Assembly (NCBI RefSeq): GCF_004364285.1
Contig: NZ_SOBE01000005.1
Span: 62,001-126,000, forward strand
Direction: 5' to 3'
Length of the DNA: 64,000 nucleotides
Source: Frigoribacterium sp. PhB116
GTDB taxonomy: Bacteria; Actinomycetota; Actinomycetes; Actinomycetales; Microbacteriaceae
Shown here piece by piece: positions 1 to 64,000 of the stretch. Under the pieces are notes generated by a model. That model did no database searches, was not told where the DNA came from, and saw nothing but the letters and a program-made list of their open reading frames with translations. The stretch's first letter is position 1, and each line of letters starts with the position of its first letter. The translations under genes were made by a program, and so were the position numbers.

Positions 1-1
1 C

Positions 2-1597
2 GAGAAGCAGGGCGTCGCGAGCTTCGTCCAGCTCTTCGTCGACAACGACCCGGGTGACCCCACGCGGTACGTCGTGCAGGTCGAGCAGGGCGGCCTGGGG
101 CTGCCCGACGAGTCCTACTACCGCGAGGAGAAGAGCGAGGCGATCCGCACCTCCTACGTTGCCTTCGTCTCGCGCATGCTGGGGCTCGCGGGCCTCGACG
201 ACGCCGACGAGCGGGCCTCGCGCGTGATGCAGCTCGAGACGGCCATCGCCTCGCACCACTGGGACAACGTGGCCACCCGCGACAGCGACGCGACCTACAA
301 CCTGCTGCCGTGGTCCGAGGCCGCCGCGCTCGCCGAGGGCGTCGACCTCGACGTGTGGCGCGACGCGGTGGGCGCGCCCGCCGGCGTCTTCGACGAGGTG
401 GTCGTGCGCGAGCCCTCGTTCGTGACGGGCCTGTCCGGGCTGATGACCGACGAGCAGCTCCCGGCCTGGCAGGACTGGCTGCGCTGGCAGGTCGTCCGCT
501 CGTTCGCCGCGTACCTGTCGTCGGCCTTCGTCGAAGCGAACTTCGACTTCTACGGGCGCACCCTGACGGGCACCCCCGTGCAGCGGGCCCGCTGGAAGCG
601 CGGCGTCTCGTTCGTCGAGGGCGCCATGGGCGAGGCCGTCGGCCGCATCTACGTCGAGCGCCACTTCGCGCCCGAGGCGAAGGAGGCGATGGACGTGCTG
701 GTCGAGAACCTCGTCGAGGCCTACCGTCGCAGCATCGCCGACCTGTCGTGGATGACGGACGAGACGCGGGCGCGCGCCCTCGACAAGCTCGAGAAGTTCA
801 CGCCCAAGATCGGCTTCCCCGTGAAGTGGCGCGACTACTCGGCCCTCGAGGTCGACCCCGGCGACCTCGTCGGCAACGTCCGGGCCTCGGCCGTCGTCGG
901 CTTCGACCGCGAGCTGGGCAAGATCGGCCAGCCGATCGACCGCGACGAGTGGTTCATGACGCCGCAGACCATCAACGCGTACTACAACCCCGGCTTCAAC
1001 GAGATCGTGTTCCCGGCGGCCATCCTCCAGTTCCCCTTCTTCGACGCGAGCCGCGACGCCGCGGCCAACTACGGTGCGATCGGCGCCGTGATCGGCCACG
1101 AGATCGGCCACGGCTTCGACGACCAGGGCTCGAAGTACGACGGCGACGGCAAGCTGACCGACTGGTGGACGCCGGCCGACCGCGAGGCCTTCGAGCGCCT
1201 CACGACCTCGCTCATCTCGCAGTACGACGCCCTCGCCCCGGCACAGGTGCCCGAGCACCACGTCAACGGCGCGCTCACGATCGGCGAGAACATCGGCGAC
1301 CTCGGCGGGCTGTCCATCGCCTACGACGCGTACCTGATCTCGCTCGACGGTGCCGAGGCGCCCGTGATCGACGGGATGACGGGGGCTCAGCGCTTCTTCC
1401 TCAGCTGGGCGCAGGCGTGGCAGATCAAGCTCCGCGACGAGGAGGCGATCCGGCTGCTGTCGATCGACCCGCACTCGCCCAACGAGTTCCGCTGCAACCA
1501 GATCGTGCGCAACATCGACGACTTCTACGACGCGTTCGAGCTGACGGAGTCCGACGCGCTCTGGCTCCCCGCCGAGCAGCGCGTCACGATCTGGTAG
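2..1597 (+). CDS. M13 family zinc metallopeptidase (PepO/neprilysin-like), 5' end outside window
   Basis: The reading frame is open from base 2, so the start lies upstream of the window and about 531 C-terminal codons are present. The protein hydrolyses peptides with one zinc ion. Visible motifs are the substrate-binding NAYYNP, the zinc site HEIGH (bases 1097-1111), the third ligand in GENIGDLGG (Glu at 1286-1288), and the C-terminal CNQIVRN...FELTESDALWLP ending in Trp, which is normal for M13. This is essentially the catalytic domain with most of the helical cap domain. The neighbour downstream starts 2 bases after the stop and is probably cotranscribed. The family call is secure; the cellular substrate cannot be read from sequence. 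Confidence 0.95.
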   Translation, partial: EKQGVASFVQLFVDNDPGDPTRYVVQVEQGGLGLPDESYYREEKSEAIRTSYVAFVSRMLGLAGLDDADERASRVMQLETAIASHHWDNVATRDSDATYNLLPWSEAAALAEGVDLDVWRDAVGAPAGVFDEVVVREPSFVTGLSGLMTDEQLPAWQDWLRWQVVRSFAAYLSSAFVEANFDFYGRTLTGTPVQRARWKRGVSFVEGAMGEAVGRIYVERHFAPEAKEAMDVLVENLVEAYRRSIADLSWMTDETRARALDKLEKFTPKIGFPVKWRDYSALEVDPGDLVGNVRASAVVGFDRELGKIGQPIDRDEWFMTPQTINAYYNPGFNEIVFPAAILQFPFFDASRDAAANYGAIGAVIGHEIGHGFDDQGSKYDGDGKLTDWWTPADREAFERLTTSLISQYDALAPAQVPEHHVNGALTIGENIGDLGGLSIAYDAYLISLDGAEAPVIDGMTGAQRFFLSWAQAWQIKLRDEEAIRLLSIDPHSPNEFRCNQIVRNIDDFYDAFELTESDALWLPAEQRVTIW

Positions 1598-1599
1598 CC

Positions 1600-2631
1600 G
1601 TGCCGCCCGCGGAGGGCCCGATCGGCCGGGAGGATCTGCCCGGTCGAGAGGGGCAGCCCGACCACGAGGGGCAGCCTGACCACGAGGGGCTGTCCGGTCA
1701 GGGAGTCCCGCGTCGGCCCGGCCGGCCCGGCCGGCACAGCAGTCGGGCGGACGAGGCGGTCGAGGCAGGGCGGCACGCGCCGCCCTCGCCGCCGGCGGGT
1801 CTCGGGGGAGCGCTGACGGCCCTGGGCGACCTCGCGGCCGAGGGCGTGACGGTCTCCGCGTCGGTCTGGGACCTCGACGACGGTACCGAGCTGCTCGCCG
1901 TCGACGACCGCGTCGTGCTGCCCGTCGGACAGCTCGGGGCCGTGCTGCTGCTGATCGAGGTCAGCGCGCAGATCGAGGCAGGTCAGCTCGGCGCCCTCGA
2001 CGAGCTCGAGCGCATCGCCGGTCCGGGCAGCCGGGCTGCCCTCGGCGGCGGTGGCATCTGGTCGTACCTGCAGCGACGTCGGCTGGCCGTCACCGACGCG
2101 GCCGCCCTCGTCGGGGCCGTGCGCGACCCCGCCGCCGTCAACGCGCTGCTCGCCAGGGTCGGGCTCGAGGCGGTCAGGGCCAGGGCCGACGACCTGGGCG
2201 TGCGCGACACCGCACTGCTCGACGAGATCCGGTCCGAGCGCGGTCCCGACGACGCGCCTGCCCCCTCCGTCGGCTCGACCCGGGAACTCGCCCAGCTGAC
2301 GGCCCTGCTCGCGCAGGGGCAGGTGGTCGGGTCCGCGGTCAGCAGCCGGGTGCTCGGCTGGCTGTCGCTCGGGGTCGACCTGTCGTTCGTCGCGGCGCCC
2401 CTCGGCCTCGACCCCGTCTCGCACCGCCGGACCGACCACGACCTGCAGTTCGTCAACGCGGTGGGCAGCGACCGCGGTGTCCGCTCAGAGCTCGGGGTGC
2501 TGCGCGGGCCGCGGGGCGGCGTGGCCTACGCCGTGACGATGACGTTCGACGACCTCACGCTCGAGCGCCGCCTCCGGGTGCTCGCCGCGGCCCGAGCGGT
2601 CGGCGTCGACCTGCTCGCACGCGTCCGCTAG
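1600..2631 (+). CDS. beta-lactamase/serine-hydrolase-fold protein lacking catalytic residues
   Basis: A 343-residue protein starting at GTG 1600, two bases after the M13 gene, without a clear ribosome binding site; a later start near 1840 is possible. The first 65 or so residues are Gly/Pro/Arg-rich with a GQPDHE tandem repeat. From about residue 75 it follows the class A beta-lactamase layout, but each motif is altered. The SxxK region reads LPVGQLGAVLLL, with Gln and Ala where Ser and Lys belong. SDN reads TDA, and the KTG strand reads NAVGSDRGVRSELGVLRG. I therefore read it as a pseudoenzyme or binding protein, not a resistance gene. No signal peptide is visible, so its location is unknown. 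Confidence 0.7.
   Translation: MPPAEGPIGREDLPGREGQPDHEGQPDHEGLSGQGVPRRPGRPGRHSSRADEAVEAGRHAPPSPPAGLGGALTALGDLAAEGVTVSASVWDLDDGTELLAVDDRVVLPVGQLGAVLLLIEVSAQIEAGQLGALDELERIAGPGSRAALGGGGIWSYLQRRRLAVTDAAALVGAVRDPAAVNALLARVGLEAVRARADDLGVRDTALLDEIRSERGPDDAPAPSVGSTRELAQLTALLAQGQVVGSAVSSRVLGWLSLGVDLSFVAAPLGLDPVSHRRTDHDLQFVNAVGSDRGVRSELGVLRGPRGGVAYAVTMTFDDLTLERRLRVLAAARAVGVDLLARVR
1651..1686 (+). repeat. 18-bp tandem repeat, two copies, in coding sequence
   Basis: Bases 1651-1668 and 1669-1686 differ at one position and encode GQPDHE twice. A third, diverged partial unit follows. It lies in the low-complexity head of the beta-lactamase-like protein. Confidence 0.85.
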
Positions 2632-2697
2632 CGCGCGGTCGGCCTGCCCGCCCCATTCACTCCCGTCTCGCAGGTGCCACCCGGCACATCCCGCCCA

Positions 2698-2724
2698 GCA
2701 AATGCCGACCATCAAATGCCGACC
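2698..2724 (+). repeat. direct repeat of CAAATGCCGACC, two copies
   Basis: GCAAATGCCGACC at 2698-2710 is followed by CAAATGCCGACC at 2713-2724, in the intergenic region between the convergent beta-lactamase-like and Nudix genes. The same 13-mer occurs as an inverted pair at 32552-32564 and 32620-32632, also between convergent genes, so it looks like a dispersed element. Confidence 0.75.
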
Positions 2725-2790
2725 GTTCGGCCCTCGAAGGCTCTGCAACAGGGGGAGATCCCGTCGCTGCAGCACTCGAGGTCGGGTTCT

Positions 2791-2833
2791 GCAACAGCAG
2801 CAGCAGCAGCGGCAGCGGCAGCGGCAACAGCAG
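2791..2833 (+). repeat. CAG/CGG trinucleotide run in intergenic DNA
   Basis: A run of CAG units changes to CGG and back to CAG, 43 bases long, between the ends of two convergent genes. The rest of the 237-base gap (2632-2868) holds the CAAATGCCGACC repeat and no recognisable gene. Confidence 0.7.
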
Positions 2834-2868
2834 GGCGGGCCGGGCCCAGGGGCGGGGGCGGGCGCGGC

Positions 2869-3276
2869 TCAGTCGATCAGGTCGAGCTCGACCGCGACGC
2901 GCAGGGTCTCGACGCCGGCGGGAGGGCACCGGTCCACGTCCGCCGACGTGACCCAGTGCAGTGCGCCGATCTCGCCCGAGGGCGACGGCTCGGCTCCGTC
3001 GTCCGTCGGCCTCGCCGACCAGAGGCGCATGTGCACCTCGCGCCCCTCGGGCTCGCCGTGGGCCTGGGTCCGGACGGCGCCGAGCTCGCGGAGCGACGAG
3101 CGGTCGAGCTCGAGACCGACCTCCTCGCGGGTCTCGCGGACGAGGGCGTCCTCGCCGGTCTCGCCTGCCTCCTGCTTGCCGCCGGGGAGGTAGAGCACGT
3201 CGCGTCCGCGAGCCGTGACCATGAGGAGGCGGCGGTCGCGCACCAGTACGAGCGCACTGACGACGATCGGGTCCAT
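2869..3276 (-). CDS. Nudix (MutT-like) hydrolase
   Basis: A 135-residue protein of single-domain Nudix size that hydrolyses a nucleoside diphosphate linked to a moiety X. The Nudix box is complete: GGKQEAGETGEDALVRETREEVGLEL includes the G-x5-E-x7-REUxEExGU pattern (metal-binding Glu residues in REEVG). The frame is open to 3384, but ATG 3276 (MDPIVVSALVLV) gives the normal first strand. It also sits 7 bases from a GAGGAT box, matching the leaderless spacing of many genes here. The gene stands alone, convergent with the upstream gene. Its substrate is unknown. Confidence 0.88.
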   Translation of the reverse strand: MDPIVVSALVLVRDRRLLMVTARGRDVLYLPGGKQEAGETGEDALVRETREEVGLELDRSSLRELGAVRTQAHGEPEGREVHMRLWSARPTDDGAEPSPSGEIGALHWVTSADVDRCPPAGVETLRVAVELDLID

Positions 3277-3282
3277 CCCCCC

Positions 3283-3288
3283 ATCCTC
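3283..3288 (-). promoter_or_regulatory. putative -10 box for leaderless Nudix gene
   Basis: GAGGAT on the minus strand, six bases, then ATG 3276. The first base departs from TANNNT, so this is one of the weaker members of the set. Confidence 0.4.
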
Positions 3289-3451
3289 GGGCACCACGGA
3301 GCGGCGCTCGCGATACGACCCTCGAGACGCGAGTGATCTGCGCTGGCGCACCCCGCCACGCTGCTGTCTCGAGGCCCTCACCACCGGATCACGCGAACAT
3401 TCCGGGGAGGAAGAGCAGAGCAGAGCGGAGGTGCGGAGGTGCGGGGGCGCG

Positions 3452-4744
3452 TCAGCCGACGTCGCGGTGGCGGAGCCGCTCGTCGTCGGCAGGGCGCAGC
3501 ACGGCGGGCTCGACGGCGGCCGCCCGGGTGTCGGTGAGGCCGAACAGCGACTCGAGGCCGTCGCGGAACTCCTCGCCGCGCCCCTGGCGGGCGAGCTCGC
3601 GAGCCCGGACCGACGGGGTGTGCAGCAGCACGCCGGCCAGGTGGCGCAGCGCCGACTCCGTGCGCTCGGACGAGTCGCCGCGGGACCGGGCGCGCTCGAT
3701 CTCGGCGTCGAGCAGGTCGAAGACGTGGCGACGCAGCGCGACGACGGCCGGGGTGAGCGACTGCTCGGCCGCGACGGCGTGGAACTCGGCGGCAGCGCTC
3801 GAGACGAGTGCGCGGGCGTCGTCGGCGGCGGTCAGCTCGGCCATCGGGGCGTGCAGGCTGATCGTCTCGAGGTCGAGCAGCTCGACCCCGGGCACGCGGG
3901 CGACGAGGGGGTCGACGTTGCGGGGCAGGCCGAGGTCGATGACGAGGCGGCGCGACGCGTCGACGACCTCGGGCACGACGACGGGCTCGGTGGTCGAGGT
4001 GCAGGTGATGAGCACGTCGCTCCACGCGATGGCCTCGGCCAGGTCGTCGAAGGGACGCAGGTCGTGCTTGAGCCCGAACCAGGAGGCGCGGCCCGACGCC
4101 GAGAACACGGCCAGGTCGCCCGCGCCCCGGTCGCGCAGCGCGGCCACGGTGGTGGCGGCGTACTGGCCGGTGCCGACGATGAGCACGCGCGCCTGCGACC
4201 AGTCGGTCACCCGCGACGAGGCGAGCTCGAGGGCGAGGCGGACGAGCGAGCGCCCGGCTCCGCCGACGTTGGTGCGGTTCTTGACCCCACGCGAGGTCTG
4301 GGACGCCTTCTGGAACAGCCGCTCGAGGTCACGCGACGTCGTGCCGCGCGTCCGTGCGGCCTCGAGGGCCCGGCGGACCTGGCCCGAGATCTCGTCCTCG
4401 CCGATGACGACCGACTCGAGGCCCGAGCTCACGGCGAACAAGTGCTCGACGACCTCGTCGCCGGTGATGACGCGGACGTTGTCGCGCATCTCGTCGGCCT
4501 CGATGCCGCTGGCCTCGCTCATGGTGCTGATGGTGGCCTCGACCGCGACGGAGGCGGCGGCCGTGAGGGGCTCCTCCACGTCGACGTAGGCCTCGAACCG
4601 GTTGCAGGTGGCGAGCACGACGGCCCCGCCCACGAAGTCGTTCGCGTCGACCAGGGTGCTCGCCGCGGAGGGTGCGCCGATGCTCAACTTCTCGAGGAGG
4701 TCGAAGCTGGCGTTCCGGTGGGACGCCGTGAGGCAGATGAGCAC
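3452..4744 (-). CDS. hemA: glutamyl-tRNA reductase
   Basis: A 430-residue enzyme that reduces glutamyl-tRNA(Glu) to glutamate-1-semialdehyde with NADPH, the first committed step of heme synthesis by the C5 route. The catalytic Cys47 lies in [12 protein letters not shown]. The [17 protein letters not shown] segment, the nucleotide-binding [10 protein letters not shown] segment and the C-terminal dimerisation helix are all present, and the length is normal. Start GTG 4744 is exactly 7 bases after TATCAT on the minus strand, suggesting a leaderless message. It is transcribed away from the other heme genes, so first-step expression can be set separately. Confidence 0.96.
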
Positions 4745-4750
4745 CCGTCG

Positions 4751-4756
4751 ATGATA
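4751..4756 (-). promoter_or_regulatory. -10 box (TATCAT) for leaderless hemA
   Basis: TATCAT on the minus strand, six bases, then the GTG start of hemA at 4744. No convincing -35 is visible. Transcription would begin at or next to the start codon. Confidence 0.6.
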
Positions 4757-4921
4757 ACTCTCATGCGCCGGTCGAACCCGGGGGTTGCCTCGATGTCGAG
4801 GCTGTGCGCAGGTGATCCGTGCACAGGCTGCACATTCCGCAGCGCGCGTTCAGGAGGTGCCTGTCAGCCTGGCAGACGGCCTCGCATCACCGGGGCCCCG
4901 CACGACCAGAGGAGCACCACC

Positions 4922-5965
4922 ATGACCGAAGGCACCACCCGCACCACCGACGCCGGCAGCACCGCCACGAGCACCCAGTGGCAGCTCGTCGCCCGCCCGC
5001 ACGGCGAGCCGACCACCGACGACATCCGCGAGGTCGAGGTCGAGCTGCCCGCGGTCCCGGCGGGCGAGGTGCGCGTGGCCAACGAGTTCCTCTCGGTCGA
5101 CCCGTACATGCGCGGCCGGATGAACGACGTGAAGTCGTACGTGCCGCCCTTCGCCCTCGGCGAGACGATGACCGGCGGCGCGATCGGCCGGGTCGTCGCG
5201 TCCGCCTCCGACGACCTGCCCGTCGGCACGGTGGTGCAGCACGACCTGGGCTGGCGCGACGTCGCGCAGGGCGCCTCCTCGTCGTTCCGGGCCGTCGAGC
5301 CAACGCCCGGCGTCGAGCTCTCGGCCTACCTCGGCGTGCTCGGCCTGACCGGCCTGACCGCCTACGTCGGGCTCACCGAGATCGCGGGCATCCGCGAGGG
5401 CGACGTCGTCTTCGTCTCGGGCGCCGCAGGTGCGGTCGGCACGATGGTCGGCCAGATCGCCCGTCTGAAGGGCGCCTCCCGCGTGATCGGCAGCGCCGGC
5501 AGCGCGGAGAAGGTCGAGCTGCTCACCTCGAAGTACGGCTTCGACGCCGCGTTCAACTACAAGGACGGCGACGTCGCCGAGCTGCTGGCCGAGGCCGCGC
5601 CCGACGGCATCGACCTCTACTTCGACAACGTCGGAGGCGACCACCTGTCGGCCGCGCTGGCCAGCTTCAAGGACGGCGGCCGGGCAGCGCTCTGCGGCTC
5701 GATCGCCGGCTACAACGCGACCGGCGCGCCCGTCGGGATCACCGGCACCACGAACATCGTGACCCGCGGCCTGATGCTCAAGGGCTTCACGCTCGGGAAC
5801 TACCGCCACGTCGCTCCGGCGTTCCAGGCCGAGATGGGCCCGTGGCTCGCGGCCGGCGAGGTCGTGCACGACGAGACCGTCGTCGAGGGCATCCACTCGG
5901 CGTTCGACGCGTTCACCGGCCTGATGCGCGGCGAGAACGTCGGCAAGATGGTCGTCGCGGTCTGA
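4922..5965 (+). CDS. zinc-free MDR NADP-dependent oxidoreductase (prostaglandin/leukotriene reductase-like)
   Basis: A 347-residue medium-chain reductase of the PTGR/CurA-like group that reduces activated double bonds (enones) with NADPH. It shows the N-terminal SVDPYMRGRM signature, the Rossmann loop VSGAAGAVGTMVGQIARLKG and IDLYFDNVGG. It lacks the cysteine cluster of zinc alcohol dehydrogenases. ATG 4922 follows AGGAG at about 8 bases. The first 20 residues are Thr-rich. It is divergent from hemA and upstream of hemE, with a 113-base gap, so it is probably a separate unit. The physiological substrate is not known. Confidence 0.9.
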   Translation: MTEGTTRTTDAGSTATSTQWQLVARPHGEPTTDDIREVEVELPAVPAGEVRVANEFLSVDPYMRGRMNDVKSYVPPFALGETMTGGAIGRVVASASDDLPVGTVVQHDLGWRDVAQGASSSFRAVEPTPGVELSAYLGVLGLTGLTAYVGLTEIAGIREGDVVFVSGAAGAVGTMVGQIARLKGASRVIGSAGSAEKVELLTSKYGFDAAFNYKDGDVAELLAEAAPDGIDLYFDNVGGDHLSAALASFKDGGRAALCGSIAGYNATGAPVGITGTTNIVTRGLMLKGFTLGNYRHVAPAFQAEMGPWLAAGEVVHDETVVEGIHSAFDAFTGLMRGENVGKMVVAV

Positions 5966-6087
5966 CCTCGGTCTGACCTCGAGCGGACATCGAGTGACGC
6001 TCCGGGGGAGTGCGTCCGACGCGCACCCCTCGGCCGCGTCACCTCGATCCCGGCGCTGCCCAGCGGGCGGGTGGGACAATGGGGCAC

Positions 6088-7143
6088 GTGACCCTGCCCG
6101 ACACGCACCCGCTCCTCTCCGGCCGCACCGCCTCCTCGTCCCTCGTCCGTGCCCTGCGCGGCGACCGGCCCGAGGTGCTGCCCGTCTGGTTCATGCGCCA
6201 GGCCGGCCGCTCGCTGCCCGAGTACCGCGCGCTGCGCGTCGGCACGGCGATGCTCGACGCCTGCCTCGACCCGGCGCTCTCGAGCGAGATCACCCTGCAG
6301 CCCGTCCGTCGCCACGGCGTCGACGCCGGCATCTTCTTCAGCGACATCGTCGTGCCGATCAAGCTCGCGGGGGTCGGCGTGGACATCGTCGCCGGGCGCG
6401 GTCCCGTGCTGGACCAGCCGATCCGCACGCCCGACGACGTCGCCGCGCTGCGTCCCCTCGAGCAGGAGGCGCTCGCCCCGATCGCCGAGGGCGTCGCCCG
6501 CACCGTGGCCGAGCTGGGCGACACCCCCCTGATCGGTTTCGCCGGCGCCCCCTTCACGCTGGCCGCCTACCTCGTCGAGGGCGGCCCGTCGAAGGACCAC
6601 ATCCGCGCCCGCGCCCTCATGCACAGCGACCCCGAGACGTGGCAGGCCCTGCTCGGCTGGGCCGCCGATGTGACCGGGGCGTTCCTCCGCGCCCAGGTGC
6701 TCGCCGGGGCCAGCGCCGCCCAGCTCTTCGACTCGTGGGTCGGCAGCCTGTCGCTGTCCGACTACGAGCAGCACGTCGCGCCGTTCTCGGCCCGCGCGCT
6801 GTCGCACGTCGCCGACCTCGACGTCCCGACCATCCACTTCGGCGTCGGCAGCGGCGAGGTGCTGAGCGCCATGCACGGCGTCGGGGTCGACGCCGTCGGG
6901 GTCGACTGGCGCATCCCGCTCGACGAGGCCTCGCGGCGACTCGGCGGCGGCGTGCCCGTCCAGGGCAACATCGACCCGGCGATGCTGCAGGCGCCCTGGC
7001 CGGTGCTCGAGGCGCACGTCCGAGAGGTCGTCCGCCGGGGCCGTGCCGCACCCGCGCACGTCCTCAACCTCGGCCACGGCGTCGGGCCCGACACCGACCC
7101 CGACGTGCTGACCCGCATCGTCGCCCTGGCCCACACCCTGTAG
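6088..7143 (+). CDS. hemE: uroporphyrinogen decarboxylase
   Basis: This enzyme decarboxylates the four acetate chains of uroporphyrinogen III to give coproporphyrinogen III. Key motifs are the N-terminal PVWFMRQAGRSLPEYR (substrate-binding Arg), SDIVVPIKLAG (catalytic Asp region), GFAGAPFTLAAYL, and the C-terminal NLGHGVGPDTDP. The start is uncertain: GTG 6088 lies 8 bases after GACAAT and would be leaderless, while ATG 6079 (three codons longer) overlaps that box and lacks a Shine-Dalgarno. It begins the hemE-cgoX pair; an AGGAGG overlapping its stop serves the next gene. Confidence 0.95.
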   Translation: MTLPDTHPLLSGRTASSSLVRALRGDRPEVLPVWFMRQAGRSLPEYRALRVGTAMLDACLDPALSSEITLQPVRRHGVDAGIFFSDIVVPIKLAGVGVDIVAGRGPVLDQPIRTPDDVAALRPLEQEALAPIAEGVARTVAELGDTPLIGFAGAPFTLAAYLVEGGPSKDHIRARALMHSDPETWQALLGWAADVTGAFLRAQVLAGASAAQLFDSWVGSLSLSDYEQHVAPFSARALSHVADLDVPTIHFGVGSGEVLSAMHGVGVDAVGVDWRIPLDEASRRLGGGVPVQGNIDPAMLQAPWPVLEAHVREVVRRGRAAPAHVLNLGHGVGPDTDPDVLTRIVALAHTL

Positions 7144-7156
7144 GAGGCGCGCGACC

Positions 7157-8536
7157 GTGACCGAGGCGACCCGCTCCTCCGGGGCGGCCGCGCATCGCGC
7201 CCTCGTGGTGGGCGGCGGCGTCGCCGGCCTGGTGGTCGCGCGCGACCTCGCGGCCGCCGGCGTCGCGGTCACGCTCGTCGAGGCCTCGGACCGGCTCGGC
7301 GGGGAGGTCGGCCGCCACGTCGTCGGCGGCCTGCCCCTCGACGCCGGCGCCGAGAGCTTCGCGACGCGCGGCGGCACGGTGCAGGCGTACCTCGACGAGC
7401 TCGGGCTCGGCGGCGACGTCGTGCTGCCCGACCCGCGCGGGGCCTGGGTGCAGCACGGCGCCGGACAGGCCTTCCCCCTGCCCCGCACGGGCCTGCTCGG
7501 CATCCCCGGCGACCTGACGGCCGACGACGTCGTCGCGGTCGTCGGCGCGGCGGGCACGGCCGAGGCGTCGCGGCTCGACGCGGCGGCGGGGGACGTCGGC
7601 GCCGACGAGACCTCGGTCGGCGGCCTCGTCCGCGTGCGGATGGGCGACGCCGTGCTCGACCGGCTCGTCACCCCGATCATCGGCGGGGTCCACTCCGTGC
7701 ACCCCGACCTGCTCTCCGTCGACCGGGTCGCCCCCGGCCTCCGGGCGGCGCTGCGGCGGGAGGGCTCGCTGGCCGCGGCCGTCCTCAGCGTGCGGGCGCT
7801 CGCGCCGGCGGGCTCCGCGGTCGCCGGGCTGCGCGGCGGCATGGCGAGCCTGGCGGAGGCGCTGGTCGCCGAGCTCGACCGCCTCGGCGTCGAGGTGCGG
7901 CTCGGCGCCCACGTCGCCGTGCTCGACGCCCGCTCGGTGACGCTGACCGGCAGCGACGACGTCGCACACGACGAGCACGGGGCGACACCCGAGCGCCTCG
8001 AGGCCGACGTCGTCGTGCTCGCCGTCGGCGACGGCGCGGGGCGTGTCCTCGGCGGCCGTCCGGCCCACGCCGCGGGACTCATCACGTTGGCCACGCTCGT
8101 GCTGCGCGACGACCGCCTCGACGCGGCGCCCCGCGGCACCGGGGTGCTCGTAGCGCCCGGTGCCGACGGCGTGCGCGCCAAGGCGCTCACCCACGCGACG
8201 GCGAAGTGGCCGTGGCTCGCGGAGCGGGCCGACGGTCGGCACGTCCTCCGGCTCAGCTACGACTCCCCGGTCGTCACGGCGGCCACGAGCGACGACGAGC
8301 TGCGCTCCACGGCGCTCGCCGACGCATCGGTGCTGCTCGGGCTGTCGCTCGACCCCGCCACGGTCGAGGACGCGGCGCGCGTCGAGTGGTCCGCGCCCCT
8401 CCCGCAGGAGGCGGTGGGCGCCTCCTCGTCCCTGCCCGACGGCGTCGTCCGCGTCGGCGGCGCCGTGGCCGGCCGGGGGCTCGCCGCCGTGATCGCCCAC
8501 GCACGTCGCGTCGCCGCCGACCTCGTCGCCCGCTGA
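7157..8536 (+). CDS. hemG: coproporphyrinogen III oxidase / protoporphyrinogen oxidase family FAD enzyme
   Basis: A 459-residue FAD enzyme (HemY/CgoX family). In bacteria with HemQ it oxidises coproporphyrinogen III to coproporphyrin III, so cgoX is the better functional name here. The dinucleotide-binding fold is ALVVGGGVAGLVVARDLAAAG with VTLVEASDRLGG after it. The C-terminal FAD motif is VRVGGAVAGRGLAAVIAHAR. Start GTG 7157 follows AGGAGG at 7142-7147, which overlaps the hemE stop, so the two genes are coupled. Length is normal. The assignment to coproporphyrinogen rather than protoporphyrinogen oxidation rests on the neighbouring hemQ. Confidence 0.93.
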   Translation: MTEATRSSGAAAHRALVVGGGVAGLVVARDLAAAGVAVTLVEASDRLGGEVGRHVVGGLPLDAGAESFATRGGTVQAYLDELGLGGDVVLPDPRGAWVQHGAGQAFPLPRTGLLGIPGDLTADDVVAVVGAAGTAEASRLDAAAGDVGADETSVGGLVRVRMGDAVLDRLVTPIIGGVHSVHPDLLSVDRVAPGLRAALRREGSLAAAVLSVRALAPAGSAVAGLRGGMASLAEALVAELDRLGVEVRLGAHVAVLDARSVTLTGSDDVAHDEHGATPERLEADVVVLAVGDGAGRVLGGRPAHAAGLITLATLVLRDDRLDAAPRGTGVLVAPGADGVRAKALTHATAKWPWLAERADGRHVLRLSYDSPVVTAATSDDELRSTALADASVLLGLSLDPATVEDAARVEWSAPLPQEAVGASSSLPDGVVRVGGAVAGRGLAAVIAHARRVAADLVAR

Positions 8537-8655
8537 CCGCGAGCGGCGCGGCGGCCGAGCACGGGCGCGTCCGGGCGGCGGCGGGCGGCACCGGGCTACA
8601 TTGGGACAGCGCGTCGGGCACCGGTCCGTGCGCCCCCACACATGAATGGAGCGAC

Positions 8656-8907
8656 ATGCGAGGCAAACTGATCTTCGTCGCCGGAGCAGCCGTCGGATTC
8701 GTGCTGGGCGCTCGCGCCGGCCACGAGCGCTACGAGCAGATCGCCGCGAACTCGTCGAAGCTGTGGAACAGCCGCGCCGTGCAGCGGCAGGTCGTCAAGG
8801 CAGAGGACTTCGCGGGCGCCAAGGCCGCCGACGCCGTCGACGCGGTCGTCAACGGCGTAAAGACGGTGGCCGTCAAGGCCGTCGGAGGCGGGAAGAAGAA
8901 GAAGTGA
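8656..8907 (+). CDS. small YtxH-like membrane-associated protein
   Basis: An 83-residue protein with one N-terminal membrane segment (LIFVAGAAVGFVLGARAG) and an amphipathic tail ending in GGGKKKK. The glycine-rich helix followed by RAGHERYEQI resembles YtxH-domain proteins of Gram-positive bacteria, whose role is unclear. ATG 8656 follows GGAG at 5-6 bases; a TACATT box at 8597-8602 could be its -10. Its stop overlaps the next start by 4 bases, forming the first of three small envelope-type genes inside the heme block. Confidence 0.82.
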   Translation: MRGKLIFVAGAAVGFVLGARAGHERYEQIAANSSKLWNSRAVQRQVVKAEDFAGAKAADAVDAVVNGVKTVAVKAVGGGKKKK

Positions 8908-9359
8908 CCGACTCCACCCGGAGCGACAAAGTGCGCCGGCGACGCGGCTCGGGGTCGCGCTCGTTCTTCGCCCTGGTCCAGGACGTCCCGAGCCTGGTCA
9001 CCGACCTCGTCAAGGGCGAGCTCGCCCTGCTCAAGTACGAGATCATCGGCACGCTCAAGGCGTTCGGCATCGGCGCGGGGTTCCTCGTCGGCGCACTCGT
9101 CTTCGTCTTCGCCATGCTCGGGGTGCTGCTCACGGGCATCGTCCTGCTGATCGCGATCTGGCTGCCCGGTTGGCTGTCGGCGCTGATCGTCGCCTTCGTG
9201 CTCCTCCTCGTCGCCGCCCTGCTGGCGTTCCTCGGCTACCGGAGCATCAAGAAGGGCCTCCCGGCCGTGCCGGAGAAGACGATCGCGAGCCTCAAGCGCG
9301 ACCTCAAGGCCGTCAAGGGCGTCGGGACCATCCCGGGGCACGACGTCACCGAGTTCTGA
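8904..9359 (+). CDS. phage-holin-like (Actinobacteria holin-X/DUF1469 type) membrane protein
   Basis: A 151-residue protein starting at GTG 8904, which overlaps the previous stop (GTGA). A basic N-terminus precedes an amphipathic VTDLVKGELALLKYEI segment and two hydrophobic hairpin segments (about residues 53-78 and 83-107). A charged tail follows. This matches the putative phage-holin superfamily proteins common in actinobacterial chromosomes, which are chromosomal membrane proteins and not evidence of a prophage. It is probably translated together with the YtxH-like gene. Confidence 0.82.
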   Translation: MTDSTRSDKVRRRRGSGSRSFFALVQDVPSLVTDLVKGELALLKYEIIGTLKAFGIGAGFLVGALVFVFAMLGVLLTGIVLLIAIWLPGWLSALIVAFVLLLVAALLAFLGYRSIKKGLPAVPEKTIASLKRDLKAVKGVGTIPGHDVTEF

Positions 9360-9430
9360 GCCGCCGCCTCCGCGACTCCCTGCGAGCCCCGCTCGACCCC
9401 TCCTCCCCGCCCGCACCGATCGGAGACCCC

Positions 9431-9703
9431 GTGAGCGACAGCACCGCCAAGAACGACAGCAGCGACAAGGCCGACAAGGCCGACGGCAGCGACATCCAGG
9501 CCCACATCGACCGCACCCGTGCGGAGCTGGCCGCGACGCTCAACGAGCTCGAGGACAAGATCAACGTCCCGAAGCAGCTCGGCATCGCGGGCCACCGCGC
9601 GAAGTCGTCGTTCTCGCGCGACCCGCTGCCCTGGGTCGCGGGTGCCGGCGTCGCCGCGCTGGCGCTCGCGGGCGTCGTCGTCGCGGCCGTCCGGTCGCGC
9701 TGA
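9431..9703 (+). CDS. DUF3618-type single-pass membrane protein
   Basis: A 90-residue protein starting at GTG 9431. The head is acidic and Lys/Asp/Ser-rich (DSSDKADKADGSD). The DUF3618 signature follows: IQAHIDRTRAELAATLNELEDKIN. One C-terminal membrane segment (WVAGAGVAALALAGVVVAAV) ends in RSR. Proteins of this type accompany YtxH- and holin-like proteins in actinobacteria, and here all three occur in a row. The function is unknown; an envelope or stress role is inference. Confidence 0.85.
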   Translation: MSDSTAKNDSSDKADKADGSDIQAHIDRTRAELAATLNELEDKINVPKQLGIAGHRAKSSFSRDPLPWVAGAGVAALALAGVVVAAVRSR

Positions 9704-9711
9704 GCGCGAGC

Positions 9712-9736
9712 CCGTCCGACGGCCCCCGCCGGACGG
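9712..9736 (+). terminator. possible hairpin terminator after DUF3618 gene
   Basis: CCGTCCG (9712-9718) pairs with CGGACGG (9730-9736) across an 11-base loop, just after the DUF3618 stop and before the hemQ promoter. There is no T-tract, so this is tentative. Confidence 0.4.
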
Positions 9737-9806
9737 CCCCCGGGCGACCGGCCGGAGATCGCTCGACGACGTCGCAACCTGGTTGGGCTCCCAGCCCGCA
9801 CAGGTG

Positions 9807-9812
9807 GAGAAT
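9807..9812 (+). promoter_or_regulatory. putative -10 box (GAGAAT) for leaderless hemQ
   Basis: GAGAAT, six bases, then ATG 9819. It has the same spacing as the other leaderless candidates but a G in the first position. Confidence 0.4.
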
Positions 9813-9818
9813 GGCTCC

Positions 9819-10556
9819 ATGAGTCACAGCGCCGACTCGCCAGTCCCCGAGCTGCCGACGTCCGATTCCCCTCCTGCCGAGAGCCCCGGCGCCGAGCGCC
9901 TCGGGTACACCCTCTGGGCAGTCCTCCGACGCGACCCCCAGAACCCGTACGCCCCCGAGCACGAGGACGTCGCGCAGCTCGACGAGCTCGTCGACTCCCT
10001 CGCCTCCGAGGGCGTGGTCGTCCGCGGCTTCTACGACGTCAGCGCCCTCCGGGCCGACGCCGACGTGATGATCTGGCTGCACGGCGAGGTCCCCGAGGCG
10101 ATCCAGTCGGCGTACCGCCGCCTCCTGCGCACCGACGTCCTCGGCGGCCTGCTGCCGACCTGGAACGCGATGGGCATGCACCGCGACGCCGAGTTCTCGC
10201 GCAACCACAGCCCCGCGTTCATGCGCGGCAAAGAGCCTGAGGCGTGGCTCACGGTCTACCCCTTCGTCCGCAGCTACGAGTGGTACCTGCTGCCCGAGGC
10301 CGAGCGTCGTCAGATGCTCGCCGACCACGGCAAGCAGGGCTCCGAGCACCGCGCCGTGCTCACCAACACGGTGGCCAGCTTCTCCCTCGGCGACTACGAG
10401 TGGATCCTGGCCCTCGAGGCTCCCGAGCTCGTGCAGCTCGTCGACCTCATGCGCGACCTCCGCTACACCGAGGCCCGCCGACACGTCCGCGAAGAGGTGC
10501 CGTTCTACACGGGCCGTCGCATCACCACCACCGAGATCATCGAGGTCCTGTCGTGA
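9819..10556 (+). CDS. hemQ: coproheme decarboxylase (HemQ/ChdC)
   Basis: A 245-residue chlorite-dismutase-family protein that makes protoheme from coproheme by two oxidative decarboxylations with peroxide, the last step of the Gram-positive heme route. ATG 9819 is the only reasonable start and follows a Ser/Pro-rich head. Diagnostic stretches are GFYDVSALRADADVMIWLHG and MGMHRDAEFSRNHSPAF. The KEPEAWLTVYPFVRSYEWYLL strand contains the region of the radical-forming Tyr. The stop overlaps the hemH start (GTGA), so decarboxylase and ferrochelatase are coupled. Its presence shows that this organism uses the coproporphyrin-dependent pathway. Confidence 0.95.
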   Translation: MSHSADSPVPELPTSDSPPAESPGAERLGYTLWAVLRRDPQNPYAPEHEDVAQLDELVDSLASEGVVVRGFYDVSALRADADVMIWLHGEVPEAIQSAYRRLLRTDVLGGLLPTWNAMGMHRDAEFSRNHSPAFMRGKEPEAWLTVYPFVRSYEWYLLPEAERRQMLADHGKQGSEHRAVLTNTVASFSLGDYEWILALEAPELVQLVDLMRDLRYTEARRHVREEVPFYTGRRITTTEIIEVLS

Positions 10557-11776
10557 CCGACACCACCGGCATCACCAACGGCCAGCTCGTCCGGGCCGCC
10601 ACCCCCGCCGCCGCGCAGGGGCCCGAGCACGTCAGCGTGCCCACCGACTACGACGCGATCCTCCTCGCCGGCTTCGGCGGGCCCGAGGGCCAGGACGACG
10701 TCATCCCCTTCCTCCGCAACGTCACGCGCGGCCGCGGCATCCCCGAGGAGCGCCTGGAGGAGGTGGCGACGCACTACCGCCACTTCGGCGGCGTCAGCCC
10801 CATCAACGAGCACAACCGCGAGCTCAAGGCCGCCCTCGAGGGCGAGCTGTCGCGGCGCGGCATCGACCTGCCCGTGATCTGGGGCAACCGCAACTGGGAC
10901 CCGTACATGGCCGACGCCGTGCGCGAGGCCGACGAGCGCGGGTTCACCAAGCTCATCGCGGTCGCGACCAGCGCCTACTCGTCCTACAGCTCGTGCCGCC
11001 AGTACCGCGAGGACTTCGCGATGGCGCTCGAGGCCACCGGGCTCGAGGGCAAGGTCATGATCGACAAGGTGCGTCAGTTCTTCGACCACCCCGGCTTCGT
11101 GCAGCCGTTCATCGACGGCGTCCGCGAGGGCCTCGAGAAGGCCCGGGCCGAGAACGCCGACCTCGACCTCGCGACCGAGGTGCAGGTGCTCTTCGCGACG
11201 CACTCGATCCCGTCGACCGACGCCGCCCGCAGCGGTCCCGAGGCGCGCGGCTTCGACGACGAGGGCGCGTACGCGGCCCAGCACAAGGCCGTCGCCGAGG
11301 TCGTCATGGCCGCGGCCGAGGCCGGTCTCGGGCTCGACCTGCCCGCCGGCGGCGGCACCACCGTTCCGTGGCAGCTCGTCTACCAGTCGCGCAGCGGCCC
11401 GCCCTCGATGCCGTGGCTCGAGCCCGACATCAACGACGCCATCGACGACCTCGCCGGCGGCCCGACGCGCGCCGTCGTCATCGTGCCGCTGGGCTTCGTG
11501 AGCGACCACATGGAGGTCATGTGGGACCTCGACGAGGAGGCGCTCGAGACCAGCGAGAAGAACGGCTTCTGGGCCACGCGCACCCCCACCCCCGGCATCG
11601 ACCCGAACTACGTGACCGGCCTCGTCGACCTCGTCCTCGAGCGCGTGGAGGGCACCCCCGTCGACGACCGTCCGCACCTCACCGACATCGGGCCCTGGTA
11701 CGACGTGTGCCGTCCGGGCTGCTGCGAGAACGTGCGCCTCGGGTTCAAGCCCGCCGTCTCGGGATTGGTGCCGTAG
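10553..11776 (+). CDS. hemH: coproporphyrin ferrochelatase (CpfC)
   Basis: A 407-residue enzyme that inserts Fe(II) into coproporphyrin III, acting just before HemQ. GTG 10553 overlaps the hemQ stop. Visible are LLAGFGGPEGQDDVIPFLRNV, the active-site His region LFATHSIPSTD, and the C-terminal VVIVPLGFVSDHMEV. The end carries DVCRPGCCENVR (Cys386, Cys390, Cys391), the cysteine cluster that holds a [2Fe-2S] centre in actinobacterial ferrochelatases. hemC follows 4 bases later. Confidence 0.96.
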   Translation: MTDTTGITNGQLVRAATPAAAQGPEHVSVPTDYDAILLAGFGGPEGQDDVIPFLRNVTRGRGIPEERLEEVATHYRHFGGVSPINEHNRELKAALEGELSRRGIDLPVIWGNRNWDPYMADAVREADERGFTKLIAVATSAYSSYSSCRQYREDFAMALEATGLEGKVMIDKVRQFFDHPGFVQPFIDGVREGLEKARAENADLDLATEVQVLFATHSIPSTDAARSGPEARGFDDEGAYAAQHKAVAEVVMAAAEAGLGLDLPAGGGTTVPWQLVYQSRSGPPSMPWLEPDINDAIDDLAGGPTRAVVIVPLGFVSDHMEVMWDLDEEALETSEKNGFWATRTPTPGIDPNYVTGLVDLVLERVEGTPVDDRPHLTDIGPWYDVCRPGCCENVRLGFKPAVSGLVP

Positions 11777-11780
11777 GAGC

Positions 11781-12764
11781 GTGGCGACACTCCGAGTAGG
11801 CACCCGGGCCAGCGCGCTGGCCGTCGCGCAGTCCACCACGGTCGCCGAGCGCCTCGCGGCCGCGACCGGCCACGACGTCGAGCTCGTCCGCGTGCACACC
11901 GAGGGCGACCGCACCCAGGCGACGGGCGAGTCGCTCTCGCTCGGCGGCACGGGAGTGTTCGCGAGCGCGCTGCGCGAGGCGCTGCTCGCCGACGAGTGCG
12001 ACGTGCTGGTGCACTCCCTCAAGGACCTGCCGACCGCCTCCCACCCGGGTCTGCTCATCGGGGCGGTCCCGAGCCGGGCCGACGCCCGCGACGCGCTCTG
12101 CGCCCGTGACGGCCTCACCCTCGAGACGCTGCCGCAGGGCGCGAAGGTCGGTACCGGCTCGCCGCGTCGCGTGGCCCAGCTGCTCGCCCGGCGTCCCGAC
12201 CTCGAGGTCGTGCCGATCCGCGGCAACGTCGACACCCGCCTCCGTCGCCTCGAGGACGACCTGGACGCCGTCGTGCTCGCCGCCGCCGGCCTCGGCCGTC
12301 TCGGCCGCTCGGCCTCGGTGACCGACCTGCTCGGCCTCGGTCCGTGGCCCAGCGCCCCCGGCCAGGGTGCGCTCGCGGTCGAGGTGCGCGAGGGCGACCC
12401 CAGCGACGAGCTGGCCCGTGGGCTGCGAGCGATCGAGCACGTCGAGACCCGTCTCGTCGTCACCGCCGAGCGCGAGGTGCTCGCCGGGCTCGAGGCCGGC
12501 TGCTCGGCGCCCGTCGGCGCGACCGCCGTCGTCGACGCCGGCCTGCTGCTGCTCAGCGCCACGGTCTACAGCCCCGACGGCTCGCGCCGCATCAGCTCGT
12601 CGCACGCGGTGTCGCTCGAGGAGGGGCCCGTCACGGCCCAGCTCGCCGACGTCCACGAGGTGGCCGGCCGCGTCGTCGACGAGCTGCTCGAGCTCGGCGC
12701 GGCCGAGCTCGCGCCGATCGGCGGGGGCCCCTCGGGCGGAGACCCCCTGGGGAGCGCGTCGTGA
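11781..12764 (+). CDS. hemC: hydroxymethylbilane synthase (porphobilinogen deaminase)
   Basis: A 327-residue enzyme that condenses four porphobilinogens into hydroxymethylbilane. GTG 11781 follows TAGGAG closely. Conserved parts are [15 protein letters not shown], the VHSLKDLPT catalytic stretch, [24 protein letters not shown] and the dipyrromethane-cofactor Cys241 in EAGCSAPVG. It sits 4 bases after hemH and overlaps hemD by the GTGA arrangement. The C-terminal tail is Gly-rich but the length is otherwise normal. Confidence 0.96.
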
Positions 12765-13558
12765 CCGCCGCCAAGCCGCTCAAGGGCGTGCGCGTCCTCG
12801 TGCCGCGCGGCGGCAAGTGGGGCGACGGCGTCTCGGCGTCCCTCCGCTCGTACGGCGCGGCGCCCGTCATCGCGCCGCTCATCAACTTCGCGCCCGCCGA
12901 GACCCCCGAGCTGCTCGCGGCCGCGTTGGCGCGACTGCAGGCGGGCGTCTACGAGTGGCTCGTCGTGACGAGCGCCACCACCGTCGACGTGCTCGTCGGC
13001 AACGGCATCCGGCCCATCCCCGCGACGCGCATCGCGGCGGTCGGCGAGACGACCGCCGCGGCCCTGACGCTCGCCGGCTACCACGTCGACTTCGTCCCCG
13101 AGGGCGACAACTCCGCCCGCGGCCTCGTCAAGGAGTGGCCGTCGGAGCTCGTCGCCGGGCGCGTGCTCGTGCCCCAGTCCGACATCGCCGAGCCGACCCT
13201 GGTCGCTGGCCTGTCCGCCCGGGGCTTCGACGCCGAGTTCGTCTCGGCCTACCGCACCGTGGGGGTGCCCGTCACCGACGACGTGGTGCGCGACGTCGCC
13301 TCCGGCGACATCAGCGTGCTCCTCGTCACCTCGGGCAGCGTCGCACGCCAGATCGCCGCGCAGCTGGCGCCCCTGCCCGAGAGCACGGTCGTCGCCTGCA
13401 TCGGCCCGCGCACCGCGTTCGACGCCCGCGCGGCCGGACTGCCCGTCCACCTCATCGCCGAGACGCGCTCCGCCGCGGCCCTGGTGGAAGCGGTGGTCGA
13501 GAACGCCGTCGCGGGCGGCGCGGCCGACCTCGACGACGCGCACGGAGGGGGTCGCTGA
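12761..13558 (+). CDS. hemD: uroporphyrinogen-III synthase
   Basis: A 265-residue protein that closes hydroxymethylbilane to uroporphyrinogen III. The sequence is poorly conserved in this family, but [20 protein letters not shown], the mid-region [31 protein letters not shown] and [11 protein letters not shown] fit the two-domain fold. Its place between hemC and hemB supports the call. GTG 12761 overlaps the hemC stop. After the stop, a GCGCCTCCTC element appears in the 92-base gap before hemB. Confidence 0.92.
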
Positions 13559-13650
13559 CGCGACCCTCCCGCGGTGCCCGCACCGCGCCTCCTCGGCTCG
13601 ACCGTGCCGGGGCCCCGACATCGACGACCATCGACGACCCGAGAAGGACC

Positions 13651-14640
13651 ATGTCCCAGTTCCCCCGCGTGCGGCCCCGCCGGCTGCGCGCCACCCCTGC
13701 CCTCCGCCGCCTGACCGCCGAGACGCGCCTGCACCCGGCCGACCTCGTGCTGCCGATGTTCGTGCGCGAGGGCATCGACGAGCCCGTCGCCATCAGCTCG
13801 ATGCCGGGCGTCGTGCACCACAGCCTCTCGAGCCTGCCGCGTGCGGTCGAGGAGGCGGCCGCGGCCGGGGTGGGAGGCGTCATGCTGTTCGGCGTGCCGC
13901 TCGAGAAGGACGCGGTCGGGTCGGGCGCCACGGACCCCGAGGGGATCCTCAACGTCGGCACGCGCGTGGCGGTCGACGCGGCGCAGGGTGCCCTCGTCGT
14001 GCAGACCGATCTCTGCCTCGACGAGTTCACCGACCACGGCCACTGCGGCGTGCTCGCCGCCGACGGCTCGGTCGACAACGACGCGACCCTCGTCCGCTAC
14101 GACGAGATGGCCGTCGTGCAGGCCGAGGCCGGCTCGCAGCTGATCGGCATGAGCGGCATGATGGACGGCCAGATCGGCTCGGCCCGCGAGGCCCTCGACG
14201 ACGCCGGCTTCGGCGGCACCGCGCTGCTGGCCTACGCCGCGAAGTACGCCTCGGCCTTCTACGGGCCCTTCCGCGAGGCCGTGCAGTCGACGCTCGTCGG
14301 CGACCGGCGCACCTACCAGCAGGACGCGGCCAACGGTCGCGAGGGCATCCGCGAGGTCGAGCTCGACATCGCCGAGGGCGCCGACATCGTCATGGTGAAG
14401 CCGGCGATGAGCTACCTCGACGTGCTGGCCGAGACCGCGGCGATGAGCCCGGTGCCCGTCTGGGCGTACCAGATCAGCGGCGAGTACTCGATGATGCACG
14501 CCGCCGCCGCGAACGGCTGGATCGACCTCGACGCCGCGTCGTACGAGAGCGTGCTGTCGATCAAGCGCGCCGGTGCCGACGCGATCCTCACCTACTGGGC
14601 CACCGAGCTGGCCACCCGCCTGCGCAAGGGAGACATCTGA
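13651..14640 (+). CDS. hemB: delta-aminolevulinic acid dehydratase (porphobilinogen synthase)
   Basis: A 329-residue enzyme that condenses two 5-aminolevulinates to porphobilinogen. ATG 13651 follows GAGAAGGA. Schiff-base lysines are Lys198 ([15 protein letters not shown]) and Lys250 ([13 protein letters not shown]). The metal site reads [14 protein letters not shown]. Two cysteines of the zinc motif are kept, and Asp replaces the middle Cys, a pattern I recall from other actinobacterial HemB. Its stop overlaps the hemL ATG by one base, so hemB and hemL are tightly coupled. Confidence 0.96.
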
Positions 14641-15986
14641 TGGGCGACCACGCCAACGAGCACTTCTTCACCCGCGCCAAGCAGTCGATCCCGGGCGGGG
14701 TGAACTCCCCGGTGCGCGCCTACGGCAGCGTCGGGGGCACGCCCCGGTTCCTCGTGGGGGCGAAGGGTCCGCACGTGACCGACGCCGAGGGGCGCGAGTA
14801 CGTCGACCTGGTGGCCTCGTGGGGCCCCGCGATCCTGGGGCACGCGCACCCCGAGGTGGTGCGCGCGGTGCAGGAGGCGGCGGCCCGCGGCCTGTCGTTC
14901 GGCGCGTCGACGCCCGCCGAGACCGAGCTCGCCGAGCTGGTGCGCGAGCGCGTGGCCGTCGGCGACGCCCGCCCGATCGGCAAGATCCGCATGGTGTCGA
15001 CCGGCACCGAGGCCACGATGACGGCGATCCGCCTGGCCCGCGGCTACACCGGTCGCGACCTGCTCGTGAAGTTCGCCGGCCACTACCACGGCCACTCCGA
15101 CTCGCTCCTGGCCGAGGCAGGCTCGGGCGTCGCCACGCTCTCGATGCCCGGCTCGGCCGGCATCACCGCCGAGACGGCGGCCCAGACGCTGGTGCTGCCC
15201 TACAACGACCTCGACGCCGTCCGCGCCGTGTTCGACGAGCACGGCCCGCGCATCGCGGCGGTCATCGTGGAGGCGGCGGCCGCCAACATGGGAGTGGTCG
15301 CGCCCGACCGCGGCTTCAACCGCAGCCTGTCCGAGATCACGAGCCGCCACGGCGCGCTGCTGATCGTCGACGAGGTGCTCACGGGCTTCCGCGTCGGCCC
15401 GGCCGGCTGGTGGGGCCTCGAGGCGTCGAAGGTCGTGCCCGACGGCGCCGGCTGGCAGCCCGACCTCGTCACCTTCGGCAAGGTGATCGGCGGCGGCATG
15501 CCCCTCGCCGCGCTCGGCGGCCGCGCCGAGGTGATGGACTACCTCGCCCCGACCGGCCCGGTGTACCAGGCCGGCACGCTCAGCGGGAACCCCGTCGCCG
15601 TCGCGGCGGGCATCGCGACCCTGCGCCTGGCGACCCCCGAGATCTACGCCCGGCTCGACGCCGTCGCCGACACGCTGTCGCGCGAGGTCTCCGCGGCCCT
15701 GTCGGCCGAGGGAGTCGAGCACAGCGTGCAGCACGCGGGCTCGCTGTTCTCGTTCGCCTTCACGACGGCCCCGCCGCGGAACTACGACGACGTGCGGGCG
15801 CAGCAGACCTGGCGGTACCCGGCGTTCTTCCACTCGATGCTCGACTCGGGGGTGGCCCTGCCCCCGTCGGTGTACGAGGCGTGGTTCGTCACCGCCGCGC
15901 ACGACGACGCGACGGTGTCGCGGATCCTCGACGCCGTGCCAGCTGCGGCGCGGGCGGCCGCGGCGGCCACGGCCCCCGGCGCGTAG
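14640..15986 (+). CDS. hemL: glutamate-1-semialdehyde 2,1-aminomutase
   Basis: A 448-residue PLP enzyme that isomerises glutamate-1-semialdehyde to 5-aminolevulinate, receiving the product of HemA. It shows [40 protein letters not shown] and [13 protein letters not shown]. The PLP lysine, Lys281, lies in [20 protein letters not shown] 14640 shares its first base with the hemB stop. It is the last heme gene; the next gene is convergent with only 36 bases between. Confidence 0.96.
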
Positions 15987-16022
15987 CAGCGGCGCGGGCC
16001 GGGCTGCGCGGGCCGCGAGCCG

Positions 16023-16859
16023 TCAGCGGCGGCGCGCCCGAGCCAGCCAGCGCCCGTCGACGCGGTCGATCGTCAGCGGGTGGCCGAAGGCCGCCGAGAC
16101 GAGCTCCGACGTGAGCACCGACTCGGCCGTGCCCGACGCTGTGACGCGCCCGTCGCGCAGGAGGAGCGCGTGGGTGGTGCTCGCCGGCAGGTCCTCCAGG
16201 TGGTGCGTGACCGTGACCGACGCGGTCTCGGGGCGCTCTCGGCGGAGGGCGTCGACGGTGTCCAGCAGGTGCTCTCGGGCGGCGACGTCCAGTCCGGTCG
16301 CCGGCTCGTCCAGGAGCAGCAGCGCCGGCTCGACCAGCAGCGCCCGGGCGATGAGCGCCCGGCCTCGCTCGCCCTGGGAGAGGACGCTCCAGCGGCTGTC
16401 GCGGCGCGCCCCCAGGCCGACGGAGGCGGTCAGCAGGTCGGCACGCGCCTCCTGGACTGCGGTCGGCGACCACCGCATCGCGGGGTCGCTGCTGCCCGTC
16501 GCGCCGGTGAGGACGACCTCGCGGACCGTGTTGTCCCCGAGCATCCGGTGACGGGGGTCGACGTGGCCGACGTGCTGCCGCAGCTCGCGGAGGTCGACCC
16601 GGCCGAGGCGCCGGCCGAGCACGTCGACGGTGCCGGCGGTCGGATGCCCCTGCGCGCCGCAGAGCGCCAGCAGGGTCGTCTTGCCGGCGCCGTTCGGACC
16701 GAGGAGGGCCCAGTGCTCGCCGGCGCGCACCCGGAGCGAGACGTCGTGGAGCAGGTCGCGTCCCTGACGCACGACCCGCACGGAACGCACGTCGAGCACG
16801 GGGCGCGCGTCGAGCACGGAGCTCGACGCGCTCGGCGCGCTCGGCGCGCTCGACGTCAT
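16023..16859 (-). CDS. orphan ABC transporter ATP-binding protein
   Basis: A 278-residue ATPase with Walker A GPNGAGKTTLL, Q-loop area RELRQHVGHVDPRH, signature LSQGERGRALIARALL, Walker B ALLLLDEPATGLD and the switch His in VTVTHHLEDLP. It resembles ModF-like or iron-complex importer ATPases. No permease or binding protein is encoded nearby, so the partner is unknown. A Ser/Ala/Pro repeat (SAPSAPSAS) begins the protein. Its ATG overlaps the stop of the GntR regulator upstream, so both are on one message and the regulator probably controls it. Confidence 0.9.
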   Translation of the reverse strand: MTSSAPSAPSASSSVLDARPVLDVRSVRVVRQGRDLLHDVSLRVRAGEHWALLGPNGAGKTTLLALCGAQGHPTAGTVDVLGRRLGRVDLRELRQHVGHVDPRHRMLGDNTVREVVLTGATGSSDPAMRWSPTAVQEARADLLTASVGLGARRDSRWSVLSQGERGRALIARALLVEPALLLLDEPATGLDVAAREHLLDTVDALRRERPETASVTVTHHLEDLPASTTHALLLRDGRVTASGTAESVLTSELVSAAFGHPLTIDRVDGRWLARARRR

Positions 16860-17545
16860 GCCCGGTAGACGCCCGCCTCGCGGACGGCGTCGAACCAGCC
16901 CTGCAGGCGGGACGGCTGGAGGCGGACGGCCGCGGCCGCCGCGTCGGCGTCGCCGTCGCGCACCGCGTCGCGCAGCTCGACCGTGAAGGCACGTGCCTGC
17001 GCGTGGTCGAAGACCGCGTTCGCGACCGGGCGGCGCGAGAGCAGCAGGAGGCGGGGCCCGCCGCTGGCCCAGAGGCGGACGAGCGACGGGCTCGCCGCCG
17101 CCTCGAGGAGGATCGCGTTCATCCTGACGATGCCCGCGACGTCTTCGTCCTGCTCGGCGGCGAACGCGTCGGCACGGGCGTCGAGGAGGCGGACGATCTC
17201 GTCGCGCTGGGCGCTGGTGAGCTTGGGCACCGCACGTTCGAGGAGCAGCGACCAGACGGCGTAGCCGACGTCCATCGTGTCGACGAACTCGTCGAAGGTG
17301 GGGTCGACGATGCGGGTGTACCGGTTCGCCTCGATGTCGACGAGGGCCTGCTCGGCCAGCTTCGCGATCGCCTCACGGACGGGGGTGCGGGAGACGCCGA
17401 GCCAGGCGACGAGCTGGTCGTCGTTGAGGCGCTCCCCGAACTCGAGGGTGCCGTCGATGATCGCCGCGAACATCTTGTCGTAGACGACGTCGCGCAGGAG
17501 GCGGCGGGGTGCTTGCGGCTGGTCGGTCGTCTTCGGGATCGGCAT
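16856..17545 (-). CDS. GntR-family regulator (paralogue A)
   Basis: A 229-residue regulator. The N-terminal winged helix-turn-helix runs from RRLLRDVVYDKMFAAIIDG through [27 protein letters not shown] to the wing IEANRYTRIVDP. The rest is an all-helical FCD-like ligand domain without the usual metal-binding His pattern. ATG 17545 follows GGAG at about 8 bases; the frame is open further upstream but has no better start. It is 4-bp coupled to the ABC ATPase. It closely resembles the three GntR proteins at 24.2-27.1 kb, especially the one at 26329-27114. Confidence 0.9.
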   Translation of the reverse strand: MPIPKTTDQPQAPRRLLRDVVYDKMFAAIIDGTLEFGERLNDDQLVAWLGVSRTPVREAIAKLAEQALVDIEANRYTRIVDPTFDEFVDTMDVGYAVWSLLLERAVPKLTSAQRDEIVRLLDARADAFAAEQDEDVAGIVRMNAILLEAAASPSLVRLWASGGPRLLLLSRRPVANAVFDHAQARAFTVELRDAVRDGDADAAAAAVRLQPSRLQGWFDAVREAGVYRA

Positions 17546-17648
17546 CCGGGTTGCTCCATGTCGAGAGAAGGGGCGGACGGCGGGGCTCCCTGTGCCTGGC
17601 GCTGTGCCGCCGTGGTGGACGGGGTGCTGCGGGGTGCTGCGGGGACGC

Positions 17649-17663
17649 ATCGGACATTCCGAT
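17649..17663. promoter_or_regulatory. palindrome ATCGGA-N3-TCCGAT, candidate GntR operator
   Basis: A perfect 6-bp inverted repeat with a 3-base centre, upstream of GntR paralogue A and just downstream of a TAGGCT box (minus strand, 17675-17680). An operator overlapping the transcription start would allow autoregulation of the GntR-ABC operon. The binding role is inferred. Confidence 0.45.
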
Positions 17664-17725
17664 ACAGCATGCGAGCCTAGCGGCGGCGCCTGGACGGGCA
17701 CCTCAGCGACGCGGCCTCCGGCAGG

Positions 17726-18697
17726 TCAGCGGCGGACGTCGACGACGATCCTGCCGCGCACGGACCCCGCGACGATCTGCGGACCGTGGTCGACCACGTC
17801 GGCCAGCGCGATCTCGGTCGTGAGCTCGTCGAGCAACCCCAGGTCGAGGTCGGCGGCGAGGCGCCGCCAGGCCTCGTGGCGGAGCTCGACGGGGGCCTCG
17901 ACCGAGTTGACGCCCACCAGCGAGACCGCGCGCAGGATGAACGGCAGCACCGTCGTGGGCAGGTCGCTGCCCTGGGCGAGCCCGCAGGCGGTGACCGTTC
18001 CGCCCCAGGCCGTCTGCGCGAGCACGGTCGCGAGGGTGTGGCTGCCGACGGAGTCGACCCCGCCGGCCCAGCGGGCCGACTGCACCGGGCGGCCGGGCTG
18101 GTCGAGCTCGCCGCGGTCGATCACGTTCGAGGCGCCGAGGCGCGTCAGGTAGTCGCGCTGCTCGTCGGCCCGCCCCGAGGAGGCGGTGACCGAGTACCCG
18201 AGACCGCTCAGCAACGCGATCGCCACCGATCCGACGCCACCGGCGGCGCCGGTCACGACGACGTCGCCGTCGCCCGGGCGCACGTCGCGCTCGAGGCGCA
18301 GGACGCTGAGCATCGCGGTGAACCCGGCCGTGCCGACGGCGGCGGCCTGCCGGGGCGAGATCCCCTCCGGCACGGCGATGAGCGACGCTCCGTCGACGAC
18401 GGCCTGCTCGGCGTAGCCGCCGTGCCGGCCCTCGCCGATGCCGGCGCCGTTGAGCAGCACCTGGTCGCCCGGCGACCAGTCGGGGGAGGACGACTCGGCG
18501 ACGGTGCCCACGAGGTCGATGCCGGGCACGAGCGGACTCGTCCGCACGATGCCGGGATCGCCCGAGAGGGCCATGCCGTCCTTGTAGTTCAGGCTCGACC
18601 AGGCGACGTCGACGACGACGTCTCCCTGCCCGAGGAAGGCCCGGTCGACCTGCTGCAGGGCAGCAGGCCGACCCTTCTCGACGACGACGGCACGCAT
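17726..18697 (-). CDS. acuI: AcuI/YhdH-type NADPH quinone / acryloyl-CoA reductase
   Basis: A 323-residue MDR-family reductase. AcuI members reduce acryloyl-CoA with NADPH; others act on quinones. Features are the N-terminal SSLNYKDGMALSG, PGIDLVGTV, GEGRHGGYAEQ, and the Rossmann loop VTGAAGGVGSVAIALLSGLGY followed by ASSGRADEQRDYLTRLGA. Length matches the family. ATG 18697 lies 7 bases after TAGCGT on the minus strand, so it is probably leaderless. It is a single gene between the GntR/ABC pair and the flotillin gene. Confidence 0.87.
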   Translation of the reverse strand: MRAVVVEKGRPAALQQVDRAFLGQGDVVVDVAWSSLNYKDGMALSGDPGIVRTSPLVPGIDLVGTVAESSSPDWSPGDQVLLNGAGIGEGRHGGYAEQAVVDGASLIAVPEGISPRQAAAVGTAGFTAMLSVLRLERDVRPGDGDVVVTGAAGGVGSVAIALLSGLGYSVTASSGRADEQRDYLTRLGASNVIDRGELDQPGRPVQSARWAGGVDSVGSHTLATVLAQTAWGGTVTACGLAQGSDLPTTVLPFILRAVSLVGVNSVEAPVELRHEAWRRLAADLDLGLLDELTTEIALADVVDHGPQIVAGSVRGRIVVDVRR

Positions 18698-18703
18698 GCC
18701 GTC

Positions 18704-18709
18704 ACGCTA
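18704..18709 (-). promoter_or_regulatory. -10 box (TAGCGT) for leaderless acuI-like gene
   Basis: TAGCGT on the minus strand, six bases, then ATG 18697. Confidence 0.55.
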
Positions 18710-18724
18710 CGCGGCCTCGGCGCC

Positions 18725-20149
18725 CTACGGCTGGTCGACCGGCGGCGTCGTCGTGCGCGGGGACGCCGCGGCGGACGCGCCGGACTGGGCGCCCAGGAAC
18801 CCGCCCAGGGCGCCGACGAGGTCGAGCCCGGTGGTCGCCTTGACGACGTCCTGCAGCTGGGTCATGTTGTTCGCGACCGACTTCGTGAGCTGGTTCGCAC
18901 CGTCGGTCGAGACCACCGTGAGGGCATCGATGTTGCCCATCGGCGCGGCCATCTCGCGGGCGATCTCGGGCAGGCGCGAGATGACCTGCGACGCGAGCGC
19001 CGCCTGGCCGAACTTGCCCTGGGCCTCGGCCAGCGCGTCGACGGCCTCGGCCTCGGCGAGGCCCTTCGCCCTGATCGCGGCAGCCTCGGCGCGACCGGCG
19101 GCCTCGACGGCGGCGGCCTCGTTCTCGGCGGCCGCACGGGCGGCGTCGGCCAGCTGGGTGCGGCGGAACGCCTCGGCCTCGACGGCGGCGTTGGCCGCGT
19201 CGCGCTCGGCCTCGGCGTTCTGCACCGAGGCGTAGGCGGCGGCCTCGGCCGGCTGGCGCACGTCGATGTTGAGGCGCTCCTGGTTGACCTTCGCCTGCTC
19301 GGCGACGGCGATGCTCTCCTGCTCGGCGACGAGCTTGTCCTGCGTGGCGCGTGCCAGCTCGCCCGCGGCCGATGCCTCGGCGTTGGCGCGGTCGGTCTCG
19401 GCCTTGATCTGCGCTTGGCGCACGTCGAGCTGCAGCTGGCGCTCGGCCGTCTGCTGGGTGTTGCCGATGCGGGCCAGGGCCGCGATGCGCTCCGCCTCCG
19501 CCTCGGCCACGTCGGCGTTCTGCTTGGCGACCGCCGCCTCCGCGCGCCCGCGGTCGGCGAGGTACGTGCTGCCGGGCGTCTCGATCTCGCGGATGTTCAT
19601 CGTCTCGATCTGCAGGCCGAGCTCGGCGAGCTCGCCCTTCGTCTCGTTCACGGCGTCCGCGGCGAGGCGCGAGAAGTTCTTGACGAGGTCGTCGACCGGC
19701 TGGCCGCCGATCAGCCCGCGGATCGAGCCCTCGAGCGACTGCTGGACGATCACGGGCAGCTGCTGCTGCTGCAGCAGGTAGCGCTGGGCCGCCCGGCGGA
19801 CGCCGTCCTCGGTGCCGGTCACCTTGAAGTTGACGGTGGCCTTGACTGCGGTGCGGATGTAGTTGGCGTCGATCGCCTGCACCTCGACCGGGGTCTGGTA
19901 CTGCTCGAGCGAGAGCGTGAAGCCCTCCTGGAAGATCGGCCAGACGAACGTGCGCCCGCCGATGATCACCTTCTGCGGGCTCGAGATGCCGCCGCCCTCG
20001 GAGCGCTCGGCCCCGCGTCCGACGACGATCAGCGCCTCGTTCGGCGGGACGCGGCGCACGCGGCTGGCGACGAACGACAGCAGGGCGAGCACGATGACGA
20101 CGGCGACGACGACCGCGACGACGCTGGTGTTTCCGGTGATGAAGTCCAC
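18725..20149 (-). CDS. flotillin-family (SPFH domain) membrane scaffold protein
   Basis: A 474-residue protein with one N-terminal membrane segment (VVAVVVAVVIVLALLSFVAS). An SPFH domain follows (VPPNEALIVVGRG to about residue 190, with PVEVQAIDANYIRTAVKATVNFKV). A long Ala/Glu-rich coiled coil comes next (QNADVAEAEAERIAAL and similar), then a hydrophobic C-terminus. Flotillins organise membrane microdomains. GTG 20149 follows GGAAGG at a good distance; a TTG five codons earlier overlaps that site and is less likely. The neighbouring NfeD-like gene is the usual partner. Confidence 0.92.
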   Translation of the reverse strand: MDFITGNTSVVAVVVAVVIVLALLSFVASRVRRVPPNEALIVVGRGAERSEGGGISSPQKVIIGGRTFVWPIFQEGFTLSLEQYQTPVEVQAIDANYIRTAVKATVNFKVTGTEDGVRRAAQRYLLQQQQLPVIVQQSLEGSIRGLIGGQPVDDLVKNFSRLAADAVNETKGELAELGLQIETMNIREIETPGSTYLADRGRAEAAVAKQNADVAEAEAERIAALARIGNTQQTAERQLQLDVRQAQIKAETDRANAEASAAGELARATQDKLVAEQESIAVAEQAKVNQERLNIDVRQPAEAAAYASVQNAEAERDAANAAVEAEAFRRTQLADAARAAAENEAAAVEAAGRAEAAAIRAKGLAEAEAVDALAEAQGKFGQAALASQVISRLPEIAREMAAPMGNIDALTVVSTDGANQLTKSVANNMTQLQDVVKATTGLDLVGALGGFLGAQSGASAAASPRTTTPPVDQP

Positions 20150-20282
20150 AGGGCTTCCTTCCAAGGGGCGGGGTGGTGCAGGGCTGGAGCGGTGCTGGGC
20201 GGGAACGGTGCTGGTCGGGGTGCGCCGGTGCGGCGAGGTGGGCCGGCGGCTGCGGCGCGGCGAGGGCTACGGGACGACGGGC

Positions 20283-20774
20283 CTACGGGGCGACGGGGCC
20301 CGCCGCGTCGACGGGCTCGACCTGCACGCGGGGCCCGGTCTCGGCCACGACCCGGACGCGGACCCCCCGGGCGATCGGGGCGTCGCTGTAGGCGAGGCGC
20401 CGCTCGAGCTCGCGGACGTCGTCGAGGCGGACCTCGCCGCCGCTCGGCGTGGTCGCCTCGGTCGTGGTGCCGGTGAAGCCGACGGGCGACCAGTGGCCGC
20501 CGCTCTCGCGCCGGGTGACCCGGCGGACGAAGAGCTGCACGAGCACGAGCACGGCCGCCGCGACGAGCACGGCGACCACGTAGGTCCAGACCGTGTCGAG
20601 ACCGGCCTGGGTGGTCACGAGCCCGGCCAGGCCGAAGATCGACAGGGCCGCGCCGAGCGCGACGCCCGAGACGAGGCCGTCGCCGACGTCGAACAGGTCG
20701 AGCAGGTCGCCGACGACGATGCTGGCGAGGAGGACGACGAGCCCGACCGCCCCCACGACGATGAACGTGATCAT
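20283..20774 (-). CDS. NfeD-like membrane protein, flotillin partner
   Basis: A 163-residue protein with three to four membrane segments in the first 85 residues (FIVVGAVGLVVLLASIVVG; ALGAALSIFGLAGLVT; VVAVLVAAAVLVLVQLFV). A C-terminal soluble part with a GFTGTTTEATTPSGGEVRLDD stretch resembles the OB-fold of NfeD proteins. It lies 133 bases upstream of the flotillin gene in the same direction, the common NfeD-flotillin arrangement. ATG 20774 sits 7 bases from CAGTCT. The gap between the two genes is only G-rich simple sequence. Confidence 0.82.
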   Translation of the reverse strand: MITFIVVGAVGLVVLLASIVVGDLLDLFDVGDGLVSGVALGAALSIFGLAGLVTTQAGLDTVWTYVVAVLVAAAVLVLVQLFVRRVTRRESGGHWSPVGFTGTTTEATTPSGGEVRLDDVRELERRLAYSDAPIARGVRVRVVAETGPRVQVEPVDAAGPVAP

Positions 20775-20780
20775 GCGTCG

Positions 20781-20786
20781 AGACTG
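20781..20786 (-). promoter_or_regulatory. putative -10 (CAGTCT) for NfeD-like gene
   Basis: CAGTCT on the minus strand, six bases, then ATG 20774. The first base is atypical. Confidence 0.35.
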
Positions 20787-20874
20787 ACAGGTCCGGAGGC
20801 GCCGCGCATCGCCTGCGCGGCGGAGCCCGGACGGACGGACGCCTCGCGGCCCCGGGGGAGGAGCGACCCGCGCC

Positions 20875-21900
20875 CTAGCCGAAGAGGATCGCGGCCTCGT
20901 CGTAGCGGTGCTGCGGCACCGTCTTCAGGCTGTCGAGCGCCTCCTCGAACGACACGTGCACGATGTCCGTGCCGCGCAGGGCGACCATGCGCCCCCAGCG
21001 GCCCTCGACGACGGAGTCGCTGGCCGCCATGCCGAGGCGGGTCGCGAGCACGCGGTCGTAGGAGGTGGGGGTGCCGCCGCGCTGGATGTGGCCGAGGGTG
21101 GTCGCGCGCGTCTCGATGCCCGTGCGCTCCTCGATGATCGGGGCCAGCGCCTCCCCGATGCCGCCGAGGCGCGGGCGGCCGAACGCGTCGAGGCCGCGCT
21201 CGGAGTGCGCGTCGCTCTCGTGGTCGGGCACGAAGCCCTCCGCGACCACGACCAGCGGCGCGCGGCCGCGGTCGTAGGCCGACTGCACCCACGCCACGAT
21301 CTGGTCCATGCTCGTGGCCTGCTCGGGGATGAGGATGGCGTGCGCGCCGGCGGCCATGCCCGAGTGCAGGGCGATCCACCCGACGTGCCGGCCCATCACC
21401 TCGGCCACCATGCAGCGGCTGTGCGAGTCGCCCGTGGTGCGCAGGCGGTCCATGGCGTCGGTCGCGATCTGGACCGCGGTGTCGAAGCCGAAGGTGTAGT
21501 CGGTGGCGCCGAGGTCGTTGTCGACGGTCTTGGGGACGCCGACGATCTTCAGGCCGGCGTCGGTCAGGCGCTTCGCGGCGGCGAGCGTGCCCTCGCCGCC
21601 GATGGCCATGATGGCGTCGATGCCGAAGCGCTCGAGGTTCTCGGTGATGCGCTCGACCCCGCCCGCGCCCTCGAAGGGGTTGGTGCGGCTCGTACCGAGG
21701 ATCGTGCCGCCCTGCTTCGCGATGCCCTGGATCTCCTTGCGGGTGAGGGGCATGACGTCGCCGTCGACGACCCCGCGCCAGCCGTCGCGGAACCCGACGA
21801 ACTCCTGGCCGTGGATCTGCGTCCCCTTCAGCACCGCCCCTCGGATGACCGCGTTGAGTCCGGGGCAGTCGCCGCCGCTGGTGAGGATCCCTATCCGCAT
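20875..21900 (-). CDS. pfkA: 6-phosphofructokinase
   Basis: A 341-residue glycolytic kinase converting fructose-6-phosphate to fructose-1,6-bisphosphate. Motifs are ILTSGGDCPGLNAVIRG, the phosphate-binding GGEGTLAAAKRL, PKTVDNDLGATDYTFGFDTA with the catalytic Asp, and EVMGRHVGWIALHSG. Gly after GGE, where PPi-dependent enzymes have Asp, points to ATP use, while PKTVDND is typical of the actinobacterial long-clade enzymes. ATG 21900 follows GGAG at 7 bases, better than the upstream in-frame ATG. It is a single gene. Confidence 0.94.
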   Translation of the reverse strand: MRIGILTSGGDCPGLNAVIRGAVLKGTQIHGQEFVGFRDGWRGVVDGDVMPLTRKEIQGIAKQGGTILGTSRTNPFEGAGGVERITENLERFGIDAIMAIGGEGTLAAAKRLTDAGLKIVGVPKTVDNDLGATDYTFGFDTAVQIATDAMDRLRTTGDSHSRCMVAEVMGRHVGWIALHSGMAAGAHAILIPEQATSMDQIVAWVQSAYDRGRAPLVVVAEGFVPDHESDAHSERGLDAFGRPRLGGIGEALAPIIEERTGIETRATTLGHIQRGGTPTSYDRVLATRLGMAASDSVVEGRWGRMVALRGTDIVHVSFEEALDSLKTVPQHRYDEAAILFG

Positions 21901-22026
21901 CGTGTCGCTCCGTCGCATGTCGGGCCCGGGGTCGGGCCGAGGTGCGTCCCATCATGGCGCACGGGGCTGCGTGCGCGGGTCCCTGCACGCCCGCGCCCGT
22001 ACGGTCGGCAGCACGAGTCGCCGTAC

Positions 22027-22032
22027 TACCCT
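22027..22032 (+). promoter_or_regulatory. -10 box (TACCCT) for leaderless membrane protein gene
   Basis: TACCCT, six bases, then ATG 22039. Confidence 0.55.
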
Positions 22033-22038
22033 CGGTGC

Positions 22039-22662
22039 ATGACCGACCATCCCCCGCCGCGGCCTCCGTCGCCGTGGGCGAGGTTCGCACGGCCAGTGCC
22101 GGGCGAGCAGCGCGGGCAGTCCGTCGTGGGCCCGCCTCCGACCCTGCACCAGGAGGCGCGGGGCCGCCACGAGGCCGCCGCCGTCCCCGAGGTGGCCTGG
22201 CCCCCGGCCCCGGCCCCGGCCCCGGCCCCGTCGGACGAGGCGAGCCTCTGGGCACCGCAGCCGACGAGCTCGTCGGCCGGCGCCTCCTCGTCCTCGCCCC
22301 ACGCCACAGGCGGCCCGGGCTCGTACTTCACGTCGTTCGACGACGACGACTCCTGGGACAGCCGGCCTCCCCGCAGCGAGGACCCGGGACGCGGCCTCGC
22401 GATCGCCTCGGTCGTCTTCGGCGTCTTCGCCGCGCCCCTCGGCCTCGTGTTCGGGCTGGTCTCGGCGCGCAGGTCGCGACAGGCGGGCCACGTCCCGACC
22501 CTGGCGCTGGTGGGCATGGTCCTCTCGGGCGTCGTGATCGTCGCGACCCTCGTGTGGGGCATCTCCGCCCTCGACTACGTGACGCGGCTCTCGTCGACCT
22601 GTGCGCAGCTCGGCCCGGGCGACTACGTCGACGCGGACGGGCGTACGGTCACCTGCGGCTGA
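22039..22662 (+). CDS. DUF4190-like membrane protein with disordered proline-rich head
   Basis: A 207-residue protein. Residues 1-115 are Pro/Ser/Ala-rich, including an APAPAPAP run coded by a GGCCCC repeat near 22205-22230 and an acidic FDDDDSWDS patch. Then come two membrane segments (LAIASVVFGVFAAPLGLVFGLVSA and VPTLALVGMVLSGVVIVATLVWG) in the DUF4190 layout. A short outside tail has two Cys (STCAQLG, TVTCG) that could form a disulfide. ATG 22039 is 7 bases after TACCCT. Function unknown. Confidence 0.82.
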   Translation: MTDHPPPRPPSPWARFARPVPGEQRGQSVVGPPPTLHQEARGRHEAAAVPEVAWPPAPAPAPAPSDEASLWAPQPTSSSAGASSSSPHATGGPGSYFTSFDDDDSWDSRPPRSEDPGRGLAIASVVFGVFAAPLGLVFGLVSARRSRQAGHVPTLALVGMVLSGVVIVATLVWGISALDYVTRLSSTCAQLGPGDYVDADGRTVTCG

Positions 22663-22683
22663 CCCTGCGCCCGTCGGGATGAG

Positions 22684-22705
22684 CAGGGCGCCGCGCGGCG
22701 CCCTG
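22684..22705. terminator. bidirectional terminator hairpin
   Basis: A perfect 22-base palindrome (arm CAGGGCGCCGC) lies between the convergent DUF4190-like and PNPOx-like genes and can end transcription from both sides. Confidence 0.75.
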
Positions 22706-22706
22706 G

Positions 22707-23192
22707 CTAGAGCTGGACGGTGCCCGTGTCCGCCACGTTGTGCGGGTGCCCCCCGGTCAGCGCCGCCTTGGCGTACTTCAGCAGGGTCACGGCCTTCGGC
22801 TCGTTGCTGACCCAGTACTCGGCCGTGTCGACGTCGACCTCGATCAGGGCGACGGTGGGGTCGTCGCGCCCTTCGTCGAACCACGCCTCGGCGCCGGCCG
22901 TCCAGAACTCGTCGACCAGCGCGGAGTCCCTCGTCACCGACGCCTCGCCGGCGAGCGAGAGCCAGCCCTTGCCGGTCTCGACGGCGACGTTGACCTGCGG
23001 GTGGGCCTTGATGTCGTCGACCTTGGGGGAGGGGTCGCGGGTGAAGAAGTACACCTTGCCGTCGAAGTCGCGGTCGACGATCGCGAGCGGCCGGCTCACG
23101 AGGCGGCCGTGGCCGCTGCGGGTCGTCAGGATGCCGATGCGCCCGGCGTCGAGCACCTCGGCGACGAGGGAGATGTCGTTGGTCTCAGTCAT
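22707..23192 (-). CDS. pyridoxamine 5'-phosphate oxidase-fold protein (general stress protein 26-like)
   Basis: A 161-residue split-barrel flavin-binding protein. [35 protein letters not shown] is the first part of the barrel, followed by [19 protein letters not shown] and the C-terminal [10 protein letters not shown]. This pattern fits the general-stress PNPOx group, whose ligand is FMN or F420, rather than true PdxH. ATG 23192 overlaps the stop of the TrhO gene upstream by 4 bases, so the two are cotranscribed. The physiological role is unknown. Confidence 0.88.
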
Positions 23193-24109
23193 GCAGGAGA
23201 CGCTACGCCGGGGGCTCGGGGAAGGGTCCGGTCGCCGGAGGCGCGGTGCGGGTCGCAGAGGACGACGTCGCGTCCCGCGCACGGCTCGCACACGACCAGC
23301 TGCTCGCGGCACTGCAGGTCGGAGCAGTTCTGCATCCGGCTGGTCGCCTCCCCGCAGACGGAGCAGCGGCCGACGACCGCGGCGTGGTCGCTGAACTCGA
23401 CGGACCCGCGCCGGTCGAAGACGTAGAGCGACCCCTCCCACAGGCCGTCGTCGCCGTAGCGCTCGCCGTAGCGCGCCACGCCGCCGTCGAGCTGGTACAC
23501 CCGGCCGAACCCCCGCGAGACCATCAGCGAGCTGAGCACCTCGCAGCGCACGCCGCCCGTGCAGTACGTCACGACGGTCTCGTCCTTGAGGTGGTCCCAC
23601 CGGCCGCTGTCGAGCTCGGCCACGAACTCGCGGGTCGTCGCGACGTCCGGCACGACGGCGTCGCGGAACCGGCCGATCCGCGACTCGAACTCGTTGCGGC
23701 CGTCGAGGAAGACGACGTCCTCGCGCGCGACGAGCTCGTGCAGCTCCTCGGGCGTGAGGCGCGTGCCGCCGCCCACGACGCCCGACCCGTCGACGACCAG
23801 CTCGTCGGGTGCGCCGAACGTCACGACCTCGTCGCGGACCTTCACCGAGAGCCGCGGGAAGTCGTCGGCGCCGCCGTCGCTCCACTTGACGTCGAGGTCA
23901 CGGAAGGGGGCGTACTCCCGGGTCTTGCGGAGCCAGCGCTTCACGTCGGACATCTCGCCGCCGAGGGTGCCGTTCACGCCGTCCGGCGAGAGCAGCACTC
24001 GGCCCCGGAGGCCGAGTGACTCGGCCAGGTCGCGCTGCCAGAGCCGCACGGCGTCGGGGTCGGCCAGAGGCACGAACACGTAGAACAGGACGATCTTCGA
24101 GACGGACAC
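23189..24109 (-). CDS. trhO: oxygen-dependent tRNA uridine(34) hydroxylase, rhodanese domain (TrhO/YceA)
   Basis: A 306-residue protein of the UPF0176 family, which makes 5-hydroxyuridine at tRNA position 34 using oxygen. An N-terminal acylphosphatase-like part contains [18 protein letters not shown]. The rhodanese domain contains [17 protein letters not shown] and the active-site Cys183 in [12 protein letters not shown]-terminal cysteine-rich zinc-ribbon-like part follows (CSVCGE, CSDLQC, CEPC). GTG 24109 is 7 bases after TACGAT, so leaderless. It is divergent from a GntR gene and leads the PNPOx-like gene. Confidence 0.92.
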
Positions 24110-24115
24110 CGCTGG

Positions 24116-24121
24116 ATCGTA
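24116..24121 (-). promoter_or_regulatory. -10 box (TACGAT) for leaderless trhO
   Basis: TACGAT on the minus strand, six bases, then the GTG start at 24109. Confidence 0.55.
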
Positions 24122-24154
24122 GTCGACGGGCCCGGTGACAGGGCATCTGTGCCC

Positions 24155-24160
24155 TAGTGT
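24155..24160 (+). promoter_or_regulatory. -10 box (TAGTGT) of GntR pair promoter
   Basis: TAGTGT lies 35 bases before the GTG at 24195 and is followed by TTGTACACACCATGTACCAC. This sequence holds two GTAC elements and a GT-N3-AC core, and could be the operator of the adjacent GntR protein. Confidence 0.4.
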
Positions 24161-24194
24161 TGTACACACCATGTACCACACACGAGGAGGCGCC

Positions 24195-24911
24195 GTGCCC
24201 GTTCCGCTCGAACGTCGTCGGGTCATCGCCCGGCGTCTGCACAAGGACGAGGTCCACGACAGGCTGCTGGCCGCGATCGTCTCGGGAGACCTGCCGGCGG
24301 GCTCGCGACTGCGCGACGCCGACCTCGAGGCCTGGTCGGGGGTGTCGCGCACTCCCATCCGGACCGCGCTCGTCCGGCTCGAGCGGATCGGCCTCGTGGA
24401 GGCGGCCCCGCAGCGCTGGACGCGGGTGGCGCGGCTCCGTCCCGCCGTCGTCCCCGATCTCGTGGTGGCGCTCTGTTCGCTCTGGCGTGACCTGCCGCGC
24501 GCCGGGCGCGGGCTCCTCTCCCCGGCACGGTCGCGCGACGCCCGCCGGTCGCTCGCGCGCTGCGCCGACGCCCTCGCGGCGTTCCGCGAGTCGCCGAGCC
24601 CGGGAGTCGTCGAGTCGCGGGCTGTCGTCGACGCCGCGTTCGCCTGCGTGGCGCACCTGGAGGGCGACGGGCTGCCCGAGGTGACGGAGCAGCTCCTCCG
24701 TGACCTCGGCGCCCGGCTGCGGCACCAGGCCGCCGCGCTCGGGCGGGGCCTCGACGTCGGCCCGCTGGCGGCGTGCCTCGACGAGGTCGACGCGGCGGTG
24801 CGGGCGGGCGACCCCCGCCTCCTGCGGTCGGCGTTGGACGGTCTCGCACGGCGGACGGCCGCGTCACGACTCGCCCTCGAGGCCCCGCGGTCGTCCTGGT
24901 GGCGACGGTGA
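24195..24911 (+). CDS. GntR-family regulator (paralogue B)
   Basis: A 238-residue regulator with GTG 24195 preceded by GAGGAGG. The winged helix runs from [62 protein letters not shown]. It is the most diverged of the four paralogues: Trp replaces the Asn of the usual ANRYTR wing. The C-terminal helical domain is Arg/Ala-rich and lacks visible FCD metal ligands. Its stop overlaps the next GntR gene (GTGA), so two regulators are translated together. Confidence 0.87.
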
Positions 24912-25570
24912 GCGGCGTGGACCTCGCCCCCGGAGTCGACGACCGACGGCTGCTCAGCGAGGACGCGTTCCGCGTGCTCCGCGACGCCGTGGTCGACGGC
25001 ACCCTCGAGCCCGGCGAGCACCTCCACGACGACGAGCTCGTGGCCTGGCTCGGGGTCTCCCGCACGCCGATCCGCAGCGCCCTCGACCGGTTGCGCGGCG
25101 TCGGTCTCGTCGAGCTGTCGGCGAACCGCTACACGAGGGTGCGAGACCCCGACGGCGCGTGGCTCCGGGACAGCGCGTCGGCCGTCGCCGCCCTGCACCG
25201 AGCCGCCGCCGTGGGGGTGCTGCCGCGGCTCGACCGGCGCTCCCTCGACGACGTCGTCTCGAGCGTGGCGGCGGTCCGGCCCCTGGTGCGACGTGCCTCC
25301 GGCCGTCCCGTCACCGGGGCGCTGCTGTGCTGCCTCGGCCTGGCTGTCGGCGGGCTCGCCGCGAGGTCGCCGAGCGAGGTCGTGGCGTCCGCCCTCGACG
25401 TGGCCGAGCTGCGGCTCGCGCACGGCCTGCTGTCACGTCGCTGCGTCGTCGAGCCGGGCGTCTGGGACGACTTCGCTGCGTCGTCGGTCGCGGCCCTGGC
25501 GGCGCGGGACGCCGACGCCTGGGGCGACGCCGTGTCGCAGTTGACCCGCCGGGTGGTGGCGACGGCCTGA
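24908..25570 (+). CDS. GntR-family regulator (paralogue C)
   Basis: A 220-residue regulator starting at GTG 24908 inside the stop of paralogue B. The DNA-binding part is [61 protein letters not shown], near-identical in layout to paralogues A and D. The C-terminal domain is shorter and alanine-rich. Two coupled GntR genes might act as a heteromeric pair. No target gene is adjacent except by reading into the convergent sugar transferase. Confidence 0.87.
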
Positions 25571-25597
25571 GGGCGCCGTGCCGGCGCGGGCCCCGCG

Positions 25598-26332
25598 TCA
25601 GTAGGCGCCGACCGGTCGCAGCACCGCGCCGACCGTGCGGAGCAGCAGCACGGGGTCGGTCGCGGCCGTCCAGTGGTGCACGTAGCCGAGGTCGAGGGCG
25701 AGGCTCGCGTCCCAGTCGAGGTCGGAGCGACCGCCGACCTGCCAGGGGCCCGTGAGGCCGGGCAGCACGAGGAGCCGCTGGCGTGCCCGGTCGTCGTAGA
25801 GGGCGACCTCGCACGGCAGCGCGGGACGCGGGCCGACGAGGCTCATCTCGCCCCGCAGGACGTTCACCAGCTGGGGCAGCTCGTCGATCGAGTACCGGCG
25901 GATGACCCGGCCGACCCTGGTGACCCGGGGGTCGGCGTGGAGCTTGAACAGCGGGCCGGCCCCGTCGTGCCGCCCCTCAGGTGGTGCGCACTGCTCGGCG
26001 CGCATCGAGCGGAACTTCAGCATCGAGAACTCGCGCCCGTGCAGACCCGCGCGCTGCTGACGGAAGAGCGCGGGGCCGCCGCTGTCGAGGCGGACCGCGA
26101 GGCCGACGACGAGGAGCAGGGGGAGGAGGAGCGCGAGGCCGACGAGGGCCGCGACCGCGTCGACGACGCGCTTGCCGCACCGGGCCGCGCCCCGGCGGGC
26201 CGGGGCCTCGATCGGTCGTGGGGGGTGGGCGTCGCCGGTGTGCCGTCGAGACGTCGACGACCGCGCGAGGTGGCCGTCTCCCGTGGCGTCGCTCGTCGTC
26301 CCCCGGCGCGTCGTGGACAGGGTGGCGGTCAC
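25598..26332 (-). CDS. undecaprenyl-phosphate sugar phosphotransferase (exopolysaccharide sugar transferase)
   Basis: A 244-residue monotopic enzyme that transfers a sugar-1-phosphate to a polyprenyl phosphate to start glycan assembly. After a disordered Thr/Arg-rich head comes one hydrophobic segment (AALVGLALLLPLLLVVGLAV), then FSMLKFRSMR and RRYSIDELPQLVNVLRGEMS. The sequence then runs LVGPRPALPCEV and LPGLTGPWQVGGRSDLDW. It is the short catalytic form without the extra N-terminal helices of WcaJ. No other polysaccharide genes are nearby. Its GTG at 26332 overlaps the stop of GntR paralogue D, so that regulator probably governs it. Confidence 0.92.
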   Translation of the reverse strand: MTATLSTTRRGTTSDATGDGHLARSSTSRRHTGDAHPPRPIEAPARRGAARCGKRVVDAVAALVGLALLLPLLLVVGLAVRLDSGGPALFRQQRAGLHGREFSMLKFRSMRAEQCAPPEGRHDGAGPLFKLHADPRVTRVGRVIRRYSIDELPQLVNVLRGEMSLVGPRPALPCEVALYDDRARQRLLVLPGLTGPWQVGGRSDLDWDASLALDLGYVHHWTAATDPVLLLRTVGAVLRPVGAY

Positions 26333-27114
26333 CGGCGCACCGCCGGGATGCGAGGCAGGGTGTCGGTCGGGTCGACGTCGGTCTGGTCGGTGATCGACGG
26401 GGAGGTGCCGGTCGGGGCGACGGGGGCCGGGGCCGCGCCGGGCGAGTGGCCGCTGACGGACAGCGTCGCGGACGGGCGGGGCATGATCGCGTCGTGCAGC
26501 GACGACCGGCGGAAGACGCGGTGGAGCGCCTCGGCGGCGCTCGGCCAGTCGCGGGTGCGGAACGACCTGCCCAGGTCGCCGAGGTGGCCTGCGACGGAGG
26601 CGCGCGACCAGTCGACGGCGAGGTGGCGGCACAGGAACGCGGCCCGGATGTCGAGGGGCTCGGCCGCCCGCCTCACGAGGGGGTTCCGGGCCAGCTCGAG
26701 GAACGCCCCGCTGGCCTCGACGAGGCCGAGGCAGGTCGGGCCCGCGTCGAGGACGGCCAGCGCCCGGTCGGCGCGCTGGGCGGCGCCCTCGGAGGCGGTG
26801 CGCGGCAACGACCGGACGGCCTCGCCGTGCAGGACGCCGATCAGCTCGAGCGTGTCGAGCAGGTCGAGGTCGTCCGCGGTGGCGACGCGGGTGAAGCGGT
26901 TGGCCTCGATCTGGACGAGGTCCTGTGCGGACAGCCGGGCCAGGGCCTCCTTCACGGGCGTCTTGGAGACGCCGAGCCACGCGGCGAGGTCGTCCTCGAA
27001 GAGCCGCTCGCCCGGGGTCAGGGTGCCGTCGACGATGGCGTCGCGGATCGTCTCGAACGTGAGGTCGCGGAGCAGACGTCGAGGATGGCGGGTGGCGTAG
27101 GCCGGCACAGGCAT
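26329..27114 (-). CDS. GntR-family regulator (paralogue D)
   Basis: A 261-residue regulator; ATG 27114 follows GGAGGAAC. The DNA-binding domain RRLLRDLTFETIRDAIVDGTLTPGERLFEDDLAAWLGVSKTPVKEALARL with wing IEANRFTRV is the closest match to paralogue A. The helical ligand domain is followed by a roughly 35-residue Pro/Thr-rich tail. The upstream region is unusually AT-rich for this window (GATATTTTGCGTAC) and has GTACG repeats. It is 4-bp coupled to the sugar transferase gene downstream. Confidence 0.9.
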   Translation of the reverse strand: MPVPAYATRHPRRLLRDLTFETIRDAIVDGTLTPGERLFEDDLAAWLGVSKTPVKEALARLSAQDLVQIEANRFTRVATADDLDLLDTLELIGVLHGEAVRSLPRTASEGAAQRADRALAVLDAGPTCLGLVEASGAFLELARNPLVRRAAEPLDIRAAFLCRHLAVDWSRASVAGHLGDLGRSFRTRDWPSAAEALHRVFRRSSLHDAIMPRPSATLSVSGHSPGAAPAPVAPTGTSPSITDQTDVDPTDTLPRIPAVRR

Positions 27115-27186
27115 GTTCCTCCAATGTGGAGTACGCAAAATATCACACGTAGGTACGAGACCACCAGGGCTGACGGAGGAGCGGGT

Positions 27187-27192
27187 TACCAT
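27187..27192 (+). promoter_or_regulatory. -10 box (TACCAT) for leaderless glycosylase gene
   Basis: TACCAT, six bases, then GTG 27199. This decides the start, because the frame is open far upstream. Confidence 0.6.
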
Positions 27193-27198
27193 CGCCGG

Positions 27199-28152
27199 GT
27201 GGTCCTGGTCCCCGAGGCGTCCGTCGGCGCCGCCCCCCTCCGACCGGTCGAGACGGTCTACCGGCCGGCCGACCCCGTCGACGTCCGGGCGACCCTGCGG
27301 ACGCTGGCGAGGGGAGCGGGCGACCCTGCCTGGCGCGTCGAGGGCGAGCGCGTGTGGCGTGCCGTCCGCACGCCCTCCGGTCCCGGCACGCTGTGCCTCG
27401 CGGGCGGACGGTCCGAGGTGCGCGCGACGGCGTGGGGCCCGGGTGCCGAGTGGCTGATCGAGGGCGTTCCCGAGCTGCTCGGCCACGGCGACGACTGGGG
27501 CGGCCTCGACGTCTCCGGCAACGCCTTCCTCCGTGAGGCCCGCCGGCGGTCGCCCGGGCTCCGGCTCACCCGTGGCCGGCAGGTGGTGCAGGTGCTCGTG
27601 CCGGCCGTCCTCGAGCAGAAGGTGACGAGCACCGAGGCGTGGCGCGCCTGGCGCCAGCTCGTCCGGGCGCACGGCGACCCTGCCCCGGGGCCGGCTCCCG
27701 AGGGGATGGTCGTGCCGCCCTCAGCCGAGACGTGGCGCCGTGTGCCGAGCTGGGAGTGGCACCGGGCGGGGGTGGGGCCGCAGCGGTCCGCGACCGTCAT
27801 GCGGGTCTGTGCCGTCGCCTCCTCGCTCGAGCGGGTGGTCGACCTGGGCCGAGGTGGGCCCGAGGCCGAGGCCCGCCTGCGCTCGGTGCCGGGCGTGGGC
27901 GTGTGGACGTCGGCCGAGACGACGCAGCGGGCGCTGGGCGACGCCGACTCGCCGAGCGTCGGCGACTACCACCTCCCTGCCCTCGTGGGGTGGGCGCTGA
28001 TCGGCCGGCCCGTCGACGACGACGGCATGCTCGAGCTGCTCGAGCCGTGGCGCGGGCACCGCGAGCGGGTCGTGCGGCTCATCGGGGCCAGCGGCTTCGC
28101 GAAGCCGAGGTTCGGGCCCCGCATGACCATCCAGGACCACCGCCGGCACTGA
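27199..28152 (+). CDS. AlkA/Ogg-like DNA-3-methyladenine glycosylase (HhH-GPD family)
   Basis: A 317-residue base-excision repair glycosylase. The helix-hairpin-helix is LRSVPGVGVWTSAETTQRA, and the catalytic Asp256 lies in DSPSVGDYHLPALVGWAL. An N-terminal beta-rich part (WRVEGERVWRAVRTPSGPGTLCL) and the mid-domain VQVLVPAVLEQKVTSTEAWRAW fit AlkA-type architecture. It would remove alkylated purines; substrate range is not readable. The gene is divergent from GntR paralogue D with an 84-base gap. Confidence 0.9.
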   Translation: MVLVPEASVGAAPLRPVETVYRPADPVDVRATLRTLARGAGDPAWRVEGERVWRAVRTPSGPGTLCLAGGRSEVRATAWGPGAEWLIEGVPELLGHGDDWGGLDVSGNAFLREARRRSPGLRLTRGRQVVQVLVPAVLEQKVTSTEAWRAWRQLVRAHGDPAPGPAPEGMVVPPSAETWRRVPSWEWHRAGVGPQRSATVMRVCAVASSLERVVDLGRGGPEAEARLRSVPGVGVWTSAETTQRALGDADSPSVGDYHLPALVGWALIGRPVDDDGMLELLEPWRGHRERVVRLIGASGFAKPRFGPRMTIQDHRRH

Positions 28153-28187
28153 GCCGCCCGGCGGGCGAGAGTGAGCCCGGGTGCGGA

Positions 28188-28730
28188 CTAGGAGGCGCGG
28201 GCCACGACGCCGGGGTCGCCCCCCGACGTGTCGTGGTCGGGCGAGGCGGCGTGGTCGGGCGACGTCGCGTGGTCGGGCGACGCGTCGTCGCCGATGGCCT
28301 CGAGCACGCGCCGCGAGAACGACTCGAGGGTCGCGGCGTCGTCGTCCAGCGCCCCGACGAAGTAGCGCCGGATCGCGGCGGTGTGCCCCCGGGTCGCCGC
28401 GAGCATCGCCCGCCGGCCGTCGGCGGTCAGCTCGACCCAGGTGCCCCGGGCGTCGGACGCGCAGTCGGTGCGGCGCACGAGGCCGCGCTTCTCCATGCGC
28501 GTGACCTGGTGGCTGACCCTGCTCTTCTCCCAGCCGATCTGCTCGGCGATGTCGCGCACGCGCAGCCGCCGGTCGTCGCTGCGGCCGAGGCCCACGAGGA
28601 TCTCGTACTCGGGTGCCGAGACGCCGGAGTCGTCGTGGAGCCTCAGCTCGAGGGCACGGTCGAGACGCCGACGCATCGAGTAGAAGGCGTCCCAGACGGC
28701 CCACTCGTCGTCGGAGAGTCGCTCGGCCAT
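28188..28730 (-). CDS. MarR-family regulator with C-terminal SPDHA repeats
   Basis: A 180-residue regulator with a MarR winged helix: MRRRLDRALELRLHDDSGVSAPEYEILVGLG, recognition region VRDIAEQIGWEKSRVSHQVTRMEKRGLVRR, and the wing DARGTWVELTADGRRAM. The tail carries SPDHAT-SPDHAA-SPDHDT, an 18-bp tandem repeat near 28230-28283. ATG 28730 is 7 bases after TACACT. It is divergent from the PutA-like gene, with the two start codons only 41 bases apart, so it probably regulates itself and that gene. Confidence 0.9.
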   Translation of the reverse strand: MAERLSDDEWAVWDAFYSMRRRLDRALELRLHDDSGVSAPEYEILVGLGRSDDRRLRVRDIAEQIGWEKSRVSHQVTRMEKRGLVRRTDCASDARGTWVELTADGRRAMLAATRGHTAAIRRYFVGALDDDAATLESFSRRVLEAIGDDASPDHATSPDHAASPDHDTSGGDPGVVARAS

Positions 28731-28736
28731 TCGCCC

Positions 28737-28742
28737 AGTGTA
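28737..28742 (-). promoter_or_regulatory. -10 box (TACACT) for leaderless marR-like gene
   Basis: TACACT on the minus strand, six bases, then ATG 28730. Confidence 0.6.
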
Positions 28743-28759
28743 GGGACGGGGGTCCGGCC

Positions 28760-28765
28760 TATCCT
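28760..28765 (+). promoter_or_regulatory. -10 box (TATCCT) for leaderless putA-like gene
   Basis: TATCCT, six bases, then ATG 28772. It is back-to-back with the marR promoter, leaving about 17 bases between the two -10 boxes. Confidence 0.6.
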
Positions 28766-28771
28766 CGACCC

Positions 28772-31700
28772 ATGTCCGATGTGCGCGCCGCCGATCTCAC
28801 CTCCCAGGTCGTCGACACGGTGCGACGGTGGCTGGTCGTCGCGTCCTCGGTCCCGGGCGACGCCGCGGCCGAGCGCTTCGCGGCGCTGCTCCGCGACCCC
28901 GACGGGCTCGCCTTCGCCGTGGCCTTCGCGGACCGCGTGGTGCGTCCTGAGGACCCTGCGGTGGCCGCACGGCAGCTCGACCGCCTCAGCCGGGACATGC
29001 CCGCCTCGCTGCCGTGGCAGCTCAAGGCCGCCGTCGCCGCGGGCGGCGGGTTCGGCCCGCTGGCGCCGCGCACCGTCGTGCCCGTCGCGCGGAAGGCCCT
29101 GCGACGCCTCGTGCAGCACCTCGTCGTCGAGGCGGCCCCCGACAAGCTCGGCCCGGCCCTCGCGGCCGCGGCCGACGGCGCCCGCCTCGACCTCGCCCTG
29201 CTCGGCGAGCCCGTGCTCGGCGAGGCTGCGGCCCGCCGCAGGGTCGAGGCGACCCGTGCGCTGCTCGAGCGGGACGACGTGAGCCACGTCTCCGTGCCCG
29301 TCGCCTCCGTGGTCGGGACGGGCGCGGCCTGGGGCGCCGACGAGCGGGCCTCCGCCGCGGTCGAGGCGCTCACCCCGCTCTACGAGCTGGCGCTCGCGTC
29401 CGACCCGCCGAGGACGATCGACCTCGAGGTCGGCGAGCACCGGCACCTCGACCTCGCCATCGACGTCTTCACCCGGCTCCTCGACCAGCCGCAGCTGGCC
29501 GACCTCGAGGCCGGCATCGAGATCCAGGCCGACGTGCCCGACGCCCTGGCGTCCCTGCAGCTGCTGACCGACTGGGCCCGCGGGCGCGTGGCCCGCGGCG
29601 GGGCGCCGATCCGCGTCCGGCTGACCGTCGGCGGCGTCGCGCTCGAGGCCGTCGACGCCGCGCTGCACGACTGGCCGGTCGCGACCCACACGTCGAGGGC
29701 CGAGGCCGACGCCGCGCTCCTCCGGGTGCTCGACCACGCCCTCCGTCCGGTGTCGGCCGAGTTCGCCCACCTGGGGCTCGTCACCGACGACCCGTTCGTC
29801 GTGGCCCACGCCTGGACCCTGGCGAAGCGGCGCGAGGTGACGCAGCACCTCACGATCGAGATGCCCCTCGGCACGTCGCGGGGGCTCCTCCGGGCGGTGC
29901 GGGCCGAGGTCGGCGACCTGGTCGTGCGGGCCCCGATCGTGCAGCACGGCGACCTCGAGGTCGCGGCCGACCACGTCGTGCGCCGCCTCGCCGAGGTCGC
30001 CGCGCCGGGCTCGCCCCTCGCCGCGACGGCCGACCTCGCCCCCGAGGGGACGGTCTTCGACCGTGAGGCCGTCCGCTACCGCGACGCCGTCGCGGCGGCG
30101 GAGGCCGCGGTCGACGGCGACGTGCCGCTGCCCGCCCGTCGTCAGGACCGCTCTCGCCCCCACCTCGCGGGGGCCGACCTCGACCTCGACGGCTCGTCCT
30201 CGTTCCGCAACGAGCCCGACACCGATCCCGGGCTCGAGGGCAACCGCGCGTGGGCACGGCGCGTGCTCGCCGCCTCCCGGCGGTCGGACGCCGGTCTCGA
30301 CGCGATCGAGGCCGCTCAGGTCGACGGCGACGACGGCGCGGCCCTCGTCGACGAGCTCGTGACCGACGCCGCCCAGGCCGGTGCGGCCTGGGGCCGGGAA
30401 GACCCGGCGACGCGCGCCGAGCTGCTCGAGCTCGCGGCCGACGGCGTCGCACGTCAGCGTGCCGCCCTGCTCGAGGTGCTCGTCAGCGAGACCGGCTCCG
30501 TGCTCGACGGCGCCGACCCCGAGGTCAGCGCCGCGGTCGACTCGGCGCGGCACCACGCCGGCCTCGCCCGCGGCGAGGCGGGCCTCCTCGGCGCCCGGCA
30601 CGCGCCTCCCCGCCTCACGGTCGTCGTCCCCTCGTGGCGTGCGCCCCTCGTCTCCGCGGCGGAGCCCGTCCTCGCCGCGCTCGCCGCGGGCAGCGCGGTC
30701 GTGCTCTGCCCGGTGCGGGAGTCGCGCCGCACCGCGGCCGTCCTGGCCGAGGTGCTCTGGGGCGCGGGGGTGCCGCGCTCGCTGCTCGTCCTCGTCGACC
30801 TCGAGCTCGACTCCGAGGCCGGCCGCCGGCTCGTGGGCCACCCTGCCGTCGACCGGGTGCGGCTGACGGGCTCGCTCGACCAGGCGCGGCAGCTGCGGTC
30901 GTGGCGACCGGACCTCGACCTGGTCGCCGAGGTGGCCGTGGCCGCCGTCGCGGTCGTGACCCCGAGCGCGGACGCCGACCTCGCGGCGGCGGACCTCGTG
31001 GCCGGCGCCTTCCGCTTCGCCGGCCAGGCCCCGTCGGCCTCACGCACCGCCCTGCTCGTCGGCTCGGCCGCCCACGCCGAGCGGTTCCGCCGCCAGCTCG
31101 TCGACGCGGCCGCGAGCCTGCGGACCGGCTGGCCCGACGACGCGACGACGCAGGTCGGCCCCCTGATCGACCCGGCCGAGGGCGCCGTGCTCGAGGCGCT
31201 CACGGTCCTGGCGCCCGGCGAGAGCTGGCTCGTCGAGCCCCGGCAGCTCGACGACGACGGCGGCCTGTGGTCGCCCGGCGTCAAGGTCGGCGTGACGCCC
31301 GAGGGGGCGGCCCGCACCGCTGCCGCCGCCGCGCCCGTGCTCTGCCTGGTCGAGGTGGACGACCTCGACGCCGCGATCGAGCTGCAGCAGAGCCTGAGCG
31401 CCGGTGGCTCGGCCGCCCTGCACAGCCTCGACGTCGACGAGGTCGACACGTGGCTGCGACGCGTCCGGGCGGGCACGCTCGTGGTCGGACGACCCACGTC
31501 GCCGATGGTCGTGCGTCGTCGGCCCGCCGCCTCGTGGGGGCGCTCCGTCGTGGGCCCCGCGGTCGCGCCGGGCGGTCCCGACGGCCTGCTCGTGCAGGGC
31601 TCGTGGTGGCGGCTGTCTCGCGAGCCCCACCCGTCGCTGCGCCTCACCGGGGTCCCCGACGTGGTCGTGCCCGTGATCGAGGCGGCCCGGTCGTCCCTCT

Positions 31701-32401
31701 CCTTCGAGCAGTTCGACCGCGTCCGGTCGGGTGCGGTCAGCGACGAGCGCGCCTGGCAGGCGCACGTCGGCGTGGCGCACGACGACTCCGACCTGCGGGT
31801 CGAGCGCAACGTGACGCGCTACCGGCCGCGGCCCGTGCTCCTGCGCCTGTCGTCCGACGCCGACCTGTCCGACCTCGTGCGCCTCCTCGTCGCGGCGGCC
31901 CGGGTACGCGCGCCCGTGACGGTCAGCTCGGCCGTGCCCGTGCCGGCGTCGCTGGTCCAGCTGCTGCACTCGCCGGCGTCGCCGATGCGGGTCGGCGCCG
32001 TCGTGGTCGAGAGCGACCGGGCCTTCCTGGCTCGCGCCTCCGCCGGTCTGCTCCAGGCGCGGGAGGCGACGCACGAGCTGGACGACCTCAGCCTGCTCGC
32101 CCGTGCGACCGGGTCGCGCGACCCGGCCGCCGAGGTCGAGGGCGACGGCGACGGCGACGTCCCCCCGCCCGACGACGCCGCGGTCGCGGCGTACCGCGAC
32201 CTGCACGTGCGGCTCATCGGGGGCGACCCCCGGGCCCTGGCCCGTGCGGTCGGCGGCAGCGTCGACGTCGTGGTGCACGGCGGCGACGTCACCGACGAGG
32301 GCCGGGTCGAGCTGCTGACGTTCGTGCGCGCGCAGAGCGTGACGGTCACGGCTCACCGCTCGGGGCTCGTCGACCCCGACCTGCGCGACCTCAAGATCTG
32401 A
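28772..32401 (+). CDS. PutA-like (proline dehydrogenase / P5C dehydrogenase) protein with eroded active sites
   Basis: A 1209-residue homologue of bifunctional PutA, which normally turns proline into glutamate. The proline dehydrogenase half (about residues 90-430) keeps the framework (LEVGEHRHLDLAIDVFTRLL, VTQHLTIEMPLG). However, RLTVGGVALE stands where RLVKGAN is expected, and VRRLAEVAAP stands for RRxxEN. The aldehyde dehydrogenase half (about 480-1000) has Pro754 in GQAPSASR, where the catalytic Cys of GQKCSA belongs. It also has CP instead of KP in AVVLCPV, and VAEVAVAAVAVV for the GGKN strand. The frame is intact, so it is maintained as a protein. It is probably inactive or has a new role; MarR divergent upstream is the likely regulator. 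Confidence 0.8.
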   Translation: MSDVRAADLTSQVVDTVRRWLVVASSVPGDAAAERFAALLRDPDGLAFAVAFADRVVRPEDPAVAARQLDRLSRDMPASLPWQLKAAVAAGGGFGPLAPRTVVPVARKALRRLVQHLVVEAAPDKLGPALAAAADGARLDLALLGEPVLGEAAARRRVEATRALLERDDVSHVSVPVASVVGTGAAWGADERASAAVEALTPLYELALASDPPRTIDLEVGEHRHLDLAIDVFTRLLDQPQLADLEAGIEIQADVPDALASLQLLTDWARGRVARGGAPIRVRLTVGGVALEAVDAALHDWPVATHTSRAEADAALLRVLDHALRPVSAEFAHLGLVTDDPFVVAHAWTLAKRREVTQHLTIEMPLGTSRGLLRAVRAEVGDLVVRAPIVQHGDLEVAADHVVRRLAEVAAPGSPLAATADLAPEGTVFDREAVRYRDAVAAAEAAVDGDVPLPARRQDRSRPHLAGADLDLDGSSSFRNEPDTDPGLEGNRAWARRVLAASRRSDAGLDAIEAAQVDGDDGAALVDELVTDAAQAGAAWGREDPATRAELLELAADGVARQRAALLEVLVSETGSVLDGADPEVSAAVDSARHHAGLARGEAGLLGARHAPPRLTVVVPSWRAPLVSAAEPVLAALAAGSAVVLCPVRESRRTAAVLAEVLWGAGVPRSLLVLVDLELDSEAGRRLVGHPAVDRVRLTGSLDQARQLRSWRPDLDLVAEVAVAAVAVVTPSADADLAAADLVAGAFRFAGQAPSASRTALLVGSAAHAERFRRQLVDAAASLRTGWPDDATTQVGPLIDPAEGAVLEALTVLAPGESWLVEPRQLDDDGGLWSPGVKVGVTPEGAARTAAAAAPVLCLVEVDDLDAAIELQQSLSAGGSAALHSLDVDEVDTWLRRVRAGTLVVGRPTSPMVVRRRPAASWGRSVVGPAVAPGGPDGLLVQGSWWRLSREPHPSLRLTGVPDVVVPVIEAARSSLSFEQFDRVRSGAVSDERAWQAHVGVAHDDSDLRVERNVTRYRPRPVLLRLSSDADLSDLVRLLVAAARVRAPVTVSSAVPVPASLVQLLHSPASPMRVGAVVVESDRAFLARASAGLLQAREATHELDDLSLLARATGSRDPAAEVEGDGDGDVPPPDDAAVAAYRDLHVRLIGGDPRALARAVGGSVDVVVHGGDVTDEGRVELLTFVRAQSVTVTAHRSGLVDPDLRDLKI

Positions 32402-32673
32402 GCGCACCCGCTGCGCCGCCGCACCCTCTGTCCTCCACCCCCCCGTAATTTGAGAGTGATCCGCCCCGCTGAGCGCGATCTGCCCCGCAGATCGGCCTCG
32501 CGGCCACTGATCTCTCTCGCTTTGCCCCTCGCCCTCGCCCCCGCCCCCTCAGCAAATGCCGACCGATGAGCCCTCTCAGCGGCTCGGATACCTGGAATTC
32601 ACACTATTGGGGGCGGCGAGGTCGGCATTTGCGGAGGCGGAAGCGGAGGAGGCGGGCGCGGCGCGGCGCGGCC
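32402..32673. repeat. structured intergenic region with two inverted repeats
   Basis: This 272-base gap separates convergent genes and holds no gene I can support. GATCTGC-CCC-GCAGATC (32477-32493) is a perfect hairpin that may end transcription. GCAAATGCCGACC (32552-32564) and its exact reverse complement (32620-32632) form a 13-bp inverted repeat around a 55-base loop. The same 13-mer occurs at 2698. The stretch around 32445-32460 is AT-rich for this genome. Confidence 0.7.
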
Positions 32674-33111
32674 TCAGGCGGTGCGGCGGCTGATCAGCTT
32701 CGACAGCACGATGGCGCTGCGGGTGTGGTCGACGTTCGGGGCGTTTCGCACGCGCTCGAGCGCCTCCTCGAGGGAGGGGATGTCGCGGCTGCGCATGTGC
32801 ACGATCGCGTCGGCGCTGCCCGTGACGGTGCCGGCGTCGACGACCTCGGGCACCGTGCTGAGGATGCGCTGCAGCTCGGCGGGCGAGACCGTGCCCCGGC
32901 AGAACAGCTCGACGAACGCCTCGGTGCCGAGGCCCTCGACGGCCGGGTCGACCTGGACTGTGAACCCCTTGATGACGCCGTCCGCCACCAGGCGGTCGAC
33001 GCGGCGCTTGACGGCCGAGGCGCTGAGGCCCACCGACGACCCGATGTCGCCGTAGCCCGCACGGGCGTTCTGCCTCAGCAGGTCGATGATGCCGTAGTCG
33101 AGATTGTCCAC
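32674..33111 (-). CDS. Lrp/AsnC-family regulator
   Basis: A 145-residue regulator with an N-terminal helix-turn-helix (DYGIIDLLRQNARAGYGDIGSSVGLSASAVKRRVDRLVADGVIKG) and a C-terminal RAM ligand domain (AFVELFCRGTVSPAELQRIL, VVDAGTVTGSADAIVHMRSRD). Start GTG 33111 gives the usual length and lies 8 bases after TACAGT (33119-33124). It is divergent from the arginine/ornithine operon. Lrp-type proteins commonly sense the amino acid whose pathway they flank, so arginine or ornithine is a likely effector. Confidence 0.92.
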   Translation of the reverse strand: MDNLDYGIIDLLRQNARAGYGDIGSSVGLSASAVKRRVDRLVADGVIKGFTVQVDPAVEGLGTEAFVELFCRGTVSPAELQRILSTVPEVVDAGTVTGSADAIVHMRSRDIPSLEEALERVRNAPNVDHTRSAIVLSKLISRRTA

Positions 33112-33134
33112 ATCGGGCACTGTACGCCATTTTG

Positions 33135-33160
33135 TTGCGCAGGAGGTAATGTAGGCGCAA
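33135..33160. promoter_or_regulatory. inverted repeat TTGCGC-N14-GCGCAA, candidate Lrp operator
   Basis: TTGCGC (33135-33140) and GCGCAA (33155-33160) flank TAATGT (33147-33152), a likely -10 for the plus-strand operon. The site sits between the Lrp gene and the hydrolase gene it probably controls. Confidence 0.5.
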
Positions 33161-33185
33161 GATCGTTGCGTGGAGAGCAGCCAAC

Positions 33186-34091
33186 GTGCGCGTTGTCGGT
33201 GTGACACTGAACTCCGTGAGCATCGCCGCCGAGACCGTCCAGCCCTCTCCCGAGGCCCCGCAGCCGCCGACCAGACGCGCGTCGCACCGCAGCGTGCTGA
33301 TGTGCCGGCCCGAGCACTTCACCGTCAGCTACCGGATCAACCCGTGGATGGACCCGCAGGTGCCGACCGACACCTCGCGCGCCGTCGAGCAGTGGCAGAC
33401 ACTCTACGAGACCTACCTCGGGCTCGGCTTCGACGTGCAGCTGATCGACCCGCTGCCCGGCCTGCCCGACATGGTCTACTCGGCCAACGGCGGCTTCGTG
33501 CTCGACGGCAAGGCCTACGGGGCGAGCTTCACCTACCCCGAGCGCCAGCCCGAGGGGCCGGCCTACATGGAGTGGTTCGCCGCCGCCGGCTTCGAGGTGG
33601 TCGTGCCCGAGGAGGTCAACGAGGGCGAGGGCGACTTCCTCCTCGTCGGCGACGTCGTCCTCGCGGGCACCGGGTTCCGCAGCGCGTCCGACTCGCACGC
33701 CGAGGTCGCCCGGGTCTTCGGCCGTGAGGTCGTCGGCCTCACCCTGGTCGACCCGAGCTTTTACCACCTCGACACGGCGATCGCCGTGCTCGACCCCGAG
33801 CCCGTCGACGGCGTCCACAACATCGCCTACCTCGAGAGCGCCTTCGACGAGCCGTCGCTCGCGGTGCTGCGCGAGCTGTTCCCGGACGCCGTGCTCGTGA
33901 GCCAGGAGGACGCCGCGATCCTCGGGCTCAACTCGTACAGCGACGGCTACAACGTCGTGATCGCCGCGGCCGCCACCGGCTTCGAGCGCCAGCTGCGCGA
34001 GCGCGGCTACAACCCGATCGGCGTCGACCTGTCCGAGCTGCTGCTCGGCGGGGGCGGCGTGAAGTGCTGCACCCTGGAGCTGCGACGATGA
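33186..34091 (+). CDS. DDAH/guanidino-modifying-family hydrolase (dimethylargininase, citrulline or arginine hydrolase)
   Basis: A 301-residue enzyme of the guanidine-group-modifying fold. The catalytic Cys294 lies in GGGGVKCCT and the catalytic His194 in SFYHLDTAIAVL. Acidic residues are in NEGEGDFLLVGD and in the N-terminal MVYSANGGF strand. GTG 33186 with GGAGAG upstream is the best start, though in-frame GTGs at 33201 and 33216 are possible. Because ornithine aminotransferase follows with a 4-bp overlap, a product entering ornithine is likely. That favours citrulline or arginine hydrolysis, or dimethylarginine breakdown feeding citrulline. The exact substrate is open. Confidence 0.85.
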   Translation: MRVVGVTLNSVSIAAETVQPSPEAPQPPTRRASHRSVLMCRPEHFTVSYRINPWMDPQVPTDTSRAVEQWQTLYETYLGLGFDVQLIDPLPGLPDMVYSANGGFVLDGKAYGASFTYPERQPEGPAYMEWFAAAGFEVVVPEEVNEGEGDFLLVGDVVLAGTGFRSASDSHAEVARVFGREVVGLTLVDPSFYHLDTAIAVLDPEPVDGVHNIAYLESAFDEPSLAVLRELFPDAVLVSQEDAAILGLNSYSDGYNVVIAAAATGFERQLRERGYNPIGVDLSELLLGGGGVKCCTLELRR

Positions 34092-35335
34092 CGACCGACA
34101 CGACCGACACGACCCGCACCTCCTCGTCCACCGCCGCGGCGATCGCCGTCGAGGACGCGTCGCTGGCGCACAACTACCACCCGCTGCCCGTCGTCGTGTC
34201 GACGGCCGAGGGCGCCTGGGTGACCGACGTCGAGGGGCGCCGGTACCTCGACTGCCTGGCGGCGTACTCCGCCGTCAACTTCGGCCACGGCCACCCGACG
34301 CTCGTCGCTGCGGCGCGGGCGCAGCTCGACCGCGTCACCCTGACGAGCCGGGCGTTCCACAACGACCAGCTCGGCCCCTTCGCCGCCGAGCTCGCCGCCC
34401 TGCTCGGCAAGCAGATGGTGCTCCCGATGAACACGGGCGCCGAGGCCGTCGAGTCGGGCATCAAGGTCGCCCGTGCCTGGGGCTACCGGGTCAAGGGCGT
34501 CCGGCCCGGGGCCGCGAAGATCGTCGTGGCGGCGGGCAACTTCCACGGGCGCACGACGACCATCATCAGCTTCTCCGACGACGAGGAGGCGCGGGCCGAC
34601 TTCGGTCCGTACACCCCCGGCTTCGTGACCGTGCCGTACGGCGACTCCGCCGCGCTCGAGGCCGCGATCGACGACGACACCGTCGCCGTGCTGATCGAGC
34701 CGATCCAGGGCGAGGCCGGCGTCGTCGTGCCGCCCGCGTCGTACCTGCCCGAGGTGCGTCGGATCACCCGCGAGCGGAACGTGCTGTTCATCGCCGACGA
34801 GATCCAGTCGGGCCTCGGGCGCACCGGCGCGACGGTCAGCTGTGACCTCGTCGACGTCGTGCCCGACCTGTACCTGCTGGGCAAGGCACTCGGCGGCGGC
34901 ATCGTCCCCGTCAGCGCCGTGGTCGGCGACCGTGACGTCCTCGGGGTGCTGCGGCCCGGCGAGCACGGCTCGACCTTCGGCGGCAACCCGCTCGCCGCAG
35001 CGGTGGGCCTCGCCGTGGTGCGGATGCTCGCGACCGGCGAGTGGCAGGAGCGCGCGACGCGACTCGGCACCCGCCTCCGCGACGGCCTCGAGGCCCTCGT
35101 CGGCTCGGGCGTCGTCACCGTGCGCGGAGCCGGCCTGTGGATGGGGATCGACATCGACCCGGCCGTCGGCACCGGCCGCGAGGTCTGCGAGGAGCTGATG
35201 CGCCGCGGGGTGCTCGCCAAGGACACGCACGGCTCGACCATCCGCCTCGCGCCGCCCATCGTGATCACCGAGGAGGAGGTCGACGAGCTCGTGTCGACCC
35301 TCGGCTCGGTGCTGCGCGACCTGCCCCGAGGCTGA
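34088..35335 (+). CDS. rocD: ornithine aminotransferase
   Basis: A 415-residue class III PLP aminotransferase that moves the delta-amino group of ornithine to 2-oxoglutarate, giving glutamate semialdehyde/P5C. Seen are YHPLPVVVSTAEGAWVTDVEGRRYLDCLAAYSAVNFGH, PMNTGAEAVESGIKVAR, NFHGRTTTIISFS and FIADEIQSGLGRTG. The PLP lysine Lys266 is in LLGKALGGG. The start motif MTTDTTDTTRTSSST is a Thr-rich lead. ATG 34088 overlaps the hydrolase stop. The P5C it produces would normally be oxidised by a PutA-type enzyme, but the local PutA homologue looks inactive. Confidence 0.94.
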   Translation: MTTDTTDTTRTSSSTAAAIAVEDASLAHNYHPLPVVVSTAEGAWVTDVEGRRYLDCLAAYSAVNFGHGHPTLVAAARAQLDRVTLTSRAFHNDQLGPFAAELAALLGKQMVLPMNTGAEAVESGIKVARAWGYRVKGVRPGAAKIVVAAGNFHGRTTTIISFSDDEEARADFGPYTPGFVTVPYGDSAALEAAIDDDTVAVLIEPIQGEAGVVVPPASYLPEVRRITRERNVLFIADEIQSGLGRTGATVSCDLVDVVPDLYLLGKALGGGIVPVSAVVGDRDVLGVLRPGEHGSTFGGNPLAAAVGLAVVRMLATGEWQERATRLGTRLRDGLEALVGSGVVTVRGAGLWMGIDIDPAVGTGREVCEELMRRGVLAKDTHGSTIRLAPPIVITEEEVDELVSTLGSVLRDLPRG

Positions 35336-35350
35336 GCGCGATCGCTGTCG

Positions 35351-35460
35351 CCGTGCCCCTCGCGGATGTCGGCGGGTCGCCGTAGTCGGCGGCGGGTCAG
35401 CGCCCGCCCGCCGCGGGGCACGGGAACCTGCCGCGGGCGACAGGAACCCGCCGACATCCG
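35351..35460. repeat. REP-like nested inverted repeat between convergent genes
   Basis: CGGATGTCGGCGGGT (35363-35377) and its exact complement ACCCGCCGACATCCG (35446-35460) form a 15-bp inverted repeat. Inside and overlapping are a second pair, CCGTGCCCCTCGCGG (from 35351) against CCGCGGGGCACGG (from 35411). ACCCGCCGACAT recurs at 61615-61626. The element fills the 166-base gap between rocD and the glycosyltransferase gene and may act as a bidirectional terminator. Confidence 0.7.
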
Positions 35461-35501
35461 GAGCCCGAGCCCGAGCCCGCGCTTGAGCCCGCGCGGGCGC
35501 C

Positions 35502-37025
35502 TCAGCCGCGGCCGGTCGGCGTGACGAAGAGATAGACGACGCTGCGGGCCGTGCGGTGCTCCTGCGCGTTCGTGAAGCCGAGCCCCCCGAGGGTGCGGCG
35601 GTCGGCGTCGTCGAGCGCGTCGGTCTGCAGCCGGGCGATCCAGAGGCGGTCGACGCCGTCGAGGCGCTCGCGGAGCACGACGGCGTCGTCGGCGTCCTCC
35701 AGGTCGAGCGTGACGTCGGTGAAGCGCCCCTCGGGGATGCCGCTGCGGACGAAGGCCAGGTCGTCGAGCTCGTCGAACCGGTCGGGGTACGCGTAGAGGG
35801 CCTGGCGTGGTCTCGTCGAGACCGTCCCGGTGGCGTCGAGCAGGAACGCGTCGCCCGGTCGGGCCTGGCTCTCGATGTACGTCGAGAGCTGCGCGAGGTC
35901 CGCGCCGCCGCCCTTCGCCGCCGGCAGCCGCTGAGCGACCCAGGTCGGAGCGGAGGCCACGACGAGCAGCGCGATGAGGGCGATGCTGATCCGTCGACGC
36001 CGGAACCCGGTGATCGCGACGGCGAGCAGCAGGGCCATGCCGGGTGACGACCACGTCACGATCCGCGCCTGGTACACGGGCGAGAGCACGACGCCGAGGA
36101 CGAGCATGAGGCCCGCAGGGATCGCGGCCCAGAGCGCCCCGAGCAGCACGACGCTGCCGGGGGTGCGCGACCTGTCCCGCAGGCGGGTGCCGAGCAGGAT
36201 CAGCAGCACGACGGCGATGGCCGCCCACGTCACGGACGTCGCGAACCACGGCTCGACGAGCACGCTGTACCAGGTGATGTCGGAGCCCGTCGACGGATCG
36301 TCGGCCGTCAGCAGCCTGGTGCGCTCGGAGAGAACGGTGCCGATCACCGGCGCCGAGGCGAGCAGGGCCGAGCCAGTCGAGATGGACCAGCCGAGGAGGC
36401 GGTGGCGGGCTCCCCGACGACGGCGCTGGGCCGGTGCGAGGACGAGGAACACCCCGTGCACGACGACGATCAGCCCGAGCGGGACGAAGGTGACGATCGC
36501 GCCGGCGAGGGCGGCCCCGTAGCCGATCCACCACCTCCTCTGGTGCCGGCGGGAGGCGACGAGCACCAGCACGGTGAGCCAGACGGCCACGGCCGCGGTG
36601 AGCGCGTACGGGCGTGCCTCGGTCGCCTCGAGCGTGAGGCGGGGCAGCACCGCCGAGATGCCGGCGGCGAGCAGGGCCGTGCGGCGGTCGGTGAGCATGC
36701 GCGTGAGCACGAGCACGCCGGCCGCGACGACGCCGACCGCGACCGCGCTCGGCAGCCGGGTGACGAGCGTGCTCTCGCCGAGCAGGCCCGTCCAGAAGTG
36801 CATGAAGACGTAGTAGGCGCCGTGCACGAGGTCGCGCTGGTCGAGGAACGCGAGCAGGGCAGGCAGGGGGAGGCGCGCGGCCTGGAGGGTGGTGGCCTCG
36901 TCGCTCCAGTAGGAGGGGACCCAGGCGGCGGCGAACCCGACGACCAGCGCCGCGACGCCGGCCAGCAGCGGGTCGAGCCAGCGGCTGCGCGAGTGGACGA
37001 CGGCCGGGTCGTGGCCGATGCTCAC
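35502..37025 (-). CDS. polytopic membrane glycosyltransferase (GT39/mannosyltransferase-like)
   Basis: A 507-residue protein with about ten membrane helices. The first outside loop has YWSDEATTL, where Asp-Glu is the usual catalytic pair of GT-C enzymes, and EATEARPYAL matches the EARxY motif of this superfamily. A soluble C-terminal part of about 130 residues follows. GTG 37025 follows AGGAG. It would transfer a sugar from a polyprenyl-phosphate donor outside the membrane; acceptor unknown. It is a single gene. Confidence 0.82.
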   Translation of the reverse strand: MSIGHDPAVVHSRSRWLDPLLAGVAALVVGFAAAWVPSYWSDEATTLQAARLPLPALLAFLDQRDLVHGAYYVFMHFWTGLLGESTLVTRLPSAVAVGVVAAGVLVLTRMLTDRRTALLAAGISAVLPRLTLEATEARPYALTAAVAVWLTVLVLVASRRHQRRWWIGYGAALAGAIVTFVPLGLIVVVHGVFLVLAPAQRRRRGARHRLLGWSISTGSALLASAPVIGTVLSERTRLLTADDPSTGSDITWYSVLVEPWFATSVTWAAIAVVLLILLGTRLRDRSRTPGSVVLLGALWAAIPAGLMLVLGVVLSPVYQARIVTWSSPGMALLLAVAITGFRRRRISIALIALLVVASAPTWVAQRLPAAKGGGADLAQLSTYIESQARPGDAFLLDATGTVSTRPRQALYAYPDRFDELDDLAFVRSGIPEGRFTDVTLDLEDADDAVVLRERLDGVDRLWIARLQTDALDDADRRTLGGLGFTNAQEHRTARSVVYLFVTPTGRG

Positions 37026-37136
37026 GCGGCTCCTGCCGACGCTGAGCCGGTCGACGACGCCGGGCCGGTCGACGAAGCCGGGCCGTCAGGCGACACGGGT
37101 CCTGCCTGTGCGCGGCCCTCTGTCGCGGAGGCCTGC

Positions 37137-37182
37137 GTGGCGGGGCACGGCATCGATCCGTGGACCTCTCGATCGTCAGTCG
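37137..37182 (-). pseudogene. decayed copy of the 3' half of tRNA-Phe
   Basis: These 46 bases align without gaps to 37319-37364 of the tRNA-Phe locus at a constant offset of 182, with 38 identities. The match covers the 3' acceptor strand, T arm, variable loop and anticodon arm, and then stops abruptly. The 3' half of a tRNA is the classical attachment site of integrative elements, so this may be an old att remnant. The rest of 37026-37319 holds only the tRNA terminator. Confidence 0.6.
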
Positions 37183-37286
37183 GTGCGGTGGAGGAGTGCG
37201 TGCTGTCGAGCATCTGTCCCGAGCGTATCGTCCTGGCGTCCAGGACGCCTGGCCACGACGGCGTCCACGACCGGAGAGCGACGCAA

Positions 37287-37313
37287 GAAGCCCCCGGCTT
37301 CACCGGGGGCTTC
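37287..37313 (-). terminator. terminator of the tRNA operon
   Basis: An 11-bp perfect stem (GAAGCCCCCGG with CCGGGGGCTTC, loop of 5) starts 7 bases after the tRNA-Phe 3' end in the direction of transcription and is followed by a short T-rich stretch. Confidence 0.8.
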
Positions 37314-37319
37314 GTGATG

Positions 37320-37392
37320 TGGCTGGACGCGGCGTCGATCCGCGGACCTTTCGATTTTCAGTCGAACGCTCTACCAACTGAGCTACCCAGCC
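37320..37392 (-). tRNA. tRNA-Phe (GAA)
   Basis: A 73-base tRNA on the minus strand with D-arm TAGCTCAGTTGGTAGAGC and anticodon loop CTGAAAA (anticodon GAA). The acceptor stem GGCTGGG pairs with TCCAGCC, with one G-T pair, and the discriminator is A. CCA is not encoded. Last gene of the Glu-Asp-Phe operon. Confidence 0.95.
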
Positions 37393-37455
37393 GTGGGGTC
37401 CAGCTCGTGAGCTGGTCTCTCGGAGGGACGTGCCCTCCAGACGAGTGACTCGCCT

Positions 37456-37532
37456 TGGCGACCCTGACCGGACTTGAACCGGCGACCTCCGCCGTGACAG
37501 GGCGGCGCGCTAACCAACTGCGCTACAGGGCC
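37456..37532 (-). tRNA. tRNA-Asp (GTC)
   Basis: A 77-base tRNA on the minus strand including an encoded CCA. The anticodon loop CTGTCAC gives GTC, the acceptor GGCCCTG pairs with CAGGGTC and the discriminator is G. It is the middle gene of the operon. The 63 bases between it and tRNA-Phe contain two small hairpins, likely processing sites. Confidence 0.95.
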
Positions 37533-37661
37533 AAACTGGTGCTGCTGATGTTGCTTCTGGTGGTGCGTCGTGCTGATGATACGTCGTGTCAGAGACGCTG
37601 CCTCGAGAGATACTACCTGGACCTGGTCAGAAGGAGAAACCGGAGCTTCTCGGTCGGACCG

Positions 37662-37734
37662 TGACCCCAACGGGATTCGAACCCGTGCTGCCGCCGTGAA
37701 AGGGCGGTGTCCTAGGCCACTAAACGATGGGGCC
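37662..37734 (-). tRNA. tRNA-Glu (TTC)
   Basis: A 73-base tRNA on the minus strand, acceptor GGCCCCA pairing with TGGGGTC and anticodon loop CTTTCAC (anticodon TTC). CCA is not encoded. It is first in the operon and supplies the glutamyl-tRNA used by HemA as well as by the ribosome. Confidence 0.95.
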
Positions 37735-37771
37735 GAGTGGTCCACGAGGAACCACAGGCAACCGAGGAGCA

Positions 37772-37800
37772 AGCATACAGATCGGAGACCCTCCGCGCAA
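37772..37800 (-). promoter_or_regulatory. promoter of the tRNA operon
   Basis: On the minus strand TTGCGC (37795-37800), a 17-base spacer and TATGCT (37772-37777) form a good housekeeping promoter, with a start near 37765 and about 30 bases of leader before tRNA-Glu. Confidence 0.7.
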
Positions 37801-37997
37801 AACGGTCTCGACGGGCCCCGTGGCGGCCGCACCTCGCCACGACTCGCCGCCGGGCGCGACCTGCTGGCGGGTCGGCACGGGGCCGTCTACCTTCGACCTG
37901 TACTCCACAGTTCGTCGGTCGCGAGATCGGCGGACGATCGGACGGCTCGGGCCTCCCGGGCGAGCTCGACCTCGTGCACGACGAAATCGGAACCTCG

Positions 37998-39290
37998 ATG
38001 ACCTCCAGCCGCACCCTCCGCCGCCGCGCCTCCTCGGCCCTCGCCGTCCACCGCGGCCCGCACGGCGCGCGCATCGCCGCCGCCCTCGCGGCCGTCGCCC
38101 TGCTGGTCGGCGCGGGCGTCGCGTCGCCGCAGGCCGCCCACGCGGCGGACTACCCGTCCTGGGCCGACGTACAGGCCGCCCGCGGCGACACGGCCGCGAA
38201 GCAGGGGGAGATCGACACGCTCCAGGGCCTGCTGACCCAGCTCGACGCCGATCTCGACGCGAAGAACGAGGACGCCCGGCAGAAGGGCGACGCGCTCCAG
38301 GCGGCGCAGACCGCCTACGACGACGCGCAGTTCCGCACCGCCCAGCTGCAGGCCCAGGCCGACGACGCCGCGGAGGTCGCCGCCGCCAGCGAGGAGCGGG
38401 CCGGCCAGCTCGCCGCCCAGCTCGGACGGTCCGGCGGCAACGACGGCATCAGCAGCAGCCTCATCGCCGACCCGGGCGACGCGGGCCAGCTGCTCTACAA
38501 GCTCGGCGCGATGAGCAAGCTCACCGAGCAGGCCGACGGCATCTACTCGCAGGCCACGCAGGACAGGAACACCGCGCAGTCGCTCAGCGACCAGGCGGCC
38601 GTCGCGGCCGCCGCCCTCGAGGAGCTCGCCGACGAGGCCCGGGTCGCCCTGGCTGCCGCGAACGAGGCGGCACAGGCCGCCGCCGACGCGCTCGCCGAGC
38701 AGGAGGACAACAAGGCCCGGCTGGAGGCGCAGCTCGCGATCCTGCAGCAGGACCTGCAGACCACCGAGGCCGAGTTCCAGGCCGGCGAGGAGGCGCGCAA
38801 GGCGGCCGAGGCCGCTGCGGCAGCCGAGGCGGCCAAGTACGGCAGCCCGACCAACGGCACCCCGGCCGGCGTCATCTCGAGCGCGGGCTGGACCCGCCCC
38901 TCCGGCGGCAACGTCGTCAGCGGCTTCGGCATGCGCGTCAACCCGGTCACCCACGCGTACGTGCTGCACGCCGGCACCGACCTGGCCGCCGCCTGCGGCA
39001 CGCCGATCTTCGCCGCCACCGCGGGCACGGTCAGCTACGCGGGCTGGATGGGCGGCTACGGCAACTTCGTCCAGGTCGACCACGGCGGCGGCGTCAGCAC
39101 CGGCTACGGCCACCAGGTCAACGGCGGGATCATGGTGTCCGTCGGCCAGCGCGTCGAGGTCGGCCAGCGGATCGGCACCGTCGGCTCGACCGGCAACTCG
39201 ACCGGCTGCCACCTGCACTTCGAGACGCGGCAGGGCGGCGTCGCGGCCGACCCGGTCCCGTTCATGTCGGCGCGGGGCATCCGCCTCTAG
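37998..39290 (+). CDS. secreted M23 peptidase with coiled-coil domain (NlpD/EnvC-like)
   Basis: A 430-residue exported protein. The signal peptide is RIAAALAAVALLVGAGVASPQAAHA, with cleavage likely after AHA. An Ala/Gln-rich coiled coil (about residues 55-275) precedes a LytM domain with zinc ligands in HAGTDLA and HLHFE. M23 enzymes cut peptidoglycan cross-bridges or activate amidases; the coiled coil is typical of divisome-linked members. ATG 37998 has only a weak ribosome site, and the 263-base upstream gap (37735-37997) otherwise holds the tRNA promoter on the other strand. Confidence 0.92.
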   Translation: MTSSRTLRRRASSALAVHRGPHGARIAAALAAVALLVGAGVASPQAAHAADYPSWADVQAARGDTAAKQGEIDTLQGLLTQLDADLDAKNEDARQKGDALQAAQTAYDDAQFRTAQLQAQADDAAEVAAASEERAGQLAAQLGRSGGNDGISSSLIADPGDAGQLLYKLGAMSKLTEQADGIYSQATQDRNTAQSLSDQAAVAAAALEELADEARVALAAANEAAQAAADALAEQEDNKARLEAQLAILQQDLQTTEAEFQAGEEARKAAEAAAAAEAAKYGSPTNGTPAGVISSAGWTRPSGGNVVSGFGMRVNPVTHAYVLHAGTDLAAACGTPIFAATAGTVSYAGWMGGYGNFVQVDHGGGVSTGYGHQVNGGIMVSVGQRVEVGQRIGTVGSTGNSTGCHLHFETRQGGVAADPVPFMSARGIRL

Positions 39291-39301
39291 CCCGACGAGC
39301 G

Positions 39302-39343
39302 ACGACGAAGGGCCCGACGCGCGTGCGTCGGGCCCTTCGTCGT
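39302..39343. terminator. strong bidirectional terminator hairpin
   Basis: A 19-bp perfect stem (39302-39320 with 39325-39343) and GCGT loop lie between the convergent M23 peptidase and ppa genes. Confidence 0.85.
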
Positions 39344-39347
39344 GTGC

Positions 39348-39361
39348 GGGAGGCGCGGGTC
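39348..39361 (-). repeat. copy of the AGGAGGCGCGGGYC element at the ppa stop
   Basis: Thirteen of 14 bases match. On the coding strand of ppa it reads as CCCGCGCCTCCC right after TGA. Other copies are at 28190, 53585, 57644, 57666, 58766 and 62215. Confidence 0.6.
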
Positions 39362-39851
39362 AGTGGCCCTCGGCCGCCAGCTTCACGATGCCGGCCTCGA
39401 CGATGGCCTCGGCCTCGGCGGCGTCGCCCCAGCCCTCGGTCTTGACCCACTTGCCGGGCTCGAGGTCCTTGTAGTGCTCGAAGAAGTGCTCGATCTCCTT
39501 GCGGAGGTGGTCGGGCACGTCGGCGACGTCCTGGATGTGCTCCCAACGCGGGTCCTTCGCGGGGACCGCGATGACCTTGGCGTCGCTGCCGCCGTCGTCG
39601 GTCATGTTGAAGACGCCGACGGGACGGACCTTGACGCCCACCCCCGGGAACAGCGGGTAGTCGAGCAGCACGAGCACGTCGACGGGGTCGCCGTCGAGCC
39701 CGAGTGTGTTCTCGAAGAACCCGTAGTCGGTCGGGTAGACGAAGCCGGTGAAGAGCACGCGGTCGAGGTACACGCGACCCGTCTCGTGGTCGACCTCGTA
39801 CTTGTTGCGGCTTCCCTTGGGGATCTCGATCACGGCGTCGTACGCGGCCAT
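39360..39851 (-). CDS. ppa: inorganic pyrophosphatase
   Basis: A 163-residue class I soluble pyrophosphatase that splits PPi to two phosphates. It shows the metal site [22 protein letters not shown] (Asp-rich loop), [25 protein letters not shown] and [19 protein letters not shown] 39851 follows AGGAG at 5 bases. It is divergent from tilS and stands alone. Its stop is followed at once by the GC-rich 3'-end element and the shared terminator. Confidence 0.96.
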
Positions 39852-39908
39852 GGGTGCTCCTGGTTCAGTCTCGGGGGCACGCCGACCAGGCCGGTCGGCG
39901 GCTGCCGG

Positions 39909-39914
39909 TAACGT
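39909..39914 (+). promoter_or_regulatory. -10 box (TAACGT) for leaderless tilS
   Basis: TAACGT, six bases, then ATG 39921. Confidence 0.55.
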
Positions 39915-39920
39915 TACAAG

Positions 39921-40913
39921 ATGCCCGAGAGACCGCGCCTGACCCCTGCCGTCGCCGACGTCCGACGTGCTGTCCGCGCCTCCTTCGCGGGCCTCGCGAC
40001 CGGCGACCTGGTGCTGGTGGCGCTGAGCGGCGGCGCCGACTCGCTCGCCCTCGCCGCGGCGACCGCCTTCGAGGCCCCTCGTGCCGGGCTCACGGCCGGT
40101 GCGGTCGTCGTCGACCACGGCCTGCAGCCGGGCTCGGCCGAGGTGGCCGAGGCGGCGGCTGCCCGGGCCTCGGCCCTGGGGCTCGCGCCCGTGGTCGTCC
40201 GTCGGGTCGACGTCGGCGCCGAGGGCGGCCCCGAGGCCGCCGCCCGCGAGGCCCGCTACGCCGCGCTCACGGCCGTGGCCGACGAGACGGGCGCCGTGGC
40301 CGTGCTGCTCGGGCACACCCTCGACGACCAGGCCGAGACGGTGCTGCTCGGTCTCGCCCGCGGCAGCGGCCCGACGAGCCTGCAGGGCATGGGCGCCGTG
40401 TCGGGGCGGTGGCGACGGCCGCTGCTGGCGGTCCGGCGCGAGGCGACCCGCGCCTCCTGCGCCGATCTCGGCCTCGAGCCGTGGGACGACCCGCACAACG
40501 ACGACCCCGGGTACGCCCGGGTGCGCGTCCGCACGACCGTGCTGCCCGTGCTCGAGCGCGAGCTGGGGCCCGGCGTCGCCGAGGCGCTCGTCCGCACCGC
40601 GGCGCAGCTGCGCGAGGACTCGGAGGCGCTCGACCACTTCGCCGAGGAGCAGGCGGAGGAGGTGGCCGACCACGCCGAGGCCGGCATCTCGCTCGACGTC
40701 CGGTCGCTGGCCGCGAACCCCGCGGCGCTGCGGCAGCGGCTGATCCGCCTGGCCGTCGAGAGCGAGTTCGCGCTGACGCTGAGCCGCGCGCAGACCCTCG
40801 AGGTCGCCCGGCTCGTGACCGACTGGCACGGCCAGGGAGCGGTGTCCCTGCCGGGCGTTACAGTTGTCCGCACCGGAGGCGCGCTGCACTTCGCCGCGAC
40901 CGCCGCCTCCTGA
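39921..40913 (+). CDS. tilS: tRNA(Ile)-lysidine synthetase
   Basis: A 330-residue enzyme that converts C34 of the CAU-anticodon tRNA-Ile to lysidine so it reads AUA. The PP-loop is [14 protein letters not shown], followed by [33 protein letters not shown], and the [13 protein letters not shown] and [15 protein letters not shown] stretches. The C-terminal domain is short, as in many actinobacteria. ATG 39921 is leaderless by spacing. It leads the tilS-hpt-ftsH set. Confidence 0.95.
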
Positions 40914-40957
40914 GGCCCCGCCCCTCCCTCCCCCTCACGACTGGAGAACGCCCGACC

Positions 40958-41509
40958 ATGGAACTCAGCGACATCGAGAGCGACCTGACCAGCGTCCTGT
41001 ACACCGAGGAGCAGATCCACGCGGCGATCGCCGAGGTCGCCCGTGCGGTCGAGGTCGACTACGCCGGGCGCGAGCCGCTGCTGGTGGGCGTGCTCAAGGG
41101 CGCCGTCATGGTCATGGCCGACTTCGCGCGCGAGCTCAAGCTGAACGCGCAGATGGACTGGATGGCCGTCTCGTCGTACGGCTCCGGCACCAAGTCGTCG
41201 GGCGTCGTCCGCATCCTCAAGGACCTCGACACCGACCTGCACGGCCGCGACGTGATCATCGTCGAGGACATCATCGACTCGGGCCTCACGCTCTCGTGGC
41301 TGCTCGAGAACCTCAAGAGCCGCGGTGCCGCCTCCGTCGAGATCTTCGCGCTGCTGCGCAAGCCCGAGGCCGCCAAGGTGCACGTCGACGTCAAGTACGT
41401 CGGCTTCGAGATCCCCAACGAGTTCGTCGTCGGCTACGGCCTCGACTTCGCCGAGAAGTACCGCAACCTGCGCGGGGTCGGGGTGTTGGCTCCCCACGTC
41501 TACAGCTGA
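40958..41509 (+). CDS. hpt: hypoxanthine phosphoribosyltransferase
   Basis: A 183-residue salvage enzyme joining hypoxanthine or guanine to PRPP. The PRPP motif is VIIVEDIIDSGLTL; LLVGVLKGAVMVMADFAREL and VSSYGSGTKSSG are the other conserved loops, and the C-terminus has VDVKYVGFEIPNEFVVGYGLDFAEKYRNL. ATG 40958 follows GGAGAA. It is 44 bases after tilS and probably cotranscribed with it. Confidence 0.96.
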   Translation: MELSDIESDLTSVLYTEEQIHAAIAEVARAVEVDYAGREPLLVGVLKGAVMVMADFARELKLNAQMDWMAVSSYGSGTKSSGVVRILKDLDTDLHGRDVIIVEDIIDSGLTLSWLLENLKSRGAASVEIFALLRKPEAAKVHVDVKYVGFEIPNEFVVGYGLDFAEKYRNLRGVGVLAPHVYS

Positions 41510-41587
41510 GGCCCGTCCACCACCCCAGTACGGGAGCGGGCAGCCCGCTATGAGCGAACACCCATCAGGCCCCTAGGCGGCCCGTTG

Positions 41588-41593
41588 TAGCCT
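41588..41593 (+). promoter_or_regulatory. -10 box (TAGCCT) upstream of ftsH
   Basis: TAGCCT with start near 41600 would give a leader of about 44 bases. AGAAAGG (41614-41620) lies within that leader. No good -35. Confidence 0.4.
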
Positions 41594-41643
41594 TTCGCTC
41601 ACGTTCTTCCTGCAGAAAGGTGTCGGGCGTCGCCCGTACTGAC

Positions 41644-43635
<1,992 letters not shown>

Positions 43636-43644
43636 GCGCGCAGG

Positions 43645-43680
43645 CCGATCCGGGCGGCGCACCGCGTCCGCCCGGGTCGG
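43645..43680 (+). terminator. ftsH terminator hairpin
   Basis: A 13-bp stem with one G-T pair (43645-43657 with 43668-43680, loop 10) follows the ftsH stop by 9 bases. TAGCCT starts directly after it and may serve as a -10 for folP. Confidence 0.7.
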
Positions 43681-43725
43681 TAGCCTTGCCTCTCGACCCG
43701 TGGCCCTGATCGGAGGAACCTCCCC

Positions 43726-45408
43726 GTGACCGACTCGCCGTCCGACGGTGACCACCGCTCGTCGTCCGAAGCGTCCGAGCCGCGTGCCTGGAAGCGGCCG
43801 CGTGGTCGCGAGCGGTACCCGGACCCGGTCGTCGTCGACGCGCCTCCGCCGGCCAGCGCCCCGGCCGCCGGTGCCGAGCGTCGTCTCGCCCTGTCGCTGG
43901 ACGAGCGCGCCGCCGTCCGGCCGCCCGCCCAGCTGCCGCCCGTGACGCACACCCCGGCGACGCAGTCGTCGGCTGCGCAGGCGGCTGCGCAGGCGCCCGC
44001 CCGGCAGCACCCGCCCGTGCCGACCCCGCCCGCGGGTGCCCGTCCGGGCGTGCCGCCGGCCGTCGCGCCGCGGGCCTCCACTGCTCCCGCCGGGTCCGGA
44101 GCACCTGCCCCGACGGCCGCCGCCGGCCACGTCGCCGGGCGACGCCTCGTGGTCGGAGGTCGCTACGACGGCCCGCTCCCCGGCGGCGACGCGACGCGCA
44201 CGCGGTCCGGGTCGCACGCGGCGCCCGGCCTCGTCGACGCGCCTGCCCGTGAGCTCGACGAGCCCGGCCGCCCACCTCGCGAGCGCACCCGCGTCGCCTC
44301 GCACGCCGCGCCTCCTGAGGACCGGGCCGAGCTGCTCCGGCTCGAGGCCGACGACGTGGCCGCCGCGGCTGCCGCCGACTCCGCCCGCGCGGCCGACGCC
44401 GGTGCGCACTCGGGGCCGGCTCCTGCCGCCTCCGGCCCCCGGGCACGCCGCCGGGCACGCGGCCGCGCCGACGAGGTCGACCCGCGCGACGTCGCGACGC
44501 GGGCGATCCCGGTCCAGCGGCCCGCCGCCTCCGTGCGCCCGACCGGTGCGACGCGGGACGACCACGGCTCCGTGACGGTCTCGCGGACGCTCGTGATGGG
44601 GATCCTCAACGTCACGCCCGACTCGTTCAGCGACGGCGGGCGCTACGTCGGCCTCGACGACGCCCTGCGCCACGCTCGCGAGCTCGTCTCCGCCGGGGCC
44701 GACATCGTCGACGTCGGGGGCGAGTCCACCCGGCCGGGCGCCCGCCGCGTCGACCCGGTCGAGGAGCAGCGTCGGGTGCTGCCGGTCATCCGGGAGCTCG
44801 CCTCCGAGGGCGTCCGGCTGAGCATCGACACCATGAACGCGGCCACCGCGTTCGCCGCCGTCGACGCGGGCGCCGACGTCATCAACGACGTCTCCGGCGG
44901 CCTCGCGGACCGCTACATGGCGCAGGTCGCCGCCGACACCGGCCGGCCGTTCGTCGCGATGCACTGGCGAGGACACCTCGCCGACGCGACCGCGGGCATG
45001 CGGGGCGACGACGTGGCCGGCCAGGTGCGCGACGAGCTGCGGCGCCGCGTCGACGACCTCGTCGACGCCGGCGTCGAGCGCGACCAGATCGTGCTCGACC
45101 CCGGCCTCGGCTTCTCGAAGGACGCCGACCAGAACTGGGAGGTGCTCGCCAGCCTCCACGAGCTCGGCCGGCTCGGCCACCCGATGGTGGTCGGTGCGTC
45201 GCGCAAGCGCTTCCTCGGCGACCTCCTGCCGGACGGCGCCGAGCCCCGTGACCGCGACGCGGCCACGGCGGTCATCAGCGTGCTCGCCGCACAGGCAGGC
45301 GTCTGGGCGGTGCGGGTGCACGACGCCGCGTCGACGCGCGCGGCCCTCGACGTCTGGCAGGCGTGGCAGCGCGGGTCGGGCCCGGCCCGCTCGGCGAGGC
45401 ACGCGTGA
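43726..45408 (+). CDS. folP: dihydropteroate synthase with long disordered N-terminal extension
   Basis: A 560-residue protein. Residues about 285-555 form a complete DHPS TIM barrel: MGILNVTPDSFSDGG, GGESTRPGARRV, LSIDTMNAATAFAAVDAGADVINDVSGG, MHWRGH, ILDPGLGFSKDADQNWEVL and GASRKRFLG. It joins para-aminobenzoate to the pterin pyrophosphate. The first 280 or so residues are Ala/Pro/Arg-rich with no recognisable domain. GTG 43726 follows GGAGGAA, so the extension seems to be translated, but GTG 44572 would give a standard enzyme. The extension occupies the place where folE is often found. folB overlaps its stop. Confidence 0.9.
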   Translation: MTDSPSDGDHRSSSEASEPRAWKRPRGRERYPDPVVVDAPPPASAPAAGAERRLALSLDERAAVRPPAQLPPVTHTPATQSSAAQAAAQAPARQHPPVPTPPAGARPGVPPAVAPRASTAPAGSGAPAPTAAAGHVAGRRLVVGGRYDGPLPGGDATRTRSGSHAAPGLVDAPARELDEPGRPPRERTRVASHAAPPEDRAELLRLEADDVAAAAAADSARAADAGAHSGPAPAASGPRARRRARGRADEVDPRDVATRAIPVQRPAASVRPTGATRDDHGSVTVSRTLVMGILNVTPDSFSDGGRYVGLDDALRHARELVSAGADIVDVGGESTRPGARRVDPVEEQRRVLPVIRELASEGVRLSIDTMNAATAFAAVDAGADVINDVSGGLADRYMAQVAADTGRPFVAMHWRGHLADATAGMRGDDVAGQVRDELRRRVDDLVDAGVERDQIVLDPGLGFSKDADQNWEVLASLHELGRLGHPMVVGASRKRFLGDLLPDGAEPRDRDAATAVISVLAAQAGVWAVRVHDAASTRAALDVWQAWQRGSGPARSARHA

Positions 45409-45830
45409 CCGCGGCGGGCGACGGGCGCGGGCCCGACGAGGCGGCCTCGGTCCGCACGGCACCCGTCGGGCTCGACGTGCTGCGGCTGCTCGGCGTCCGC
45501 GCCACGGGCCACCACGGTGTCTTCGACCACGAGCGCCGCGACGGGCAGGAGTTCGTGATCGACGCCGTCGTGCACCTCGACACGACCCCGGCCGCCGACG
45601 ATGACGACCTCGCGCAGACGGTGCACTACGGCGTCCTCGCCGAGCAGCTGGTCGCCGCGGTCGAGCGCGATCCCGTCGACCTGATCGAGACCCTGGCCGA
45701 GCGCCTCGCCGCCCTCGTGCTGAGCCACCCCGCCGCCGCGCGGGTCGAGCTGACCGTGCACAAGCCGAGCGCCCCGATCACCGTGCCCTTCGGCGACGTG
45801 TCGATCACCGTCGTGCGGGAGCGCGCGTGA
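45405..45830 (+). CDS. folB: dihydroneopterin aldolase
   Basis: A 141-residue enzyme that cleaves dihydroneopterin to hydroxymethyl-dihydropterin and glycolaldehyde. Conserved parts are LDVLRLLGVRATGHHGVFDHERRDGQEFVIDAVVHLD, TVHYGVLAEQLVAAVE, LIETLAERLA and the late Lys in TVHKPSAPI. There is a 20-residue extra head. GTG 45405 overlaps the folP stop and its own stop overlaps folK, giving a tightly coupled folP-folB-folK unit. Confidence 0.94.
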   Translation: MTAAGDGRGPDEAASVRTAPVGLDVLRLLGVRATGHHGVFDHERRDGQEFVIDAVVHLDTTPAADDDDLAQTVHYGVLAEQLVAAVERDPVDLIETLAERLAALVLSHPAAARVELTVHKPSAPITVPFGDVSITVVRERA

Positions 45831-46504
45831 GCGGCGCGAGCGGCGCGAGCGGATCGAGCGGCGTCGCCGGTGCCGCGTCCGTCGCGCGCCGCGGCGTGGT
45901 CGCGCTGGGCTCGAACCTGGGCGACCGCGACGAGCTGCTGCGCGACGCCGTCGCCGCGCTGGCGGCGACCCCGGGCGTGACCGTGACCGCCGCCTCCTCG
46001 CCGGTGTCGTCGGTCGCCGTGACGCTGGACGGTCCGGACGAGAGCAAGCCGACGTACCTCAACGCCGTCGCGCTCGTCGAGACGACGCTCGAGCCCCTGG
46101 CGCTGCTCGACGCGCTGCAGGCGATCGAGCACGACCACGGCAGGGTACGCGACGAGCGCTGGGGCGACCGGACCCTCGACCTCGACGTCGTCCTGCTCGG
46201 CGACCTCGAGCTCGAGACCGAGAGGCTCACGCTGCCGCACCCCCGTGCGGCCGAGCGCGCGTTCGTGCTCGAGCCGTGGCTCCAGGTCGACGAGGAGGCG
46301 CGGCTCGGCACCCGGGGACGCGTCGCCGACCTGCTCGCCGCGCTGCCCGACCGCACCCGGCCCGTGCCCGGGGCGACCGGCCTGCTCGTGCCGGCGCGCG
46401 CCTCCTCGGCCCCGGCCCCTGGGGCCGACGAGGCCTCCGACGACGCGTCCGGCCCGGACGACGTCCCCACCCGCGCCCCCGACTCGGCGCGAGGTGCCTC
46501 GTGA
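45827..46504 (+). CDS. folK: 2-amino-4-hydroxy-6-hydroxymethyldihydropteridine pyrophosphokinase
   Basis: A 225-residue enzyme that transfers pyrophosphate from ATP to hydroxymethyl-dihydropterin. It has VVALGSNLGDRDELLRDAV, PTYLNAVALVETTL, ERWGDRTLDLDVVLLGD (metal-binding Asp pair) and LPHPRAAERAFVLEPWL. The head has a GASGAS repeat and the last 55 residues are a disordered acidic tail, so the protein is longer than the usual 160-170. GTG 45827 overlaps the folB stop; the stop overlaps the DUF3180 gene. Confidence 0.94.
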   Translation: MSGASGASGSSGVAGAASVARRGVVALGSNLGDRDELLRDAVAALAATPGVTVTAASSPVSSVAVTLDGPDESKPTYLNAVALVETTLEPLALLDALQAIEHDHGRVRDERWGDRTLDLDVVLLGDLELETERLTLPHPRAAERAFVLEPWLQVDEEARLGTRGRVADLLAALPDRTRPVPGATGLLVPARASSAPAPGADEASDDASGPDDVPTRAPDSARGAS

Positions 46505-46971
46505 GGCACACCCGCCCGGCGACGCTCGTCGGCCTCGCCCTCGTGGCCCTCGTCGGCGGCTTCGTCGTCGACGCTGCGCTCGTGTCGTCCGGCCAGCCCT
46601 CGATCGTGCCGTCGATCGTGCTCGGCCTCGTGCTGCTCGTGATCGGCGGGATCGTCGTGACGATGGCCCTGCCCGTGCGCCGAGTCGCGAAGGGCACCCA
46701 GAAGGAGCGGATCGACCCCTACTACGCGACCCGCGTGCTGCTGCTCGCGAAGGCCAGCAGCCTGGCCGGCGCGCTCTTCGCGGGAGCGAGCGGAGGGGTG
46801 CTCGCCTTCATGACGACGCGCGGCGTGGACGTGGCGATAGGCTCCGTGGTGCCCACGATCGTCGCCGTCGTGGGGGGCCTCGGCCTCCTCGCGGCCGGGA
46901 TCGTCGCCGAGCACATGTGCACGGTGCCGCCCGGGGACGACGAGGGCGGACCAGGAGCCCAGGCGGCCTGA
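46501..46971 (+). CDS. DUF3180 four-helix membrane protein
   Basis: A 156-residue protein with four membrane helices in two pairs (LVGLALVALVGGFVVDAALV; IVPSIVLGLVLLVIGGIVVT; LLLAKASSLAGALFAGASGG; VVPTIVAVVGGLGLLAAGIVAEHMC) and the ERIDPYYATRVLLLAKA signature. DUF3180 proteins follow folK in many Actinobacteria; function unknown. GTG 46501 overlaps the folK stop. Confidence 0.9.
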   Translation: MRHTRPATLVGLALVALVGGFVVDAALVSSGQPSIVPSIVLGLVLLVIGGIVVTMALPVRRVAKGTQKERIDPYYATRVLLLAKASSLAGALFAGASGGVLAFMTTRGVDVAIGSVVPTIVAVVGGLGLLAAGIVAEHMCTVPPGDDEGGPGAQAA

Positions 46972-47040
46972 CCGCAGGCCGGCAGCCCCGCCGACAGCAC
47001 TGCTGCAGGGCGACCCGCAGCCGACCCGGAGGTACGCGCC

Positions 47041-47520
47041 ATGGACCGACTCGACGTGGCAGAGCCCGCCTGGACCGGCATCTCGCCCAAGTACGTCTGG
47101 CCCGAGCTCGTGGGCTGGCTGGTCACCGGGCTGATCGCCGCCGCGGCCACGACGCCGCTCTGGTTCATCGGCGCCTGGTGGTGCTACGCGATCACCGCCG
47201 CCGTCGTGGTCGTGATGGTCGTCGTCATGGCGTTCGTGCCCCGACGCGTGCGCTCGATCCGGTACCAGCTGCGGGAGGACGACCTGCTCGTCCGCCGCGG
47301 CATCCTGTACCTGCGCTTCGTCGCCGTGCCCTACGGCCGGATGCAGCTCATCGACATCAACCGCGGCCCCGTCGTGCGGGCCCTCGGCCTCAGCGACCTG
47401 AAGTTCGTCACGGCGGCGGCGTCGTCGGGCGTGACGATCCCGGGGCTCCCGGAGGCGGAGGCCGACTCGCTGCGCGACCGCCTCGTCGAGCTCGCCGAGT
47501 CCCGCCGGGCGGGGCTGTGA
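47041..47520 (+). CDS. bacterial PH-domain (YdbS-like) membrane protein
   Basis: A 159-residue protein with two membrane helices (WLVTGLIAAAATTPLWFIGAWW; AITAAVVVVMVVVMAFV) followed by one bacterial PH domain (IRYQLREDDLLVRRGILYLRFVAVPYGRMQLIDINRGPVVRALGLSDLKFVTA). ATG 47041 follows CGGAGG. Such proteins pair with a larger multi-PH partner, which overlaps the stop here. Their role is at the membrane but otherwise undefined. Confidence 0.9.
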   Translation: MDRLDVAEPAWTGISPKYVWPELVGWLVTGLIAAAATTPLWFIGAWWCYAITAAVVVVMVVVMAFVPRRVRSIRYQLREDDLLVRRGILYLRFVAVPYGRMQLIDINRGPVVRALGLSDLKFVTAAASSGVTIPGLPEAEADSLRDRLVELAESRRAGL

Positions 47521-49490
47521 GCGGGCCGCTGCCGGGGGAGGGGGCACCGCCTCCTGCGGACGGGCCCGCCGCGCCTGACTCGCCTGCGACGCCCGCGACG
47601 CCTGCCGCGTCCGCCGCGCCCGCTGCGGTGGCCGAGCTCACCGACGGCGAGTGGCACCGCCTGCACCCCGCGACGCCGCTGCTCAAGGGTGGCATCGCCC
47701 TGATCGTCGTGCTGGGCATCATCGTCAACAACGCCCGCGAGTGGGTCGTCGGCTTCTTCGTGCCGGGCGGGCGGCGCCCGGACGGCGACGGTGAGGGCGA
47801 CCCGTTCGGCTACGTCGTCGAGCACGGGTACCTCGGGTTCGTGCTGCTCGGGGTGCTCGTCGTGGCCGCCGTGCTCGTGCTCGTCTTCTGGCTGTCGTGG
47901 CGGATGAACACGTTCCGCGTCACGGAGGAGATCGTCGAGGTCCGCAGCGGCGTCGTCTTCCGCACGAACCGGCGGGCGCGGCTCGACCGGGTCCAGGGGA
48001 TCAACATCCAGCGACCGGTGCTGGCGCGCGTCTTCGGCGCCGCCAAGCTCGAGGTGAGCCAGGCGGGCGACGACGCGAACGTCTCGCTCGCGTACCTCCG
48101 CTCGGCGGCGGCGGACGACCTGCGGCGCGAGATCCTGCGGCGTGCCTCGGGCGTGCAGCGGTCGGCCGTCGACGGCGTGCAGGCCGCGCCTCCTGCCCGT
48201 GCGGCCGCGTCCGCCCAGCCTGCGTCCGCCCAGCCTGCGCCCGGCCAGGCGATGCCCGGCGACGCGATGCCCGGCCACGCCGCGCCTGCCGACACCCGTC
48301 AGCGCTTCGTCGGGCTCGTCGAGCAGCGCGCCCAGGACTTCCTCTCCGACGGCCTCGACCCGCAGGAGGCGCCCCCCGAGTCGGTCGTCAAGGTGGACGT
48401 CGGCCGCCTGGTCGGCTCCGTCCTGCTGAGCGGGTACACGCTGTTCCTCGTCGCGGCGGCGATCGCCGTGGTCGTCAGCGTGCGGCTGACGGGCGAGTTC
48501 TTCCTGCTCTTCGCCCTGCTGCCCGCCGTGCTCGGCTCGAGCGGGTACTACGTCAACCGGGTCACCAAGTCGCTGCGCTACAGCATCTCGTCGTCCCGCG
48601 ACGGCATCCGCATCGGCTACGGGCTGTTCTCGACGACGAACGAGACGCTCCCGCCCGGGCGCATCCACTCGGTGAGGGTGAGCCAGCCCCTGCTGTGGCG
48701 GCCGTTCGGCTGGTGGCAGATCAGCATCAACCGGGCCTCGCGCTCGTCCACCGACGGCTCGGGGCACCAGGGCAACTCGACGCTCCTGCCGGTCGGCGAC
48801 GAGACGGACGTGCGGCGGGTGCTCGAGCTCGTGCTGCCCGAGCTCGTCGGCGTGCCCGCCGCCGAGGTGCAGGCGGAGGAGCGGGCCGAGGAGGCGTCGG
48901 CCCTGTCGGCCGAGACCGCCGCCGGCACCGGGACGGCGGGCGCCGAGCCCGCGCTCGCGGAGCCCACGCACGCCGAGATCCCGGGCGCCGGCCCTGGGCG
49001 CACCGAACCCGAGCCCGCGCTCGAAGAGCCCGAGCGTGCCGTCGTGCACGAGCGCGCCTCGCACACCCTCTCGCTCGTCGAGGACGGCCTGACCTCGCGC
49101 GGCAGCGAGGGCGGCTTCACCACGTCGCCCCGTCGTGCTGCCGTGCTGCGCTGGTTCTCGTGGCGCCGCAACGGGTTCCGGACGGCTCCGGGCGCCCTGC
49201 TGCTGCGCAAGGGAGCGATCTGGCGCGAGCTCGTCGTCGTGCCGCTGCCCCGGATGCAGAGCGTCGGCCTGTCGCAGGGCCCGCTGCTGCGGCGCCTCCG
49301 GCTCGCCGCCGTGCACCTGCACACCGTCCAGGGGCCGATCATCGCGACGATCGGCGCGCTCGACCAGGACGACGCGATGGCCTTCTTCGAGGGTGCCGCG
49401 CGCGACGCGGTGACCTCGGCCCGGGCCGACCGCACCCACCGCTGGGGCGCCTCCTCGGCTCCCGTCGCCCCAGAGGAGCCGCGCCCGTGA
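47517..49490 (+). CDS. multi-PH-domain (YdbT-like) membrane protein
   Basis: A 657-residue protein with a Pro/Ala-rich head and three bacterial PH domains. They are [38 protein letters not shown], then [37 protein letters not shown], and last [33 protein letters not shown]. Two membrane-helix pairs separate them. Linkers are disordered, one with a 15-bp tandem repeat. GTG 47517 overlaps the small PH protein stop, and its own stop overlaps the next gene. It probably forms a complex with the small PH protein. Confidence 0.88.
48207..48281 (+). repeat. 15-bp period tandem repeat in the PH-protein linker
   Basis: Five units encode [20 protein letters not shown] and MPGHA. The first two units are identical in DNA. 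Confidence 0.8.
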
Positions 49491-50251
49491 GCCCGCAGCA
49501 GAGCGGCCGCCTCGGCGTCGGCGTGATCGGCGCCGGCCACGTGGGGCCGGTGCTCGGCGCCGCCCTGGCCGCCGCGGGCCACGCGATCGTCGGCATCTCG
49601 GCCGTGTCCGATCGCAGCCTCGACCGGGCGGAGGCGATCCTGCCGGGCGTCCCCGTCCTGACGGTCCCCGAGATCGTCGAGCGCAGCGAGCTCGTGCTCA
49701 TCGCGGTGCCGGACGACCAGCTCGCCGACCTCGTGCAGGGCCTCGCCGCGACCGGGGTCTGGCAGCCGGGTCAGCTCGTCGTCCACACGTCGGCGGCGCA
49801 CGGCCTCGAGGTGCTGCGGCCGGCTCTCGCGGCGGGGGCGATCCCGCTGGCGATCCACCCCGCGCTCACGTTCACGGGGACCACGATCGACCTCGTCCGG
49901 CTCCGCGAGGCGTGGTGCGCCGTGACGGCGCCCGGGCCGGTCCAGCCGATCGGGCAGGCGCTCGTCGTCGAGATGGGCGCCGAGCCCTTGCTCGTCAGCG
50001 AGGCCGACCGGCCGCGCTACGCCGAGGCCGTGGCGACCGCCACCGAGTTCTCCGCCGCGATCGTCACGCAGTCGGTCTCGATGCTCGCCGAGCTCGGCGT
50101 CCCCGAGCCCGGTCGGCTCATCGCGCCCCTGGTCCGCTCCGCCATGGACCGCGCCCTGGGCGTCGCCGGCGGCTCGAGCGGCCCCGGTACCATCGACATG
50201 GCGGCGTTCGACGACCCGCCGTCCCCGTTCGGCGGGGGCCCCGGCGCCTGA
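49487..50251 (+). CDS. Rossmann-like / DUF2520 domain protein
   Basis: A 254-residue protein with a nucleotide-binding [23 protein letters not shown] start, [10 protein letters not shown] and [11 protein letters not shown]. The DUF2520 helical domain contains [14 protein letters not shown] and later [26 protein letters not shown]. It resembles ketopantoate reductase and related dehydrogenases, and in relatives it stands before panC. Here panC is absent and lysS follows after 104 bases. GTG 49487 overlaps the PH-protein stop. Substrate unknown. Confidence 0.9.
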
Positions 50252-50355
50252 CGGCTGCGCGCCTCCTCGTCCGCTCGTCGCCGTCGCAGCCCACGCCGCG
50301 CCTCCTCGACTGCCCGTTCTCTCCGTCCCCCACCACCCCGCTGGAGCCCCCGCAC

Positions 50356-51894
50356 ATGACCGACGCCCCCGAGACCACCACCCCCTCCGACGACGCGGCC
50401 GCCGTGGCCGCCGCCGCGGCCGAGGCGGCTCGCGAGGCCTCCGAGCAGAAGCAGGTGCGGCTCGAGAAGCGTGCCCGGCTGCTCGAGACCGGGCGCGACG
50501 CGTACCCGGTCGGCGTCCCGCTGACCGACACGATCCCCGCCGTGCGGGCGCGTCACGCCGAGCTCGAGGCGGGTGCCGAGACCGGCGAGGTGGTCGGCCT
50601 GGCCGGACGCGTCGTGCACGCGCGCAACACCGGCAAGCTCTGCTTCGCGGCGCTGCAGGCCGGCGACGGCTCGCGCATCCAGGCGATGGTGTCGCTCGCC
50701 GAGGTGGGCGACGAGTCGCTCGCCGAGTGGAAGGACCTCGTCGACCTCGGCGACCACGTCTTCGTCAAGGGGCAGGTCATCTCGTCGCGCCGCGGCGAGC
50801 TGTCGATCATGGTGAGCGAGTGGGCGATCGCCTCGAAGGCGATCCTGCCCCTGCCGAACCTGCACGGCGAGCTCAGCGAAGAGACGCGGGTGCGTCAGCG
50901 CTACCTCGACCTGATCGTCCGCGACCAGGCCCGCGCCACGGTGCGCGCCCGCGCCGCCGCGGTCTCGTCGCTGCGCCGCACCTTCGACCAGCACGAGTAC
51001 CTCGAGGTCGAGACCCCGATGCTCCAGACCATGCACGGCGGCGCGGCGGCGCGTCCGTTCCAGACGCACAGCAACGCGTTCGACACCGAGCTGTTCCTCC
51101 GCATCGCGCCCGAGCTGTTCCTCAAGCGCGCCGTCGTCGGCGGCATCGACCGCGTCTTCGAGATCAACCGCAACTTCCGCAACGAGGGCGCCGACTCGAC
51201 GCACTCGCCCGAGTTCGCGATGGTCGAGGCGTACCAGGCCTACGGCGACTACGAGCAGATGGCCCGGCTCACGCAGCAGCTCGTGCAGGAGGCGGCGCTC
51301 GCGGTCGCGGGGACCCACCTCGTCACGCTCGCCGACGGCACCGAGTACGACCTCGGCGGCGAGTGGGCCCGCGTGCCCATGTACGAGTCGCTCAGCGAGG
51401 CGGCCGGAGTCGAGGTCACGCCGCTGACGACCGTGTCCGAGCTGCAGCGCCTCGCCGCGACCGTCGACCTGGTCGTGCCGCACGAGACGCACGGCAAGCT
51501 CGTCGAGGAACTGTGGGAGCACTTCGTCAAGCCCTCGCTCGACCGTCCCACCTTCGTCGTCGACTTCCCGGTCGACACGAGCCCCCTCGTCCGCCAGCAC
51601 CGCTCGAAGCCCGGCGTCGTCGAGAAGTGGGACCTCTACGTGCGCGGCTTCGAGCTCGCCACGGCGTACTCCGAGCTCGTCGACCCGGTCGTGCAGCGCG
51701 AGCGCTTCGTCGAGCAGGCCGCGCTCTCGGCCCGCGGCGACGCCGAGGCCATGCGCCTCGACGAGGACTTCCTCCGCGCCCTCGAGCACGGCATGCCGCC
51801 GAGCGGCGGCATGGGCATGGGCATCGACCGCCTCCTCATGGCGATCACCGGGCTCGGCATCCGCGAGACGATCCTCTTCCCGCTCGTCAAGTAG
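50356..51894 (+). CDS. lysS: lysyl-tRNA synthetase, class II
   Basis: A 512-residue synthetase. The anticodon-binding OB domain spans about residues 75-180 ([23 protein letters not shown]). Class II motif 1 is in [18 protein letters not shown]. Motif 2 is [20 protein letters not shown] and motif 3 [16 protein letters not shown]. The head of about 30 residues is Ala/Glu-rich. ATG 50356 follows GGAG at about 9 bases. A small GC hairpin (51900-51917) after the stop may end transcription. Confidence 0.96.
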
Positions 51895-51918
51895 CGGCAG
51901 GGCGCGACGCGGCGCCCC

Positions 51919-51965
51919 TTGACCACCCGAGTCTGTGTCAGTACATTGGTACGAACCTGATACAG
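51919..51965 (+). promoter_or_regulatory. consensus-like promoter overlapped by inverted-repeat operator
   Basis: TTGACC (51919-51924), 17 bases, TACATT (51942-51947). CTGTGTCA (51933-51940) and TGATACAG (51958-51965) form an inverted repeat with one mismatch around GTACATTGGTAC (51941-51952). This layout fits control by the YtrA-type regulator encoded one gene downstream. Confidence 0.6.
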
Positions 51966-51981
51966 AAACCCGGGAGGGCCC

Positions 51982-52932
51982 ATGTTCTGGATCTATCTGC
52001 TGCTCGTCGCGTCGCTGGTCGTCATCGCCGTCGACACGGCGTCTCCCCGTCGGCACGGGGCACAGCTCGCGAAGCTGGCCGCCCGCATGAACCTGCCGGT
52101 GACCCCTGAGGTCGAGCCGCTCGTCCGTGCCCGCCTCCGCCGACGTGCCTGGGGAGTCGGGCTCGGCGGCGGCGTGGTGGTCGCGGCGGCGCTCACCGTC
52201 GGGCTGCTGCTGCCCGAGCTGCGGCAGTCGCCCCTCGCCGCGGCGACCGTGCTCGTCGCGGGCTTCGCGGGCACGGGCGTCGGCGCGGCCGTGGCCGCCG
52301 TCGGCTCGGTGCCCCGTCCGGCCGCCGATGCGGTCCGCGTCGCCCGGACGGCGCCTCCTCGTGTGGCGGACTACGTCGGCCCGCCCGAGCTCGTCGGCGC
52401 GCGCCTCGTCGTGGGCCTGGCGCTCGTGGCCTTCGTCGTCGGCGGCGTGGCCGCCGTCTCCGGCCTCGGCGGCGCGCTCCCTCCGACCGCTCTCGCCGAG
52501 TGGGTCACGGGCGTCCCGGGGGTGACCGCCGTCGTCGCGGTCGTCGGGCTCGTCGCGACCGAGGTGGTCATGAGGCGCCTCGTCGACCGCGGGCAGCCGG
52601 CCGTGTCCGAGCTGGACCTCGCCTGGGACGACGCGCTCCGGTCGATGGCGCTGCGCGACCTCGTGACGGCTCCCGTCGTCCTCGGCTTCGTCGGGCTCAC
52701 CGGCACCCTGACCGTCCTCGGCGACGCGGCCGCGGGCGGGGGCCCCGGGTCGGTCGGCAACCTCGTCGTGGGGGTCCTCGGGCTCGGCGTCGCCGCTCTG
52801 CTGGCGCTCGCGCTCGGCGTCGTGATCTGGGCCCTGGCGACGAAGCCGCACCTCCACTGGTGGCGGCGCCTGTGGGAGCCGCGCCGCCCCTCCGTCGCCG
52901 CCCCTGCCGGCAATGCGGGGAACCGGCTGTGA
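51982..52932 (+). CDS. polytopic membrane protein of unknown function
   Basis: A 316-residue protein with about eight hydrophobic helices: MFWIYLLLVASLVVIAV at the start, then pairs around residues 60-110, 145-195 and 230-290. A charged C-terminal tail follows. An N-terminal cytosolic loop has RRHGAQLAKLAARMNLPV. I do not recognise the family. ATG 51982 follows GGGAGGG. It is translated together with the YtrA-like regulator (GTGA overlap), a placing usually taken by an ABC transporter. Confidence 0.8.
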   Translation: MFWIYLLLVASLVVIAVDTASPRRHGAQLAKLAARMNLPVTPEVEPLVRARLRRRAWGVGLGGGVVVAAALTVGLLLPELRQSPLAAATVLVAGFAGTGVGAAVAAVGSVPRPAADAVRVARTAPPRVADYVGPPELVGARLVVGLALVAFVVGGVAAVSGLGGALPPTALAEWVTGVPGVTAVVAVVGLVATEVVMRRLVDRGQPAVSELDLAWDDALRSMALRDLVTAPVVLGFVGLTGTLTVLGDAAAGGGPGSVGNLVVGVLGLGVAALLALALGVVIWALATKPHLHWWRRLWEPRRPSVAAPAGNAGNRL

Positions 52933-53282
52933 TCGTCATCGACCAGCGCTCGTCGGTGCCTCCCTTCGAGCAGCTCCGGCAGCAGCTGCTCGCCGCGATC
53001 GGCTCGGGCGAGGTGGCGGCCGGAGCCCGGTTGCCGACCGTGCGGCGGTTCGCAGAGGACCTCGGCATCGCGCCCGGCACCGTCGCCCGCACGTACCGCG
53101 AGCTGGAGCAGGCGGACGTGCTCGAGACCCGCGGTCGGCACGGCACGTTCGTGACCGCGGGCGGGGCCGAGGCCGAGGCGCGGTCCGCGGCGGCCGACTT
53201 CGTCGGTCGGCTCCGCCGCCTCGGGGTGGACGCGGCGACGGCGCGCGGGCTCGTCGACGCCGCGTTCGACGCGTCGGCCTGA
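52929..53282 (+). CDS. GntR-family regulator, YtrA type
   Basis: A 117-residue regulator: a winged helix (PPFEQLRQQLLAAIGSGEVAAGARLPTVRRFAEDLGIAPGTVARTYRELEQADVLETRGRHGTFVT) and a short C-terminal dimerisation helix pair, as in the YtrA subfamily. It differs from the longer FCD-like GntR proteins at 16-27 kb. GTG 52929 overlaps the membrane protein stop. It likely represses its own operon through the inverted repeat at 51933-51965. Confidence 0.92.
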   Translation: MIVIDQRSSVPPFEQLRQQLLAAIGSGEVAAGARLPTVRRFAEDLGIAPGTVARTYRELEQADVLETRGRHGTFVTAGGAEAEARSAAADFVGRLRRLGVDAATARGLVDAAFDASA

Positions 53283-53387
53283 GGGGCGGGCGGTCCCGCA
53301 GCAGGCGCGGGGCGCCTCCTCGGTGCGCCTGGAGCCTCAGGTGGTTCGGCCTCGATGCATCCTCAGGCGCGGGCCGCGGGTCTGGCT

Positions 53388-53393
53388 TATCCT
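53388..53393 (+). promoter_or_regulatory. -10 box (TATCCT) for leaderless small protein gene
   Basis: TATCCT, six bases, then ATG 53400; identical to the putA-like gene promoter hexamer and spacing. Confidence 0.6.
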
Positions 53394-53399
53394 CGACGC

Positions 53400-53600
53400 A
53401 TGCCAGAGACCTTCTTGGGAGCCGCGATCTTCGCCGTGACGCCGACGATCGTCGTGGGCCTGATCTTCTGGTTCGTGGTGCGCTCGCTGCTGCGGGCCGA
53501 CAGGACCGAGCGGTCCGCCTACGCGAAGATCGAGGCGGAGGAGCGCGAGCGGGCCGAGGCCCTCGAGCGCGGCGAGGCCGGCGCGACCCGCGCCTCCTGA
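53400..53600 (+). CDS. small single-pass membrane protein
   Basis: A 66-residue protein with one helix (AAIFAVTPTIVVGLIFWFVVRSLL) and a charged, Arg/Glu-rich cytosolic tail (RTERSAYAKIEAEERERAEALERGEA). Small lysyl-tRNA-linked or divisome-type membrane proteins look similar, but I cannot assign it. Codon positions and the leaderless promoter make it a credible gene. The last codons and stop lie in a copy of the 14-base 3'-end element. Confidence 0.8.
   Translation: MPETFLGAAIFAVTPTIVVGLIFWFVVRSLLRADRTERSAYAKIEAEERERAEALERGEAGATRAS
53585..53598 (+). repeat. perfect copy of the 14-base 3'-end element
   Basis: GACCCGCGCCTCCT, the reverse complement of AGGAGGCGCGGGTC; its final T is the first base of the TGA stop of the small membrane protein gene. 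Confidence 0.65.
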
Positions 53601-53994
53601 GCCTCCCCGGTCTCGCCCCGGGCGTCCGGCTGCGGCTCACCTGCACGCCCGTCGACACTGTCGGCGGGCGTTCGTCGTACCCCGGTCGCACTCACTCCCA
53701 GAGCGTCGGAGGCGTCCCTGTACCCCGTCTGGTGCCCCCGGCTCAGGTGAACGTCGCGCACTGTACCCCGCGGTGCCGATTCGCGTATTACACCCGGGGG
53801 CCCCGCACGTCAAAGCCTGGTCTCTCCCGTCCCCCGAATCGCTCGAAACCCTGTACGCGCGCACAGAACTGCCTTGCGAAGGGCCTCAGCGACTTCTCCC
53901 GGGACCCTGCTCCGCGCCAGACTTCTATCAACGCCGAAGAGCTTCACGAACTATTCGACATGACACGAGTCAGACCTCGAGCAGGGAGAGAACG
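53601..53994 (+). promoter_or_regulatory. 394-base untranslated region upstream of the sigma factor gene with three GTACCCC repeats
   Basis: No gene is visible. GTACCCCG/GTACCCC occurs at 53678-53684, 53720-53726 and 53763-53769, at intervals of 42 and 43 bases (about four helical turns). This suggests binding sites for one regulator. A clear -10/-35 pair was not found; TATTAC near 53785 is a candidate. The distance to the start implies a long leader or a promoter far upstream. Confidence 0.45.
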
Positions 53995-55020
53995 ATGACG
54001 ATCACATCCGTCACCACGCGCAACACCACCACAGACACCACTGACGAGCCCGAGGTCGAGGTCCTGTCCCAGGTCCGCGGTGCCTCCACCGACCAGGTCG
54101 GCGACTACCTCCGCCACATCGGCCGCATGCCGCTGCTGGACGCCGCAGAAGAGACCGAGATCGCGCGTCGCATCGAGGTCGGCCTGTTCGCCGGCGAGAA
54201 GCTCAAGGAGCTCCAGGCCGCCGACGCCGTCAAGAAGAACCGCACCAAGGCGCACGCCGAGACGATGCGCGACCTCCGCTGGCTGAAGCACGACGGCGAG
54301 CGTGCCAAGGACCGCATGATCACGGCGAACCTCCGCCTGGTCGTCAGCATCGCGAAGCGCTACACGCAGCGCGGCCTCCCCTTCATGGACGTCATCCAGG
54401 AGGGCAACCTCGGCCTCGTCCGCGCGGTCGAGAAGTTCGACTACACGCAGGGCTACAAGTTCTCGACCTACGCCACCTGGTGGATCCGCCAGGCGATCGC
54501 CCGCGGCCTCGCCGACAAGGCGCGCGCCATCCGCATCCCCGTGCACACGGTCGAGCGCATCAACCGCATCTCGCGCGCCGAGCGCGACCTCACCGTCGAC
54601 CTGGGCCGTGCGCCCACCGTCGAGGAGGTGGCCGAGGAGGTCGCCATGGAGGTCGCCGACCTGGTCGAGCTCAAGTCGCGCTCGCACGAGCCCGTCTCGA
54701 TCCACACCGTCGTCGGCGACGCCGAGGACAGCGAGCTCGGCGACTTCATCGAGGACGAGGAGACCCCCTCGCCCACGGCTGCGACCGAGAACTCGCTGCT
54801 GAACCGCGACATGCACGCTCTCGTGGCGACGCTCCCCGAGGACGAGGCCCGCGTGATCCGCATGCGCTTCGGCCTGGACGACGACCAGCCGATGACCCTC
54901 GACGAGATCTCGAAGCGCGTGCACAGCTCGCGCCAGGCCGTCTCGCGTGTCGAGAGCCGAGCCCGCCTCCGCATGTTCGCGAAGGCCGTGAGTCAGGACC
55001 TGCAGCTCTACCTGCAGTAG
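53995..55020 (+). CDS. sigB: SigB-like (group 2, sigma-70 family) RNA polymerase sigma factor
   Basis: A 341-residue sigma factor of primary-like type. Region 1.2 is QVGDYLRHIGRMPLLDAAEETEIARRIE. Region 2 is ANLRLVVSIAKRYTQRGLPFMDVIQEGNLGLVRAVEKFDYTQGYKFSTYATWWIRQAI. Region 3 contains RIPVHTVERINRI, and region 4 is LPEDEARVIRMRFGLDDDQPMTLDEISKRVHSSRQAVSRVESRA. It lacks the long N-terminal region of the main sigma factor, so a stress or stationary-phase role is inferred. ATG 53995 follows GGGAGAG. Confidence 0.92.
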   Translation: MTITSVTTRNTTTDTTDEPEVEVLSQVRGASTDQVGDYLRHIGRMPLLDAAEETEIARRIEVGLFAGEKLKELQAADAVKKNRTKAHAETMRDLRWLKHDGERAKDRMITANLRLVVSIAKRYTQRGLPFMDVIQEGNLGLVRAVEKFDYTQGYKFSTYATWWIRQAIARGLADKARAIRIPVHTVERINRISRAERDLTVDLGRAPTVEEVAEEVAMEVADLVELKSRSHEPVSIHTVVGDAEDSELGDFIEDEETPSPTAATENSLLNRDMHALVATLPEDEARVIRMRFGLDDDQPMTLDEISKRVHSSRQAVSRVESRARLRMFAKAVSQDLQLYLQ

Positions 55021-55042
55021 GCCGGTCCGACCTGCAGTGCCT

Positions 55043-55080
55043 GAGGGCCGCCTCCCCGTCCACCCGGGGAGGCGGCCCTC
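55043..55080 (+). terminator. terminator of the sigma factor gene
   Basis: A 16-bp perfect stem (55043-55058 with 55065-55080) and 6-base loop, 22 bases after the stop. Confidence 0.85.
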
Positions 55081-55344
55081 GGTCGTCCCCACCCGAATGG
55101 TCCCAATTCGGCCCTCGACTCCTCGTGAACACCGAGAACTGACCCCAAGGCTTGCCGGCATGTCGGCTCGCCTAGCGTCTCCTCTCGAGTGGTCCCAATT
55201 GGGGCCTCTCGGCCGCAACAAGCACGAGAACGGACCTCTCGACAACAGGCCGAGAACCCTCCACACCCGAGGAGGCGCGCGTCGTCCCCACAGGACGTCT
55301 ACGTTCCCGCGCCACCCGCCCCGCATCGCCCCGATGCTCGTCGC
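55081..55344. repeat. intergenic region with TGGTCCCAATT direct repeats
   Basis: TGGTCCCAATT occurs at 55098-55108 and 55190-55200, and the second copy lies in a CCCAATTGGG palindrome (55194-55203). CGAGTGGTC at 55186-55194 reappears at 56283-56291 and inverted at 56340-56348, on the far side of the next gene. No gene is visible in these 264 bases. Confidence 0.55.
55333..55338 (+). promoter_or_regulatory. weak -10 box (GATGCT) for leaderless DUF559 gene
   Basis: GATGCT, six bases, then ATG 55345. Confidence 0.35.
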
Positions 55345-56274
55345 ATGCCCCGCACCGATCTGCCTCCGCCCCTGTCCGCCCGGCCCTTCTCCGTGGCGGA
55401 AGCGCTCGACGCGGGGCTAGGTCGAGAGCGACTCCGGGGCCGGGACCTGTTCCGCCCACATCACGGAGTCCGGGCGCCCCTTCGAGCGGTTTCGGCGGAT
55501 CACGTCCAGGACGTGGCTCGGCTCTTCCTTCCTGCGATGCGACCAGGATGGTGCTTCTCCCACGTCACGGCACTCGCCATCTGGGGCCTGCCGCTCCCTT
55601 CGTTCCCAGTCCTCGGCCCCGCGTCTGGACCGCCCCCGTTGCACGTCTCCGTCTCGGCAGGGCGCGGTCCTCGGAGAGAAGGCATCGTCGGACATCGTGG
55701 ACTCGGCGTCGACACCGCTCGGACCCTGGGTGGCCTTCCCGTCGTCGATCCGTTGACGGCATTCGTGCAGGCAGCTCCGCAGTTGCCTCTGGACGCTCTC
55801 GTGGCGGTCGGCGACGCCCTCTGCGGCTCGTGGTCGCCGTGGCCGGAGGCGCGGGAGCGAGCACCGACCGACATCGAGGAGCACCTCGCCGCCTCGGGTC
55901 GGGCACGTGGAGTCGGGTCGGCTCGACGAGCGCTCACGCACGTGCGCGTCGGCGTCGAGTCCCCGAAGGAGACGGAGCTGCGCCTCCTCCTCGTCCGAGG
56001 AGGACTCCCCGAACCCGAGATCAACACCAAGACCTACGACGGGGCCGGTCGCTACCTCGGCAAGCCCGATCTCCGGTACCCGGACGAGCAGGTCTTGATC
56101 GAGTACGAGGGCGACGAGCACCGACGTGACCCGGGACGATGGCGCCGCGACATCCGCCGACGGGAGCGCTTCGCCGACGCGGGCTGGCGGACGATCCGGG
56201 TCACGGCCGCCGATCTGCGGGGGGCGCCTGCGCGCGAGCTCGTCAGCCGTGTCCGGCGTTCCCTCTCTGGCTGA
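55345..56274 (+). CDS. DUF559-type protein with AbiEi-like head and Vsr-like nuclease domain
   Basis: A 309-residue protein. The first 60 residues (RPFSVAEALDAGLGRERLRGRDLFRPHHGVRA) resemble the AbiEi antitoxin-type winged helix. The C-terminal 100 residues carry a PD-(D/E)xK-like core: SPKETELRLLLVRGGLPEPEINTK, then GKPDLRYPDEQVLIEYEGDEHR (Asp and Glu-x-Glu), then a FADAGWRTIRVTAADL strand, as in Vsr-related DUF559 proteins. ATG 55345 is preferred to longer forms. It stands alone and no toxin partner is adjacent. Such genes are common as scattered singletons in Microbacteriaceae. Confidence 0.82.
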   Translation: MPRTDLPPPLSARPFSVAEALDAGLGRERLRGRDLFRPHHGVRAPLRAVSADHVQDVARLFLPAMRPGWCFSHVTALAIWGLPLPSFPVLGPASGPPPLHVSVSAGRGPRREGIVGHRGLGVDTARTLGGLPVVDPLTAFVQAAPQLPLDALVAVGDALCGSWSPWPEARERAPTDIEEHLAASGRARGVGSARRALTHVRVGVESPKETELRLLLVRGGLPEPEINTKTYDGAGRYLGKPDLRYPDEQVLIEYEGDEHRRDPGRWRRDIRRRERFADAGWRTIRVTAADLRGAPARELVSRVRRSLSG

Positions 56275-56445
56275 CGACCGGTCGAGTGGTCTCGTTCTCT
56301 CCTTCGCCGCCGCGGGAAGGACCGTTCACGACCACTCGGCCTGAGGCGAGGAGGGGGGTGGTGGGGGAGGCGCGGCGGCGGTACCGTGGGCGCGGACGAG
56401 CAGGCGCACACCAGCGCACGCCGCAGGAGCTGCACGGGAGGGGTG

Positions 56446-56505
56446 ATGAGCATGGCCGACGTCATCGCGCACGCGAACCCCCCTCACACCCGGGTCGCCG
56501 TCTAG
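56446..56505 (+). CDS. possible 19-residue leader peptide
   Basis: ATG 56446 follows GGGAGGGG closely and encodes MSMADVIAHANPPHTRVAV before TAG. TACCGT (56379-56384) could be a -10 box, giving a leader that contains this ORF and ends at the RIO-like kinase start 51 bases downstream. It is too short to judge by composition, and only the strong ribosome site and position support it. It might couple or attenuate expression of the kinase. The rest of the 282-base gap holds a 9-bp inverted repeat (56283-56348). Confidence 0.4.
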   Translation: MSMADVIAHANPPHTRVAV

Positions 56506-56556
56506 ACGCTGCGCCTCGCGCGCGCCGATGAGCGGCCCCCTCCTCAGGAGAACCGC

Positions 56557-57471
56557 TTGTCCTCTCACCCCGACGACTCCGTCGTCACACCGTCCCCGAC
56601 CGCGCTGACGCCCCGGTCCGCGCCGCTGCCACCGTCCGCGCTGACGCTACGGTCCACGCCGCCGTCACAGATCCCGCACCCGACCCACCACCTGTCCCCG
56701 TTCCCCGACGACTTCGTCGTCCCCGCCTTCAGCACCGCTGAGCCCGGCGACGGCCAGCGCTGGTCGACCTGGCCGGCGGCCACGCCGACCGAGCGCGGCC
56801 CGCGTCCGTGGCCGGACTGGCTCGTCACCTCCGCCGCCGCCGTCGACACCGAGCTCGGCGTCGTCAAGTCGGGCAAGGAGGCGGACCTGTTCCTGATCGA
56901 CCGCACCGTGCCCGACGACGTCGAGCTCGGCCCCCTCGACGGCAGCCGCAGCGTGCTGCTCGCTGCCAAGCGCTACCGCGGCCCGGAGCAGAGCGACTTC
57001 CACCGCTCCTCCCAGTACCGGGAAGGCCGTCGCACCCGCAACACGCGCGACGGTCGCGCCATGGCGCGCGGCTCCTCCCACGGTCGCCGGGTGCAGGCGG
57101 GCCTCTGGGCCGCCGCGGAGTTCGACGCACTCGGACGGATGCACGCCCTCGGCCTGCCGGTGCCGTACCCGGTGCAGATCTCCGGCACGGAGGTGCTGAT
57201 GGAGTTCGTCGGCGACGTCACGGCCGCCGCGCCCCGCCTGGCGCAGACGCGGGCCGACGGCGCCGACCTGTGGCCGTTGTTCGAGCAGGTCGCCGAGATC
57301 GTCCTGGAGCTGGCCCGTGCCGGCTTCGCCCACGGCGACCTCAGCGCCTACAACCTGTTGGTGCACGAGGGGCGCGTCGTCGTCATCGACGTGCCGCAGC
57401 TCGTCGACGTCGCGAGCAATCCGCAGGGCGCCGAGCTGCTCGAGCGCGACTGCCGCAACGTCTGTGAGTAA
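56557..57471 (+). CDS. RIO-like serine/threonine kinase, shortened by an in-frame stop
   Basis: A 304-residue product from TTG 56557, which has AGGAG at 7 bases. A Ser/Pro-rich head of about 75 residues contains a 36-bp tandem repeat. The RIO kinase core follows: VVKSGKEADLFLID, SVLLAAKRYRG (ATP-binding Lys), LPVPYPVQISGTEVLMEFVG, the catalytic loop FAHGDLSAYNLLVHEGR and the metal site VVVIDVPQLVD. The frame ends in LLERDCRNVCE-TAA. However, the next 23 codons continue the family pattern to a TAG at 57541. All catalytic residues are upstream of the stop, so the product may still work. Confidence 0.75.
   Translation: MSSHPDDSVVTPSPTALTPRSAPLPPSALTLRSTPPSQIPHPTHHLSPFPDDFVVPAFSTAEPGDGQRWSTWPAATPTERGPRPWPDWLVTSAAAVDTELGVVKSGKEADLFLIDRTVPDDVELGPLDGSRSVLLAAKRYRGPEQSDFHRSSQYREGRRTRNTRDGRAMARGSSHGRRVQAGLWAAAEFDALGRMHALGLPVPYPVQISGTEVLMEFVGDVTAAAPRLAQTRADGADLWPLFEQVAEIVLELARAGFAHGDLSAYNLLVHEGRVVVIDVPQLVDVASNPQGAELLERDCRNVCE
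56596..56667 (+). repeat. 36-bp tandem repeat, two imperfect copies
   Basis: 56596-56631 and 56632-56667 encode PTALTPRSAPLP and PSALTLRSTPPS in the disordered head of the RIO-like kinase. Confidence 0.8.
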
Positions 57472-57543
57472 TTCGCCCGTCGCGGCTTCGCGCGCTCGCA
57501 CGACCACCTCTTCGCCGAGGCGCTGGGGGAGGTCTTCGGCTAG
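57472..57543 (+). pseudogene. untranslated C-terminal tail of the RIO-like kinase
   Basis: In frame after the TAA, FARRGFARSHDHLFAEALG and EVFG end in TAG. This is the expected last helix region of the kinase. A Tyr codon (TAC) mutated to TAA would explain it by a single base change. A sequencing error is the main alternative. Confidence 0.6.
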
Positions 57544-57564
57544 GCGGCGGCCGCCGCCGCCGCC

Positions 57565-57622
57565 GTGAACCGTCGAGAAGTGCTGCCGCAGACCCGCCAG
57601 ACGACACTTCGTGACGGTTCAC
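57565..57622. terminator. 18-base imperfect inverted repeat, likely bidirectional terminator
   Basis: GTGAACCGTCGAGAAGTG (57565-57582) and CACTTCGTGACGGTTCAC (57605-57622) pair at 16 of 18 positions around a 22-base loop, between the convergent kinase and NAD kinase genes. The loop is large for a terminator. Confidence 0.5.
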
Positions 57623-57643
57623 CGGAACCGGGACGGGAACCGG

Positions 57644-57679
57644 AGGAGGCGCGGGTCGAGCCGGCAGGAGGCGCGGGTC
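57644..57679 (-). repeat. two perfect copies of the 14-base 3'-end element
   Basis: AGGAGGCGCGGGTC at 57644-57657 and 57666-57679, 22 bases apart. The second overlaps the nadK stop codon; on the nadK coding strand it reads TGACCCGCGCCTCCT. Confidence 0.7.
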
Positions 57680-58682
57680 AGCTGGACGGGGTCGGCGACA
57701 GGACCTCGGTCGCCTCGGCCCCTGCGGCGCCCCGGCGGTGCGCCGTGCGCGCCTTGAACTTGGCGCGGACGTCGCTGGGCACGAGCTCGAGCAGCTGGTC
57801 CTCGCGCAGGGGCAGGTCGAGCAGGCTGAGCTTGAGGCGCCCCTTGGTGGCGTGCCGCCCGGCATCGAGGCGGATCACCTGTCCGGCCTCGGGCCGCAGC
57901 GACATCGACACGACGCAGCCGTCGCTCACGTCGGCGACGACGCGGCCGTCGACCTCGAGGGCAGCCGAGTGCGTGCCGCTGCCGATCCGGAACCGCAGCT
58001 GCTCGAGCGGGCCGAGCACCACCGAGCGGTCGATGCCCGACATCGGCGCGACGGGCGTGATCAGCGTCGCCGCGACGGCGGGCGACAGGATCGGCCCGCC
58101 CGCGGCGTAGTTGTAGGCGGTCGAGCCGGCACTCGTCGCGACGACGACGGCGTCCGCCTTGTAGTAGCCGTAGGGGGTGCCGTCGAGCACGAGGTCGGCC
58201 GTGACCACGCCCTCGCCGGGGCGACGGGCCATCGACACGTCGTTGAACGCGAGGAACCGGTTCTCGGTGCCCGACGCGGTGTGCACGACCTCGACGGCGT
58301 GGTGCGGCTCGAGCGAGAAGTCCTCGGCGGCGAGCCGCTCGAGGGCGGCGGGCAGCTCGTGCGGCTCGACCTCGACGAGGAACCCCACGTTGCCGTAGTT
58401 CACGCCGAGCACGGGCACGGGCCGGTCGGCGACCAGCCGCATGGCGCCGAGCATCGTGCCGTCGCCGCCGAGGGCCACGACGACGTCGACCGTGTCGCGG
58501 AACTCCTGCTCGTCGATCAGCTCGACGCCGCCCTGCATGCGCGACTCGTCGGCGGCCTGCGCGACGAGGCGGACGTGGCCGCCGGCGAGCTCGCCGCGCT
58601 GCTTCCACCCGCAGAGGATGTCGACGGAGTCGCGGACCGACTTGGTGGGGTGCGGCACGAGGCCGACGACGAGGTTGCCCAT
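57678..58682 (-). CDS. nadK: NAD kinase
   Basis: A 334-residue enzyme that phosphorylates NAD to NADP. Hallmarks are VVVALGGDGTMLGAMRLVAD, GVNYGNVGFLVEVE, the FNDVSMARRPGEG segment and DAVVVATSAGSTAYNYAAGGPILSP. There is a short polar tail. ATG 58682 is 7 bases after TAGCCT, so probably leaderless. It is divergent from clpC. Some actinobacteria have two NAD kinases; whether this is the main one cannot be told from the window. Confidence 0.94.
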   Translation of the reverse strand: MGNLVVGLVPHPTKSVRDSVDILCGWKQRGELAGGHVRLVAQAADESRMQGGVELIDEQEFRDTVDVVVALGGDGTMLGAMRLVADRPVPVLGVNYGNVGFLVEVEPHELPAALERLAAEDFSLEPHHAVEVVHTASGTENRFLAFNDVSMARRPGEGVVTADLVLDGTPYGYYKADAVVVATSAGSTAYNYAAGGPILSPAVAATLITPVAPMSGIDRSVVLGPLEQLRFRIGSGTHSAALEVDGRVVADVSDGCVVSMSLRPEAGQVIRLDAGRHATKGRLKLSLLDLPLREDQLLELVPSDVRAKFKARTAHRRGAAGAEATEVLSPTPSS

Positions 58683-58688
58683 GAGGCG

Positions 58689-58694
58689 AGGCTA
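58689..58694 (-). promoter_or_regulatory. -10 box (TAGCCT) for leaderless nadK
   Basis: TAGCCT on the minus strand, six bases, then ATG 58682. Confidence 0.6.
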
Positions 58695-58721
58695 GACCGC
58701 GCCCCTGTCGCCCGGCTGACG

Positions 58722-58778
58722 CCGTCGACCCGGCCCGCGCCTCCCGCGCCCGAGCCCGTCGACCCGGCCCGCGCCTCC
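58722..58778. repeat. perfect 23-bp direct repeat containing the GCGCCTCC element
   Basis: 58722-58744 and 58756-58778 are identical and lie 34 bases apart between the nadK and clpC promoters. Each ends in GGCCCGCGCCTCC. Confidence 0.75.
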
Positions 58779-58826
58779 TCGGCTGTCCCCCTGGTCCACA
58801 GGGTGTCACGCCCCCAGCGAACAGGG

Positions 58827-58867
58827 ATGACCTGCGGGGGAGGCGCTGGTTACGCTCTCCGTAGACC
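58827..58867 (+). promoter_or_regulatory. clpC promoter with dyad
   Basis: ATGACC (58827-58832), 18 bases, TACGCT (58851-58856). GGTTACG and CGTAGACC flank CTCTC (58848-58867), an imperfect dyad over the -10 that could bind a ClgR-type activator or another stress regulator. The leader to ATG 58936 is about 70 bases. Confidence 0.5.
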
Positions 58868-58935
58868 GGCACCGAATGCAGGTGTCGACCGCGTACTGGT
58901 GGCGACGACCACCCCGCCACCGAGGGAGTCAAGAG

Positions 58936-61425
<2,490 letters not shown>

Positions 61426-61469
61426 GCGCGAGTCGGCTCGTCGGGAGCATCTGCTCCCCGTGATCCGCC

Positions 61470-61505
61470 GAGAGGGCGGTCCGGCTCCGGCCGGGCCGCC
61501 CTCTC
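61470..61505 (+). terminator. clpC terminator
   Basis: A 15-bp stem with one G-T pair (61470-61484 with 61491-61505) and 6-base loop. A smaller hairpin, GGGAGCA-TC-TGCTCCC, precedes it near 61443-61459. Confidence 0.8.
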
Positions 61506-61614
61506 GCGTGCGCCGGGCGACGTGCCTGTACGCGATGCTGGCGGGTCGTGGTGGCTCGCGGCGGGTCGTCGTCGTCCACGGCGGGCGGGCGCGGACCCCC
61601 CGACGGCGACGGCG

Positions 61615-61626
61615 ACCCGCCGACAT
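61615..61626 (+). repeat. copy of ACCCGCCGACAT
   Basis: The same 12-mer as in the rocD-downstream inverted repeat (35446-35457). Near it, GGCGGGTCGT occurs twice around 61542-61570. The 228-base gap 61426-61653 otherwise holds only the clpC terminator and the next promoter. Confidence 0.5.
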
Positions 61627-61641
61627 GACGTGCAGCGTGGG

Positions 61642-61647
61642 TAGGCT
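61642..61647 (+). promoter_or_regulatory. -10 box (TAGGCT) for leaderless acetyltransferase gene
   Basis: TAGGCT, six bases, then ATG 61654. Confidence 0.6.
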
Positions 61648-61653
61648 CGGGGG

Positions 61654-62190
61654 ATGACCTCCGCGGACCAGCACGGCATCACCGTCCGCGACGCCGTCGT
61701 CAGCGACGTGCCGCACATCCAGCGCCTCTGCGAGCCCTTCGTGCAGAAGCGGATCCTGCTCGGCAAGGACCTCGTCACCCTCTACGGCGACGTGCAGGAG
61801 TTCCAGATCGCCGTCGGTCCCGACGGGGTGCCGGTCGGCTGCGGGGCGCTGCACGTCATGTGGGACGACCTCGCCGAGATCCGGACGCTCGCCCTCGACC
61901 CGGCCTGGATCCGCCGGGGAGTCGGCCACCGCCTCCTCGACTCGCTGGAGGGCGCCGCCCGGCGCCTCGAGATCGGACGGCTCTTCTGCCTCACCTTCGA
62001 GGTCGACTTCTTCGAGAAGCACGACTACCTCGAGGTGGGCGACGAGGGCCTGGTGCCGCCCGAGGCCTACGCCGAGCTGGTGCGCTCGACGGACGAGGGC
62101 GTCGCCGAGTTCCTCGACCTGGCACGGGTCAAGCCGAACACGCTCGGCAACTCGCGCATGCTGAAGGCCCTGCCGCGCCTCGAGGGGTGA
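61654..62190 (+). CDS. ArgA-like amino-acid N-acetyltransferase (GNAT)
   Basis: A 178-residue GNAT protein of the short N-acetylglutamate synthase type found in actinobacteria, which acetylates glutamate to begin arginine synthesis. It has ITVRDAVVSDVPHIQRLCEPF, VGCGALHVMWDDLAEIRTLALDPAWIRRGVGHRLL (acetyl-CoA-binding RRGVGHRL) and FFEKHDYLEVG. The C-terminal VRSTDEGVAEFLDLARVKPNTLGNSRML is typical of this group. ATG 61654 is leaderless by spacing. It stands alone here. Confidence 0.88.
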   Translation: MTSADQHGITVRDAVVSDVPHIQRLCEPFVQKRILLGKDLVTLYGDVQEFQIAVGPDGVPVGCGALHVMWDDLAEIRTLALDPAWIRRGVGHRLLDSLEGAARRLEIGRLFCLTFEVDFFEKHDYLEVGDEGLVPPEAYAELVRSTDEGVAEFLDLARVKPNTLGNSRMLKALPRLEG

Positions 62191-62196
62191 ACGGGC

Positions 62197-62228
62197 AGGA
62201 GGCGCCTGACCCGCAGGAGGCGCGGGCC
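62197..62228 (+). repeat. two copies of the AGGAGGCGC element after a gene end
   Basis: AGGAGGCGC at 62197-62205 and AGGAGGCGCGGGCC at 62215-62228, beginning 7 bases after the acetyltransferase stop. Here the orientation relative to the gene is opposite to most other copies. Confidence 0.6.
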
Positions 62229-62300
62229 GGCCAGAGCGCTCCACGGAAGTTCCCAGGCCCACACGCCGCCAGCGTCCGCCGCAGGGCGGTGGCCAGCACT

Positions 62301-62306
62301 TAACCT
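62301..62306 (+). promoter_or_regulatory. -10 box (TAACCT) for leaderless membrane protein gene
   Basis: TAACCT, six bases, then ATG 62313; an in-frame GTG at 62307 would leave no room. Confidence 0.6.
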
Positions 62307-62312
62307 GTGCGC

Positions 62313-62984
62313 ATGTCGACGTTCACGAATCCGACCGGCCCGCAGCCGCCCTCGGTGTACTGGCGTCGCCGAGCCCTCGTCCTGCTCGGCCTGGTCGTCG
62401 CGATCGTCGTCGTCGTGCTGATCGTCGTGCGGCCCGGCGCCTCGGGCGACGAGCCCGGTGCCGCCGCCACCAGCACCCCCGCCGCCGACCCGGCGCCTGC
62501 CGCGAGCACGGGCGCGACCGCCCCTGCCGCCGACGCGACCCCCGATCCGTCGTCGACGGAGGCCACGGCCGAGGACGGGGCCCGCTGCGCCGCGACCGCC
62601 ATCGAGCTCGTCCCCGTCGTCGACAAGCAGGTGTTCGCCCCCACCGAGCTGCCGCAGATCTCGATGTCGGTGACCAACACCGGCTCGTCGGACTGCGTGA
62701 TCAACCTCGGCTCGGGCCAGCAGAAGCTCGTCGTGACCAGCGGCGAGGAGCAGTGGTGGTCGTCCGCCGACTGCCAGGTCGACCCCACCGACCAGGACGT
62801 GACCCTCACCGCCGGTCAGACCCTCTCGACCCCGGCCATCGCCTGGGACAGGACACGGTCGACGACCGACACCTGCGACGCGGACTCCCGGCAGGCCGTG
62901 CCCGCAGGAGGCGCGACGTACCGCCTGACCGTCAGCGTCGGCGACATCACGTCGGCCGACACCGCCCCCATGATCCTGAACTGA
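62313..62984 (+). CDS. membrane-anchored DUF4232-like extracytoplasmic protein
   Basis: A 223-residue protein: a short inside tail, one membrane helix (RALVLLGLVVAIVVVVLIVV), and an Ala/Thr/Pro-rich linker of about 45 residues. A beta-rich outside domain follows (CAATAIELVPVVDKQVFAPTELPQISMSVTNTGSSDCVINLG, WWSSADCQVDP). Four Cys in the domain may form disulfides. The FxPxxxPxxxMxVTNTGxxxC pattern is shared by many actinobacterial envelope proteins of unknown role. Confidence 0.83.
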   Translation: MSTFTNPTGPQPPSVYWRRRALVLLGLVVAIVVVVLIVVRPGASGDEPGAAATSTPAADPAPAASTGATAPAADATPDPSSTEATAEDGARCAATAIELVPVVDKQVFAPTELPQISMSVTNTGSSDCVINLGSGQQKLVVTSGEEQWWSSADCQVDPTDQDVTLTAGQTLSTPAIAWDRTRSTTDTCDADSRQAVPAGGATYRLTVSVGDITSADTAPMILN

Positions 62985-62987
62985 GCG

Positions 62988-63440
62988 ATGACCGAAGCTG
63001 CTTCCCCCCGTTCCGAGGCGCTCGAGCTGGCCCTGGCCAGCCAGGACGTCGCCGCCGTCGCGTTCGCCCTGCGGCACGACGTGGTCGTCGTGCCGAAGCT
63101 CGTGGTTCCCCCTGCTGACGCCGAGGCCGACGGTGCTGACGAGGCCGACTCCGCAGCGGACGCGGACTCGGCCGAGCCCGTCTCCGTCGCCGCCGAGCAG
63201 GTGCGCGTCTTCGGCCGCGAGAACACCGACAAGCGCATCCTGCTGCTCTTCTCCTCGGCAGAGGCGTACGCCGCGATGGTCCCGGACGACCCCGACCTCG
63301 AGGTGATGCTCTACGACTCCGACGCGCTGCGGGCGTTCATGGAGGTGCACCTCGACGTGCTCGAGCAGGTCTTCTTCGACATCGCCGGGCCGCACACCAT
63401 GGCCGCCGCCCCCGAGGACCTGCTCAAGGCCCTGAAGTAG
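62988..63440 (+). CDS. SseB-like protein
   Basis: A 150-residue cytosolic protein. The first 45 residues form a helix-rich part (EALELALASQDVAAVAFALRHDVVVVPKLVV). An acidic Ala/Asp-rich insert follows, then the SseB-like end: VFGRENTDKRILLLFSSAEAYAAMVPDDPDLEVMLYDSDALRAFMEVHLDVLEQVFFDIAGPHTMAA. The function of chromosomal SseB-family proteins in actinobacteria is not known. ATG 62988 comes 3 bases after the previous stop. Confidence 0.8.
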   Translation: MTEAASPRSEALELALASQDVAAVAFALRHDVVVVPKLVVPPADAEADGADEADSAADADSAEPVSVAAEQVRVFGRENTDKRILLLFSSAEAYAAMVPDDPDLEVMLYDSDALRAFMEVHLDVLEQVFFDIAGPHTMAAAPEDLLKALK

Positions 63441-63469
63441 CGGGAGCCCGTGATCGACCTGGCGGGCGC

Positions 63470-64000
63470 CTAGAAGGCGCCGTCGAGCTCGCGCTCGCGA
63501 GGCGTGCTGGCCGCGCTGAAGGCGCGGCGCAGCGCCTCGCGCAGGTTGCCCGACTCGGCGTCGACGAGCTGGCTGAAGCCCAGCCGGCCTGCCTCGCTGG
63601 CTCGTTGCCTCGGCGACGACACGGGCCGGATCTCGCCCGCGAGGCTGATCTCGCCGACCGCCGCCATCGTGTGCGGGTAGCTGACGTCGCGGCTGGCGCT
63701 CGCGAGGGCCAGCGCGATCGCCAGGTCGGCCCCCGGCTCGGTGATCTTGATGCCACCGACGGTCGACACGTAGACGTCGGCGTCGCCGAGGCGGATGCCC
63801 GCCCGCCGTTCGAGCACGGCGAGCAACATCGCCACTCGCGAGGAGTCGACGCCGTTGACGACCCGTCGGGGCTGCGGAGTGCTGCTGGCGACGATCAGCG
63901 CCTGGACCTCGACGGGCAGCGCACGCCGCCCCTCCATCGCGATCGTGATGCAGGTGCCGCTGACCGGGGCGCCGCTGCGCGACATGAAGAGCCCGCTGGG
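63470..64000 (-). CDS. radA: DNA repair protein RadA, C-terminal part
   Basis: The last 176 codons of RadA/Sms; the rest lies beyond the window. PSGLF at the edge continues into SGTCITIAMEGRRALPVEVQALI, RRVVNGVDSSRVAMLLAVLERRAGIRLGDADVYVSTVGGIKITEPGADLAIALALASA and AAVGEISLAGEIRPVSS. This is the Lon-protease-like domain (the Ser is not catalytic in RadA). RadA promotes branch migration in recombination. It ends 29 bases from the convergent SseB-like gene. Confidence 0.95.
   Translation of the reverse strand, partial: PSGLFMSRSGAPVSGTCITIAMEGRRALPVEVQALIVASSTPQPRRVVNGVDSSRVAMLLAVLERRAGIRLGDADVYVSTVGGIKITEPGADLAIALALASASRDVSYPHTMAAVGEISLAGEIRPVSSPRQRASEAGRLGFSQLVDAESGNLREALRRAFSAASTPRERELDGAF

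Follow-up and report, generated by a model that had tools for sequence, protein, structure and literature searches.

What does a full-length PutA do once the residues that make it an enzyme are gone? The question arises in a 64,000-nucleotide stretch of the Frigoribacterium sp. PhB116 genome (contig NZ_SOBE01000005.1, positions 62,001 to 126,000; "the window"), in which a sequence-only reading had described a 1209-residue intact frame, PutA-like throughout, with both active sites apparently lost. The frame, here called PutA-B, begins with an ATG at 28772 and has 1209 codons without a stop (Table 1). PutA homology spans its full length (Pfam Aldedh, E = 2.7e-54; Pro_dh, E = 1.5e-19), and it matches the type-B PutA of Corynebacterium freiburgense (CfPutA; PDB 5ux5) at E = 8.2e-164. 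An AlphaFold2 model of residues 11 to 1209 (pLDDT 86.9, pTM 0.87) compares to 5ux5 with a TM-score of 0.73 (query) or 0.91 (target). By profiles, the 5ux5 match and the model, PutA-B has the domain order, fold and C-terminal domain of a type-B PutA, and the whole PutA fold is predicted to be preserved. PutA-B scored 132.7 bits against the NCBIfam PutA equivalog NF008869, whose cut-off is 747. We did not take this as non-membership, because the intact control copies L002 (367.7) and L127 (363.7) also miss the cut-off; only the large drop in the PutA-B score is informative.

Table 1. Features at the putA-B locus, in window positions
Feature	Position	Strand	Basis or remark
PutA-B, catalytically dead type-B PutA homologue, 1209 aa	28772..32401	+	frame, Pfam, alignment, AlphaFold2 model
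N-terminal arm region, residues 11-130 (approximate limits)	28802..29161	+	divergence rates
PRODH-like domain, residues 131-440 (approximate limits)	29162..30091	+	alignment
Codons K286V; Y386R (PRODH-like domain)	29627-29629; 29927-29929	+	alignment
ALDH/P5CDH-like domain, residues 501-945 (approximate limits)	30272..31606	+	alignment
Codons N623R; K646C; C754P (ALDH/P5CDH-like domain)	30638-30640; 30707-30709; 31031-31033	+	alignment
C-terminal domain of type-B PutA, residues 946-1209	31607..32398	+	alignment, rates
Divergent promoter region, 41 bp, common to marR and putA-B	28731..28771	.	conservation, inspection
-10-like AGTGTA (reverse complement TACACT, for marR)	28737-28742		6 nt from its ATG
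-10-like TATCCT (for putA-B)	28760-28765		6 nt from its ATG
MarR-family regulator, divergent neighbour	28188..28730	-	Pfam MarR_2
Lrp/AsnC-family regulator, syntenic marker of native putA-B locus (true start probably near 33117)	32674..33207	-	Pfam, synteny
DDAH-like amidinohydrolase, syntenic marker (coordinates of the listed ORF, whose true start is probably downstream)	33186..34091	+	Pfam, synteny
Class-III aminotransferase, syntenic marker	34064..35335	+	Pfam, synteny

In the alignment, the P5CDH half has lost the catalytic Cys (C754P), the oxyanion Asn (N623R) and the KP lysine (K646C). GKN723-725 is changed to VAA, and the ExF motif is lost through E851A and F853A; the general-base Glu720 is retained. 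In the PRODH half, the proline-contact Lys and Tyr are replaced (K286V and Y386R), and D313, E408 and the two proline-contact Arg, R404 and R405, remain. Lys286 and Tyr386 correspond by motif to SmPutA Lys265 and Tyr473, which are reported to be proline contacts conserved from bacteria to eukaryotes (PMC12398946). All 14 checked positions are intact in 163 of 190 aligned PutA sequences. Therefore, the losses in PutA-B are not alignment noise or chance. A sequence check made at the motifs found no Cys or Lys 1 to 2 places off the aligned positions, and the open frame, the alignments and this check together rule out a frame error or misalignment. The sequence-only reading had thus been right about Pro754 at the nucleophile position, the change of KP to CP and the replacement of RLVKGAN, where the proline-contact Lys is gone. 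It was also right that the motif it gave as GGKN turned to VAVA is lost, but the family motif is SGKN and PutA-B reads AVAA. It was wrong that RRxxEN is not kept: PutA-B reads R404, R405, L, A, E408, V409, and the final N varies in intact-site copies too, many of which read EEG.

Judged from these residues, there is hardly any doubt that the P5CDH of PutA-B is dead, and its PRODH is very probably dead or crippled. Near-invariant residues are kept at 19 of 24 positions in the C-terminal domain (present in each of the 9 Frigoribacterium sequences compared) and at 76 of 266 in the two catalytic domains. Pro, His or Arg stands in place of the catalytic Cys, depending on the lineage, so C-to-P need not be a single shared or selected change; short GC-driven codon paths could account for these replacements.

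The same genome carries the second, intact putA that the earlier reading had proposed to look for. PutA-A (G000:C2:415669-418878) is homologous to PutA-B over most of its length, with 46% identity, and 14 of its 14 checked residues are intact. It differs from PutA-B in its neighbours, which are TetR, ABC-transporter and epimerase genes, and the surrounding 18 kb holds no match to the MarR next to PutA-B. A second PutA copy was found in 16/16 Frigoribacterium genomes, and it retains all 14 checked positions.

Is PutA-B kept, or is it decaying? Its frame is open in 15 of the 16 Frigoribacterium genomes. The exception, G006, has two single-base deletions in DNA otherwise 98.9% identical to G005; errors in assembling this single-contig genome may account for them, and this copy was left out of all alignments and dead-gene counts. 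Under GY+F3X4, omega of the dead copy is 0.040, 0.060 and 0.081 in three Frigoribacterium groups (4, 6 and 3 genomes), above the 0.027, 0.022 and 0.048 of PutA-A in the same genomes. Fixing omega at 1 fits the dead copy worse by 871, 993 and 557 lnL units. In groups I and II, each of the four domains has an omega of 0.022 to 0.063 (0.026 for PRODH in group I). By NG86, the 17 pairs divide into 11 close ones, with a dN/dS of 0.11 to 0.18 for the dead copy and 0.06 to 0.11 for PutA-A, and six deeper ones, with 0.22 to 0.60 and 0.09 to 0.35. Both methods place dN/dS far below 1, against the decaying pseudogene named earlier as the refuting case. With the open frames and the kept promoter region, these values lead us to reject pseudogene status in Frigoribacterium, and we are highly confident that PutA-B is selected as a protein, as the earlier claim of retention had it.

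We compared divergence in the core (the catalytic domains) with that in the periphery, which is the C-terminal domain plus the N-terminal region at residues 11 to 130 that we take to be the arm of PutA. Residues 1-10, 441-500, 1061-1139 and 1205-1209 were omitted by our choice. The core/periphery ratio ranges from 0.97 to 2.25 in the 17 pairs that include a dead copy and exceeds 1 in 16 of them; in the 18 intact pairs it runs from 0.36 to 0.98 and is always below 1. Many pairs have a sequence in common. The bootstrap interval lies wholly above 1 in only 8 of the 17 dead-copy pairs, and in 0 of 5 against the sister genus; it reaches above 1 in 5 of the 18 intact pairs. Of the four regions, PRODH diverges most in 5/5 deep Frigoribacterium pairs, narrowly in some. 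As divergence ratios show, constraint in the dead copies has shifted: the catalytic core is now less constrained than the arm plus C-terminal domain, opposite to the pattern in working PutAs.

Synteny and trees indicate that the dead copy is the native Microbacteriaceae PutA. The aminotransferase among its syntenic markers is presumably ornithine aminotransferase (RocD). Beyond the genus, the sample comprised 55 non-Frigoribacterium genomes. In all, there are 21 distinct dead genes, each in a genome with a second PutA bearing intact residues; judging by identity values and residues, L036 and L037 seem to duplicate the genomes of L009 and L010 and were not counted again. We rejected the idea that the trait is private to Frigoribacterium, because dead copies also occur in groups g32, g49, g75, g76 and g80. 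At least five changes to the dead state fit the family tree, in which the length of the L160/L166 and L169 branches makes their placement unsure. Partial losses occur in lone species of other genera beside congeners with intact sites (L153/L145 and L155/L140). Single dead copies in other genera may or may not be pseudogenes.

PutA-B had also been said to be paired with a MarR gene through back-to-back promoters. The divergent MarR gene is present. The 41-bp gap holds two -10-like hexamers 17 bp apart, chosen by eye and by conservation, and their layout suggests leaderless promoters; a sigma-70 consensus scan found no promoter in the gap. In 15 ungapped comparisons, 35 to 41 of the 41 bases are kept, and in the 12 deep ones four-fold sites are only 0.44 to 0.57 identical. 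Conservation of the 41 bp could be due to marR alone. In the sister genus, a marR gene and a closely similar 41-bp stretch (35/41 and 37/41 identical) precede a PutA that keeps 13/14 (L126) or 14/14 (L127) of the checked positions. Therefore, the MarR arrangement is older than the loss and is no special sign. The AlkA label for the gene upstream of marR was dropped for want of a Pfam match at E 0.001. PutR was considered as a regulator of the MarR type acting on Corynebacterium putA. The literature search found no passage to that effect; those found call PutR PucR-type (PMC7652997) or Lrp-type (PMC5293562).

PutA-B could instead be a relic under relaxed selection, slowly decaying and now functionless since PutA-A took over. 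Relaxed selection would give residue losses that differ per lineage, and redundancy alone would confine loss to genomes with a second PutA. The faster evolution and higher omega of PutA-B relative to PutA-A, the two G006 deletions and the partial losses beside intact congeners fit as well. However, omega stays at 0.04 to 0.08 in three groups and is low in each domain in groups I and II, 15 of 16 frames are open, the promoter region is kept, and faulty assembly may explain the G006 deletions. Neutral decay also predicts a core/periphery ratio near 1, whereas the periphery is more constrained. We consider a relic unlikely.

The earlier reading had thought of a sensor of proline or P5C, which would bind ligand without turnover and signal through the C-terminal domain or MarR. 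PutA-B does keep D313, R404, R405 and E408, MarR adjoins it, and a type-B PutA is reported to bind lipid better with proline (PMC5293562). However, no Frigoribacterium dead-copy sequence keeps the full proline-contact and Asp/Glu set in the alignment. Group I lacks the contact Lys and Tyr; group II lacks one Arg, Tyr and Glu; group III lacks one Arg, with Glu aligned to a gap (Glu408 is a gap, hence uncertain, in L013, L019 and L020). In the G010 copy Lys and Asp are missing, and in the G001 copy one Arg together with Lys and Tyr. Such lineage-specific combinations of ligand-residue loss are unlike a conserved ligand site, and the MarR layout predates the loss; a sensor is therefore about as improbable as a relic. 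Less probable again is a half-active enzyme, with a slow PRODH whose reaction PutA-A finishes. The same four retained residues and the low PRODH omega in group I would suit it, but both proline contacts described for SmPutA are gone and PRODH is, if narrowly in some deep pairs, the most divergent region. We give equally little weight to a new enzyme that still binds FAD or NAD and runs a different reaction through new residues. Eight or more of the 9 Frigoribacterium sequences agree at 28 positions in a residue that is rare in intact PutA-B; the corresponding number for a set of 9 from other genera is 0 (not a clade, so the contrast is overstated). Three of the 28 positions (862, 904 and 942) lie in the ALDH half. 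Yet most of the 28 lie in the first 24 residues, at scattered places and in the C-terminal region with its insert, with no active-site cluster evident in the sequence, and the NAD motifs are lost.

With moderate confidence, we favor a native PutA turned pseudoenzyme with a non-catalytic binding role. PutA-B combines a predicted homologous fold, missing catalytic motifs and maintenance by selection. With PutA-A in the genome, PutA-B lost P5CDH chemistry, as its residues show, and almost certainly proline oxidation too. It is probably still made from the ancestral promoter, given the conservation there, and codon models show purifying selection holding it as a protein. Its selected job would be non-catalytic, resting on the arm and C-terminal domain. 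We suggest a binding subunit or scaffold, most likely assembling with PutA-A or with the membrane or partner surface that PutA-A uses, that would tune PutA-A stability, localization or channelling in the manner of prozyme with AdoMet decarboxylase. That PutA-A is the partner is a tentative proposal. The C-terminal domain of monomeric RcPutA is reported to couple domains within a single chain (PMC5293562). Therefore, a conserved C-terminal domain need not mean a partner. More generally, but speculatively, in genomes with a second PutA the native one may repeatedly (at least five times in Microbacteriaceae) turn into a non-catalytic subunit of a proline-oxidizing complex, as selection shifts away from the catalytic barrels and onto the arm and C-terminal domain. 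A bifunctional channelling enzyme in bacteria would then have a system resembling prozyme.

Human ALDH16A1 presumably has no PRODH half, unlike PutA-B. It is described as an ALDH-superfamily pseudoenzyme without the catalytic triad and with proposed non-catalytic roles (PMC10650815). It thus resembles PutA-B in superfamily and missing catalytic residues, but is an animal protein. In trypanosomatids, prozyme and a dead deoxyhypusine synthase paralogue are reported to activate the active subunit (PMC5201418, PMC6221367, PMC3663545). There too a dead paralogue is kept beside an active one; however, the enzymes differ and the complex is proven, whereas assembly of PutA-B with PutA-A is proposed. 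Among the open-access matches listed, no title or abstract opening described a catalytically dead PutA. If our reading is true, a channelling enzyme in bacteria has repeatedly given rise to pseudoenzymes beside an active paralogue, and some Microbacteriaceae genes named putA may not oxidize proline. Among the closest known systems are the type-B PutAs of C. freiburgense (5ux5) and Sinorhizobium meliloti (5kf6), whose domain order and fold PutA-B is predicted to have (target-normalized TM 0.91 to 5ux5). PutA-B differs from them in lacking the catalytic Cys, the Asn, the NAD motif and the proline-contact residues, and in the shift of constraint to the arm and C-terminal domain. It would then be a natural dissection of PutA, with the chemistry removed and the rest selected, in which the non-catalytic tasks of the type-B arm and C-terminal domain become testable.

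The divergent PutA of the window (PutA-B) has an open frame throughout, and PutA homology spans the protein end to end. It matches Pfam Aldedh (2.7e-54) and Pro_dh (1.5e-19) and PDB entry 5ux5 (8.2e-164), and it is 93% identical to its homologue in Frigoribacterium sp. ACAM 257 (L036) and 86% identical to that of F. faeni (L037); these named relatives put the genome within Frigoribacterium or close to it. On the NCBIfam PutA model it scores 132.7 bits and the intact sequences L002 and L127 score 367.7 and 363.7; all three miss the cut-off of 747. An AlphaFold2 model of residues 11 to 1209, with 30 aligned sequences as input (pLDDT 86.9, pTM 0.87), predicts that the PutA fold is retained, and in structural comparison it matches Corynebacterium freiburgense PutA best (TM 0.73/0.91).

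Coordinates of the features discussed
Feature	Location	Strand	Observation
PutA-B	window 28772-32401	+	1209 codons
marR-putA spacer	window 28731-28771		41 bp
Gene upstream of marR	window 27208-28152		no Pfam match at E 0.001; similar position in many fetched loci
M23-family peptidase protein	window 37737-39290		517 aa; domain at residues 411-506
PutA-A, same genome	G000:C2:415669-418878		46% identical to PutA-B
Genes after that genome's intact putA	L007 11178-16284	-	opposite strand to putA
Interrupted copy, genome G006	L117 3066-6681		two single-base deletions
Broken copies outside Frigoribacterium			L169 (G089); L160, L166 (G094, G156); L153 (G063); L155 (G152); L128 (G119)

Fourteen positions were compared across 190 aligned PutA sequences. 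All were kept in 163, and 27 had at least one deviation. In 23 of these, at least one residue of the P5CDH triad Asn/Glu/Cys is missing; L036 and L037 are repeats, which leaves 21 distinct genes. Of the remaining four, L129 differs at Tyr386 and Phe853, L126 and L145 differ at Arg354 alone, and L104 is truncated. The window protein has lost residues in both halves: K286V and Y386R in PRODH, and N623R, K646C, GKN723-725 to VAA, C754P, E851A, and F853A in P5CDH. D313, R354, R404, R405, E408, and E720 are intact, so the sequence-only reading that RRxxEN is not kept was incorrect for R404, R405, and E408, three of the motif's four fixed residues. By motif, K286 and Y386 correspond to SmPutA Lys265 and Tyr473, described in PMC12398946 as proline contacts, and the P5CDH Asn and Cys correspond to Asn707 and Cys844. 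Judged by these substitutions, the P5CDH cannot work by the known chemistry, and the PRODH is very probably inactive.

PutA-A of the same genome has all 14 residues. Both kinds of PutA occur in all 16 genomes of the genus, and in 15 of them the frame of the divergent copy is uninterrupted. The exception (G006) is the sole interrupted Frigoribacterium copy. Because its DNA, apart from the two deletions, is 98.9% identical to the intact gene of G005, the interruption may be a recent event or an assembly error in this single-contig genome.

Trees of 82 and 46 rows, with weak support at some deep branches, contain two Microbacteriaceae PutA clades, A and B, and the window gene falls in B. The surroundings of B copies in several genera, though not of every B copy, include marR, Lrp/AsnC, a DDAH-like gene, and a class-III aminotransferase gene, and the A copy of the window's genome sits among different genes. 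From this position and gene order, we take the dead gene to be the native PutA copy. The sister genus (G101, G019) has copies of both kinds, with the P5CDH triad and PRODH set intact in both. The aminotransferase gene follows the DDAH-like gene in close relatives of the window and in G001 (L118, L036, L037, L116) and had no match in the fetched stretches of seven other Frigoribacterium genomes (L117, L120-L125). An epimerase/3-beta-HSD family gene follows the intact putA of the window's genome; the ligase-, hydrolase-, and ketoacyl-synthase-like ORFs seen there by eye presumably resemble an olefin (Ole) cluster.

Fifteen of the 21 triad-dead genes are from Frigoribacterium, and the six others, one per genome, span five other Microbacteriaceae groups, with the greatest divergence in the copies from G094, G156, and G089. 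Each of the 21 genomes has a second PutA without deviation at the 14 positions, which is clade A by tree in G119, G063, G152, and G094 and in G156 and G089 only has a higher score with A than with B. The 46-row tree requires at least five state changes, with L129 coded alive. The search covered 150 family genomes and had a match in 131 (3 of them Frigoribacterium). Loci were fetched from 55 non-Frigoribacterium genomes, with two-copy genomes and top hits favored, so the 6 of 55 should not be read as a frequency. An intact copy is present in each of the 11 single-match genomes sampled (G021, G056, G124, G160, G036, G038, G115, G080, G082, G103, G098). Redundancy alone could explain the restriction of observed loss to two-copy genomes.

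The dead copy is under selection. Its codon-model omega is 0.040, 0.060, and 0.081 in Frigoribacterium groups I, II, and III (4, 6, and 3 genomes), compared with 0.027, 0.022, and 0.048 when PutA-A is taken from those genomes, and for the dead copy fixing omega at 1 is 871, 993, and 557 lnL units worse. By domain (arm, PRODH, ALDH, C-terminal domain), omega is 0.022, 0.026, 0.054, and 0.039 in group I and 0.050, 0.050, 0.063, and 0.060 in group II; group I PutA-A has 0.003 (arm), 0.018 (ALDH), and 0.085 (C-terminal domain). Outside Frigoribacterium, sets of three sequences that combine dead copies with intact relatives (groups g32, g80, g76, g49) gave 0.080, 0.028, 0.060, and 0.079, against 0.036, 0.037, 0.043, and 0.062 for A-copy sets. 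Counting methods gave 0.11-0.18 for the dead copy versus 0.06-0.11 for PutA-A in the 11 closest of 17 pairs, and 0.22-0.60 versus 0.09-0.35 in the remaining six, where dS is high.

Constraint has also shifted within the protein. Among 324 near-invariant columns (at least 98% identical across 51 intact copies), all nine dead Frigoribacterium sequences keep 12/24 in the arm, 31/115 in PRODH, 1/10 in the linker, 45/151 in ALDH, and 19/24 in the C-terminal domain. The divergence ratio of core (PRODH plus ALDH) to periphery (residues 11-130, 946-1060, 1140-1204) exceeds 1 in 16 of 17 pairs that include one or two dead copies: 8/8 within Frigoribacterium (1.12-1.89), 1/1 in g80 (1.41), 3/3 between dead copy and congener (1.13-2.25), and 4/5 between Frigoribacterium and the sister genus (0.97-1.17). 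Among pairs of intact copies, all 18 have a ratio below 1 (0.36-0.98). Eight of the 17 have a bootstrap interval entirely above 1, and 13 of the 18 have one entirely below 1; the pairs are not independent of one another. Simple decay would be expected to bring the ratio to about 1, not past it. In intact Frigoribacterium PutA-A, the C-terminal domain and linker are least conserved, and the arm is on a par with ALDH in conservation; therefore, the C-terminal domain and PRODH show the flip most clearly.

The marR-putA spacer holds two TANNNT hexamers 17 bp apart, with an ATG 6 nt from each, and from the sequence we infer leaderless starts for both genes. Between 35 and 41 of the 41 bases are retained in 15 ungapped comparisons to the window (13 from Frigoribacterium and 2 from the sister genus; the longer G001 spacer was excluded), and four-fold site identity is 0.44-0.57 in 12 deep comparisons and 0.63-0.74 in three close ones. 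An automatic scan of this region found no sigma-70 consensus. Each gene's -35 place is predicted to coincide with the other's -10, so marR alone could account for the conservation.

We suggest that the window protein is produced and acts noncatalytically through its arm and C-terminal domain. In another type-B PutA, the C-terminal domain is linked to P5CDH activity, channelling, and proline-dependent lipid binding, as described in PMC5293562; hence, our first guess is that the protein may assemble with PutA-A or a membrane. A ligand sensor is less likely, because the ligand residues are missing in differing sets from lineage to lineage. A new enzyme is unlikely, because the 28 lineage-specific shared positions form no sequence cluster at either former active site.

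We file the window protein as a pseudoenzyme of PutA rather than a PutA enzyme. Among the open-licence literature matches listed, we found no paper describing a PutA dead at both active sites. Dead paralogues that activate a partner are already described in trypanosomatids (PMC5201418, PMC6221367, PMC3663545). An ALDH pseudoenzyme is likewise known in ALDH16A1 (PMC10650815).
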